A DNA stretch of 43,498 nt from Acidiphilium sp. 37-60-79. GTDB taxonomy: Bacteria; Pseudomonadota; Alphaproteobacteria; Acetobacterales; Acetobacteraceae. How positions within the stretch are numbered: the stretch's first letter is position 1; every line of letters starts with the position of its first letter. A model generated the notes under the pieces. The model saw only the letters and a program-made list of their open reading frames with translations, was not told the DNA's origin and did not search any database. Positions 1 to 43,498 of the stretch are shown here, one piece after another. The DNA lies in NCBI GenBank assembly GCA_002279355.1, contig NCBV01000022.1, positions 1 to 43,498 of the forward strand. The letters run 5' to 3'. Both the position numbers and the translations under genes were made by a program.

Positions 1-487
1 CATCCGCCAAAGCTCCCTGCACATGAATCAGCTCATAGCAGCGCTCTTATGAGCGGCTTCTTCCCGCACCGGCAGGCGGCTCAGACCGGATGGTTACGAG
101 GTGTCAGTCAGACACCTTTGCGATGCGTTGGGGTGAGCAGGAGCTAGCTTGTCGACTAACGACGGCGGCGTCGGTGTTTTCTGCAGCGGCGAAAGACCTT
201 AAACGTGCTATGGTCGTTTGACGGTACTTTTCGAGAGCGAGTCGGGGCGTCTGCCGACGCCGTGAGATGCAAAAATCGTCCAACTGACCCCGATAGTCGA
301 TGAAACCTCAAAAATATTTTTGAGGCGGTTTTTCCTTTAAAATCAAAAGCGTAACTTTTTGACGGCCCGCGTGTCGGCTTTTGCCTGTCTTCACATCAGA
401 TTGTTGTAGTGTTTTCAATTGCTTATGGTAAAATTAAACAATGGAGTGGGAATGATCTGGCGCCCATGGGCAGCCCATAGCGTGGTA
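1..487. other. Gene-free left edge with several small inverted repeats
   Basis: No reading frame in this stretch looks like a gene; a short plus-strand frame beginning near 419 has no recognisable content. Inverted repeats are seen at 99-105/111-117 (7-bp arms, 5-base loop), 246-251/256-261 (GGCGTC/GACGCC, 4-base loop) and 306-325 (listed separately). The base composition is lower in GC than the genes to the right. It could be the decayed end of an element that starts outside the window, or the leader of a structured RNA. I cannot choose between these from one copy. Confidence 0.4.
306..325. other. Perfect 20-bp AT-rich palindrome, possible terminator
   Basis: Ten-base arms CCTCAAAAAT and ATTTTTGAGG are exact reverse complements, and a short T run lies a few bases further on at about 329-333. 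It could act as a weak intrinsic terminator for transcription entering from the left, or as a site for a dimeric protein. The stem is mostly A/T, which argues against a strong terminator. Confidence 0.35.
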
Positions 488-589
488 TCAGGTGGCATAT
501 CGATCAATCACCGCGATATCCGCCAGTTCAAGGACCGGCAGTGTCCCGGAATAGTTGATCGCGAGGAAGTCGGGCTGTTTGTCCTCGCC
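488..589 (-). pseudogene. Remnant of a glutathione S-transferase N-terminal domain
   Basis: Read on the minus strand, 33 codons followed by TGA give a segment typical of the thioredoxin-fold half of bacterial glutathione S-transferases. It contains GEDKQPDFLAINYSGT, then LPVLEL and a stretch ending VIDRYAT. In intact enzymes this corresponds to residues of roughly 35-70: the 'FLAINP.G.VPVL' strand with the cis-proline, then the glutathione-contacting turn. The N-terminal strand and the whole helical domain are missing. The frame is closed upstream by TAG at 592-590, right beside the hairpin repeat that starts at 593, and downstream by TGA at 490-488. What is seen is a fragment; that the repeat insertion broke the gene is inference. 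Confidence 0.6.
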
Positions 590-592
590 CTA

Positions 593-715
593 CTAGTGTC
601 CTGCCCCTGAAATTCATGAGATGAATTTCAGGGATAAGCAGGCCACTAACTCATTGAATTTTCTAGTGTCCACTCTGATTCCGAAATCCAACGGATTTCA
701 GAATCGGGACACTAG
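593..715. repeat. Two-hairpin repeat element, copy 1 (MITE/REP-like)
   Basis: The element has two modules. The first contains a perfect 13-bp inverted repeat (605-617 and 621-633) around a GAG loop. The second is a long hairpin: CTAGTGTCC (663-671) pairs with GGACACTAG (707-715), and inside it 677-689 pairs with 693-705 with one mismatch around an AAC loop. CTAGTGTCC also stands at the left border (593-601), so the boundary motif occurs twice direct and once inverted. A diverged copy lies at 40011-40139. A frame reading MNFRDKQA crosses both copies, but it looks incidental. There is no transposase, so if mobile it would depend on one in trans. Confidence 0.75.
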
Positions 716-762
716 CTGGAAGCGGATCTGCGACTGTAACCGCCCTTGGTGCTCGATGTTAT

Positions 763-1431
763 TCACTCCGTGCAATCATCGTTGGATTGCTCAATACCAG
801 CACGGCTTTGCGCGGATAGACGCGCAATCGGCAAATGCCAATGGTAGCGGATCGCCATGAAACGGAGACCAAAGCACAAAGCACCGCCCGCCATGGCCGA
901 GATGCCATAACCCACGCCGAGACTGTCACCAATAACCACGACGGAAGCGCCGGCGAGCGCTGCAACGGCGTAGAGGTCGGAGCGCAAAACCTGCGGAATT
1001 TCGGTGAGCAGAATGTCGCGCATCATGCCGCCACCGATCCCCGTCAACATGCCTAAAAGAGCCGATGCAACCGGGCCCAACCCAAAAGCGGTTGCCTTTT
1101 GCGCCCCAGCGACGGCAAAGAAAGACAATCCTGCCGCATCAAACATCAGCACCGGCAGCCGAAGCCGTTGCACCCCGGCATACCAGAAAAAAGTAATGAT
1201 ACCCGCCAAAATCGAAACCAGCAGATAATGGCCGTTGGTCAAAGCGGTCGGAGGCACCGCGCCAATCAACACATCGCGGGTTATACCGCCAAAATTGCCG
1301 GTCACGAACGACACAACGAGAATGCCGAAAATGTCGAGCCTGCGATTGACCGCCGCGACCGCACCGCTGACGGCAAAAACGAACGTTCCCCCCAAATCCA
1401 GAATGGGCACAAAAGCTTCGATATTGGTCAT
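763..1431 (-). CDS. TRIC/UPF0126-family cation channel protein
   Basis: A 222-residue inner-membrane protein of the prokaryotic TRIC (UPF0126, YicG-like) family. Members form trimeric, monovalent-cation-permeable channels; the physiological role in bacteria is unsettled. The sequence shows the family's internal repeat: GNFGGITRDVL in the first half and GIGGGMMRDIL in the second, each within a three-helix unit, with about seven hydrophobic segments in total. I chose the ATG at 1431 because an AAGGGG Shine-Dalgarno lies six bases upstream; a longer frame starts at 1458 without a comparable signal. The gene stands alone. Its 3' end is 47 bases from the hairpin element, and a gene-poor region lies upstream. 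Confidence 0.9.
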   Translation of the reverse strand: MTNIEAFVPILDLGGTFVFAVSGAVAAVNRRLDIFGILVVSFVTGNFGGITRDVLIGAVPPTALTNGHYLLVSILAGIITFFWYAGVQRLRLPVLMFDAAGLSFFAVAGAQKATAFGLGPVASALLGMLTGIGGGMMRDILLTEIPQVLRSDLYAVAALAGASVVVIGDSLGVGYGISAMAGGALCFGLRFMAIRYHWHLPIARLSAQSRAGIEQSNDDCTE

Positions 1432-2299
1432 GGCCGCCCCTTCGCGCCCTCGCTCCATAGCGTATCAAAACACGGCGCAGCAAGGCCGTGCGGGCCTGCA
1501 GTGCGCATTGCGGCCCGGCTTCGAACGCTCGATCATAGCGCATACGCGCGGGCCAAATCTCTTGCGGAGCGCAGCACATCCCGGCAATATGATTAATCAG
1601 TCGTTCCAACTCAGGCTATCCTGTCGTGGTGCGTCGTTGCAAAAAGACAGAATCGTAACCAAATGAATTTGCTTAACGGTTTGTTTTGATCCCCAGAGAT
1701 GATGGCGGGCAAATTTTGGTAACAACAATGCACGACCCCCCACCCCCCTGACCGTCTGGTCGAAAGCTTCGCGCCGCTGCCACTTCGTCTTGACCAAAAC
1801 CAGAACCAAAACGAAGCCGATGCCGCGCTGTTGTGGCTCGATATTGTCTACTCGACGCGGCATCAGCGAACAACGCTTCCCGCTCACGCTCGGCTCCGGG
1901 TTCTCGGATTTGCCAGTTTCAACCAAAGCGCGCGCAGCCGGGCGGCTCCTTCTCTCGCCCGCAGCGCACCAAATATTGGGCGATACGGCATCCATCGCAT
2001 CAATAGGGTCGGGTACAACCATACTCACGGCGGTCTTCGTCAGTCTACCCGGGATCGACCATGCAGGCCCTGATGTTCACGCCTCGATGATCATCCCGTC
2101 TGTGGACTGGAGGATAATGAGGAGATTGAAGTCGACCGATTTGTGCGTGGCGGCGTCGGCGAGACAAGCTCCATCATTGCCTCCTGCACGGCCCGAATAA
2201 TCGCACCAGCGCCGCCATTTTAACCCTGCAGCCAAAACCCAGCGCCCTATTTCAACGATGCGCCCACCAAAGCCGTCGCTCGACCGCACGAAGCCCGCC
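1432..2299. other. Gene-poor intergenic region
   Basis: Frames of 90-145 codons exist here on both strands (for example 1597-2028 minus and 1790-2200 plus), but none has a recognisable motif, a plausible Shine-Dalgarno or the codon bias of the surrounding genes, and they overlap each other. A plus-strand segment at about 2090-2220 (EDNEEIEVDRFV...) ends in a stop and might be a gene fragment, but I cannot name it. The promoter of the TRIC gene should lie near 1432-1550. No tRNA is seen. Confidence 0.4.
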
Positions 2300-2668
2300 T
2301 CAGCCAGTATAAACGCAAGCATCGCCCTCGCTATCGCGATACACCGCCACACGGGTCAAGCCCGGCAATTCATCCGTGAGCTTGGCCCAAATAAACGCCG
2401 CCAAATTTTCCAACGTCGCTGGTCCCAGCCCGGCAACATCATCCAGAAATTGATGATCGAGCAAGGCCCGCACGTGCGCCAGCGCAGCCGCCACCCGCTC
2501 CAAATCCAGCACCATCCCCTGCGCATCGCGCTCGCCGCGCAGCGTCACGTCCGCCCGATAGGAATGGCCGTGGATCCGGCGGCTCGCCGCCTCGCTCGCC
2601 GCCGCCAACCCCACCCGGTGCAGCGTGTGCGCCGCCTCGAAGCGAAACTGCTTACTCAACTCAAACAT
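2300..2668 (-). CDS. queD: 6-carboxytetrahydropterin synthase (QueD-like)
   Basis: A 122-residue protein of the COG0720 6-pyruvoyl-tetrahydropterin synthase fold. QueD converts 7,8-dihydroneopterin triphosphate to 6-carboxy-5,6,7,8-tetrahydropterin, a step towards 7-deazaguanine and queuosine in tRNA. The zinc-binding histidines are visible as H14 (EAAHTLH) and H33/H35 (RIHGHSY). The residue four before H33 is Ser29, where classical QueD carries the catalytic cysteine of a CxxxHGH motif; no cysteine lies nearby. The start ATG overlaps the queE stop by one base (TAATG), so the two are translationally coupled. The queE neighbour strongly supports the pathway; the exact chemistry is less certain because of the missing cysteine. 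Confidence 0.88.
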   Translation of the reverse strand: MFELSKQFRFEAAHTLHRVGLAAASEAASRRIHGHSYRADVTLRGERDAQGMVLDLERVAAALAHVRALLDHQFLDDVAGLGPATLENLAAFIWAKLTDELPGLTRVAVYRDSEGDACVYTG

Positions 2669-3303
2669 TACGGAATCCCAAGATATTTATGCGTCTGCAT
2701 CGAAAGCCGCCAATGCGGATGCGCAAGGCAATATTCAATCGCCGCCGCAGTATTTTGCTCGCGCATCGGACCATCCATCGGCTGTAACAAAAAATGCGCG
2801 AAATCCAACCCAACAAACCGCTCTGGCATCGCCTCAACCTGCGGATAGACCAGTTTTAACTCATCCCCGCCCGTCACCGCCAGCGGTGCCGATGCTTTCG
2901 GGCTGACACATAACCAATCAATCCCATCGGGTGGCGCAATCGTGCCGTTGGTCTCGACCGCAATGTGAAATCCCGCCGCACGCAAAGCCGCAATCAAGGG
3001 CGCATCGAGCTGCAACAGCGGCTCGCCGCCGGTGCACACCACCATCGCCTCCGCCATGCTCGGCCCCCGCCACGCCGCCCGCACCGCAGCGGCCAAATCC
3101 TCGGCGGTGGCAAACCGCCCGCCGCCCGGACCATCCGTGCCGATGAAATCAGTATCGCAAAACTGGCATATGGCCGCCGCCCGATCCTGCTCGCGGCCAC
3201 TCCATAAATTGCACCCGGTAAACCGGCAAAACACCGCAGCCCGCCCAGCATTGCGGCCCTCGCCCTGCAACGTCAGAAAAATCTCCTTCACGCTATACGC
3301 CAT
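2668..3303 (-). CDS. queE: 7-carboxy-7-deazaguanine synthase (radical SAM)
   Basis: A 211-residue radical-SAM enzyme that rearranges 6-carboxytetrahydropterin to 7-carboxy-7-deazaguanine, the step after QueD in preQ0/queuosine synthesis. It carries the QueE-specific spaced cluster motif CX14CX2C (C31, C46, C49) instead of CxxxCxxC, a GGEP motif at 92-95, and the N-terminal SVKEIFLTLQGEG signature. The start is set at the ATG at 3303, which puts this signature at residue 4; the frame extends to 3360 but the extra residues are not family-like. It is divergent from the aminotransferase gene, with about 125 bases between them for both promoters. queC is not in the window. Confidence 0.92.
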   Translation of the reverse strand: MAYSVKEIFLTLQGEGRNAGRAAVFCRFTGCNLWSGREQDRAAAICQFCDTDFIGTDGPGGGRFATAEDLAAAVRAAWRGPSMAEAMVVCTGGEPLLQLDAPLIAALRAAGFHIAVETNGTIAPPDGIDWLCVSPKASAPLAVTGGDELKLVYPQVEAMPERFVGLDFAHFLLQPMDGPMREQNTAAAIEYCLAHPHWRLSMQTHKYLGIP

Positions 3304-3428
3304 GCCACCATCCTCTCGCAGTGCTGCTATCGCAGTTGCCCCGCTTTGGCGAGCTTGCAAATGGCGTCATTGCTATTAGGTGGATTGCAATCAACGCGAT
3401 GCAGCGTTCAACAGAAGGGAGATTTCTC

Positions 3429-4622
3429 ATGGCGGCGCGCAAACCAGGGCGGCTATTTTTTGCCAATCCAGGTCCAACCAACATCCCCGATTCCGTGCTT
3501 CGCGCAATGGATCGCGCCACCATCGATTTTATGGCCGCCGATTTCCTCGAAATTTATGATCAAGCGGTGGCCGGCCTAAAACGCCTGTTGCTAACCAACC
3601 AAGAGGTGTTCCTCTACGCCGCCACCGGCCATGGCGCTTGGGAAGCCACGCTGCAAAACCTGTTCTCCCCCGGTGATGCGATCCTCATGCCCCAAGTCGG
3701 CTATTTCTCGGTCGCCTGGGGTAAAATCGCCCAGCGTTTCGGCCTCGAGCTGATCGGCCCGGAGCATGATTGGCGTCACGGCGTTGATATCGCGGCTCTG
3801 CAAGCCACCCTCGCCGCCGACAGCGCGCACCGGATCAAAGCCGTCTGCATCGTCCATAACGAAACCTCAACCGGCGTTGCGCTCCCGCTGCCGGAAATTC
3901 GCGCCGCCCTCGACGCCACCGCCCATCCCGCCCTACTCCTCGTCGATACCATCTCGTCATTCGGCTCGTTGGAATTCCGCATGGACGATTGGGGGATCGA
4001 TGCCGTGGTCGGCGGCAGCCAGAAAGGCCTGATGCTCCCCGCCGGCCTCGCTTTCACCGCCGTGAGCGAAAAAGCCCTCGCCGCCCATCGCGACGCCCGC
4101 CTGCCCCGGTTCTATTTCGACTGGTCACTGATGATGGCCCGCCGCCATCGCAGCTTCATGGGCACCGTGCCCACCGGACCATTTTACGGCATGCTGGAAG
4201 CCATCGCGCTGATCGAAGCCGAAGGGCTCGAACAGGTCTGGCGCCGCCATACCCGCCTCGCCGAAGCCACCCGCCGCGCCGTCTCGGTCTGGAGCGGCAA
4301 TGAAGGTGTCAGCTTTTACTGCGCGGATCGCGCCCGCCGCTCGAATTCCGTAACCGCCGTGCTGATGCCCGAAGGTCACGATGCTGAGCTCGTGCGCAAA
4401 ATCGCTTATGATCGCTTCAATGTCTCACTCGGCGGCGGTCTCGATCCGCTGGGCGGCAAGCTGTTTCGCATCGGCCATATGGGCGATCTGAACGAGCCCA
4501 TGCTGCTCGGCACACTCGGCGTGGTGGAACTCGCCCTCGCCGCCGCCCACGCCCCGTTCGCCCGTGGCGGCGTGCAAGCCGCCATCGATTATCTTGGTCA
4601 CGATGATCATTCGATCCGCTGA
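3429..4622 (+). CDS. Class V PLP aminotransferase (serine/alanine/aspartate-glyoxylate type)
   Basis: A 397-residue cytosolic aminotransferase that most resembles serine- and alanine-glyoxylate aminotransferases. Visible features are the N-terminal PGPTNIP segment (14-20), VDTISSFGS at 172-180 with the PLP-ring aspartate D173, and the Schiff-base lysine K199 in GGSQKG. I chose the ATG at 3429 because an AAGGGAG Shine-Dalgarno lies eight bases upstream; the open frame to 3321 has no family homology. Glyoxylate is the likely amino acceptor. The donor could be serine, alanine, or aspartate (as in BhcA of the beta-hydroxyaspartate cycle), and the sequence alone does not decide. No serine-cycle genes are adjacent. 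The 3' end overlaps the convergent methyltransferase by 16 bases. Confidence 0.87.
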   Translation: MAARKPGRLFFANPGPTNIPDSVLRAMDRATIDFMAADFLEIYDQAVAGLKRLLLTNQEVFLYAATGHGAWEATLQNLFSPGDAILMPQVGYFSVAWGKIAQRFGLELIGPEHDWRHGVDIAALQATLAADSAHRIKAVCIVHNETSTGVALPLPEIRAALDATAHPALLLVDTISSFGSLEFRMDDWGIDAVVGGSQKGLMLPAGLAFTAVSEKALAAHRDARLPRFYFDWSLMMARRHRSFMGTVPTGPFYGMLEAIALIEAEGLEQVWRRHTRLAEATRRAVSVWSGNEGVSFYCADRARRSNSVTAVLMPEGHDAELVRKIAYDRFNVSLGGGLDPLGGKLFRIGHMGDLNEPMLLGTLGVVELALAAAHAPFARGGVQAAIDYLGHDDHSIR

Positions 4623-5218
4623 AACCGCGCATAGGTAAAATTCTGCACCGCTCCGCCCGGCGTATGATGCGCATGGCGGAGCGCATCGCGCAGCGCAAAC
4701 GGCGCGCCCAATAAATCCCCCAGCATCGCCGCGTCATAACGCTGCACCGGCAATCCGCTGCACCGCTCCGGCCCATCCGGCGCAAATGTCGCCATCACCA
4801 CAAATCCCCCCGGCCGCAATGACGCCCGCAAAATCGCCAAATACCGCGCCCGATCCGCCGCCTCGGTGAGAAAATGAAAAACAGCCCGGTCATGCCACAG
4901 CGCGAACGCCGTCGTCGGCTGCCAATCGCGCGCATCCCCGGTCACCCAAGTCACCCGCTCCGCCGACGCCCCGCATGGTTCCCGGGCCAATGCCAGCGCC
5001 GTTGCCGAAACATCCAACACCGTCAGCCGCGAAAAACCCCGCTCCAGCAAACCGAGCGTCAGCCGCGACGCCCCTCCGCCAACATCCACCATCGCCGCAT
5101 CACGCGCCAACCCGCACGCCTCAATCAACCGCAACGACATCTCTGGGCTCTGCTCAAACCAACTCACCGCCCCGGCCCCATGGCGCTGATACGCGGCATC
5201 CCAATGACTCGCCGACAT
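4607..5218 (-). CDS. Class I SAM-dependent methyltransferase
   Basis: A 203-residue methyltransferase of the small Rossmann-fold type. Motif I reads VDVGGG (44-49), followed by the acidic end of beta-2 in LDVSA and a GDARDW segment that would bracket the adenine. The WHDRAVFHF and LRPGG stretches match the 'thioredoxin/TehB-like' class I methyltransferases annotated as small-molecule enzymes. The substrate cannot be inferred. It starts with ATG at 5218 and lies 31 bases downstream of trmJ on the same strand, so it is probably the last gene of the cysS-trmJ transcript. Its tail overlaps the convergent aminotransferase gene. Confidence 0.85.
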   Translation of the reverse strand: MSASHWDAAYQRHGAGAVSWFEQSPEMSLRLIEACGLARDAAMVDVGGGASRLTLGLLERGFSRLTVLDVSATALALAREPCGASAERVTWVTGDARDWQPTTAFALWHDRAVFHFLTEAADRARYLAILRASLRPGGFVVMATFAPDGPERCSGLPVQRYDAAMLGDLLGAPFALRDALRHAHHTPGGAVQNFTYARFQRIE

Positions 5219-5249
5219 TTTTCCGCTCCCCTGTTCTACGAGGTCGAGC

Positions 5250-6026
5250 CTATATCACATCGCCACGCCGCCCATGCGCCAACTCAGTGATAATTCCGTG
5301 CAATGTGCGCAATTCCTGCTCGGTCACCTCGCCGCGCTGAAAAAAATGCCGAATATTGCGCACCATCCCCGGCCGTTTCGGCGCATTGCGCAAAAACCCG
5401 GACGCATCACATTCGGCGATCAAATGGGTCAAAAAATTCTCAAGCTCACCCTTGGTTGCAACCTGGGTCTTATGCGTCATCAACCGGCGCGGCGTCGGCT
5501 CAGCCGCCGACATCCACCATTCATGCGCCATCACCATCACCGCCTGCGCCAGATTGAGCGACATGAAATCGGGGTTCAACGCATAGCGAATCAAACTATC
5601 CGCGTGCGCAATATCATCATTATCCAGCCCCGCCCGCTCCGGGCCAAACAAAATCCCCATCCGCAAACCGCGCTCACCAATCGCCCGCAACTCAACCGCC
5701 GCCCCGCGCGCCGATAATAGCGGTTTGACAATATGACGCGGACGCGGACAGGTCGCGAACACACGGTGCAAATCCGCAACCGCCTCGGCAACACTCCCAT
5801 AGATTTGTGCCGCTTCCAAAATCCGATACGCCCCGGACGCCGTGCGCATCGCCCGCTCCTGCGGCCAACCATCACGCGGCGCCACCAGCCGCAAATGAAA
5901 CAGCCCGCCATTGCCCATCGCCCGCGCCACCGAGCCGATATTCTCCGCCATTTGCGGACGCACCAAAATCACCACCGGCGATGGATCAATCGGCCGTAAA
6001 TCGGCCCCCTCATCGCGCGCCGTCAT
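5250..6026 (-). CDS. trmJ: tRNA (Nm32) 2'-O-methyltransferase TrmJ
   Basis: A 258-residue SPOUT-fold RNA methyltransferase. TrmJ methylates the 2'-O of C32/U32 in the anticodon loop of several tRNAs using S-adenosylmethionine. Visible are motif 1 (VRPQMAENIGSVARAM, about 22-37), the SAM-knot segments GILFGPERAGL and LNPDFMSLNLAQAV, and a C-terminal helical tail of about 80 residues typical of TrmJ rather than TrmL. Family length is about 245-260. The stop of cysS is only three bases upstream (TAA-tcg-ATG), so both are co-transcribed and both serve tRNA function. Confidence 0.87.
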   Translation of the reverse strand: MTARDEGADLRPIDPSPVVILVRPQMAENIGSVARAMGNGGLFHLRLVAPRDGWPQERAMRTASGAYRILEAAQIYGSVAEAVADLHRVFATCPRPRHIVKPLLSARGAAVELRAIGERGLRMGILFGPERAGLDNDDIAHADSLIRYALNPDFMSLNLAQAVMVMAHEWWMSAAEPTPRRLMTHKTQVATKGELENFLTHLIAECDASGFLRNAPKRPGMVRNIRHFFQRGEVTEQELRTLHGIITELAHGRRGDVI

Positions 6027-6029
6027 CGA

Positions 6030-7400
6030 TTATTTCCGCCTCAACGAATAGGTGCCACCCGGCCCATCTTCCAGAATCAAGCCCATATCCTCGATTTCTT
6101 GGCGCAGCCGGTCCGCCTCGGCAAAATTTTTCGCCCGCCGCGCCGCATTGCGCTGCGCGATCAGCCTATCGACCCGCTCTTGGTCAATCGCGCCAATAAA
6201 CCAATCCTTGGGATCATGGTTGAAAATGCCCAGCACGCCACCAGCAGCCTTAAGCCCCAGCGCCGCATCGCGATCGCCCGCTAACGCCGCATCGGCCAGC
6301 TGATGCAGCACCGCAATCGCCCCCGGCACATTCAAATCATCCGCGAGACACGCCAAAACCCGATCCGGCAACGGCGCCGCATCCTCAACACCCGGATGCG
6401 CCCGCAACGCCCGATAAAACCGATCCAGCTCGCGCTTGGCGTCCTGCAAGCCCGCATCGGTAAAATCGAGCAAGCTGCGATAATGCGTTTTCAAAAGCAA
6501 AAACCGCACCGCTTCCGCCGGAGCCTGCGTCAGCACATCCTGCACGGTGCGAAAATTACCCAGCGATTTCGACATTTTCTCGCCATTGACCTGCAACATC
6601 CCATTATGCAGCCAATAGCGGGCAAATTCAGCCCCCGGAAACGCGCAGCATGATTGGGCAATCTCATTCTCATGATGCGGGAACATTAAATCCGTGCCGC
6701 CGCCGTGAATATCGATGGTTTCGCCCAAATGCTTATAAATCATCGCCGAACATTCAATATGCCAGCCCGGCCGCCCACGCCCCCACGGGCTGTCCCATCC
6801 CGGCAAATCCGCCGCCGATGGCTTCCACAGCACAAAATCACCCGGATCGCGCTTATACGTCGCCACATCAACCCGCGCGCCCGCTAATAATTCATCCGGC
6901 GAGCGCCCTGAAAATTTGCCATAATCAGGGTCCGTCGCCACCGCGAACAACACATGCCCCTCCGCCGCATAGGCATGGCCAAGCCCGATCAACCGCTCAA
7001 TGATCGCGATAATATCAGGGATCGTCTCGGTCGCGCGCGGCTCGATATCCGGTGGCCGCGCATAAAGCGCCGCCATATCCCGATGAAACCACGCCGTGGT
7101 GCGCGCCGTCACCGTGCCAATCGGCACCTTCTCCTCCTGTGCGCGGGCGTTAATTTTATCATCGATATCCGTAATGTTGCGCGCATAGGTCACCTGCGGA
7201 TACAGCAACCGCAGCAGCCGCACCAGCACATCAAACACCACCACCGGTCGCGCATTACCAATATGGGCATGATCATAAACCGTCGGCCCGCACACATAGA
7301 GCGTCACATGCGCCGGATCGAGCGGCACAAATGCCCGGCGCATGCGGGTCTTGGTATCATGAAAATAGAGCGCGGTCGGCGTCATCGAAATTTCGGTCAT
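6030..7400 (-). CDS. cysS: Cysteinyl-tRNA synthetase
   Basis: A class Ia aminoacyl-tRNA synthetase of about 456 residues that charges tRNA-Cys. The HIGH-type motif is HIGN at 46-49, the KMSKS loop is at 275-279, and the zinc ligands expected for the family are present as C37, C217, H242 and E246. The anticodon-binding and DALR-type C-terminal helices follow, ending with [14 protein letters not shown]. The start is ambiguous: in-frame ATG codons lie at 7412, 7400 and 7385 and a GTG at 7424, none with a convincing Shine-Dalgarno. I took 7400. The gene is essential and full length. Confidence 0.96.
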
Positions 7401-7517
7401 TGCCGCTCGCATTTCCGCCGCCACGCCAGCCCTGTCAACTGATCGCCCCCCCAGCTATACACAGCCCGCGATAACAACAGCACGCCATTGGCGGCAACGC
7501 ATGGAGGACAAACCGGC

Positions 7518-8825
7518 ATGACGGCATTGAAGCGCAACCTTCTTTTCGTTTTGGCCGCCATCATCACCGGCCTGATTTCGATCCTGTTTGGCATCGGCGT
7601 GGTGCAGGCCAGCGCCCTGTTCGCCCACATCACCACGGGCCGCGAATGGCTAAGCTTTGTGCTTTGCCCCGCGGGCCTTGCTTTGATCGTGCTGCTGACG
7701 CGCCGGGTATTTCCTGGCGCGCAAGGCTCCGGCATCCCCCAAGCCATGGCCGGATTGAGCATGCAGCATCATGAAAATGTCGATCAAGTGCTGTCCCTGC
7801 GCATCGCTGTAGGGAAATTTTTCCTCACTTTGATGGGGTTCGCGGTCGGCGCGTCCATCGGCAAAGAAGGGCCCACCGTGCAAATCGGCTGTGCTGTGAT
7901 GAATTTCTGTGGGCGCATCGGGCTGGAGCGCACCCACGCGCTGCAACGCTTGCTCATCCTCGCGGGCGGCGCTGCCGGCATCACCTGCGCCTTCAACGCC
8001 CCCCTCGCGGGCGTGATCTTCGCAATCGAAGAAATGGCCCGCCATTTCAATGATCGGCAGTTGCGCTCGATCATTTTCGCCGCCGCCGCCAGCGGTGTGA
8101 CGCTCCTGCTGGTGCTGGGCTATCACCCTTATTTCGGCGTTTCACCCGCCAGTTTGCCCCTCGGCCCGATTTGGCTCCTGGTGCCTATTTGCGCCGTCTG
8201 CGGCGGTTTTGCCGGCGGCCTGTTCGCGCGCATCCTGATCGCACCGACGCGCCTGATGCCGCGTCCGATCAACCAACTCGCCAAATCCCAGCCGGTCGCG
8301 TTCGCCGCCCTCTGCGGCCTTGGTCTCGCCACCCTCGGCTGGCTCTCTCACGGCCAAATTTTTGGCGCCAGCTATGGCGAGGCGCGGGCCGCGCTCACCC
8401 TGGGCAAGCTCCCCCCGCTCGATTTCGCACCGCTCAAATTTTTAGCGACGTTGCTCTCCTATTTATCCGGGATTCCGGGCGGCATTTTCGCGCCATCGCT
8501 CGCGATTGGCGTCGGCGAGGGCACTTTTTTCTCCTATCTGGTGCCTGGCGTGCCCGTCGCCGCCTTCGCCATGATCGGCATGGCGGGCTATTTCGCGGGC
8601 GTGGTGCAGGCCCCCTTGACCGCGACCGTCATCGTCATCGAAATGACCAGTAACCCGGCCATGACGGTCCCCGTCACCATCGCTGCCATTCTCGGCACGA
8701 TGGCCTCACGGCTGGTCTGCAAGGAACCGGTTTATCACGCCATGGCGCAGCAATTCTTGCGCGTGATCGAGCCGCAAACCCATCACGCGCCTGCCGTTTC
8801 TCCCGGGCGCGATGGCAAAATCTGA
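7518..8825 (+). CDS. ClC-family Cl-/H+ antiporter
   Basis: A 435-residue inner-membrane ClC protein. The selectivity-filter signatures are present: GSGIP (70-74), GKEGPT (115-120; the gating glutamate is E117) and GGIFAPSL. The pair E171-E172 in AIEEM aligns with the inner proton glutamate of ClC-ec1, which points to a chloride/proton antiporter, not a channel. In enteric bacteria such proteins support extreme acid resistance, a sensible role for an acidophile. The ATG at 7518 is preceded by GGAGG at 7503-7507, so I prefer it to the upstream in-frame ATG at 7488. The last 43 bases overlap the convergent FAD oxidoreductase gene. Confidence 0.92.
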   Translation: MTALKRNLLFVLAAIITGLISILFGIGVVQASALFAHITTGREWLSFVLCPAGLALIVLLTRRVFPGAQGSGIPQAMAGLSMQHHENVDQVLSLRIAVGKFFLTLMGFAVGASIGKEGPTVQIGCAVMNFCGRIGLERTHALQRLLILAGGAAGITCAFNAPLAGVIFAIEEMARHFNDRQLRSIIFAAAASGVTLLLVLGYHPYFGVSPASLPLGPIWLLVPICAVCGGFAGGLFARILIAPTRLMPRPINQLAKSQPVAFAALCGLGLATLGWLSHGQIFGASYGEARAALTLGKLPPLDFAPLKFLATLLSYLSGIPGGIFAPSLAIGVGEGTFFSYLVPGVPVAAFAMIGMAGYFAGVVQAPLTATVIVIEMTSNPAMTVPVTIAAILGTMASRLVCKEPVYHAMAQQFLRVIEPQTHHAPAVSPGRDGKI

Positions 8826-9967
8826 TAGCGGCGCATGAACCGCCGATCGATCCAATCCTTCCAGCGCCACATCAATCGCCCCTCCATCGTCCAGCCGCCC
8901 CGACTGGCCACCGCATAGCGATCGCCGGTGCTCAGCAACGCCAACGCCTCATTCTGCGGCTGGAAATAACGCATCGTCCCGCCGGTGAAGCTGCTGCGCA
9001 AATTTTCTGCTAACGGCGGCCCCTGGCGCACGGCAAACACCCCGGACTTCGGGCGCGGCGCACCGATCACGCTGGCCACATCACCGGCGGCAAAAATCGT
9101 CGAGTGCGAGAGCGATTGCAGCGCCAAATTGACCGCGATGAACCCGTGCTGATCAAGCGTAATCCCCGCCTCGCGCAGCCAGGGCGGCGCGCCCGCCTCG
9201 GTCACGAACAGCATTTCATCAACCGGATAGTCGCGCCCATCGGCACAGCGCAACAGCCCCGGCTCCGCCGCGATAACCACCGCATTACTATGCACGATTA
9301 TCCCGCGCGCGCGCAAAATCCGCTCAAACCGGGCCTGCACCCCGGGCGCATAGCCAGCCAATACCCGATCTGAGCGGCCAAACAGTGACAGCGTGACCAT
9401 CGCCGGGTCACGCCCCGCAGCCATCAGCAATTGGTGCAGCCCATATTGCACCGCGAGCACCATCTCGATGCCGCCCGCCCCCGTGCCAATCACCCCAATC
9501 CGCACCGGTCCCTGCGCCGCGAGCACCCGCTCCACCAGCTCGTGCCAATAAACCAGAAAACCGTTAATCGGCTTGACCGGCACGCCGACCTTTTCAGCCC
9601 CCGGTATCCCAGCCAGATTGGGCGATGATCCAATATTGATCGATAATATATCATAGGAAATCAACGGGCCCGTCGCACAGCGCACAACCCGCCGGTCTGG
9701 ATCCAGCCCCACCACCCGATCCTCAATAAAATGCGCCCCGGCAAAGTCGCAAAGCGGTTTGAGATCAATATGTGCATCGGCAAAATCATAATGCCCCGCA
9801 ACAACCCCCGGCAGCATCCCCGAATAAGGGGTAAACCGATCCCGCCCGATCAAGGTCACCCGCACAGTCTCCGACCGCGCCAAGCCCAAGCGGCGCAGCA
9901 CCTCGACATGGCTGTGGCCGCCGCCCACCAGCACCAAATGTTTTTGCGGAGGTCCGCCTCGATCCAT
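8783..9967 (-). CDS. FAD-dependent pyridine-nucleotide oxidoreductase, 'N-terminal-to-SelD' type
   Basis: A 394-residue NDH-2-like flavoprotein. The FAD Rossmann motif LVLVGGGHSHVEVLRR is at 11-26, a second dinucleotide fold starts at VRIGVIGTGAGG, and an AAGDVAS motif near the C-terminus binds the flavin ribityl chain. GGGHSH with a following PYSGMLPG segment is characteristic of the family that in many bacteria is fused to the N-terminus of selenide-water dikinase. Here the protein ends with the DWIDRRFMRRYQ segment that would join SelD, and SelD is absent. ATG at 9967 gives the best fit to the family start; the same frame also offers ATG at 10009 and GTG at 10021. Its 3' end overlaps the ClC gene by 43 bases. 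Confidence 0.83.
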   Translation of the reverse strand: MDRGGPPQKHLVLVGGGHSHVEVLRRLGLARSETVRVTLIGRDRFTPYSGMLPGVVAGHYDFADAHIDLKPLCDFAGAHFIEDRVVGLDPDRRVVRCATGPLISYDILSINIGSSPNLAGIPGAEKVGVPVKPINGFLVYWHELVERVLAAQGPVRIGVIGTGAGGIEMVLAVQYGLHQLLMAAGRDPAMVTLSLFGRSDRVLAGYAPGVQARFERILRARGIIVHSNAVVIAAEPGLLRCADGRDYPVDEMLFVTEAGAPPWLREAGITLDQHGFIAVNLALQSLSHSTIFAAGDVASVIGAPRPKSGVFAVRQGPPLAENLRSSFTGGTMRYFQPQNEALALLSTGDRYAVASRGGWTMEGRLMWRWKDWIDRRFMRRYQILPSRPGETAGA

Positions 9968-10221
9968 CACAGTCCCAATCAGGCTTAACCGCCGGTCAAA
10001 TCGCCGCATCGCATTCGACACGATGCGCCCCTATGAATGTTATTCTAGCTCCATTAGCGTTATGTCACACCGAAAAGCAAACCGCCTAACCGCAAACGCT
10101 CCTGACGCCCCTCCATCCGGGTGATGCAATTATTTGATCGATCCCGATGTAACCAAATCGCTCCTGCCGGCGTAATGCTACAGCATGTTCATCCGTTCGC
10201 CCCACCAATGTGAGAGAAGAA

Positions 10222-11619
10222 ATGGCCACACCAACCGAAACGCCGCGCGCTGATCACGACCTGCTCGATATTCTCTCCAATCTGCGCTGGAACCGGTTTC
10301 ACACCGCGATCGTGTTGCTATTCGGCCTCGGCTGGGCGCTCGATGCGTTCGAGGTCACCCTGATGGGCAATGTGCTGGGTGCGCTGCGCCAGCATTTTCA
10401 CCTCGGCAGCAACGCCATGTCCTTCATTCTCGCTGCCTGGTTCGTCGGCCTGATGATCGGCGCCGCCGGCTTTGGCATCCTGGCCGACCGCTATGGTCGG
10501 CGGCGGGTATTTCTCGCCAGCCTCATCCTATACGGTCTCGCCACCCTCGCCACCGCCTTCGCCCCCAACCTCGCCGCCCTGCTTATACTCCGCCTGATCG
10601 CAGGCATCGGCGTTGGCGCTGAATATTCTGCGATCAACGCCGCCATCGCCGAATTGGTGCCCAGCCGGTCGCGCGGTCGCGCCGCCGCCATCGTGCTGAA
10701 TTTCTGGCCCATCGGCAGCTTCGTCGCCGCCCTGCTCGCATGGCTCGCGCTCTCGGCCCTGCCCGCCGATATCGGCTGGCGCATGGTGTTTGGCTTGGGC
10801 GGCCTGATCGCCCTCTCCGCCGCATGGTTTCGCCGCCATTTGCCCGAAAGCCCACGCTGGCTCCTCGATGCCGGACGCCCCGATGACGCCAGAGCGATCA
10901 TCGCCGGTATCCAAGCCGGCCTGACCAATATCCGCCCACCCGCCGCCACCCCGATCAGCCATCGGGTGCGCCGCGAAGCCAGTAGCATCATCCGCCTGCT
11001 GCGCCTCTATCCCGGTCGCCTCGCCCTCGGCGCTGCGCTCGATTTCGCCGAGGCCTCTGGCTATTACGGGCTGTTCGCCTTTCTCCCCATCGTGGTGCTA
11101 CCCGCCTTGCATCTACCGCCCGCCCGCCTGCCGATCTTTTATCTCGCCGGCAGCGTCGGCGCCCTCATCGGCGGTCTCGCCGCCGCCTTCCTGCTTGAGC
11201 GTCTTGGCCGCAGCTGGACCGTCGGGCTCTTCTATCTCGCCACCGCCCTCAGCCTGGTCGGCTTCGCCGCCTCCGTCCATCTCGGCGCGGGCGCGATCAT
11301 GCTTGGCTTTGCCGGTGTGAACATGCTCGCGACCGGCAGTTGGATCGCGGCCTACCCCACCTTCTCCGAGCTGTTCCCCACCGCCCTGCGCGCCACGGGC
11401 ATCGGCGCTTCCGTCGCCATCGGGCGCATCGGCGCCGCCTTGTCACCCTTCCTGGTCGGCTATGTCGGTGCGCGCAGCATGCCGGCCGCCTTGCTCATGC
11501 TCGCTGGATTCTGGGCCATCGGCGCGCTCGCCATCCTGATCTGGCGCCGCCAAGGTGGGGTGGAAGCGCGTGGCCTCTCGCTCGAACAGCTCAGCGCTGA
11601 GCCCCTCGCCAATGTTTGA
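10222..11619 (+). CDS. MFS transporter (sugar-porter/aromatic-acid symporter-like)
   Basis: A 465-residue twelve-helix major-facilitator protein. The loop 2-3 signature GILADRYGRRRVF, a PSRSRGRAAA turn after helix 4, and LPESPRWLL after helix 6 place it among sugar-porter/AAHS-like metabolite:H+ symporters. A DAFEVTLMG segment in helix 1 resembles the acidic residue used by carboxylate transporters. I chose the ATG at 10222, with AGAGAAG immediately upstream; a GTG at 10210 is the alternative. The stop overlaps the start of the next gene by eight bases, so it heads the five-gene radical-SAM operon and is probably its importer or exporter. The substrate is unknown. Confidence 0.9.
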   Translation: MATPTETPRADHDLLDILSNLRWNRFHTAIVLLFGLGWALDAFEVTLMGNVLGALRQHFHLGSNAMSFILAAWFVGLMIGAAGFGILADRYGRRRVFLASLILYGLATLATAFAPNLAALLILRLIAGIGVGAEYSAINAAIAELVPSRSRGRAAAIVLNFWPIGSFVAALLAWLALSALPADIGWRMVFGLGGLIALSAAWFRRHLPESPRWLLDAGRPDDARAIIAGIQAGLTNIRPPAATPISHRVRREASSIIRLLRLYPGRLALGAALDFAEASGYYGLFAFLPIVVLPALHLPPARLPIFYLAGSVGALIGGLAAAFLLERLGRSWTVGLFYLATALSLVGFAASVHLGAGAIMLGFAGVNMLATGSWIAAYPTFSELFPTALRATGIGASVAIGRIGAALSPFLVGYVGARSMPAALLMLAGFWAIGALAILIWRRQGGVEARGLSLEQLSAEPLANV

Positions 11620-13393
11620 CGCCATCATCCACGCCACACCGCCGGTGCATCACGCGGACGCACCCGTGCTGATTTTTGGCGGCAATTACAGCAATCTGCA
11701 GGCAACGACCGCCCTGCTCGCCGCGGCCGCCCGCCACCGCATCGACCCCGCTCACATCATCTGCACCGGCGATATCATCGCCTATGGCGCGGACCCGCAA
11801 GCCTGTGTCGATCTCATCCGCACGCACGGCATCTCCACCATCATGGGCAATTGCGAAGAACAGCTCGCCGCCGACGCGCTTGATTGCGGCTGTGGTTTCA
11901 CACCGGGCTCCGCCTGCGATATGCTCGCAAATAGCTGGTTCAGCTATGCCCGTCGCCATCTCGATGATGATGCCAGAAGCTGGATGCAAACCCTGCCGCG
12001 CCGGATCGATCTGCATATTGGCGGTAAGCGCTTGGCCATTATTCATGGCGCCCCCAGCCGGATCAATCGGTTCCTCTTCGCCTCCGATCCCGATGACATT
12101 TTCGCGCCTGAAATCGCCCAAACCGGCTGCGACGGCGTGATCGCAGGCCATAGCGGCCTCGGCTTCACCCGCATGATCGGCACACAAATCTGGCATAATG
12201 CCGGCGCCATCGGCCTGCCTGCCAATGACGGCTCGCCGCGCGGCTGGTACTCGGTGCTCACTCCCAAATCCGACGGGTTGATCATCACCACCCACCCGCT
12301 CGATTATGACCACCGCGCCGCCGCCGCCGCCATGCGCCGCGCCGAACTCCCCCCCGATTACGCCGATGCCATCGAGACCGGCATTTGGCCCAATCTCGAT
12401 ATTCTGCCCCTGCCCGAACGCGCCGCCACCGCACAGCCGCAAACCCCGCAAACCATCCATCTACCCGCTCAAGCGCCCGCGCCTGATCCGCGTCCCGCCC
12501 CCCCAACACATTATGCCCGCATCGCCCTCGAACGGCTGGAAACGCTCTGGTTCAATACCGGCACATTATGCAACCTCGCTTGCGATGGCTGTTATATCGA
12601 AAGCAGCCCGCGCAACGACCGGCTGGCCTATCTCGCGCACGCCGAATTCACCCGGATCATCGATGAAGCCCGCGCCACCCAGCCCGCCTTGCGCGCAATC
12701 GGCTTCACCGGCGGCGAACCCTTCATGAACCCCGCCATCATCCCGATGCTGGACGAAGCCCTGACCCATGGCTACCGCACCCTGGTTTTGACCAACGCCA
12801 TGCGTCCCATGCAGCGCCATTTTCCCATCCTGCAACGCCTGCGCGCCACCCATGGCAGCCAGCTCGCGCTCCGCGTCTCGCTCGATCATTTCACCCAAGT
12901 CGGCCACGACGCCCTGCGCGGCGCGCAAGCATGGCAGCCAGCCCTCACCGGCCTGAAATCCCTGTTCGATGCCGGTTTCGCACCAACCATCGCCGCCCGG
13001 TTCAATCCAGCGCATGAAACCGAAGCGGACACCCGCACAGGCTTCGCCGCCTTATTCGCGGCCCAAGCTTGGCCCATCGATGCCCACAACCCGGATCATC
13101 TCGTGCTATTCCCCGAAATGAGCACCCCAAATCCCATCCAAGGCGTCAGCGCCGCCGCCTGGGCCGCGCTCGCCCCGCGCGGCGCCGATGCCATGTGCCG
13201 GACATCGCGGATGGTGGTGCAACGCAAAGGCGAATCGCAGGCCAGTTTGGTCGCCTGCACCCTACTCCCCTACACGCCGCGCTTTGACCTTGGCCCAACC
13301 CTCGCCGGCGCCACCAGCCCGGTCACGCTCGATCACCCGCATTGCGCCCGGTTTTGCGTATTCGGCGCCTCATCATGCATGACCGCACGATGA
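11612..13393 (+). CDS. Metallophosphoesterase-like/radical SAM fusion protein
   Basis: A 593-residue two-domain protein. Residues of about 10-240 form a calcineurin-like phosphoesterase fold with CTGDIIAYG, IMGNCEEQ, IIHGAPSR and AGHSG motifs. The first metal motif (DxH in active enzymes) is replaced by GGNYSN, and the GHxH motif is reduced to GHSG. A Pro/Ala-rich linker (about 265-305) leads to a radical-SAM domain with CxxxCxxC at C320, C324 and C327 (LCNLACDGCYIE) and GFTGGEPF. Five more cysteines (529, 549, 578, 582, 589) near the C-terminus could hold an auxiliary Fe-S cluster, as in SPASM/twitch enzymes. The start ATG overlaps the MFS stop by eight bases. Substrate unknown; neighbours suggest a step in making a glycosylated small molecule or lipid. 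Confidence 0.87.
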   Translation: MFDAIIHATPPVHHADAPVLIFGGNYSNLQATTALLAAAARHRIDPAHIICTGDIIAYGADPQACVDLIRTHGISTIMGNCEEQLAADALDCGCGFTPGSACDMLANSWFSYARRHLDDDARSWMQTLPRRIDLHIGGKRLAIIHGAPSRINRFLFASDPDDIFAPEIAQTGCDGVIAGHSGLGFTRMIGTQIWHNAGAIGLPANDGSPRGWYSVLTPKSDGLIITTHPLDYDHRAAAAAMRRAELPPDYADAIETGIWPNLDILPLPERAATAQPQTPQTIHLPAQAPAPDPRPAPPTHYARIALERLETLWFNTGTLCNLACDGCYIESSPRNDRLAYLAHAEFTRIIDEARATQPALRAIGFTGGEPFMNPAIIPMLDEALTHGYRTLVLTNAMRPMQRHFPILQRLRATHGSQLALRVSLDHFTQVGHDALRGAQAWQPALTGLKSLFDAGFAPTIAARFNPAHETEADTRTGFAALFAAQAWPIDAHNPDHLVLFPEMSTPNPIQGVSAAAWAALAPRGADAMCRTSRMVVQRKGESQASLVACTLLPYTPRFDLGPTLAGATSPVTLDHPHCARFCVFGASSCMTAR

Positions 13394-15498
13394 GCACCAC
13401 CACCCACCGCCCCGCGAGCCTTGCCCGCCTGTTCCTGTTCGGCGCGCTGATCGTGCTCGTCATCGCCATCGCCGCGCATCTGGGCGGCCACACCCTCACC
13501 CTCGAAGCCCTGCAACAGCACGCCGCCTCCCTGCGCCGCACCATCGCCACCCACCCGATCATCAGTGCTGCGGTCTATTTCGCGCTCTATATCGCCGCCA
13601 CCGCACTGTCAGTCCCCGGTGCGATTATCCTCACAATCGGCGCGGGCGCCCTGTTTGGTGTCATTGAAGGCAGCATCCTGGTCTCATTCGCCTCCTCCAT
13701 CGGCGCCAGCCTCGCTTTTCTCACCGCCCGCTTCCTGCTCCGCGACATGGCGCTCGGGCGTTTCCCCGGCCTATTCGCCCGCATCGATCAAGGGATCGCC
13801 CGCGATGGCGCGCTTTATCTCATCTCGCTCCGTCTCGCCCCGGTGGTGCCGTTCGTCGCGGTCAATCTGCTGGCCGGTCTCACCAAATTATCGCTCCGCC
13901 GCTTTTATCTCGCGAGCCAGATCGGCATGCTCCCCGCCACCCTGATCTATGTCAACGCCGGTGCCGGCCTCGCCACGCTGGGCCGGCACGGCGCAATCCT
14001 CACCCCCCGCTTGATCATCGGCCTGCTGCTCCTCGCCGCCTTGCCAATGATCGCCCCGCGCCTGCGTGACCTGTTCATCGCCCGCCGCGCCTATGCGGGC
14101 TTCACCCGCCCGAAACATTTCGATCGCAATCTCATCGTCATCGGCGCCGGCGCCGCCGGTTTGGTGAGCGCCTATGTCGCCAGCGCCGTGCGCGCCAAAG
14201 TCACCTTGATCGAAGCCGCGCGCATGGGCGGCGATTGCCTCAATACCGGCTGCGTCCCCTCCAAAGCCCTGCTCCACGCCGCCCGCCACGGCGCTGATTT
14301 TTCCGCCGCCCGCGCAGCGGTGCACGCCGCCATCACCGGCATCGCCCCGCATGATTCCGTCGCGCGCTATCAATCGCTCGGCGTCGATGTGCGCATCGGC
14401 CACGCCATGATCGAAACGCCCTGGAGCGTCACCATCAACGGCGAAACCCTCACCACCCGCGCCATCGTCATCGCCGCTGGCGCCGAACCCTTCGTGCCCG
14501 CCCTGCCCGGCCTCGCCGATAGCCCGTTCGCCACCTCGGAAACCCTCTGGGACATCGAGGCTCTGCCCGCCCGCCTCGTCATCCTCGGCGGCGGGCCGAT
14601 CGGCTGCGAAATGGCGCAAGCCTTCGCCCGCCTCGGCAGCCACGTCACCCTGGTCGAAATGGCCGACCGCTTGATGCTGCGCGAGGATGATGCGGTCTCC
14701 GCCGCCATGGTGACACGCCTCACCCGCGACGGCGTGACGATCCGCACCGCCCACCGCGCCATCGCCGTGCAGCACGACGCCGATGGCTATAGCCTGCGCG
14801 CCGAGCATGACGGTGCGGCAACCATCATCCCATTTGATCGCCTCCTGGTCGCAATCGGCCGCAAGCCGCGGGTCACTGGCTATGGGTTGGAAGCGCTGGG
14901 CGTAAAGCTGGCCAAATCCGGCATCATCGAAACCGGCGAGACCCTGCAAACAAGCTTCCCCAATATCTTTGCCTGTGGCGATGTCTCCGGCCCCTACCAA
15001 CTCACCCATGTCGCCGGCTTTCAAGGCGGTTTCGCCGCCCTGAACGCGTTATTCGCTCCGCTCTGGCGCTTCAAGCCAAGCTATCGCGCGGTTCCCGCCG
15101 TCACCTATACCAGCCCCGAAATCGCCCGCGTCGGCCTCAATGAGCGCGAGGCCAAAGCACAAAACCTCGCCTACGAGCTCACACACTATGATTTTGCCGA
15201 ACTCGACCGCGCCATCGCCGAAGGCGATACCGAAGGCTTCATCACCGTGCTCACCCGCAAAGGCTCGGACCAGATCCTCGGCGCCACCATCGTCGGCACC
15301 CAGGCCGGTGAACTGCTCTCCAGCTTTACCCTCGCAATGCAAAACAAACTCGGCCTGAAAAAACTCATGAGCGCAATCTACCCCTACCCAACCCGCAGTG
15401 AAGCAATCCGCGCGATTGCCGGCCAATGGCGCCAAAATCATACATCGCCGCGCAGCCTCGCCATCCTCGAACGGTTCCATCGCTGGCGGCGCGGATGA
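13390..15498 (+). CDS. VTT (TVP38/TMEM64) membrane domain fused to mercuric-reductase-like flavoprotein
   Basis: A 702-residue fusion. Residues of about 10-235 are a VTT/SNARE-associated membrane domain with the conserved GAGALFG...GASLAF segment and a LAPVVPFVAVN re-entrant loop. Residues of about 245-702 form a class I pyridine-nucleotide disulfide oxidoreductase: FAD motif IVIGAGAAGLV, redox pair C283-C288 in GGDCLNTGCVPSK, NAD(P) motif VILGGGPIGCE, and FACGDVSG. At the position of the usual HxHPT base the sequence has YPYPT (Y664), as in MerA-like enzymes, so lipoamide- or glutathione-type chemistry is unlikely. ATG overlaps the preceding stop (ATGA). The fusion tethers a thiol redox centre to the membrane; such fusions occur near TIGR04282/TIGR04283 glycosyltransferase genes. 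Confidence 0.9.
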   Translation: MSTTTHRPASLARLFLFGALIVLVIAIAAHLGGHTLTLEALQQHAASLRRTIATHPIISAAVYFALYIAATALSVPGAIILTIGAGALFGVIEGSILVSFASSIGASLAFLTARFLLRDMALGRFPGLFARIDQGIARDGALYLISLRLAPVVPFVAVNLLAGLTKLSLRRFYLASQIGMLPATLIYVNAGAGLATLGRHGAILTPRLIIGLLLLAALPMIAPRLRDLFIARRAYAGFTRPKHFDRNLIVIGAGAAGLVSAYVASAVRAKVTLIEAARMGGDCLNTGCVPSKALLHAARHGADFSAARAAVHAAITGIAPHDSVARYQSLGVDVRIGHAMIETPWSVTINGETLTTRAIVIAAGAEPFVPALPGLADSPFATSETLWDIEALPARLVILGGGPIGCEMAQAFARLGSHVTLVEMADRLMLREDDAVSAAMVTRLTRDGVTIRTAHRAIAVQHDADGYSLRAEHDGAATIIPFDRLLVAIGRKPRVTGYGLEALGVKLAKSGIIETGETLQTSFPNIFACGDVSGPYQLTHVAGFQGGFAALNALFAPLWRFKPSYRAVPAVTYTSPEIARVGLNEREAKAQNLAYELTHYDFAELDRAIAEGDTEGFITVLTRKGSDQILGATIVGTQAGELLSSFTLAMQNKLGLKKLMSAIYPYPTRSEAIRAIAGQWRQNHTSPRSLAILERFHRWRRG

Positions 15499-16196
15499 AC
15501 CCATCGCCGCCCCTCACCATCATCATCCCGACACTGAACGAAGCCGACCATCTCCCCGCCTTGCTCGCCACCCTCACCGCCGCCCGCGAACCGCTCACCA
15601 TCATCATCAGCGATGGCGGCAGCCACGATGCCACCCTGCTGATCGCCCAAAAGGCTGGCGCTCACCTCATCAAAGGCCCACCCGGACGCGGCTTGCAGCT
15701 CCAGCGCGGCATCGACCATGCTCAAACCATCCACTCAACCGGCTGGTTTTTGCTCCTCCATGCCGATACCGCGCTGCCGCCTGACTGGCTCACCGCGCTG
15801 CACCCCGCCTTCGCCCATCCGCAGCGCGCCCATTATGGCCGCCTGCGCTTTGCCAGCGCCGATCCCCGCGCCCGCCTGTTCGAAGCGGGGGTACGGCTGC
15901 GCTGCGCCCTGTTCGCGCTGCCTTATGGCGATCAATCCTTGCTCATCCATCAATCCCTGCTCACCGTCATCGGCGGCATCCCGCCTTTGCCGCTGATGGA
16001 AGATGTCGCCCTCGCCCGCCGCCTCGGTCGCCACCGCCTCGCCCCGCTCGATCTACTCGTCACCACCGACGCTAGCGCCTATATCCGCGATGGCTGGTTT
16101 CGCCGCGCCGCCCAAAACCTCACCCGCCTCGCCCAATTCACCCTGACCCATGCCACCCCACGCGCCACCCCACGCGCCGCCTCCTACCGCCGATGA
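15495..16196 (+). CDS. Family 2 glycosyltransferase (TIGR04283-like)
   Basis: A 233-residue GT-A glycosyltransferase. The N-terminal LTIIIPTLNEADHL strand, the ISDGGSHDAT nucleotide-binding loop, the LLHADTALP metal-binding segment and the PLMEDVALARRL acceptor helix are the usual order of a short GT2 enzyme. The pattern of GRGLQLQRG after the DGGS motif matches the TIGR04283 set that NCBI labels arsenosugar-biosynthesis glycosyltransferases. It has no membrane helices. It starts in ATGA overlap with the previous stop and ends in ATGA overlap with the DUF2064 gene. The sugar donor and the acceptor are unknown; the family name does not prove an arsenic substrate. Confidence 0.89.
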   Translation: MNPSPPLTIIIPTLNEADHLPALLATLTAAREPLTIIISDGGSHDATLLIAQKAGAHLIKGPPGRGLQLQRGIDHAQTIHSTGWFLLLHADTALPPDWLTALHPAFAHPQRAHYGRLRFASADPRARLFEAGVRLRCALFALPYGDQSLLIHQSLLTVIGGIPPLPLMEDVALARRLGRHRLAPLDLLVTTDASAYIRDGWFRRAAQNLTRLAQFTLTHATPRATPRAASYRR

Positions 16197-16750
16197 GCCG
16201 CCCGGTCATCATCCTCTTCACCCGCATCCCCCGGCTCGGCGTCGGCAAGCGGCGCCTCGCCCGCCAAATCGGTGATCGTGCCGCCCTCACTTTGTCGCGC
16301 ACCCTGCTGCAAAACCTCCTGCACCGCCTGCGCCCGCTGCGCGGCGTCACCCGCCTCATCGCCGCCACGCCCGATCACCATGCCAAATTCCACGCCCCCG
16401 GCTGGACCCTCATCCCCCAAGGCGGCGGCGATCTCGGCGCGCGGATGCAGCGCGCCATCGCCCGCTTCCCGCGCCGCCCGGTGGTGCTGATCGGCAGCGA
16501 TATCCCGGGAATTACCGGCGCCGACCTGCGCACCGCCTTGCATCTGCTGCGTGGCCATCACGCGGTGTTCGGCCCCGCCACCGATGGCGGCTATTGGCTC
16601 ATCGGCCAATCAGCGCGCCGCCCGGCAACCCCGTTCGCCAACACACGCTGGTCCAGCGCCCACACATTGGCCGACACGCGCCGCAATTTTCCTCGCCGCC
16701 GGATCGCGCTACTCCGCCCCCTCGCCGATATCGACGAGGCACCGCCCTAA
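16193..16750 (+). CDS. DUF2064 (TIGR04282-like) nucleotidyl/glycosyltransferase-fold protein
   Basis: A 185-residue protein of the DUF2064 family, a compact GT-A/nucleotidyltransferase fold. Visible are an N-terminal strand VIILFTRIPRLGVGKRRLA (the dinucleotide/phosphate loop with the KxRLA pattern), the QGGGDLGARM segment, VLIGSDIPGI with the metal-binding aspartate, and ATDGGYWLIG. It regularly sits beside TIGR04283 glycosyltransferases and may activate or transfer a sugar in the same pathway. The start overlaps the upstream stop (ATGA). It is the last gene of this block; 41 bases then separate it from the OxyR-like gene, with a weak ACCCG/CGGGT inverted repeat in between. Confidence 0.88.
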   Translation: MSRPVIILFTRIPRLGVGKRRLARQIGDRAALTLSRTLLQNLLHRLRPLRGVTRLIAATPDHHAKFHAPGWTLIPQGGGDLGARMQRAIARFPRRPVVLIGSDIPGITGADLRTALHLLRGHHAVFGPATDGGYWLIGQSARRPATPFANTRWSSAHTLADTRRNFPRRRIALLRPLADIDEAPP

Positions 16751-16791
16751 CCCGTATTTTACCGGGTCGGGTTCCGCCCCTATAAATCCTG

Positions 16792-17817
16792 ATGCCGCCC
16801 AACAAACCGCCAAACCCCCCACCCAGCGGAACGCCCCGCACCGATCATCCCCGCTCGCTCGCCGGCCTGTCGTTGCGCGATCTCGAATATGCCCAAGCCG
16901 TCGCCGCCCTGCGCCATTTTGGCCGCGCCGCCGAACGCTGCGGCGTCTCCCAGCCCGCTCTGTCCGAGCAAATCCGCAAGCTCGAAGCCATTCTCGGCAC
17001 ACCGCTCTTCGAGCGCACCAAACGCCGCGTCGCCCCCACCCCAACTGGCGAAGCCCTGCTCGCCCAAATCGAACGGGTCATGCTCGAGGCCCGCCATTTG
17101 CTCACCCTATCGCACGGCCCGCATAATGGCGTCTCGGGCGATATCGCGCTCGGCGCCATCGAAACGCTCGGCCCCTATTATCTCCCCGGCCTGCTCCGCC
17201 TGCTGCGCATCGAACGCCCCGATCTGTCGTTGCGCCTCACCGAAGGCCGCACCGCCCGCTTGGTCGATCGCCTGCTCGATGGCTCGCTCGATCTGTTGCT
17301 CCTCGCGTTGCCGGTGCCGCGCCCCGGCCTGATCGCTGCCCCATTATTCTTCGAGCGTTTCCTGCTCGCCACCCCGCCCGGCCACGCGCTTGCCTCATTG
17401 CCCATGCTCTCGCTCGATGAATTGCCCGCCGATGACCTCCTGCTCCTCGAAGAAGGCCATTGCCTGCGCGATCAAGCGCTGAGCCTGTGCGATGCCAAGC
17501 CGGTGACCCGCCACGCCACCAGCCTCGAAACCTTATGGCAAATGATCGCCGCCGGCGAAGGCTATTCGCTCCTGCCCGCCCTCGCCGTCGCAGCTCGCCC
17601 CGAATTGCAGGAGCTCATCCTTTGCCGCCCCCTCAATGATGCCGCCGCCGGTCGGGAAATCGGCCTCGTTTGGCGCCGCTCGGACCCGCGCACCCCCAGC
17701 TTTCGCACCCTCGCCGCCCTGCTCGCCGCACAACGCCCCGCGGCCACCGATTCGGCTCCTACCGCGCTGCCCGATTCCGCCAATCGATCACCCGAACGCC
17801 GCCAGCCCCGCCGATGA
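16792..17817 (+). CDS. oxyR: OxyR-like LysR-family redox regulator
   Basis: A 341-residue LysR-type regulator. The winged-helix domain (about 27-90) contains the recognition segment CGVSQPALSEQIRKLE, followed by the effector domain. GHCLRDQAL with C224 and C233 reproduces the peroxide-sensing cysteine pair of E. coli OxyR (C199 and C208), including the nine-residue spacing. An N-terminal Pro-rich stretch of about 25 residues and a C-terminal polar tail of about 30 are longer than usual. Its stop overlaps the start of the DUF374 gene (ATGA), an unusual position: oxyR normally stands beside katG or ahpC. It may control the preceding redox-enzyme operon, the lipid A genes, or distant peroxide genes. 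Confidence 0.87.
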   Translation: MPPNKPPNPPPSGTPRTDHPRSLAGLSLRDLEYAQAVAALRHFGRAAERCGVSQPALSEQIRKLEAILGTPLFERTKRRVAPTPTGEALLAQIERVMLEARHLLTLSHGPHNGVSGDIALGAIETLGPYYLPGLLRLLRIERPDLSLRLTEGRTARLVDRLLDGSLDLLLLALPVPRPGLIAAPLFFERFLLATPPGHALASLPMLSLDELPADDLLLLEEGHCLRDQALSLCDAKPVTRHATSLETLWQMIAAGEGYSLLPALAVAARPELQELILCRPLNDAAAGREIGLVWRRSDPRTPSFRTLAALLAAQRPAATDSAPTALPDSANRSPERRQPRR

Positions 17818-18524
17818 AGATGACGGCACCGGGCACAGATGCTACCGCCGCACGGATGAGCGACTCGCTACTCAAATCCGATCGACTCCGCCAATTCGCC
17901 GCCGATGGTGCGGGGCTCTATGTGCAAGGCGCCATCGCCACCACGCGCTGGCGCATCGAGGCTGATGGCTTGCTGCAATCCCTGCGCGCCCGTCCGCCTT
18001 GCATCGTTGCCTTCTGGCATGAATGTCTGCCCACCATGCCCGTGCTCTGGCGCATCGCCAAGCGTGATCCGCAATGGCCCACCGGCCATGTCCTCGCCAG
18101 CCGCCATCGCGATGGCCAATTGATCGGCCGCGCCATGCGCCGCTTCGGCATCGAAACTGTCGCAGGCTCTACCTCACGCGGCGGCGCCGCCAGCCTGCGC
18201 CAATTGCTCAAATTGCTCGCCGCAGGCCACCCGATTGGCCTCACCCCGGATGGTCCCCGCGGCCCGCGCCACCGCGCCGCCCCCGGCGTCGCCCAACTCG
18301 CCGCCCGTGCCGGCGTGCCGATTTTTTGCACCGCCGCGGTCACAAGCGCCGCCATCACCACCGGCGGCTGGGACCGGATGCGCATTCCACTCCCCTTCAG
18401 CCGTGGCGCGCTGGTCGCCATGCCCCCGCTCACCATTGGCCGCGATGATTGGCAAACCGCCCTGCCGCTGATCGAGGCCAATATGAATATCGCGCTCGAA
18501 CGCGCCTGGGCATTATGCCGCTAA
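17814..18524 (+). CDS. DUF374 lysophospholipid acyltransferase-family protein
   Basis: A 236-residue protein of the DUF374/COG2121 family, related to lysophospholipid and lipid A acyltransferases. The candidate HX4-type motif region reads AFWHECLPTMPVLW, followed by SRHRDGQLIG and the LTPDGPRGPRH segment typical of the family. Proteins of this group lie next to waaA in many alphaproteobacteria and are thought to act on lipid A or the inner core. I chose the ATG at 17814, which overlaps the oxyR stop (ATGA) even though the frame opens much further upstream. The 3' end overlaps waaA by ten bases. Confidence 0.87.
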   Translation: MKMTAPGTDATAARMSDSLLKSDRLRQFAADGAGLYVQGAIATTRWRIEADGLLQSLRARPPCIVAFWHECLPTMPVLWRIAKRDPQWPTGHVLASRHRDGQLIGRAMRRFGIETVAGSTSRGGAASLRQLLKLLAAGHPIGLTPDGPRGPRHRAAPGVAQLAARAGVPIFCTAAVTSAAITTGGWDRMRIPLPFSRGALVAMPPLTIGRDDWQTALPLIEANMNIALERAWALCR

Positions 18525-19750
18525 GCCTCACGGCCTATCGCGCCGCCAGTCAACTTATCGCGCCCCTGCTCCCGCGCTACCTCGCCCGCCGCGCGGCCAA
18601 CGGCAAAGAACTGCCGGATCGCTTGAGCGAGCGTTTCGGCCAAGCCTCCGCCGCCCGCCCCGCGCACAAGCTGATCTGGGTTCACGCCGCCAGCATGGGC
18701 GAAACCATGTCCTGCCTCACCCTGATCAATCTCCTGACCCAGCGCCCGGACATTACCATCTTGCTCACCACCGGCACCCTCACCTCCGCCAGCCTCGCCG
18801 CCGCCCGCGCCCAGGCGCTGCATCAATTCGTCCCGCTCGATACGCCCGCCGCGACCAACCGCTTTCTCAATCATTGGCACCCCGATCTCGCTATTTTCAT
18901 CGAATCCGAAATCTGGCCCAATCTGCTAGCCGGACTTGATCGCCGCGCCATCCCGCGCCTGCTGCTCAATGCCCGCCTGTCGCCGCGCAGCGCCCGGCGC
19001 TGGCAACGCGCGCCCAAAGCCGCCCGCGTTCTGTTCGGCGGGTTCGCCTGGATCGCCGCCCAATCCGCGCATGATGCCGAAGCGCTGCGCAGTCTGGGCA
19101 TCACCGCCGTCGAAAGCTGGGGCAATCTGAAGTTTTCCGCACCCGCTCTGCCGGATCATCAAGCCGAGCGCACCGCCCTCGCTGGCCTCAGCCCGAACTG
19201 GTTCCTCGCCGCCTCCACCCATGAGGGCGAGGAAGCGATAATTATCGCGGCCCACCGCGCAATGCTGGGTCGCTTCCCCGATCTGATCACCGTTATCGTC
19301 CCACGTCACCCTGAACGCGCGAGCGCCATCATCACCCTCGCCGGATCACTGCCCATCGCCCGCCGCTCAGCCGCCCAACGCCCCGAGCCCGGCGGAGTCT
19401 ATCTGGCCGATACGTTGGGCGAACTCGGCCTGTTCTACCGGCTCTGCCCAATCGCCCTGATCGGCGGCTCACTCGCGCCGATTGGCGGCCACAACATGAT
19501 CGAAGCCGCCCAGCTCGGCTGCGCCATCCTGATCGGCCCGCATATGGAAAATTTCATCGAAATCACCACCGCGCTGCGCGCCGCAGGTGCCGTGCAGGAT
19601 GTCACCGAAACCACCCTGATCCCAACCCTCGACCAGCTTTTAACCAACCCCGATCAACGCCGCGCCATCGGCCAGGCCGGTCAAGCCGCCTGCGCGCAGC
19701 TCGCAGATTTGCCAGCACGCCTCGCCGCCCGGATCGAGGCGATGCTCTGA
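18515..19750 (+). CDS. waaA: 3-deoxy-D-manno-octulosonic acid transferase
   Basis: A 411-residue GT30 glycosyltransferase that adds Kdo from CMP-Kdo to the lipid A precursor at the inner membrane. N-terminal residues form the membrane-associated helix, followed by LIWVHAASMGET, which carries the conserved base glutamate region. IFIESEIWPNLL, LLLNARLS, VIVPRHPER and the donor-site GGSLAPIGGHNMIEAA complete the family signatures. ATG at 18515 overlaps the DUF374 stop; the longer frame from 18449 is not family-like. The stop and the lpxK start share a base (TGATG). The CMP-Kdo it uses comes from KdsB, encoded at 24949. Confidence 0.95.
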   Translation: MPLSLTAYRAASQLIAPLLPRYLARRAANGKELPDRLSERFGQASAARPAHKLIWVHAASMGETMSCLTLINLLTQRPDITILLTTGTLTSASLAAARAQALHQFVPLDTPAATNRFLNHWHPDLAIFIESEIWPNLLAGLDRRAIPRLLLNARLSPRSARRWQRAPKAARVLFGGFAWIAAQSAHDAEALRSLGITAVESWGNLKFSAPALPDHQAERTALAGLSPNWFLAASTHEGEEAIIIAAHRAMLGRFPDLITVIVPRHPERASAIITLAGSLPIARRSAAQRPEPGGVYLADTLGELGLFYRLCPIALIGGSLAPIGGHNMIEAAQLGCAILIGPHMENFIEITTALRAAGAVQDVTETTLIPTLDQLLTNPDQRRAIGQAGQAACAQLADLPARLAARIEAML

Positions 19751-20700
19751 TGCGCGCCCCCGAATTCTGGCAGCATCACGGCATCCTGCCTCGCCTGCTC
19801 AGTCCACTCGCCGCCCTCACCACCCGCCTCACCGCCCGCCGCGTCGCTCGCCCAGGCATGACCAGCCCGATCCCGGTCATTTGCGTGGGTAACGCCACGG
19901 TCGGAGGCAGCGGCAAAACCATTCTGGTGCGCGCCCTGCTCGCCCGCTACCGCGCCCGTGGCATTCCCGCCTTCGCCCTCACCCGCGGCTATGGCGGGCG
20001 GCTCCCCGGCCCCATCGAGGTCGATCCCACCCGCCATAGCGCCGCCGATATCGGCGATGAACCGCTGCTCCTCGCCGCGTCTGCCCCCACCATCGTCGCC
20101 CGTGACCGCGCTGCGGGCGCCCGCCTCGCCATCGCTGCTGGGGCCGCACGCCTGATCATGGATGACGGGCTGCAAAACCCCGATTTGCGCAAAACCCTTT
20201 CGTTCCTGGTGATCGATGGCGGGTCCGGCTTTGGCAATGGCCGCGTGCTCCCGGCCGGACCGTTGCGCGAACCCATCGAAGCCGCCGCCGCCCGCTGCGC
20301 CTGCGCCGTGCTGATCGGTGCCGATACCAGCGCGGCGCGCGCCGCCCTGCCAACCTCCCTGCCGATCCTCACCGCCCACATCGCCGCAATCAGCCCGGTG
20401 CCCCTGGCCAATCTGCGGGTCGTCGCCTTCGCCGGCATTGGCCGCCCGGCGAAATTCTTCGACTCACTGCGCGGCCTCGGCGCCGATCTGGTCGCCACCT
20501 TGTCGCTCCCCGATCATCATCGCTATAGCCATGCCGATTGCGCCCATTTGGCTGGCCTAGCCGCTCAGCACCAAGCGGTGTTGGTCACCACCGAAAAGGA
20601 TCAGGTAAAATTGTCCGACCCGTTCCGCCAAGCCTGCATCGTGGTGAAAGCCGAGCTGGTGTTTGACGCCCTCGATCAACTCGATGATTTACTACCATGA
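19750..20700 (+). CDS. lpxK: Tetraacyldisaccharide 4'-kinase
   Basis: A 316-residue inner-membrane-associated kinase that phosphorylates the 4' position of the lipid A disaccharide. The N-terminal membrane helix (about 12-30) precedes the P-loop GNATVGGSGKT (47-57). Further family features are LTRGYGG, the VxxGDEPLLLA segment written here as DIGDEPLLLA, IMDDGLQNP (the metal-binding DDGxQ), and SLPDHHRYS near the C-terminus. The length is typical. Translation is coupled to waaA (TGATG) and to the LpxL-type gene (ATGA). Confidence 0.96.
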   Translation: MRAPEFWQHHGILPRLLSPLAALTTRLTARRVARPGMTSPIPVICVGNATVGGSGKTILVRALLARYRARGIPAFALTRGYGGRLPGPIEVDPTRHSAADIGDEPLLLAASAPTIVARDRAAGARLAIAAGAARLIMDDGLQNPDLRKTLSFLVIDGGSGFGNGRVLPAGPLREPIEAAAARCACAVLIGADTSAARAALPTSLPILTAHIAAISPVPLANLRVVAFAGIGRPAKFFDSLRGLGADLVATLSLPDHHRYSHADCAHLAGLAAQHQAVLVTTEKDQVKLSDPFRQACIVVKAELVFDALDQLDDLLP

Positions 20701-21599
20701 ATTTTCAACAAAAACTCGAAAATTTCGGTGCCCGCCTCGCCCTCGCTCTGTTCGCCGCCCTCAGCCCGGCTGCCGCAAGCGCTTTGGGCGGGGCGATCAC
20801 CCGCACCATCGGCCCCTTTTTGCCGGTCTCGCGCGTCGCAGACCGCAATCTGCAAGCCGCAATGCCCGAACTCGACTCCAGCGCCCGCAGCACCATCATC
20901 CGCGCCGTCTGGGATAATCTGGGCCGCACCATCGGCGAACTGCCCCATCTCGCCCGCCTCGATTTCACCGATTCTGGCCCTGGTTTCGAATTGATCGGCG
21001 GCGAGCATCTCACCGCCTTGGCCGAGGGCCCGGCGATCTTTTTCTCCGCCCATTTCGGCAATTGGGAAGCCTTTCCGCCCATCGCCGCCCGCGCGGGCAT
21101 CCTCGCCTCCTCGGTCTATCGCGCTGCGGCCAATCCGGGCGTCGATGCGCTGATCCTCTCGCTGCGCCGCGCCGGTGTGCGCGCTGACATCCCAATGTTC
21201 CCCAAAGGTGCGAGCGGGGCGCGCGCCGCCTACGCCCATCTCGCGCGGGGTGGCCGCCTCGGCATGGTGGTCGATCAAAAACTCAATGATGGCATCGAAG
21301 CCCGCTTGTTCGGCCTGCCCGCCATGACCGCCTCCGCCGCCGCCGCCTTCGCGCTGAAATTTCGCTGCCCCCTGATCCCCGGCCGCGTTGATCGGATCGG
21401 CCCCGCCCGTCTGCGTTTGACCATTGAGCCGCCGCTCGATCTGCCATCGCCCGGCGAACGCCAGGCCGATATCGCCGCCCTCACCCAAACCATCAATGAT
21501 CGGCTCGAAGCCTGGATCCGCCAATCCCCCGGCGCCTGGCTCTGGTTGCATCGCCGCTGGCCACGCGACATCATCACCCCAACAGGAGCAAAATCATGA
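20697..21599 (+). CDS. Lipid A late acyltransferase (LpxL/HtrB family)
   Basis: A 300-residue membrane-anchored acyltransferase that adds a secondary acyl chain to Kdo-lipid A. A hydrophobic N-terminal segment (about 12-35) is followed by FSAHFGNWE, whose histidine and glutamate form the HX4E catalytic dyad, and by MVVDQKLNDGIEARLFG, a conserved acceptor-site segment. The position, directly after lpxK, fits. Whether lauroyl, myristoyl or another chain is used cannot be read from the sequence. Start in ATGA overlap with lpxK, stop in ATGA overlap with the dehydrogenase gene. Confidence 0.9.
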   Translation: MNFQQKLENFGARLALALFAALSPAAASALGGAITRTIGPFLPVSRVADRNLQAAMPELDSSARSTIIRAVWDNLGRTIGELPHLARLDFTDSGPGFELIGGEHLTALAEGPAIFFSAHFGNWEAFPPIAARAGILASSVYRAAANPGVDALILSLRRAGVRADIPMFPKGASGARAAYAHLARGGRLGMVVDQKLNDGIEARLFGLPAMTASAAAAFALKFRCPLIPGRVDRIGPARLRLTIEPPLDLPSPGERQADIAALTQTINDRLEAWIRQSPGAWLWLHRRWPRDIITPTGAKS

Positions 21600-22663
21600 G
21601 TAAAACCTACCGGATCGCCGTTATCGAAGGCGATGGTATCGGGCGCGAAGTCGTCCCCGCCGCCATCACCGTGCTCGATCAAGTCGCCGCCGCCAGCGGC
21701 TTTTCGCTCCACTATCATCATTTCGATTGGAGCTGCGAGACCTTCAAATCCACCGGCAAAATGATGCCCGAGGATGGGTTGCGCCAACTTGCCGATTTCG
21801 ATGCGATCTATCTCGGCGCCGTCGGCTATCCCGGCGTGCCGGACCATATTTCCCTCTGGGGCCTGCTGATCCCAATCCGCCGCAGCTTTGACCAATATGT
21901 CAATCTCCGCCCGGTGCGCTTGCTGCCGGGCGTGCCCTGCCCGCTTGCGGGCAAAAAACCCGGCGATATTGATTTCTGGGTGGTGCGCGAAAATGTCGAA
22001 GGCGAATATTCCCAAGTCGGCGGGCGCATGTTCGCGGGCACCGAGCGCGAATTCGTCGAGCAAACCAGCATTTTCACCCGCTTTGGCACCGATCGCATCC
22101 TGCGCTACGCCTATGACCTCGCCCGCCGCCTCGGCCGCCCGCATGTCACCTCCGCGACCAAATCCAACGGTATTTTCCACACCATGCCGTTCTGGGATGA
22201 GCGGGTTGCGGCAATCAGCGCCGATTATCCCGAAATCCGCACCGATCAATACCATATCGATATTCTCGCTGCCCGTTTCGTGATGTCCCCCGAACGGTTC
22301 GACGTGGTGGTCGGCTCCAATTTGTTCGGCGATATTCTCTCCGATCTCGGCCCCGGCGTCACCGGCACCATCGCCGTCGCCCCCTCCGCCAATTTGAATC
22401 CGGAACGAAAATTCCCCTCAATGTTCGAGCCGGTGCATGGTTCCGCGCCGGATATTGCCGGCCAAAACATCGCCAACCCGGTCGGCACCATCTGGGCCGG
22501 CGCGATGATGCTGGAGCATTTGGGCGAAACCGAAGCCGCCGCCCGGATCATGCACGCCATCGAAACCGCGCTGGGCGATCAAGTCACCCCGAAAACCCCC
22601 GATCTCGGCGGCACCGCGCACACCGCCGATCTCACCGCCGCGATCAGGGCGCTGTGCGGGTAA
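21596..22663 (+). CDS. ttuC: Tartrate dehydrogenase / D-malate dehydrogenase (decarboxylating)
   Basis: A 355-residue NAD-dependent beta-decarboxylating dehydrogenase of the isocitrate/isopropylmalate family. It matches TtuC/DmlA closely: DHISLWGLLIP replaces the isopropylmalate-specific helix, and DQYVNLRPVRLLPG, VRENVEGEY, TSATKSNG, VVVGSNLFGDILSDL and FEPVHGSAPDIAG follow in order. The lysine of ATKSN and the aspartates of NLFGDILSD form the metal/substrate site. AACAGGAGC lies before the start, which also overlaps the acyltransferase stop (ATGA). A metabolic enzyme at the end of a lipid A operon is odd; it may be co-transcribed by chance. The 3' end overlaps the convergent GNAT gene by 20 bases. 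Confidence 0.9.
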   Translation: MSKTYRIAVIEGDGIGREVVPAAITVLDQVAAASGFSLHYHHFDWSCETFKSTGKMMPEDGLRQLADFDAIYLGAVGYPGVPDHISLWGLLIPIRRSFDQYVNLRPVRLLPGVPCPLAGKKPGDIDFWVVRENVEGEYSQVGGRMFAGTEREFVEQTSIFTRFGTDRILRYAYDLARRLGRPHVTSATKSNGIFHTMPFWDERVAAISADYPEIRTDQYHIDILAARFVMSPERFDVVVGSNLFGDILSDLGPGVTGTIAVAPSANLNPERKFPSMFEPVHGSAPDIAGQNIANPVGTIWAGAMMLEHLGETEAAARIMHAIETALGDQVTPKTPDLGGTAHTADLTAAIRALCG

Positions 22664-23096
22664 GCGATTTGCGGAAACTATAGGCCGTGATCGCCATGCC
22701 TTCGCGGAAATAAAACCGATGCGCCAGCGCGCGCTGCACGCCCGAATCCAGGCACAAAAAATCGCAGCCGCGCTCGCGCGCCACCCCCTCGCACCAAGCG
22801 AGCAACGCCGCTCCATGACCCTGGCTGCGCTGCGCCGGGTCGGTCACCAAATCATCGATATAAAACCGCAACCCATCATAGGTATTCTGATAACACCGAA
22901 ACACCGCGAGGGCGCACGGCGCACTGGCCCGATGACGGATCGCGAGTTCCGCGCCCTGCGCCAAAATCCGGCGCATGAGCCCAGCATAATCATCCGGAAG
23001 CATCGTCCGCAATTCCCGATGCAACGGCGCCACCCGCCCCAGCCACGCATCGAGGGCGGGTGACTGAAGCGTGAGATGCTCAATCGCTAAATTCAC
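22644..23096 (-). CDS. GNAT-family N-acetyltransferase
   Basis: A 150-residue acetyltransferase of the GNAT fold. The acetyl-CoA pyrophosphate loop reads RSQGHGAALL (Q/RxxGxG/A), preceded by the beta-4 strand YIDDLVTDPAQ and followed by CDFLCLDSG and AHRFYFREGM. The substrate is unknown. I chose GTG at 23096 as the start because it overlaps the stop of the upstream phosphatase gene as GTGA, matching the coupling seen throughout the window; an ATG at 23117 lies further inside that gene. It is the last gene of the cytochrome-phosphatase-acetyltransferase unit. Confidence 0.85.
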   Translation of the reverse strand: MNLAIEHLTLQSPALDAWLGRVAPLHRELRTMLPDDYAGLMRRILAQGAELAIRHRASAPCALAVFRCYQNTYDGLRFYIDDLVTDPAQRSQGHGAALLAWCEGVARERGCDFLCLDSGVQRALAHRFYFREGMAITAYSFRKSLTRTAP

Positions 23097-23872
23097 GCCA
23101 CCAAACTGCTCACGCACGCCGCCAGCAAGGCCGGATCACCCACCGCCAACACCGAGCCATCCCCCGTCAGCGAGAGCGGCGCGCCCGCCCAATCGGTGAT
23201 TGTGCCACCCGCCGCCTCCACCACCGGCACCAAAGCCGCCCAATCCCATGGTTTCAGCCCCGACTCGGCAATCACATCGATCTGCCCCAGCGCCAACAAC
23301 CCATAGGCATAGGCATCACCGCCATAGGTCACCCGTCGGCACGACCCCGCCAACCCGCGAAACCGTTGATTTTGCGCCGCATCAAACATATCCGGTGACG
23401 TGCAGGACAATTCGGCCTGCGCCAACGCGTCCAATGATCGGCATCGCGGCCGACCGCCAAACGCACCGGTAAATTGCAATTTCCCGCTATAAGCGAGCCA
23501 GCGTTCGCCGGTAATCGGCTGGTCAATCAACCCCAAAATCGGCGTCTCTTCATCCATCAGCGCAATCAGCGTGGCAAAACTCGCCCGCCCGGTGATAAAA
23601 GCCCTGGTTCCATCAATCGGATCAATCAACCAGGTAAATCGCCCTTGGCGGGTCCCGCCCAATTCCTCGCCGACGAGACCATGCGTCGGATAATGCGCCG
23701 CCAACACCGCACGAATCGCCGCCTCCGCGCCCCGATCCGCCAGTGTCACCGGACTCTGGTCCTCCTTGACATCGACGTCGATCGACGCGCGAAAATAGCG
23801 CCGGATCACCGCCCCAGCTTCATCCGCTGCCGCCTCAGCGGCAGCAGCGAAGCCAATGGCGGCGAGGCTCAT
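23093..23872 (-). CDS. Inositol-monophosphatase-family phosphatase (HisN-like)
   Basis: A 259-residue Mg2+-dependent, Li+-sensitive-type phosphatase. The metal-site motifs are GEELGG, WLIDPIDGTRAFITG and PWDWAALVPVVEAAGG, in the normal order and spacing. ITGRASFATLIAL and the overall length fit the histidinol-phosphatase (HisN) branch found in alphaproteobacteria better than SuhB, so dephosphorylation of histidinol phosphate is the best guess; 3'(2'),5'-bisphosphate or inositol phosphate remain possible. It starts in ATGA overlap with the stop of the di-haem cytochrome gene and ends in GTGA overlap with the acetyltransferase gene. Confidence 0.86.
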   Translation of the reverse strand: MSLAAIGFAAAAEAAADEAGAVIRRYFRASIDVDVKEDQSPVTLADRGAEAAIRAVLAAHYPTHGLVGEELGGTRQGRFTWLIDPIDGTRAFITGRASFATLIALMDEETPILGLIDQPITGERWLAYSGKLQFTGAFGGRPRCRSLDALAQAELSCTSPDMFDAAQNQRFRGLAGSCRRVTYGGDAYAYGLLALGQIDVIAESGLKPWDWAALVPVVEAAGGTITDWAGAPLSLTGDGSVLAVGDPALLAACVSSLVA

Positions 23873-24846
23873 TTCAGCGCCGCCGGCGCGTCGGATTGCG
23901 CGTTCAAATACGCAATCACATCAGCCCGCACTTGATTATTCTTAATGCCCGGATAGCCCATGCGCGTCCCCGGCGCATCCTTCATCGGATCATAGAGCCA
24001 TTGATTCATCGCATGCGGCGTCCAATTCCCGCTCGCGATTTTTTTCGCAGCACTCGAAAAATCATAGCCCGGATGCGCAAACATCGGCCCCTGCAACACG
24101 CCATATAAGTTCGGGCCAACACCCGCCGCCCCGCCCTTATTGATCGAATGGCAAGCTGAGCATTGCTGCTCAAAAAACGACTGACCCTTGGTGATCACCG
24201 CCGAGGCATACAGCGCCTTGATCGAGGGCGCCCCATCACCCGCCGCCACCGCCGGTGCAGGCGCCGCACTCGCCACCGCCGCCGTCGCCGAGGGCAGCGC
24301 AATCGGATTGGCCGACAATGTGCGCAAATAAGCAATCACATCAGCCCGTTGCACATCGTTCTTAATGCCCGGATACCCCATCCTGGTGCCCGATGCGAAT
24401 GTCTGCGGGTCGAGCAACCACGCATTCATTTTCTGATAACCCCAATTCCCCTTGGCAACTTTTTCCACCGCCGAGGAAAAATGATACCCGGCATGCGCAA
24501 ACATCGGCGCACCCATCACCCCATATAAATTCGGCCCCACCCCGTTCGCACCGCCTTGATTGACGCTATGACAGGCCGAGCATTGCTGCTGCACAAAAGC
24601 CGCACCCTTTTTCACATCGGCCTTCAAGATCAAGCCGTTAATCGAGGGTATCGCCGCCGCCGCCGCAGGAGCCGTGCTCGCCGCCGCCACCACCGGCTTT
24701 GGCGGTGCCTTGCTGGCGGTGAGGAAGTCGGCAATATGCACGCCAATCCAAAGCACCAACCCAGCAGACAGCACGCCGCCAGCAATTTTGTTGAACAATA
24801 GCGGATCGCGCTTGTGCCCCGCCTCTCCATTGTGCTGCGTACTCAT
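23869..24846 (-). CDS. Membrane-anchored tandem di-haem cytochrome c
   Basis: A 325-residue cytochrome with two class I cytochrome c domains of the c2/c550 type. An uncleaved-looking membrane segment (about 20-42) is followed by a Pro/Ala linker. The first haem site is C89-S-A-C92-H93 with the axial Met M156 in GTRMGYPG. The second is C229-S-A-C232-H233 with M296 in an identical GTRMGYPG. A second Pro/Ala-rich linker (about 181-205) joins them. The domains are so alike that they must come from a tandem duplication. The protein should sit on the periplasmic face of the inner membrane, passing electrons from the bc1 complex to an oxidase. The start is the ATG at 24846; the upstream extension to 24900 is not signal-like. 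Confidence 0.9.
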   Translation of the reverse strand: MSTQHNGEAGHKRDPLLFNKIAGGVLSAGLVLWIGVHIADFLTASKAPPKPVVAAASTAPAAAAAIPSINGLILKADVKKGAAFVQQQCSACHSVNQGGANGVGPNLYGVMGAPMFAHAGYHFSSAVEKVAKGNWGYQKMNAWLLDPQTFASGTRMGYPGIKNDVQRADVIAYLRTLSANPIALPSATAAVASAAPAPAVAAGDGAPSIKALYASAVITKGQSFFEQQCSACHSINKGGAAGVGPNLYGVLQGPMFAHPGYDFSSAAKKIASGNWTPHAMNQWLYDPMKDAPGTRMGYPGIKNNQVRADVIAYLNAQSDAPAALK

Positions 24847-24936
24847 GCGAATCTTATTTCCCTGCTCTATCGACGTTTGGACCGAAAGACGTATAGCCAT
24901 TTAGGAAAGTGACACAAGCGACAATACCGTAATACC

Positions 24937-24943
24937 AGGGAGG
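24937..24943 (+). promoter_or_regulatory. Strong Shine-Dalgarno of kdsB
   Basis: AGGGAGG lies five bases before an ATC codon at 24949 that begins the conserved part of KdsB. There is no ATG, GTG or TTG in the frame between the in-frame stop at 24910 and ATG at 25036. The site therefore supports initiation at ATC. Confidence 0.7.
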
Positions 24944-24948
24944 CTCCT

Positions 24949-25683
24949 ATCTCAACGCCGATAATTCTGATCCCCGCCCGGCTCGGCTCCACCCGCCTGC
25001 CGAATAAGCCCCTCGCCGATATTCATGGCCGCCCGATGATCGTGCATGTGCTCCGCCGCGCCCTGCAAGCCAAGCTTGGCCCGGTTGTTGTCGCCTGCGC
25101 CGAACCCGCCATCGCCGATGCCATCACCGCCGAAGGCGGCACCGCCATCCTGACCGATCCTGATCTCCCCAGCGGATCAGATCGCATCCACGCCGCCCTC
25201 CAGCAATTTGATCCTGACAAAAAATACAATATCATCATCAATCTACAAGGCGATCTTCCTACCATCGATCCCGCATCGCTCCACGCCCTGCTCAGCGTTC
25301 TCGCCCAGCCACAGTTCGATCTCGCCACCCTAGTCGCCCCGATCACCACCGATGCCGAGCGTGACGCCGAGTCGGTGGTCAAAGTCGCCTGCCACTTCAC
25401 CAATGAATCCCCGGTCGCCGCCGCCCTCTATTTCAGCCGCGCCGTCATTCCCGCAGGCCCAGGCCCGCTCTGGCATCATGTCGGCGTCTACGCCTATCGC
25501 CGCGCCGCCCTCGCCCAATTCGTCGCAAGCCCACCCAGCGCGCTCGAACAGCGCGAAAAGCTCGAACAGCTCCGCGCCCTGGAACTCGGCCTGCGCATCG
25601 GTGCGGCGCGCATCGCCCACGCGCCTTTCGGCGTCGACACCCTTGACGATCTACATCGCGCCCGCGAGGAACTAGCGCCATGA
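24949..25683 (+). CDS. kdsB: 3-deoxy-manno-octulosonate cytidylyltransferase, probable ATC start
   Basis: A cytosolic enzyme of about 244 residues that activates Kdo as CMP-Kdo for WaaA. The CTP-binding segment IPARLGSTRLPNKPL lies at about residues 8-22 of the reading frame, followed by GRPMIVHVL, the ILTDPDLPSGSDR loop, INLQGDLPTIDP with metal-binding aspartate, and VDTLDDLHRARE at the C-terminus. The first in-frame ATG (25036) would delete the CTP-binding segment, so the true start must lie upstream. In-frame TGA at 24910 limits the choice, and the best candidate is ATC at 24949 behind AGGGAGG. The start of pheA overlaps the stop (ATGA). Confidence 0.9.
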   Translation: MSTPIILIPARLGSTRLPNKPLADIHGRPMIVHVLRRALQAKLGPVVVACAEPAIADAITAEGGTAILTDPDLPSGSDRIHAALQQFDPDKKYNIIINLQGDLPTIDPASLHALLSVLAQPQFDLATLVAPITTDAERDAESVVKVACHFTNESPVAAALYFSRAVIPAGPGPLWHHVGVYAYRRAALAQFVASPPSALEQREKLEQLRALELGLRIGAARIAHAPFGVDTLDDLHRAREELAP

Positions 25684-26576
25684 TCACCACCCCGCCAACG
25701 GCGCCCCGAACATCCATCGAGCGCATCGCCTTCCAAGGCTCCCTCGGCGCCTATTCGGACCTCGCCTGCCGCACCGCCTATCCAGGCGTGCCCACCCTGC
25801 CCTGCCAAACCTTCGAAGCCGCGATCGACGCGGTCTTGCAAGGCGAAGCCTCGCTCGCCATGCTGCCCACCGAAAACTCCCTGGTCGGGCGCGTGCCAGA
25901 CATGCACGCTTTGCTGCCCCATTCCGGCCTCTCGATCATCGCCGAACATTTCCAACGGGTCGAACATTGCCTGCTCGGCCCGAAAGGAACCCCCATCACA
26001 GCGGTCAAACGCGTCCATTCGCACGCCGTCGCCCTCGGCCAAGTGCGCAATCTAATCCGTGAACTCGGCGCCGTCTCGGTGATCGAAGCGGACACCGCCG
26101 TCTCCGCCGAACTGGTCGCGCGCTGGAACAACCCGCAAGACGCCGCCATCGCCTCCGCCCTCGCCGCCGAAATTCACGGGCTCGAAGTGCTGCGCGCCAA
26201 TGTCGAAGACGCCGCCCACAACACCACCCGCTTCTATGTCATGGCCCGCACGCCCTTGCTGCCGCCGCCCGATGCTGAAAATCTCATGACCAGCTTCGTG
26301 TTTCGCGTGCGCAACGTGCCTGCCGCCTTATTCAAAGCCCTTAGCGGCTTTGCCACCAATGGCGTCAACATGACCCGCCTGGAGAGCTACATGGTCGGCG
26401 GTCAATTCGCCGCCACCCAATTTCTGGCTGAAATCGATGGTCATCCCGAACAGCACGCGGTGCGCCTCGCCCTCGAAGAACTCGATTTTTTCTCCCGTGA
26501 AATCAACATACTCGGCGTCTATCCCGCCGCCCCGTTTCGCCTCGCCCAACGCGCCGCCCGGCTCGGGAGCGATTAA
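25680..26576 (+). CDS. pheA: Prephenate dehydratase (monofunctional)
   Basis: A 298-residue enzyme that decarboxylates and dehydrates prephenate to phenylpyruvate in phenylalanine synthesis. The catalytic domain runs from FQGSLGAYSD (18-27), through MLPTENSLVGRV, to the invariant NTTRF (181-185). A C-terminal ACT domain (about 204-280) with LESYMVGG, in place of the common ESRP signature, should bind phenylalanine for feedback control. No chorismate mutase domain is present, as usual in alphaproteobacteria. Its start overlaps kdsB (ATGA), so the two form a short operon divergent from the cytochrome gene. Confidence 0.94.
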   Translation: MITTPPTAPRTSIERIAFQGSLGAYSDLACRTAYPGVPTLPCQTFEAAIDAVLQGEASLAMLPTENSLVGRVPDMHALLPHSGLSIIAEHFQRVEHCLLGPKGTPITAVKRVHSHAVALGQVRNLIRELGAVSVIEADTAVSAELVARWNNPQDAAIASALAAEIHGLEVLRANVEDAAHNTTRFYVMARTPLLPPPDAENLMTSFVFRVRNVPAALFKALSGFATNGVNMTRLESYMVGGQFAATQFLAEIDGHPEQHAVRLALEELDFFSREINILGVYPAAPFRLAQRAARLGSD

Positions 26577-26664
26577 TCGCACCCGCTCTAATTTTATTAT
26601 ACGCACGTTAATCAATCTCTGATAGTAATTCTGGATGATCATCCCCTCACCCGGTTAGTTCATC

Positions 26665-28449
26665 ATGCCGTCCGATCCACCGCCCTCCACCCAAGGCACC
26701 ACGATCAGCCTCGCCACCGCGCTCGACCGGTTCGAGCCGACCACCAAACCCGCCGCCGATTGGAGTGCTGCGCAAAACTGGTCAGCCGGCCAACTTCCCG
26801 GCGCCAGCCTGATCGGCGTGATCGATGGGGTCTGGGCATCGATTGATCCCGGAATCACCCTCAATGCCAACATCCTGCTGCAATCAAGCACCAGCGCGGC
26901 GGGGCTGATCGGCAATGGCGGCGCCATCGCTTTCGGCACCGCCAACCAACTGTCCTTGGTCGGCACATCCGATCTATTCGCCGAAGATTCCCTGATCAAT
27001 CAAGGCGTGATCGCCCTCGCCCCCGCAGCCTCCGCCGAAATCGTGGTCGATATCGGTGCCATCGCAGGCCTGCCCGGCGCAGCCCCACCCAACCTCGATA
27101 ATCGCGGCACCATCGGTGTCAGCTCCGGCGCCGTCCTCACCATCGCGGGCACCCAACTCGAAAATTCCGGCGCCATCGCGCTCGATGGCGGCACACTCAT
27201 CGTCACTGACGGCGCAACCACCAACCTCAACCCCTCCGGCACCGATGGCACAATTAGCCTCATCGGCACCGCCCTCGCCTCGTTCAGCGATGCGGTCAGC
27301 GCCCAAATTTTCAATTTTGCCCCCGGCGCCAGCGCCACACTCAGCCTTGGTGACATCACGCTGGGCGCTCACCTCACCTTGCCCGGCTTTGGTGCCACCG
27401 ATCATCTGCTGCTGCCCAACCTGCCCGATGCTACATTCGCCCTCTCCGGCAGTCTCGCGACCATCATCCCGATCAGTGCGCTCAGCCAGCAAAACCCACC
27501 CTGCTTTGTCGAAGGCACCGAAATCCTCACCACCCGTGGCCATGTCGCGGTCGAAGCGCTCGCACCGGGCGATACCGTGATCACCCGCACCGGCGCCATC
27601 CGGCCGATACGCTGGATCGGCCATCGTCTCGTCACCCGTCACGGCCAATCCCTCCCCGCCGCCTTGGCCCCCGTGCGCATCAGTGCCGATGCGTTCGGCC
27701 CAGGATTGCCCCGCCGCACCCTCGCCGTATCGCCCGATCACGGTCTCTATTTCGAAGGGGTGCTGATCCCGGCCAAGCATCTGATCAATGGCGCCACCAT
27801 CACCGCGGCCAACCCGCCGCACCGCGTGCGCTATTTCCATCTCGAATTGGATAGCCATGATATCGTGCTGGCCGAAGGTCTGGCCTGCGAAACCTATCTC
27901 GATACCGGCAATCGCAGCGCCTTTGAAAACGGCGCCCCGCATTTTGGCCGCCGCAAAAGCTGGGATTCTGACGCCGCCGCGCCCCTCTGCACCCAAGGCA
28001 AAATCCTCCAAAAACTTCGCACCAGCCTACTCGCCCGTGCCCACGCACGCGGCTTTACCCGCCAATTCGTCACCGATCTTGCCGTCATCATCGATGGGTG
28101 CGCCGCCAAACCCTTGCCCGGCACCGCACTCACCCGCCGCTTCGCCCTGCCACTGCGCCATGGCGATTGCGCCGAAATCCGGTCGGCCCATTTTGCCCCC
28201 GCCGCGTTCGATCCTGAATCGGATGATTGGCGCCGCCTCGGCGTCGCCCTCACCGGCCTGCGAATCGGGCGCACTCGCTACGCTCCCGATACGCTGGCGC
28301 GCAGCGGCTTTCACCCGCGTGACGCGGGCGATCCTGCGCTCTGGACCGATGGGGCGGGCGTCATCGCCGTGCCACCGCGCGCCCAGCGCCTCACGCTCGA
28401 AATTGCCGGGCTGCCGCTGGCATGGCGATCCCATGCCCCACCGCCATAG
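26665..28449 (+). CDS. Hint-domain protein with N-terminal beta-repeat region
   Basis: A 594-residue protein. Residues of about 1-270 are Ala/Gly/Ser/Thr-rich, with repeated short strands such as NWSAGQLPGASL and LDNRGTIGVSSGAVL, as in passenger or adhesin-like beta-solenoids. At Cys280 (PPCFVEGTEI) a Hint_2 domain begins. It contains RPIRWIGHR, SPDHGLYF with His359, and HDIVLAEGLACETYLDTG, the usual end of this family. Hint domains are related to hedgehog autoprocessing modules and can cleave at the cysteine. No classical signal peptide is seen. Such proteins are common in Acetobacteraceae; their role is unclear. The last 59 bases overlap convergent rsmA. Confidence 0.87.
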   Translation: MPSDPPPSTQGTTISLATALDRFEPTTKPAADWSAAQNWSAGQLPGASLIGVIDGVWASIDPGITLNANILLQSSTSAAGLIGNGGAIAFGTANQLSLVGTSDLFAEDSLINQGVIALAPAASAEIVVDIGAIAGLPGAAPPNLDNRGTIGVSSGAVLTIAGTQLENSGAIALDGGTLIVTDGATTNLNPSGTDGTISLIGTALASFSDAVSAQIFNFAPGASATLSLGDITLGAHLTLPGFGATDHLLLPNLPDATFALSGSLATIIPISALSQQNPPCFVEGTEILTTRGHVAVEALAPGDTVITRTGAIRPIRWIGHRLVTRHGQSLPAALAPVRISADAFGPGLPRRTLAVSPDHGLYFEGVLIPAKHLINGATITAANPPHRVRYFHLELDSHDIVLAEGLACETYLDTGNRSAFENGAPHFGRRKSWDSDAAAPLCTQGKILQKLRTSLLARAHARGFTRQFVTDLAVIIDGCAAKPLPGTALTRRFALPLRHGDCAEIRSAHFAPAAFDPESDDWRRLGVALTGLRIGRTRYAPDTLARSGFHPRDAGDPALWTDGAGVIAVPPRAQRLTLEIAGLPLAWRSHAPPP

Positions 28450-29254
28450 CGTGCTGCGCCATCGCCAAATAAGCCTCAGGCGGTACCGTCTCTGCCCGGC
28501 GCTGCGGATCAATCCCCGCCACATCCAGCAGCGAAACCGCATCAATGGCGCGCAACGACGCCCGCAACATTTTCCGCCGCTGGCCAAAGGCCGCAGCGGT
28601 AATCCGCGCCACCACCTCCAGCACCACCCGCTCGGGCGCCCCGGCACGCGGGGTGAGCCGCACCACGGCTGATTCCACCTTGGGCGGCGGCGCAAAAGCT
28701 GAAGCGGGCACCCGCATCACAATATCCGCCTGCACCGTCAACCCCGCCAACACGGCGAGCCGCCCATACGCCGCATCGCCGGCTGACGCGACGATGCGCT
28801 GCGCGACCTCGGCTTGAAACATCAGCACCATCACCTGAAACGACGCCGCTTGGGTGAGCCAATCCACTAGCAAAGCCGTGCCAATATTATAGGGTAAATT
28901 GGCAATAATCGCGCGCGGTGCGGCCACCAGCGATGCCAAATCCAGCGTCGCCGCATCCGCCTCAATAATTGTCAACCGTGCCGGATCGCGTGTGCGCAGC
29001 TCCGCCACCGCCGCCACCGCCCGAGGGTCGATTTCAACCGCAATCACCCCCGCCGCCTCACTCGCGAGCAAAGCCCGGGTCAACCCGCCCGGCCCTGGCC
29101 CCACCTCGATCACCCGCACCCCGCCAAGCGGTCCCGCCGCCCGCACAATCCGCGCCAGTAAATCCGGATCAAGTAAAAAATGCTGCCCGAGCGATTTGCG
29201 CGCCGACAAACCATGCCGCGCAATAACCGCCCGCAGCGTATCCTCAGCGCTGAT
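28391..29254 (-). CDS. rsmA: 16S rRNA (A1518/A1519) dimethyltransferase
   Basis: Also called KsgA. It dimethylates two adenines in helix 45 of 16S rRNA late in 30S assembly. SARKSLGQHFLLDP, VIEVGPGPGGLTRALL (SAM motif I) and NLPYNIGTALL (the NxPY catalytic motif) are present. The start is uncertain. TTG at 29209 gives 272 residues, but the reading frame continues upstream with LRAVIARHGL, which is conserved in alphaproteobacterial relatives, and no ATG or GTG occurs before the surA stop. ATC at 29254, eight bases after GGGAG (29263-29267), would give 287 residues; I list that. The 3' end overlaps the Hint gene by 59 bases. Confidence 0.92.
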   Translation of the reverse strand: MSAEDTLRAVIARHGLSARKSLGQHFLLDPDLLARIVRAAGPLGGVRVIEVGPGPGGLTRALLASEAAGVIAVEIDPRAVAAVAELRTRDPARLTIIEADAATLDLASLVAAPRAIIANLPYNIGTALLVDWLTQAASFQVMVLMFQAEVAQRIVASAGDAAYGRLAVLAGLTVQADIVMRVPASAFAPPPKVESAVVRLTPRAGAPERVVLEVVARITAAAFGQRRKMLRASLRAIDAVSLLDVAGIDPQRRAETVPPEAYLAMAQHAMAVGHGIAMPAAARQFRA

Positions 29255-29257
29255 CGA

Positions 29258-30574
29258 TCAGGCTCCCGGATTGCGGGTAATAATCGCCTCGCGATGCAGC
29301 GTATCCATCAATTGCCGCGCCTCCAGCGCCACGCGGCGCTGGATCAATTCCTGCCCCACCTGATTAAGCCCCGGCAGACCGGTGGTTTTTTGCACCCGCG
29401 AACACACCATCACCAACGCCACGCCATGATGCGACACCAGTGGCTGGCTCGCCTGACCAATCGGCAACGAGCCCAGCAATTGCTGAAACGCTGCCGGCTG
29501 CACGGTCGAGAGATCAACCGGCCCCGGGCTGGTCGGGCGCACCGAGCCCGCCGCCTGATTGGCCGCCGCCACCGCCGCACAATCATGCAAGCTGGCGCGC
29601 AACGCCCCCGCCCGGTTCAGCACCGCAATCTGCCCAGCATCCGGCTGACCGCCATTGAAGGGCGCCGGAAATTTCAAAAACACCTGATTGACATGCAAAA
29701 TCGTGGTCGGCACCTCGCCGAATTTGCGCGTACCCAACAGCGACACAATCTCATAGCCGCCGGGCACCCGCACCGGATCGCTAATCGCCCCCGCCGGCAT
29801 CTGTTCGACAATCTGGCGCACCGCCGGATCGAGCAAATCAGGCGCAACCCAACCCTTATCGCCGCCGGTCAGCGCACTCTCGCTCTGGCTAAATTGCGCC
29901 GCCACCACCGGAAACGCCGCCCCATTGCGCAGCTGCTTGATCACCGTATCGGCAAATTTGCGCGCATTCTGCGCATCACGCGGCCGATCAATCGGCACGA
30001 AAATTTCCGCGATATGATACTGGGTTTGCCCAATTTCCCTGCGCATCGCATGGCGTTCGGCCAGCACATCGTCCTTGGTCGGGCGCAAATTCGCCCCCAA
30101 ATGCTTTTTCAGCACCCCATTCCAGCCAATCTGCGTGCGAAACTGGCTCACCAGCGTCGAAAACGGAATTCCCGCCTTGGCCAAGCGCTGCTGCAACCCG
30201 TTCGGCGGCAACCCGTTGGCCTTATTGATGCGCGCCACCGCTGCAGCGAGCTGCTTTTGCGTCACCACCACATGATTTTTTTCAATCGCCTGCAATTGCA
30301 AGGTCTGATCGATGAGCTGATTGGTGATTTGCGGCTTCAACCGGGTCAAGGTATCGGCCGAGGGCGGCAGGCCGGCCGAGAGTGCGAAGAGCCGAGCGCG
30401 CGCATCCACATCCTGATTGGTAATCACCGTGCCATTCACCACAGCGGCAATCCGCGCTTCCTGCGCCTGCGCCGTCCCGCTCACCAACAGCGCGCCCCCC
30501 AAAACCGTTATCGCCAAAGCCGCCATTGGGATGCGCAAACCAGCGCGCCGCAGATCAAACAACCGAGTATTCAT
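29258..30574 (-). CDS. surA: Periplasmic chaperone/peptidyl-prolyl isomerase SurA
   Basis: A 438-residue periplasmic chaperone for outer-membrane proteins, including LptD. A signal peptide (hydrophobic core about 17-33, cleavage near AQAQE at 38) is followed by the SurA N-terminal domain (RIAAVVNGTVITNQDV onwards). A parvulin-type rotamase domain contains HIAEIFVPI, FSQSESALTGGDKGWV and GGYEIVSLLG. A second, more degenerate parvulin segment lies towards the C-terminus. Its ATG overlaps the lptD stop (ATGA), linking the chaperone to its main client. Confidence 0.91.
   Translation of the reverse strand: MNTRLFDLRRAGLRIPMAALAITVLGGALLVSGTAQAQEARIAAVVNGTVITNQDVDARARLFALSAGLPPSADTLTRLKPQITNQLIDQTLQLQAIEKNHVVVTQKQLAAAVARINKANGLPPNGLQQRLAKAGIPFSTLVSQFRTQIGWNGVLKKHLGANLRPTKDDVLAERHAMRREIGQTQYHIAEIFVPIDRPRDAQNARKFADTVIKQLRNGAAFPVVAAQFSQSESALTGGDKGWVAPDLLDPAVRQIVEQMPAGAISDPVRVPGGYEIVSLLGTRKFGEVPTTILHVNQVFLKFPAPFNGGQPDAGQIAVLNRAGALRASLHDCAAVAAANQAAGSVRPTSPGPVDLSTVQPAAFQQLLGSLPIGQASQPLVSHHGVALVMVCSRVQKTTGLPGLNQVGQELIQRRVALEARQLMDTLHREAIITRNPGA
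29263..29267 (-). promoter_or_regulatory. Shine-Dalgarno candidate for an upstream rsmA start
   Basis: On the minus strand GGGAG lies eight bases before the in-frame ATC at 29254-29252 and just inside the end of surA. No comparable sequence precedes the TTG at 29209. It supports an rsmA start that includes the conserved N-terminal helix. Confidence 0.45.
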
Positions 30575-32763
30575 AGTGCACTAAATCCAAAACTGCCGAG
30601 GGTTTTCAAGGTGATATTAATCAGCACCGTGGTGCTGCCATGGTCGTTATTATACGAGGTATCGCGCCGATAGAAATTCAGGCTCACGGCGGCGCACTCA
30701 TTCTGCCAGGTCGCCGACAAAGCGGCATAGTCGAATTGCCGCGTTTGGATATTTCGAGCGGTCGCCGCCGAGAAGCTCCAATGGCTGTTGATCACCGTCG
30801 CGGCACTCAAGGTCAATTCCCGGCGCGGGGTAAAATAGGCCGCCGGCAACGGCGCCGCCTGGGTGCCCAAATAATAAGGATCGGTGGCCGAATAGAGATA
30901 TCCCGGCGTCACATTGAGCGCCTTGCCGCCAATCCGCACCGTGCCATCGATCAGCCGCGCCCCCAAATCCCGATGCGACAGGCGCGTGCGATAGGTGAAA
31001 TCCAGCCAGCGAACCGGCGCCACCGACGCCCGCGCCACAATGTCCGACACGTTGTCGTTCAGGCCGCTCCCCACTGGAAATAAAGCATTTTTATGCGCCG
31101 AAACCGATTGCCCGACCAGGCCCGATAGTTGCGCACCATCCGGGAAATACCACGCACCCTGCAGCGCGTAATCAACCCTTGCCCCACCCGCAAACCGATC
31201 GATCCCGGCAAAGCGGTTCAGGCTGAACAGATTTTCATCGGTAAAGGATAAATCAAGACTATCCTCATTCGGGATCAGCGTCGTCTGGGTCACCCCGTAA
31301 TTGGGCGCCACCACCAATTGCACCCGGGGCTCGATCACCTGCGTGCCCCAGCGCCCCGCCGAGCGCTCCAGCGGCCAGCGAAACTGCACCGCCCCGATCG
31401 GGATCGCCCGCGCCGTGCTCGCCGACTGAACGGAGGAAAAATTTGGCTGTTCATTGAGCTTGCTGGCCGAATAGCCTGCGGCAATCAGCCGCAGCCGCGC
31501 ATCAATCAACAACCCATCCGGCGCATCCAGCGGCAAATCATAGCCCATAATCGCCGCGACCCGGCGCGTATTGGTGCCCACTCGGCGAAAAATATTGAAT
31601 GCATTCGCCGTCAAACTGACCCGCCCGCCCCATGCATCCGGGCTGCCGATATAATCATAGCGCGCATAGGGCGCCACAATCGGCAACTGGCTTTGGGTAA
31701 TGCTGGTAATCAGCCCTTGAAAGGTCTGCGCATCAATCCGCGCATACGAACCTCGGCCAAATCCCTCCAAATACGCATTGGAGGCTAGAAATCCCGCATT
31801 GGGCAAATAGCGAAAATCGTTCAAATACTGCACGTTCGACGTGCGATTATAAGAAAATCCGGCCCGCCAGGTCGAGTTGAGATCAAACACCCCATTGGCA
31901 AAAATCGCGTCGGACAGGCCGCGCGCTTGCGCAAATCGATCATGCCCAGCCGAGGCGTTAATATTCAGCTTGCCGAAATTAAACGCCTGCCGATATTTGA
32001 CATCCAAAACCGGCCCGGCCTTGGTCGCAATAATCGGCACAATCGTCGCATCTTGGCTTTTGCTAATGCGCCAAAAATAAGGAAGCGCGAAAAATTCGCC
32101 GATATGCGTCGATGAACCAAAAGCCGGGATCAAAATCCCGCTCTGCCGCCGCACCGAGGGGTCAGGCTGCGACAGGTACGGCAGATAAAATACCGGAAAA
32201 CCATAAATTTGCAGTTCAGCGTCGTGATATTCAATAACCTTGTGCTGCAAATCCTCGATCGCACTGCGCGCCCTGATTTGCCAAAGCGGCGGCGCAGTCG
32301 GATCATTTTTCTGCCCCCCAAATCGTCGCGCCCCATTGCCCACCAACCGGCCATTTTGCGCCAGCAACACCGCCACACCCCGGGTCACCGCATCCTTCAT
32401 TCCGTGGGATAAATCCGCCTTCTTGGCAAACACCACCTGCCCGGATGGCTCCATAATCACCACATGACCCAAAGCCGTCGCCTGATCGGTATGACGATCA
32501 ATCACCACCCGATCAGCAAATAAGACGTGCCCATTTTGCCATGCCTCAACATGGCCTGAGGCGGTCACAATCCCGGTATTTTTATCATACTGCACCCGGT
32601 CGGCCTGAAACGTCACCGGTGCCGTTTTGGAAACCGGACGCTCCGCCCCGCCCACCAGCCCAGAAAGCTGCGCCTGTGCCACAGAAACACATGCCGCGCC
32701 CACCATCAGGCTCAACGGCCACGCGCACCACCGCATCCAATGTTTTGAACTTGTGCGCGCCAT
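30571..32763 (-). CDS. lptD: LPS-assembly outer-membrane protein LptD
   Basis: A beta-barrel protein of about 730 residues that inserts LPS into the outer leaflet together with LptE. A signal peptide ends near VSVAQAQ. The periplasmic LptA/OstA-like domain follows (VTFQADRVQYDKNTGIVTA, then ADRVVIDRHT), and then the conserved barrel entry YHDAELQIYGFPVFYLPY and many amphipathic strands to the C-terminal FGFSAL. The start may be the ATG at 32763 (just after the lptG stop) or at 32775, which is directly preceded by GGAGG and would overlap lptG by eight bases. LptE is not recognisable here. The next gene, surA, starts in overlap. Confidence 0.93.
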   Translation of the reverse strand: MARTSSKHWMRWCAWPLSLMVGAACVSVAQAQLSGLVGGAERPVSKTAPVTFQADRVQYDKNTGIVTASGHVEAWQNGHVLFADRVVIDRHTDQATALGHVVIMEPSGQVVFAKKADLSHGMKDAVTRGVAVLLAQNGRLVGNGARRFGGQKNDPTAPPLWQIRARSAIEDLQHKVIEYHDAELQIYGFPVFYLPYLSQPDPSVRRQSGILIPAFGSSTHIGEFFALPYFWRISKSQDATIVPIIATKAGPVLDVKYRQAFNFGKLNINASAGHDRFAQARGLSDAIFANGVFDLNSTWRAGFSYNRTSNVQYLNDFRYLPNAGFLASNAYLEGFGRGSYARIDAQTFQGLITSITQSQLPIVAPYARYDYIGSPDAWGGRVSLTANAFNIFRRVGTNTRRVAAIMGYDLPLDAPDGLLIDARLRLIAAGYSASKLNEQPNFSSVQSASTARAIPIGAVQFRWPLERSAGRWGTQVIEPRVQLVVAPNYGVTQTTLIPNEDSLDLSFTDENLFSLNRFAGIDRFAGGARVDYALQGAWYFPDGAQLSGLVGQSVSAHKNALFPVGSGLNDNVSDIVARASVAPVRWLDFTYRTRLSHRDLGARLIDGTVRIGGKALNVTPGYLYSATDPYYLGTQAAPLPAAYFTPRRELTLSAATVINSHWSFSAATARNIQTRQFDYAALSATWQNECAAVSLNFYRRDTSYNNDHGSTTVLINITLKTLGSFGFSAL

Positions 32764-32767
32764 CCTT

Positions 32768-33925
32768 TTAGCCATCCTCCAGATGCAGCAATAACGCAAC
32801 CGCGAGCATCAATCCCGCCGCCGCTGGCGCCCACGCCGCCAATGTCACCGGCAACGCACCGGATTTACCAAATTGCGCCGCCACTTCCGAAATCATGAAC
32901 AAGGCAAACCCAAACGCAACCCCGCCCGCCAGCATTTGCGCCGCCCCGCCGCGCCGCACCGGGCGCATCGAAAATCCCGCCGCCACCAAGGCCATCGTCG
33001 CACATAACAAAGGCAGCGCCAGCCACGCCTGATAGGCCAATTCATGGCGCGTGGTCGAAAACCCCGATTGGCGCAGCAGCCGCACAAAACCCGGCAGCGC
33101 CCAGAATGATAAAGCGCTCGGATCGGCAAAACTCTCTTGCACCCGCTGCACCGTTAAATCGGTCGGAAACCACATCGTCGCGACCCGGCTCGGCGGCGCA
33201 TCAGGATGCAAAATCTCCACATCGTGCAACGACCAATCGCCCCGGCTCAACCGTGCCGACCCCGCATCAATCCGCTCCAAAAATTGGGTCTGCGGCCCCA
33301 GCCGCCAAATCGTCACCGCCTTGGTGCTCAGCACATGCTTGACGATCCGCACATCCTTAGCATGCACAATCGCCGTCGCACCGGGTGCCGCCGCCGGATC
33401 AGCCTGACGCACCCAAAGCTGACCACCGCTCAACGAAAGCGGCCCCGCCCCCACCGCCAAATAGGCCGAATAGAGCGTATCCGCCCGCGCAAACATCACC
33501 GCCGAGAGTGGGCTCAGCGCCATCATCGCCAACAGCCCCAGCCCCGCAGCCGCGAGCACCGGCATCGCCAAAAACTGCCAAGCAGAAACCCCGCTCGCCC
33601 GCGCCACCACCAGCTCGGACGAGCGGTTCAATCGCCAAAACGCATAAATCCCACCCAGCAACACCGCGAACGGCAAAATCCGCAACGCGAGCCAAGGCAC
33701 ACGCAGAAATTCCATCTCACTGACAATCGCGAGCGTCGCCGCCGGCTTATCCGCCGCCTGCCGCAACAAATCCAGAAAATCAAACAGCGCGCCAATCAGC
33801 GTCAACCCGCCCAACATCAGCAGCACGGCAACCAAAAACCGCCGCCCGATATAAAACGACAAGGTCCAAGGCGGCAGCCCAATCCGCCGTCCCCCGATCG
33901 GTTCCACACCCGCAAGCCCCGCCAT
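32768..33925 (-). CDS. lptG: LPS export permease LptG
   Basis: A 385-residue inner-membrane protein of the YjgP/YjgQ family, the permease partner of LptF in the LptB2FG transporter. It starts with the amphipathic helix and TM1 (TLSFYIGRRFLVAVLLMLGG), has three helices before and three after a periplasmic beta-jellyroll (about 130-270), and ends HLEDG. I chose the ATG at 33925, which shares a base with the lptF stop (TGATG); the frame upstream is antisense-like filler inside lptF. Confidence 0.94.
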   Translation of the reverse strand: MAGLAGVEPIGGRRIGLPPWTLSFYIGRRFLVAVLLMLGGLTLIGALFDFLDLLRQAADKPAATLAIVSEMEFLRVPWLALRILPFAVLLGGIYAFWRLNRSSELVVARASGVSAWQFLAMPVLAAAGLGLLAMMALSPLSAVMFARADTLYSAYLAVGAGPLSLSGGQLWVRQADPAAAPGATAIVHAKDVRIVKHVLSTKAVTIWRLGPQTQFLERIDAGSARLSRGDWSLHDVEILHPDAPPSRVATMWFPTDLTVQRVQESFADPSALSFWALPGFVRLLRQSGFSTTRHELAYQAWLALPLLCATMALVAAGFSMRPVRRGGAAQMLAGGVAFGFALFMISEVAAQFGKSGALPVTLAAWAPAAAGLMLAVALLLHLEDG

Positions 33926-35070
33926 CAAACCACCTTGCCGACGAGCGCCGGGGTCGTCGCCCGCAGCGCCCAGCGCCGCCACGCCCAAAACCCCGCCGGT
34001 ATGAGCAAAATCGGTCCACATTCCACCAGCCAAATCAATGGAATCAACGCATTATCCCGCGACGCCAGATTCCCCACCGTGACATTCAGTGCCACCAGCA
34101 TAATCACGCCCGCAACCGCACTCGCCGGCGCCGCCAGCCCACCAAACCGCCGAAATTTCGCTCCCAGAGCGGCAAACAGCGCCACCATCGCATATGCCAA
34201 CACCGCAAATGGCCCCGCCAAACGCCGCGCCACCTCGGCATGCCATTTCTTGCGCGTCGCCACCCCCACCTTGGTCGGGTCAGGATGCAGCAGCTGCGCC
34301 ATCGAAGCCTCCGAAGTCTTTGGCGCCACCGCCGGATCGGTCTTCACACCCTGGCTGATATCGATCAAATCGCGTTTGAAACTCAGCGTATTCAACCGCT
34401 GCGTCTTCGGGTCGAGTTGCTGGCGCATCCCATCGCGCAACACCACCAACGGCCCGCTCTCGCCGCGCACCAACCGCCCGGATCGCGCCAAAATCGTCGA
34501 CGGCGCCGCCTTATCGCGGCTGTCGTAAATCATAATCCCCTGCAACACCCCAGCCGGCGTCCGCCGCTGCACATACACCGTCACATGCGGCTCAATCGGG
34601 GTGAACACCCCCGGCTCCAGCAAAAACGCCGCAATTTTATTCCGAATTTCAAATTCATACCGGCTGAAATTCTGCAAGCTGCTCGGCACCAGCCACACAT
34701 TGAGCACCCAGCACACCGCCATCACCAGCACCGTCAGCGCCAAAGCCGGCCGCGCAATAGCCAAATCCGAACAACCCGCTGCACGCATCACGGTCAGCTC
34801 CCGATCCGCCGCGAGCCGCGAATAGACGAATAAAATAATGATAAATAAAGTAATCGGCAAAATCACCGCGAAAAAACTCGGCAGCAACAGCCCGGTCAAA
34901 TGGACAAACACCACCGGCGATAGCCCGTGCTGGATAATCAATTGAATGAACCGCAGTGACTGCGTCATCCACGTCAGCGCCACCAGCCCCAACGTGATCG
35001 CAACCAGCCCCACCAAAAGCTGGCGAAAAATATACCAATCAAGTCTGCTCGCCCGCATCAGCGCCCTCAT
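33925..35070 (-). CDS. lptF: LPS export permease LptF
   Basis: A 381-residue YjgP/YjgQ-family permease. ASRLDWYIFRQLLVGLVAIT forms the coupling helix and TM1, followed by ILPITLFIIILFVYSRL and the cytoplasmic DRELTVMRAAG segment that contacts LptB. A periplasmic jellyroll (about 125-270) precedes three C-terminal helices. ATG at 35070 puts the coupling helix at the N-terminus as in the family; the frame opens upstream inside pdxJ. It lies 52 bases after pdxJ and overlaps lptG. Confidence 0.94.
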   Translation of the reverse strand: MRALMRASRLDWYIFRQLLVGLVAITLGLVALTWMTQSLRFIQLIIQHGLSPVVFVHLTGLLLPSFFAVILPITLFIIILFVYSRLAADRELTVMRAAGCSDLAIARPALALTVLVMAVCWVLNVWLVPSSLQNFSRYEFEIRNKIAAFLLEPGVFTPIEPHVTVYVQRRTPAGVLQGIMIYDSRDKAAPSTILARSGRLVRGESGPLVVLRDGMRQQLDPKTQRLNTLSFKRDLIDISQGVKTDPAVAPKTSEASMAQLLHPDPTKVGVATRKKWHAEVARRLAGPFAVLAYAMVALFAALGAKFRRFGGLAAPASAVAGVIMLVALNVTVGNLASRDNALIPLIWLVECGPILLIPAGFWAWRRWALRATTPALVGKVV

Positions 35071-35122
35071 ACCCGGCTTTTGACCGCCCCGCCGCCCGAA
35101 CGCAAGCGCCCCAATCAGCGCG

Positions 35123-35863
35123 TCACCCAATCTCCGCCCGCCGCCGCCCCGCATCGATCAACCCGCGCATCCGCCGGATCGCCTCGACCAGCCCGATAAA
35201 CAACGCCTCACCCACCAGAAAATGCCCGATATTCAACTCACGCACCTCAGGCAGCGCCACAATCGGCCCGACATTGCCGTAAGTGAGCCCATGCCCGGCA
35301 TGCACCTCCAACCCCAGCCCCGCCGCATGCCGCGCCCCCTCAGCCAACCGCGCCAATTCCCCCGCATGCCCTAACGCATAAGCCCCGGTATGCAATTCCA
35401 CCACCGGCGCCCCCAACCCAGCCGCCGCATCGAGCTGTGCCGGGTCCGGATCAACGAATAACGACACCCTGATCCCCGCATCGCGCAGCGCCGCCACCAC
35501 CGGCCCCAACGAAGCGCGCTGCCCCACCACATCCAACCCACCCTCGGTGGTCACTTCCGCCCGCCGCTCGGGCACCAAACAGCACGCATGCGGGCGCAAC
35601 CCACACGCAATCCGCACCATCTCCGCCGTCGCCGCCATCTCCATATTCAACGGAATCGCCAATGCCCGCGCGCGCTCGATATCCGCATCGCGAATATGCC
35701 GCCGATCCTCGCGCAAATGCAGCGTAATCCCATCCGCCCCCGCCTCAATCGCCAGCTGCGCCGCCCGGATCGGATCCGGATAATCCAACCCCCGCGCATT
35801 GCGCAGCGTTGCCACGTGATCGAGATTAACCCCCAGCCGCATCGGCGTCACCGCCCGCATCAT
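35123..35863 (-). CDS. pdxJ: Pyridoxine 5'-phosphate synthase
   Basis: A 246-residue TIM-barrel enzyme that condenses deoxyxylulose 5-phosphate with 3-amino-2-oxopropyl phosphate to give pyridoxine 5'-phosphate. The signatures [47 protein letters not shown] and [11 protein letters not shown] are all present. ATG at 35863 overlaps the pdxA stop (ATGA), so the two enzymes of consecutive steps are coupled. The next genes downstream are lptF and lptG. Confidence 0.96.
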
Positions 35864-36849
35864 CGCCTCCCCGCCATCATCGCCGCACAACCCAGCGCCG
35901 CCAGCAAACTCCCCGCCCGCGCCCGCCCGGTCCCCGCAATATCAAACGCCGTGCCATGATCCGGCGAGGTCCGAATGATCGGCAACCCCAAGGTAATATT
36001 CACACTCCGCTCCATATCCAGTGTCTTTAACGGGATCAGCGCCTGATCGTGATACATGCAAATCGCCACATCATACCGCGCCCGCGCCTCTGGGGTGAAC
36101 ATAGTATCAGGCGGCAAAGGTCCAACCACCACCACCCCACGCGCCCGCAATTCGGCAACCGCCGGGCCAATAATGCCCGCCTCCTCATCGCCCATCGCCC
36201 CATCCTCGCTCGCATGCGGGTTCAACCCCGCCACCGCCAAGCGCGGACGCTGAATGCCAAAATCCCGGATCAACGCCGCCTGCGTCACCAGCCCCGCCTC
36301 GATAATCGCCGCCGCACTCAACCCCACCACCGCCGCCCGGAGCGAAACATGCACACTCACCGGCACTACCCGCAATTCCGGCCCCGCCAACATCATTATT
36401 GGCTTGGCGCACCCGGTCAGCGCCCCCAAAAACTCAGTATGGCCCGGATGCGCAAAACCCGCTTGATATAACACCGATTTGGCAATCGGATTGGTGACCA
36501 TCGCCCCGACCGCCCCGCGCATCGCCATATCCGCCGCCATCTCGATCGAGCGGATAATCGCGCTGGCATGCGCAACCGAAGGCACACCGGCCCGCACCGC
36601 CTCGCTCAAGCGCACCGGCAACACCGGCACCGCCTCGGCAAACACCGATAACGCCTGCTCCGGCCGCTCAATCACCGCCACCGGCACGCCAAACCCCGCC
36701 ATCCAACTCGGGTCCGCCAGCATCACAAATACCGGCGCCGCCGCATCAACCCGCTCGCGCAACACCTGCCAACACGCGGCGCTAATCTCCCCGCCAATCC
36801 CCGCAGGGTCACCCATCGTCAGCGCCAGTACAGGCCGCTCAGCCGCCAT
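35860..36849 (-). CDS. pdxA: 4-hydroxythreonine-4-phosphate dehydrogenase
   Basis: A 329-residue NAD- and metal-dependent enzyme that oxidises 4-phosphohydroxythreonine; the product feeds Pdx[15 protein letters not shown] opens the protein, HPGHTEFLG and [11 protein letters not shown] carry metal-binding histidines, and [14 protein letters not shown] closes the substrate site. It is full length. It lies three bases downstream of the flavin reductase gene and overlaps pdxJ. In many proteobacteria pdxA lies between surA and rsmA (ksgA); here it stands at the other end of the same operon. Confidence 0.96.
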
Positions 36850-36852
36850 ATT

Positions 36853-37482
36853 TCACCTGATCGGCCAGTCTGCCACCGGAATCCGCGGCATATCGAACCG
36901 CTCATTGGTCCCAGTATACCAGCCCCCGCCATGCATCCGCCCGATCAAATTCAGCTTCGGCGTATCAATATGACAGCGCGCCGCATTCAGCACCGCATGA
37001 TCCCACACATGCATCGCCACCACCTCGCCAATCACCAAGGACCGATCCGACGAGAAATCGACAATCGAGTGCAGCTTGCACTCCATCGCCACCGGACTTT
37101 CGGCAATCCGCGGCGGCTTGACCTTGCTTGAGGTCAGCACGCTCAGCCCCGCCTGCTCAATCTCATTCACCTCCGGCCCGAACTCAATCGCGGTGATATT
37201 CATCGCCTCGGCATTGTCACGCGCAACCAAATTCACCACAAACTCGCCATCGCGCCGAATATTCTCGCCGGTATCCTTCGGATTACCGGGCGCACGCGCG
37301 CCAATACCAATACAAATAATCGGCGGCCCCGCGCCAAACGCATTAAAAAACGAATAGGGCGCGGCATTGGTCGTCCCGTCCGGGCTCAGCGTCACCACCC
37401 ACGCAATCGGGCGCGGCACAATGGTCGACGCCAACAGCTTGTACTGGTCAAGCGGCGGCAAAGCAGTCAGATCAAATTCCAT
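36853..37482 (-). CDS. Flavin reductase-like domain protein
   Basis: A 209-residue FMN-binding split-barrel protein of the flavin reductase/DIM6-NTAB family. YKLLASTIVPRPIAWVVTLS and TNAAPYSFFNAFGAGPP are the usual FMN-phosphate contacts, followed by KDTGENIRRDGEFVVNLV. Family members reduce flavin with NAD(P)H or use bound FMN directly; the partner is unknown. ATG at 37482 follows AAGGAG by about seven bases. The gene is first of a minus-strand operon leading to pdxA, and its leader contains one copy of the 25-bp direct repeat. Confidence 0.88.
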   Translation of the reverse strand: MEFDLTALPPLDQYKLLASTIVPRPIAWVVTLSPDGTTNAAPYSFFNAFGAGPPIICIGIGARAPGNPKDTGENIRRDGEFVVNLVARDNAEAMNITAIEFGPEVNEIEQAGLSVLTSSKVKPPRIAESPVAMECKLHSIVDFSSDRSLVIGEVVAMHVWDHAVLNAARCHIDTPKLNLIGRMHGGGWYTGTNERFDMPRIPVADWPIR

Positions 37483-37498
37483 TCTCGCTCCTTGCCCG

Positions 37499-37523
37499 CA
37501 ACCAGCCGATCTGTCCATGCCCC
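37499..37523. repeat. 25-bp direct repeat, left copy
   Basis: A perfect copy of the sequence at 39142-39166 (begins CAACCAGC, ends CATGCCCC). It lies 16 bases upstream of the flavin reductase start. Weak similarity continues for about 20 further bases to the right of both copies. Confidence 0.8.
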
Positions 37524-37543
37524 ACCCGACGACGCCGCCATTA

Positions 37544-38152
37544 TCACGCCCTTGGCGGCGGCACCGACACCCCGATTTTATCAATTGCACTCAGCAAGCT
37601 CGGCATATTGGAAATATTCGCCCGCTCAAACAGGGTCAAACTCAGATTATAATTCAGCGAAAATCCCGTCCGCGAACCCATAAACACCAGGGGTTGATAA
37701 ATCGCCGAAGCCCCCGCCCCGTGACCGCGCCCAAGCACAATCACATCCATAGTAGTGCTCCCCGGCAAGAGCCGGAACGCCACCGCGACCAGTTTATCAA
37801 TCCCGGTATTCCACAATTCCGGCGGCGTATGCGGATCGGTAAAATCATAAACATCCCGCCCATGCCGATATAAGCTCAACGCGATATAAGGCCCCCAACG
37901 CCCATGAACATGCTGCGCCGGCGGATATTCAAACGGATCAGGGATCAGATGCGCCGCAAAGCAAACCGACCCGTAAGGCGGCAAATTCACCGGAAACACC
38001 TGCCCAAGCACCAAATTTTTCGGCAAAATCGGCAACGACCGACAAGCCCCACCCAACCCAGCCGCCCGCGCCCCCTGCCCCACCAGCGCCCACCCCAGCA
38101 CCAACCCCAAAACCGCACCGCACCACCGCTTCATTGGCGCATAATACCGCAT
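37544..38152 (-). CDS. Exported protein of unknown function
   Basis: A 202-residue protein that I do not recognise. An N-terminal signal peptide is clear (MRYYAPMKRW, then a hydrophobic core, cleavage near GARAAG at about 31). The mature part has two cysteines (in GACRSLP and SVCFAAH) that could form a disulfide, and aromatic-rich segments around HGRWGPYIALSLYRHGRDVYDF. GAGRGHGA-like glycine turns lie near the middle. The ATG at 38152 is preceded by GAGAGG; ATG at 38134 is the alternative. It lies ten bases downstream of the GH19 gene, inside the direct-repeat island, so the two may be co-expressed. Confidence 0.7.
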   Translation of the reverse strand: MRYYAPMKRWCGAVLGLVLGWALVGQGARAAGLGGACRSLPILPKNLVLGQVFPVNLPPYGSVCFAAHLIPDPFEYPPAQHVHGRWGPYIALSLYRHGRDVYDFTDPHTPPELWNTGIDKLVAVAFRLLPGSTTMDVIVLGRGHGAGASAIYQPLVFMGSRTGFSLNYNLSLTLFERANISNMPSLLSAIDKIGVSVPPPRA

Positions 38153-38162
38153 TATCCTCTCG

Positions 38163-39032
38163 TCAGAACGCCCCATGACCCAACAATCTCTGCGCAATAA
38201 TGTGTGCAGCGCGCTTGCGAATCGCCTCGCGGTCGCGCCAACCCAACGGCGGCCTTGCTGGGTTAATACGTTCAGCCAACGCTAGATATTGGTATAGATC
38301 GGCATATCGATTTAAATTGTTCTTCTGCCAAAACCACACGGCGGACCAGACTGAATATTGAGGCTGTGCCATCAAATCCGGATCACTCACCACATCAACG
38401 CCACTGAATTTCGCAAATTCTTGATACTCCGCCCTGCCACTCACCTGAATGATCCCCCGGCCTCGATAGCGCCACCCATCACCCGTCTGTTCCGAACCAT
38501 TGCCAAGACGCCCGGCATAAGCGCGATTAGCAATCGCTTCCGGCTGACCAACATAGTGCTGAGCTATTTTGAGTGTTGGAAACTCGTTAGGAAACACATC
38601 CTTCAACCGCGCCGGACTGGTATAATCGACATTTTCCACCAATTCGGTGTAATATTCTGACTCGACCGCTGTATTGCCAATAAAAGCCGAAATCCGTGGG
38701 ATCGTATCAATGCTATATCGGAACAAATATTTCTGCATCCAAGGAGTAAACTCAGACGCTCGCTTTACGGGCAATCTCGGCATGATGTCGTTCAGTAACC
38801 ACCGATCAATCGATATCACTCCGTAGCGACATATTTCATGATTACGGGGAGGCGTCAGACCGAGCGCGACGGCCCATTGTTGCACAAATAAGAGATTGAT
38901 CTCCGCCGACGTCATCGGGCGCATTGGATGCAGTATCCACTGATCCACCGGCACACCCAATCCTAGGCTTGGCTCCTCTGCGTCGCCGGGGGGGGCTCGC
39001 TGGCCAAATACAGACCAAGGTAAGTCATTCAT
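38163..39032 (-). CDS. GH19 chitinase/endolysin-like protein
   Basis: A 289-residue protein whose residues of about 110-275 form a GH19 lysozyme/chitinase-like domain. FIGNTAVESEYYTELVENVDY contains the candidate catalytic glutamates E124 and E133. EAIANRAYAGRLGNG and GDGWRYRGRGIIQVSGR are strong family signatures, and WFWQKNNLNRYAD completes the cleft. There is no signal peptide; the first 105 residues are an unrecognised extension. Phage endolysins and some secretion-system effectors look like this. GC content is visibly lower (about 50% at 38521-38640) than in the flanking genes, and the gene lies between perfect direct repeats, so recent acquisition is likely. Peptidoglycan is the more likely substrate. 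Confidence 0.86.
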   Translation of the reverse strand: MNDLPWSVFGQRAPPGDAEEPSLGLGVPVDQWILHPMRPMTSAEINLLFVQQWAVALGLTPPRNHEICRYGVISIDRWLLNDIMPRLPVKRASEFTPWMQKYLFRYSIDTIPRISAFIGNTAVESEYYTELVENVDYTSPARLKDVFPNEFPTLKIAQHYVGQPEAIANRAYAGRLGNGSEQTGDGWRYRGRGIIQVSGRAEYQEFAKFSGVDVVSDPDLMAQPQYSVWSAVWFWQKNNLNRYADLYQYLALAERINPARPPLGWRDREAIRKRAAHIIAQRLLGHGAF

Positions 39033-39141
39033 CGGTTGCCACTTTCATCACCGAATCCTAGAGTCATAACGGTACCACAATTGCTTGTCCGATCAAGTAA
39101 CTTGTTGATCTCTGCCAATGAAATATAGGCAACTTGTCTTA

Positions 39142-39166
39142 CAACCAGCCGATCTGTCCATGCCCC
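39142..39166. repeat. 25-bp direct repeat, right copy
   Basis: Identical to 37499-37523 and in the same orientation, 1643 bases away. Together the two enclose the exported unknown protein and the GH19 gene. They could be attachment sites, target-site duplications or a recombination footprint. Confidence 0.8.
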
Positions 39167-39214
39167 CCAGACCACCGCCTCATTCTCCCCGCCCACAAAC
39201 CCAACCACCCCGCC

Positions 39215-39832
39215 TCAAAACCGCCACTGCCCCGTGGATCGATTTCGGATCGCCTGACCAAACAATGTCAACGGCGCGCAAATGGCTCGCCGTGCCATGC
39301 GTGCCGTCACCACCATCGCGATCAGCGGCACCAAGCCGACCAACGCGAACGCTCCCACGGCCGACGCCGCCCGCAGCGACATGACCGCGATCAAACCTCC
39401 CATGATCATGACCGGCGTGAGATGCGCACCATCCAGACGGCGCCACAGCGAAATACCGCTCATCACAAAACCCACCCCCACCGCCAAAACGATCAGGGTC
39501 AGAATCAACGCACCCACCAAAGGCAATGCGCTCCCCCAAACGACAACCAGATTAAGCAACACCAACGCCCCATAAAAAACCGAAATCCCGGCGGCCAACC
39601 GCGCAAGGCGCCGGGCCGATCGCGGCATCGGCCGCACCGGCAAATTCGCAACGAACTGCGCGAGCACCGCCTCCTGCCGCTTGGTCAAAGGCGTCCCGCT
39701 ATTTTGCACCCAATCATGGCTAACCCGGTCATAAATCGCCTGGCGCTGCTCTGCCGTCCCAAAATCAGCCCCAAATTCCGCTTCCTGCTCACGCACAAGC
39801 TGCCGCATCTCGCGCACCGCCGCCTTTGCCAT
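39215..39832 (-). CDS. Small integral membrane protein of unknown function
   Basis: A 205-residue protein not recognised. The N-terminal 70 residues are polar and helical (REMRQLVREQEAEFG...), and at least three or four hydrophobic segments follow (LAAGISVFYGALVLLNLVVV, ALILTLIVLAVGVGFVM, MIMGGLIAVMSLRAASAVGA, LVGLVPLIAMVV). ATG at 39832 is preceded by AGGAGAG. It lies upstream of the island; without the island it would directly precede the flavin reductase gene. Confidence 0.68.
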   Translation of the reverse strand: MAKAAVREMRQLVREQEAEFGADFGTAEQRQAIYDRVSHDWVQNSGTPLTKRQEAVLAQFVANLPVRPMPRSARRLARLAAGISVFYGALVLLNLVVVWGSALPLVGALILTLIVLAVGVGFVMSGISLWRRLDGAHLTPVMIMGGLIAVMSLRAASAVGAFALVGLVPLIAMVVTARMARRAICAPLTLFGQAIRNRSTGQWRF

Positions 39833-39913
39833 TCCGTTTTCTCTCCTGAATCGACCCATCCGTAATTGCCGCATCACGCCACACGCCGTCTCGTCACTGC
39901 GCGTCTCGTCACT

Positions 39914-39946
39914 TCACGTCACGTCACGTCACGTCACGTCACGTCA
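39914..39946. repeat. TCACG pentanucleotide tandem array
   Basis: Six perfect TCACG units (39914-39943) plus a partial TCA. Degenerate units (CTCGTCACTGCG, CTCGTCACT) precede it from about 39885. A five-base unit in a non-coding region can vary in number by slippage. It lies upstream of the minus-strand membrane-protein gene and ahead of the hairpin element. Confidence 0.85.
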
Positions 39947-40010
39947 TCCGATAAGGCGCGACCCCGCAATGATCAAGCATCGCGCTTGCCACCACCTTGA
40001 GCCCGTTTGG

Positions 40011-40139
40011 CTCGTATCCTGCCCCTGAAAGTCATGAGATGAATTTTAGGGATAAGCAGGCCGCTCAATCATTGAATTTCCGAGTGTCCGATCAGATTCC
40101 AAAATCCAATGGATTTCACAATCAGAGTCGGCACTCGAG
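40011..40139. repeat. Two-hairpin repeat element, copy 2
   Basis: A diverged relative of 593-715 in the same orientation. The first hairpin (40024-40036 with 40040-40052 approximately) has a G.T wobble and a mismatch. In the second, the outer stem 40081-40086 pairs with 40132-40137. Compared with copy 1, the base pair at the second stem position has changed on both sides (T-A to G-C), which preserves pairing, and another T-A has become T.G. This is good evidence that the folded form matters. It lies upstream of the TonB receptor. Confidence 0.72.
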
Positions 40140-40318
40140 CGACCGACCATCATCCAGCACCCACCGCGTGATGATAGCATTGTCACCAAACTGCAACCAA
40201 ATTGTCCCTCAACCTTCACACACAACCCGGCAAAGCTTCGTTACGAAGCGGCGCATCAGGATGTTTCGGATTCTTAACCGGCCATCAATGATGATAAAAT
40301 TTCTTCAGGAGGCTACCG
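40140..40318 (+). promoter_or_regulatory. Leader of the TonB-receptor gene
   Basis: AGGAGG (40307-40312) precedes the receptor start by six bases. An inverted repeat GCTTCG-TTA-CGAAGC lies at 40235-40249 and could be an operator or a leader hairpin. I see no convincing -35/-10 pair and no clear Fur box. Confidence 0.35.
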
Positions 40319-42700
40319 ATGACCATCAAAAATATTTCCGCCCATGGCTCGCGCCGTGGCGTGCGCGCCATTCTGCTTGGCGCCGTCAGCGTGTTGCCGC
40401 TCGCCGGTATCGCCCAGGCCCAGGCCGTCAATGCCGGTGAAGTATCGGCAACCGCGAAATATTACACCCATCTTGGCAAATCCAGCGTCAAGCTCTCGAA
40501 GAAAAAAATCTTCAAATCAAGCCAATCAGAAACGGTCGTCAGCCGTCAGGACATCGAAGCCCTTGGCCCCTCCACCAGCTCGGCCGGCGCTCTGTCCGCC
40601 GCCACTGGCGTCGAAATTCGCGGCTATGGCGGCAATTCCGATACTGCCCGCTATCAAATCCAGCTGCGCGGCTCGAAAGTCGGCTGGTCCTCGACCAATG
40701 GTGACGCCGATCGCAACGGCATCACCGTGCTGTTCGATGGTATCCCGATGAATAACACCATCTCCCATAACGGTCAGTGGGATTCCAACGAAATCCCGAT
40801 TACCCAGCTCTTCAGCGGCATCAACATCATCTACGGCCCCGGCAATCCCGCCACGCGCTGGTTCGATTCCGTCGGCGGCACCATCAATTACGTGCCCGTG
40901 CAGCCCACCAAACATCCGCATTACCAAATCGGCGTCGTCTATGGCAGCCAGCAAACCGAAAATCTGCATTTCATCTTCAACACCGGTCGTCATGATGGCT
41001 GGAGTGCTGTCATCGGTGGCGGCTATGCGGGCGATAAAACCTACTGGTCCGGCACCTCGGTCGGCCATTACAGCTCCCCCTCGCAATCCCACGCCATTTT
41101 CGCAAAAATCTCGAAAAGCTTCACCAACGGTGCGCTGAGCTTTGGTATCTACAACGTCAACAATGTCGAGCCAGCGCCGCGCCCGAACTTCATCCCCCTC
41201 ACCCCAATCCCCGGCGTGACCGTCACCGGCTATCCCGGCTCGCCGGAATTCAGCCAGCAAACATCGGGCTTCTATGGCACCGGCACCCCCGCCATCTGGT
41301 TCAAACAGCTCCAGGTGCGTGACACTATTTTCTACAGCAAATTCTCGGTCTCGCTCTCCAAAGATATGTCATTCCATAACAATCTTTGGTACCGCTGGGG
41401 CCATCGCGTGCATTATCGCGTCAATAATTACGGCACCAACTCCCCTGCTTCCGGCGCCTACTACGCGCCTAACAGCACCAACACCGAATATTATTTCCCG
41501 ACAACCAATCAATACGGCGATAATATGTTCTTCGATTATCGCTTGCCTTACAACGACGTGAAATTTGGCGCCTATGCCATCCTGCAAAAATATTTCTCGC
41601 CGTATGATGGGTATAATTACCTCGGTGTTGGTGGCTCGACGCAAAATAACCCGGCGTCGATCCAGGCTTTCACGCTGAACACCACCTATGTCCACGCCTA
41701 TCTGCAAGACACCATCCACCCGCTCAAAGGCTTGCGCATCACCCCGGGTATCGCGGAAGTCTCCTATCACACCGAATTCAACAACGATCTGCCGATCGGC
41801 GGCAATAACGCGGTCGGCGCCACCAATACCTCGAAAACCTTCGTGCGGGCCGAACCCTCGGTAGGACTACGCTATCAGCCACTACCCTGGGGGGCGCTCT
41901 ACGCGAACTACGCCATCTCCTTCCAGAACCCAACCGATAACGCCTTCGGCGCCAATCAATCGAATCCGGTCAACATCTCGATCCTGAAACCCACCCAGGC
42001 GCGTGATTACGAAATCGGCTTTAAGCTGTTCAGCCATCACGTCCCCGTGCTGCACAACGCAACCTTGAACGTGAATTACTTCAGCGATACCCTCACCGAT
42101 GAAGCAATCGCGATTTATCACACCAACATCACAACGAGCACCCAAGCCGCCGCCAACGCATCACTCAAAGGCGTGCAGATCGCGACCACCATCGAGCCAA
42201 GCTTCCATTGGCGCATTTTCGCCAATGCCAGCTTCGATCAAGATCGCTACCTGCAATATGAAACCGGCGGCGTCGTGTTCCACAACGAGCCCATCGCCTA
42301 CACGCCTAACATCCTGATGAATTTCGGCCTCGATTACCGCACCTTCGTCGGCTCAACCCTCGTCACCGTCGGTGTGCTCGATCAATATACCGGCGCTCAA
42401 CATTACTTCAATAACAACACCAACAACGTTGCAAACCGGAAACTCTCCGGCTTCAACGTCGCCAATCTGTCGATCTCCGCGAACATTCCGATCCCACCCA
42501 GCATGACCAAGGCGGTGAAAGTTCTCGAACTCTCGTTTAACATCAACAACGTGCTCGGCAATCGCTATAATGATAACGGCTATATCACCGGCGGTGGCTA
42601 TTTCGGCACCAACTATCTGGGCACCAACACCGCAAACACCGTGCTGGTCCAACCCGGCGCACCGCGGCAATTCATCGCCGCTTTGACCGCGAAGTTCTAA
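40319..42700 (+). CDS. TonB-dependent outer-membrane receptor
   Basis: A 793-residue TonB-dependent receptor. A signal peptide ends near IAQAQA (about 35). The plug domain runs from about 70 (ETVVSRQDIEALGP) through ALSAATGVEIRGYGGNSDTARYQ, QIQLRG, VLFDGIPMNN and IIYGPGNPATRW. About 22 amphipathic strands of the barrel follow, ending in a C-terminal aromatic (ALTAKF), as needed for BamA recognition. Asn/Tyr-rich strands and loops are prominent. The substrate is unknown; the neighbouring periplasmic cytochrome c suggests a link to metal or haem handling, but that is inference. It has its own leader and is closed by the terminator at 42724-42765. Confidence 0.93.
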   Translation: MTIKNISAHGSRRGVRAILLGAVSVLPLAGIAQAQAVNAGEVSATAKYYTHLGKSSVKLSKKKIFKSSQSETVVSRQDIEALGPSTSSAGALSAATGVEIRGYGGNSDTARYQIQLRGSKVGWSSTNGDADRNGITVLFDGIPMNNTISHNGQWDSNEIPITQLFSGINIIYGPGNPATRWFDSVGGTINYVPVQPTKHPHYQIGVVYGSQQTENLHFIFNTGRHDGWSAVIGGGYAGDKTYWSGTSVGHYSSPSQSHAIFAKISKSFTNGALSFGIYNVNNVEPAPRPNFIPLTPIPGVTVTGYPGSPEFSQQTSGFYGTGTPAIWFKQLQVRDTIFYSKFSVSLSKDMSFHNNLWYRWGHRVHYRVNNYGTNSPASGAYYAPNSTNTEYYFPTTNQYGDNMFFDYRLPYNDVKFGAYAILQKYFSPYDGYNYLGVGGSTQNNPASIQAFTLNTTYVHAYLQDTIHPLKGLRITPGIAEVSYHTEFNNDLPIGGNNAVGATNTSKTFVRAEPSVGLRYQPLPWGALYANYAISFQNPTDNAFGANQSNPVNISILKPTQARDYEIGFKLFSHHVPVLHNATLNVNYFSDTLTDEAIAIYHTNITTSTQAAANASLKGVQIATTIEPSFHWRIFANASFDQDRYLQYETGGVVFHNEPIAYTPNILMNFGLDYRTFVGSTLVTVGVLDQYTGAQHYFNNNTNNVANRKLSGFNVANLSISANIPIPPSMTKAVKVLELSFNINNVLGNRYNDNGYITGGGYFGTNYLGTNTANTVLVQPGAPRQFIAALTAKF

Positions 42701-42723
42701 CATACTCTCTCGCGCATGAACGA

Positions 42724-42765
42724 TCAGTCGGACGGATCAATTCAAATCCGTCCGACTGACTTTTT
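42724..42765 (+). terminator. Intrinsic terminator of the TonB-receptor gene
   Basis: Perfect 14-bp arms 42724-42737 and 42746-42759 with an 8-base loop, followed by C and five T. GC-rich stem. Confidence 0.92.
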
Positions 42766-42854
42766 GGCGCCGTAGCAGCCAGCCCATCTTGCCTTGATGG
42801 GCCCAATCTGCTTTCGATGCCTCTCTCAACAGCGTCACTTTTCAAGGTTATTCA

Positions 42855-43247
42855 ATGAAACATCGTCTCGCCATCGTTGCGGCAACGCTCACTCTCACCC
42901 TCGCCGCCAATGCAAACGCTGCACCCGGCAATGTAGCCGCCGGCAAACTCGTCTATCTGCACCAATGCTCAGGCTGCCACAGCAACCTCCCCGGCATGGA
43001 TCGCTTCGGCCCCACCCTCGCGGGCGTCTATGGCCGCAAAGCCGGCACCGCCCCACTGCACCGCTACTCAGCCGCGATGAAAGCCTCAAAAGTCGTTTGG
43101 AACGCCACCACCCTCAACGGATTCCTCACCAACCCGCACGCCTACATGCCCGGCACCATCATGCCCTATAGCGGCCTGAAAAGCCCAACCATGCGCGCCA
43201 ACGTGATCGCCTACCTCAAATCCATCTCCCCCCACAAAACCCCCTAA
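42855..43247 (+). CDS. Periplasmic monohaem cytochrome c
   Basis: A 130-residue class I cytochrome c. A signal peptide ends near NANAAPG (about 22). The haem site is C38-S-G-C41-H42 and the axial methionine is probably M103 in GTIMPYSG. Its compact c550/c2-like layout (FGPTLAGVYGRKAGT) matches the c2 family. It is soluble in the periplasm and would carry electrons between membrane complexes, possibly to or from the tandem cytochrome at 23869-24846. A CCCATC/GATGGG hairpin (42782-42802) lies in its leader. It is followed by a strong terminator. Confidence 0.92.
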   Translation: MKHRLAIVAATLTLTLAANANAAPGNVAAGKLVYLHQCSGCHSNLPGMDRFGPTLAGVYGRKAGTAPLHRYSAAMKASKVVWNATTLNGFLTNPHAYMPGTIMPYSGLKSPTMRANVIAYLKSISPHKTP

Positions 43248-43264
43248 GTCTCGCTCAACACCAT

Positions 43265-43297
43265 CCTCCCCGCGCAAACCAAGCCGGGGAGGTTTTT
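43265..43297 (+). terminator. Intrinsic terminator of the cytochrome c gene
   Basis: CCTCCCCG (43265-43272) pairs with CGGGGAGG (43285-43292) around a 12-base loop, followed by TTTTT. Confidence 0.92.
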
Positions 43298-43346
43298 GCT
43301 CCTTTTTCGTCTTGCGCACCCTTCCGCTCCTATGCAATATTAACGC

Positions 43347-43498
43347 ATGGCGAGCATAATTAACACACGCGCACAATCCCTCACTGACCGTCTCTCCGGG
43401 ATTCTTTCGCTCCTCCGCCAAATCCTCGGCACCCACGAACAGTCTCGCTCCCTTGAGCAAAACCTGAAATGGGCCATCTGGCACCGCCTCATCTTTTT
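43347..43498 (+). CDS. Partial open frame at the right edge, unknown
   Basis: From ATG at 43347 the frame stays open for 50 codons to the window edge (begins MASIINTRAQ, with LLRQILGTHEQ and LKWAIWHRL). Its base use is less GC-biased than the genes to the left. It begins 50 bases after the terminator, which leaves room for a promoter (a TATTAA-like box lies at about 43338). No family is recognised. It could be a real truncated gene or chance. Confidence 0.4.
   Translation, partial: MASIINTRAQSLTDRLSGILSLLRQILGTHEQSRSLEQNLKWAIWHRLIF

Follow-up and report, generated by a model that had tools for sequence, protein, structure and literature searches.

A five-gene operon of Acidiphilium sp. 37-60-79 as a possible ArsM-independent variant of the arsenosugar-type pathway

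The window (the whole stretch of 43,498 nucleotides of Acidiphilium sp. 37-60-79 that was analysed) was found to contain a genuine operon of five overlapping genes on the + strand. Judged from sequence comparison, there is about an even chance that the operon encodes an ArsM-independent variant of an arsenosugar-type pathway, in which ArsS would be replaced and the substrate would be an imported, probably methylated, arsenical. All five open reading frames contained an ATG start and a single stop, and the successive overlaps of 8, 4, 4 and 4 bases reported by the earlier note were confirmed for the starts given below, the second and third genes also having longer possible starts.

The first gene (10222-11619) was found to encode an MFS transporter (PF07690/PF00083), the proposed importer, with TIGR00895 as the top NCBIfam match at 203.8 bits, far under the cut-off of 418.55. 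It was followed by a fusion gene (11612-13393), whose N-terminal half (11612-12439) matched the Metallophos_2 profile and whose C-terminal half (12485-13393), the proposed counterpart of ArsS, matched the Radical_SAM profile. The third gene (13390-15498) contained a VTT membrane domain followed by a flavin disulphide reductase (Pyr_redox_2/Pyr_redox_dim) with the motif GGDCLNTGCVPSK and a dimerisation domain without cysteine. MerA contains a C-terminal cysteine pair, and MerA (TIGR02053) was rejected for this protein, which scored 327.4 bits against a cut-off of 454.45 and lacked the C-terminal cysteines. The fourth gene (15495-16196) encodes a TIGR04283-type family 2 glycosyltransferase that remained under the TIGR04283 cut-off (168.8 bits against 182, model positions 1-210 of 221), and the fifth (16193-16750) encodes a DUF2064 protein that belongs to TIGR04282 (153.4 bits, cut-off 134) and is CofC/MobA-like by family. 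No gene of known arsenic function was present in the operon except by family name.

Divergent from the operon, on the - strand, a TIGR03169 pyridine nucleotide-disulphide oxidoreductase gene (8783-10021; 444.9 bits, cut-off 310) may be an extra member of the system. Its relatives, with 30-78% identity, were found in nine loci (L038, L039, L040, L045, L068, L100, L155, L189 and L190), that of L189 scoring 216.5 bits, under the cut-off. Such relatives recur close to TIGR04283-type clusters.

Among 25 intact fusion loci from 24 genomes (three duplicate locus copies were dropped), the same MFS gene was found directly upstream of the fusion in 21, with an identical 8-base overlap in 16 of these, and the VTT-flavoprotein gene directly downstream in 7/25. 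Versions of the operon were also seen in A. rubrum and A. iwatense. The full five-gene order was a minority form and the same genes were mostly scattered elsewhere; of 40 radical-SAM loci drawn across the phylum, 28 had no VTT, flavoprotein, TIGR04283-type, DUF2064 or DUF547 gene that could be found in the stretch, which speaks against the proposed pathway. The ORF caller behind these gene lists was home-made and overlooks some genes (in several stretches the phosphoesterase-like one, for instance), and tblastn was run alongside for this reason. Four-base overlaps are common in GC-rich, tightly packed genomes, and the genes could be adjacent by accident of such a genome; this is hardly credible, however, as the same order and overlaps were found in several genera and the partners co-occur even when unlinked. 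The view of the earlier note that the genes act together as one functional unit is borne out by the recurrence of order and overlap across the fusion loci.

The radical-SAM half was found to contain the CxxxCxxC motif (Cys 320, 324 and 327 of the fusion protein) followed by the presence of five more cysteines (529, 549, 578, 582 and 589), a run similar to the five C-terminal cysteines of ArsS. Its score against ArsS (TIGR04167) was 58.2 bits, far under the cut-off of 300, and the best score in the whole window genome was 60 bits. The different radical-SAM architecture described by the earlier note was confirmed. When the radical-SAM family (profile A1; the family is unnamed) was compared with ArsS by hhalign, a match of 98.1% (E 6.7e-14, 146 columns) was obtained in the N-terminal half only; by this profile evidence, the protein is a distant ArsS relative. 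The Rv1681 system was rejected: its model NF049973 was the top NCBIfam match of the radical-SAM domain, at a partial 96 bits against a cut-off of 380, and the binding proteins (SBPs) linked to relatives of the operon scored 22-29 bits against the Rv1680 model (cut-off 400). A plasmid search returned 14 records, of which the Roseomonas record was informative, the Marinobacter record was a two-piece match and the other 12 were partial, mycofactocin maturase being the annotation of five. Searches of the open-licence PMC literature turned up no publication on this radical-SAM family or on the phosphoesterase-like family.

The phosphoesterase-like half was found to contain GxY in place of DxH, GNC in place of GNH and GHxG in place of GHxH, as well as the cysteines CGCGF...C. 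The residues of metal site 1 were lost (D to G, H to Y and the last H to G, with GNH changed to GNC in most sequences) whereas the D, N, H and H residues of metal site 2 were kept, so the complete set for both sites (DxH, GD, GNH, H, GHxH) was not present. The DxH motif and the last histidine of GHxH were absent from sets of 40 (three duplicate pairs), 9 and 11 sequences, and the CGC...C cysteines were invariant in the family. Calcineurin-like metallophosphoesterases (Metallophos_2; 3rqz, 3qfm) belong to the same family by profile and have the site 2 residues in common with the operon domain, which differs from them in the absence of site 1, in GNC mostly replacing GNH and in the invariant CGC...C. 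From these residues, the half is not an ordinary phosphoesterase. The fusion of a metallophosphoesterase-like and a radical-SAM domain named in the earlier note thus stands as to the fusion and the profile match, whereas half of the usual metal ligands are absent. The phosphoesterase-like family was present in 8/397 Pseudomonadota genomes, all eight of which were positive for the radical-SAM family.

The radical-SAM family itself was present in 43 of these 397 genomes and, like ArsS, was found in the company of TIGR04283/TIGR04282. TIGR04283 glycosyltransferases were present in 42/43 positive genomes versus 10/37 controls, and in the Acetobacteraceae in 84/85 radical-SAM-positive versus 18/115 negative genomes. 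In 33 of the 42, the glycosyltransferase gene was unlinked to the radical-SAM gene, the two lying over 10 kb apart or on different contigs. ArsS was present in 0/43 positive genomes versus 5/37 controls (p 0.018; this Fisher test, like the others on co-occurrence, ignores phylogeny), and all five ArsS-positive controls also contained TIGR04283. The absence of ArsS from the 43 genomes, though both families go with TIGR04283, is as expected for alternatives within one pathway. No paper testing TIGR04282 or TIGR04283 was found in the open-licence PMC literature searched.

Some other adenosylated and glycosylated molecule, such as a lipid or hopanoid-like product or a selenium compound, could be made by genes that have only the accessory set in common with arsenosugar synthesis. 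The VTT domain suggests membranes, HpnH transfers an adenosyl group to hopene, the second radical-SAM protein of the Roseomonas cluster had TrsS and Tes, a tetraether lipid synthase, as its closest matches (under the cut-offs), and TIGR03169 owes its name to a fusion with SelD. This was considered quite unlikely against the genomic context of ArsM and ArsS and the mutual avoidance of ArsS and the radical-SAM family beside a common TIGR04283 partner.

In the window genome (96% complete), no ArsM match to profile A2 was found at E<=1e-30 and no canonical ArsS was detected, which extends to the whole genome the absence of both reported by the earlier note. The ArsM gene called for by the arsenosugar pathway was thus not found, and the reading as an ordinary arsenosugar operon whose ArsM or ArsS is encoded at a distant site was rejected. 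ArsM was found in 18/43 radical-SAM-positive genomes, 25/43 being without ArsM of profile A2, versus 0/37 controls with full-length and 3/37 with partial matches. In eight loci (L051, L091, L092, L095, L109, L126, L127 and L129), it was located less than 4 kb from the radical-SAM gene, and that of L109 matched solved arsenite methyltransferases (5evj, E 1.5e-101). The earlier note had named two outcomes as speaking against its proposal, co-occurrence restricted to close relatives and constant company of arsM and arsS; neither was observed, as the co-occurrence reaches far outside close relatives and the counts for ArsS and ArsM were 0/43 and 18/43.

Genomes known to contain both the radical-SAM and the phosphoesterase-like gene had ArsM in 0/42 cases, versus 21/84 for the radical-SAM gene alone. 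Within the Acetobacteraceae only, the counts were 0/36 and 3/49 (p 0.26, not significant), and the alphaproteobacterial class comparison (0/15 versus 0/60 controls) carries no weight as the controls were without ArsM. The idea that the phosphoesterase-like gene excludes ArsM was therefore rejected as a class-wide rule; support for such an exclusion comes from the sets of 43 and 85 genomes. Neither ArsM nor the phosphoesterase-like gene was found in 17/43 radical-SAM genomes, a point against the proposed pathway, which does not explain their substrate supply.

A HtxB-like importer was found beside a stand-alone phosphoesterase-like gene in 10/11 fetched Acetobacteraceae loci, whereas outside the Acetobacteraceae it was found beside the gene in only 2 of the 21 fetched loci L101 and L181-L200, which counts against the proposed pathway. 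This tie was seen in some relatives only and is invisible from the window alone. The two loci (L189 and L190) represent two genomes of one genus of another family. Their single stretch contained TIGR04282-like, VTT-flavoprotein, ArsS, MTA-phosphorylase-like, TIGR04283-like and phosphoesterase-like genes, as well as genes for a HtxB-like SBP, a permease, an ATPase and a TIGR03169-like protein. The ArsS proteins scored 439 and 446 bits (cut-off 300), so canonical ArsS occupies the place of the radical-SAM gene of the window; no ArsM was found. Because of this similar cluster and of the ArsM genes less than 4 kb away in eight loci, the operon probably belongs to the same pathway with ArsS replaced. 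The variant arsenosugar-related pathway of the earlier note is accordingly retained as a related variant, probably not as a separate system.

The linked SBP of Roseomonas was nearest to HtxB (E 2.7e-72). Compared with the SBP of the HtxBCDE hypophosphite ABC transporter (5me4), the linked SBPs of relatives were found to keep Trp52, Arg178 and Asp206 and to contain the changes N128S, F158H and M176Y/F; the window has no such transporter, with the MFS gene in its place. HtxB binds hypophosphite, whereas binding of methylphosphonate was not seen. All 13 linked SBPs retrieved (E<=1e-30) contained the 'HtxB-like' pocket (W52 with S128, H158 and Y/F176), a signature taken from passages of PMC6629693 in which phosphite is proposed as the ligand of this group. 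Reduced phosphorus is the main rival to arsenic: phosphite or another reduced phosphorus oxyanion would be imported, and the radical-SAM protein would form a C-P bond to give an arsenosugar analogue of the phosphonate or phosphinate type. The closeness of the linked SBPs to HtxB, their pocket and the radical-SAM genomes without ArsM favour this element, but the canonical ArsS of L189/L190 and the true ArsM close to the radical-SAM gene in eight loci do not. Unlike trivalent arsenic, P-H oxyanions offer no comparable free lone pair, and phosphorus was considered unlikely.

The genes could also degrade methylated arsenicals by demethylation, for energy or detoxification, instead of synthesising arsenosugars. 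G500 and G808 (1.2-1.3 Mb; GC content 28-32% across the stretches examined) contain the phosphoesterase-like gene, and G500 also the radical-SAM gene; their assignment to SAR11 comes from size and GC alone. DMA is oxidised by Pelagibacter, and which enzymes do so has yet to be established (PMC6426599). The glycosyltransferase, the nucleotidyltransferase-like protein and the ArsS of L189/L190 point instead to synthesis, and degradation was considered improbable.

For the arsenosugar-type pathway, we infer arsenic as the substrate, the inward direction of transport and the following chemical steps. The MFS protein, or the HtxB-like ABC transporter in some relatives, would import a small oxyanion of tetrahedral shape; the likeliest candidate is a methylated arsenical made by other organisms, for example DMA or MMA. 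In favour of this, Pelagibacter was found to oxidise DMA and to have its phnD gene up about two-fold on DMA (PMC6426599). Thiols for reducing the arsenical to the trivalent form would come from the flavin disulphide reductase with its VTT anchor, possibly helped by the TIGR03169 flavoprotein. The remodelled phosphoesterase-like domain would bind it, possibly via the three invariant cysteines, and pass it to the fused radical-SAM domain, which, in the manner of ArsS, would transfer the 5'-deoxyadenosyl moiety from SAM onto the arsenic atom. Adenine would be removed by an MTA-phosphorylase-type enzyme, which is encoded near some relatives and absent from this operon, and the TIGR04282 and TIGR04283 proteins would finish the sugar transfer.

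Published background came from PMC12159101, PMC8552651, PMC5700983, PMC6426599 and PMC6629693. The operon contains the TIGR04283 and TIGR04282 partners (NCBIfam names) of the ArsM-ArsS arsenosugar system, whose ArsS was characterised by Cheng et al. 2021 (as cited in PMC12159101), and some of its relatives contain ArsM near the radical-SAM gene. It differs in the added phosphoesterase-like domain, transporter, VTT-flavoprotein and perhaps TIGR03169 protein, as well as in the genome being without detected ArsM or ArsS. The arsinothricin cluster ArsQML likewise combines an arsenic-acting radical-SAM enzyme and a transporter, as proposed here, whereas it contains ArsM, and the passages drawn on from PMC8552651 name no TIGR04282/83 genes for it; the arsinothricin family was not among the best NCBIfam matches.

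The widespread radical-SAM family is likely a second ArsS, and some HtxB-like binding proteins would be connected with a pathway outside phosphorus nutrition. A phosphoesterase fold is described in which one metal site is lost and a cysteine set is conserved. More tentatively, and with considerable doubt, an organoarsenical salvage is put forward in which non-methylating bacteria (Acidiphilium, possibly SAR11-like plankton) would take up methylated arsenic by a carrier of the HtxB-like or MFS type, capture it with a one-time phosphoesterase that has lost metal site 1 and gained a three-cysteine site, and convert it with an alternative ArsS to arsenosugar-type products. If true, bacteria without ArsM could take methylated arsenic from other organisms and join the organoarsenic cycle, which is now testable.

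The five genes of the window operon (10222-16750, forward strand) were found to encode an MFS transporter (10222-11619), a fusion of an N-terminal phosphoesterase-like half (11612-12439) with a C-terminal radical-SAM half (12485-13393), a VTT-flavoprotein (13390-15498), a TIGR04283-type glycosyltransferase (15495-16196) and a TIGR04282/DUF2064 protein (16193-16750). The domain content claimed in the earlier note was borne out by domain and family profile matches, and the 8-, 4-, 4- and 4-base overlaps by reading of the open reading frames. The TIGR04283 match was slightly below its curated cut-off and the TIGR04282 match was above its own. A divergent TIGR03169 pyridine nucleotide-disulphide oxidoreductase gene (8783-10021, by family profile) was located upstream. 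The LysR gene downstream (16792-17817) was closest to OxyR but below the OxyR cut-off, followed by the presence of lipid A genes (lpxK, KDO transferase, lauroyl acyltransferase-like), which a tartrate dehydrogenase gene (21596-22663) adjoins. In line with the absence of ArsM claimed earlier, an ArsM profile search of the whole window genome (3.07 Mb, 96% complete) gave no match.

The radical-SAM half (profile A1) was found in 43 of 397 Pseudomonadota genomes. TIGR04283, scored at E<=1e-20, was present in 42 of these 43 versus 10 of 37 controls; five of the ten positive controls were ArsS genomes and three gave weak matches. The glycosyltransferase gene was on a different contig or more than 10 kb from the radical-SAM gene in 33 of the 42 genomes, so the co-occurrence is not mere linkage. 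Among Acetobacteraceae, TIGR04283 was present in 84 of 85 radical-SAM-positive genomes versus 18 of 115 others (Fisher 6e-37, phylogeny ignored). ArsS over its cut-off was found in 0/43 radical-SAM genomes versus 5/37 controls (p 0.018), all five carrying TIGR04283; in genome G240 (L153) the ArsS, TIGR04283-type and TIGR04282-type genes were adjacent. Because ArsS is distributed in this way and TIGR04283 accompanies both, the radical-SAM family behaves as an alternative to ArsS, with TIGR04283 as common partner. The curated test placed the family outside ArsS; by profile it was related to ArsS (98.1%, N-terminal half aligned), and, like ArsS, it has five cysteines along its C-terminal part, in an order similar to theirs in ArsS. 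Any VTT, flavoprotein, TIGR04283-type, DUF2064 or DUF547 gene was detected by tblastn in the stretches of only 12 of 40 phylum-draw radical-SAM loci, which speaks against close linkage as a rule.

Genome G248 was found to contain VTT-flavoprotein, TIGR04282-type, TIGR04283-type and TIGR03169-like genes together (L155, 3182-9846) and neither ArsS nor the radical-SAM family; this cluster hints that there may be a third radical-SAM type. In family f12, 12 loci (L098, L101-L108, L110, L112, L115) had the radical-SAM gene oriented divergently to genes for glucose-6-phosphate dehydrogenase, 6-phosphogluconolactonase and phosphoglucose isomerase.

The fusion protein was matched in 85 of 200 Acetobacteraceae genomes. 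It was full-length in 22 of the 85 (two copies in G182), encoded in two pieces in two (G093:C235 and G183:C108), present as two separate genes in 12 and represented by the radical-SAM half only in 49, including G057, where the match began at residue 182. The phosphoesterase-like half without the radical-SAM half was found in none of the 200. A FastTree phylogeny built from 84 radical-SAM domains grouped 25 Acetobacteraceae-type fusions in one clade (support 0.994). Fusion L182 was not part of this clade, and the smallest clade that takes in the full set of 26 fusions included three non-fused sequences. In other alphaproteobacterial families the genes were adjacent in reversed order, radical-SAM first (L185, L186, L188, L191, L192, L193, L195). 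From the position of L182 and this reversed order, the link between the two genes probably had more than one origin. On Marinobacter adhaerens plasmid pHP-187 (L171, 9001-9826), a two-piece radical-SAM family match was found with no listed gene beneath it.

Compared with the solved relatives 3rqz and 3qfm, the phosphoesterase-like domain was found to contain GGxY in place of SDxH (Ala instead of Tyr in L047), GNC in place of GNH and Gly in place of the last His of GHxH, with GD, GN, H and GH kept. This pattern held in two alignments of 40 and nine sequences; a third, of 11, contained GNV instead of GNC in two ArsS-cluster proteins, and CGCGF with a third Cys in all 11. By the assignments usual for this superfamily, metal site 1 is formed by the lost residues and metal site 2 by those retained, so standard two-metal hydrolysis appears unlikely on these residues. 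At a guess, the cysteines might bind a trivalent arsenical through their thiol groups.

The phosphoesterase-like family (profile A3) was found in 8 of 397 genomes, all eight radical-SAM positive (1e-8 by chance); in a class-level draw, 19 of 289 genomes contained it. In a breakdown of these 19 that leaves out G649, G655, G732, G808 and G815, the radical-SAM gene was fused or adjacent in nine, the window included, and elsewhere in the genome in three (G265, G281, G500). Two A3-positive genomes of one genus, G600 and G698, contained canonical ArsS (446 and 439 bits) in one stretch with TIGR04282-like, VTT-flavoprotein, MTA-phosphorylase-like, TIGR04283-like and TIGR03169-like genes, with HtxB-like SBP, permease and ATPase genes and, on the opposite strand, with the phosphoesterase-like gene; in G698 the TIGR03169-like, TIGR04282/83 and MTA-phosphorylase matches were below curated cut-offs. 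This cluster resembles the window operon, with the radical-SAM half exchanged for ArsS and the MFS gene for an ABC importer. The phosphoesterase-like gene was also carried by G500 and G808 (L197, L198, L121), alphaproteobacterial genomes of 1.2-1.3 Mb with 28-32% GC in these stretches, which are SAR11-like as judged solely from size and GC; G500 was positive for the radical-SAM gene too, and weakly for TIGR04283.

Of the 12 Acetobacteraceae genomes in which the halves are separate genes, neighbourhoods were fetched for 11, and PhnD-like and PhnE-like genes adjoined the phosphoesterase-like gene in 10. Outside the family they were found in 2 of 21 fetched loci (L101, L181-L200), namely L189 and L190 of the ArsS-containing genus. 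In the cluster on plasmid p546-1 of Roseomonas haemaphysalidis (L172), the SBP was closest to HtxB (2.7e-72) and much less like PhnD, PtxB and AioX. All 13 linked SBPs retrieved kept Trp52, Arg178 and Asp206 and contained Ser128, His158 and Tyr/Phe176, a signature that PMC6629693 ascribes to HtxB-like proteins whose pocket is larger and whose proposed ligand is phosphite. Since the examined stretches of the 25 fusion loci contained no ABC genes of HtxB-like kind and 21 of the 25 contained an MFS gene upstream, the MFS gene is most likely a substitute for the ABC importer. DMA and MMA, which are oxyanions with a comparable shape, may be the cargo; the sole support for this is the DMA oxidation and phnD response of Pelagibacter reported in PMC6426599. 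Plasmid locus L172 also contained a second radical-SAM gene (5550-6929), closest to TrsS and tetraether synthase Tes below their cut-offs, in a cluster with TIGR04282, DUF547, HtxB-like transporter and phosphoesterase-like genes, next to a chalcone isomerase-like/MauE/DUF547/FAD/VTT set in divergent orientation.

Eight loci (L051, L091, L092, L095, L109, L126, L127, L129) were found to contain members of one protein cluster at most 4 kb away from the radical-SAM gene. Four cysteines, at aligned positions 25, 53, 148 and 198, are common to the eight proteins, and the L109 member matched arsenite methyltransferases of solved structure across residues 7-332 of 351 (5evj, 1.5e-101); judged by sequence, the cluster is ArsM. 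Six loci (L044, L095, L100, L109, L127, L129) carried MTA phosphorylase genes in the vicinity of the radical-SAM gene. In L091, L092, L094 and L095, three of them with ArsM too, an NAD-binding, thioester-reductase-like gene recurred close to the TIGR04283-type and radical-SAM genes.

ArsM of the L109 kind was present in 18/43 radical-SAM genomes versus 0/37 controls, three controls giving weaker partial matches. Five of 200 Acetobacteraceae genomes contained ArsM, three of them radical-SAM positive, and in G086 and G132 it lay within the same cluster as the radical-SAM gene. ArsM was found in 0/42 genomes known to carry both radical-SAM and phosphoesterase-like genes versus 21/84 with radical-SAM alone (pooled p 9e-5; p 0.013 in the phylum set and 0.26 in Acetobacteraceae alone, where the ArsM limit was stricter, 1e-50 against 1e-30). 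A later class-level comparison gave 0/15 versus 0/60, ArsM being absent from the controls too. Neither ArsM nor the phosphoesterase-like gene was found in 17/43 radical-SAM genomes, and a scheme of two supplies does not account for the substrate of these 17. The distribution otherwise fits such a scheme, in which methylated arsenic, whether synthesised by the cell or taken up, would enter one common downstream pathway.
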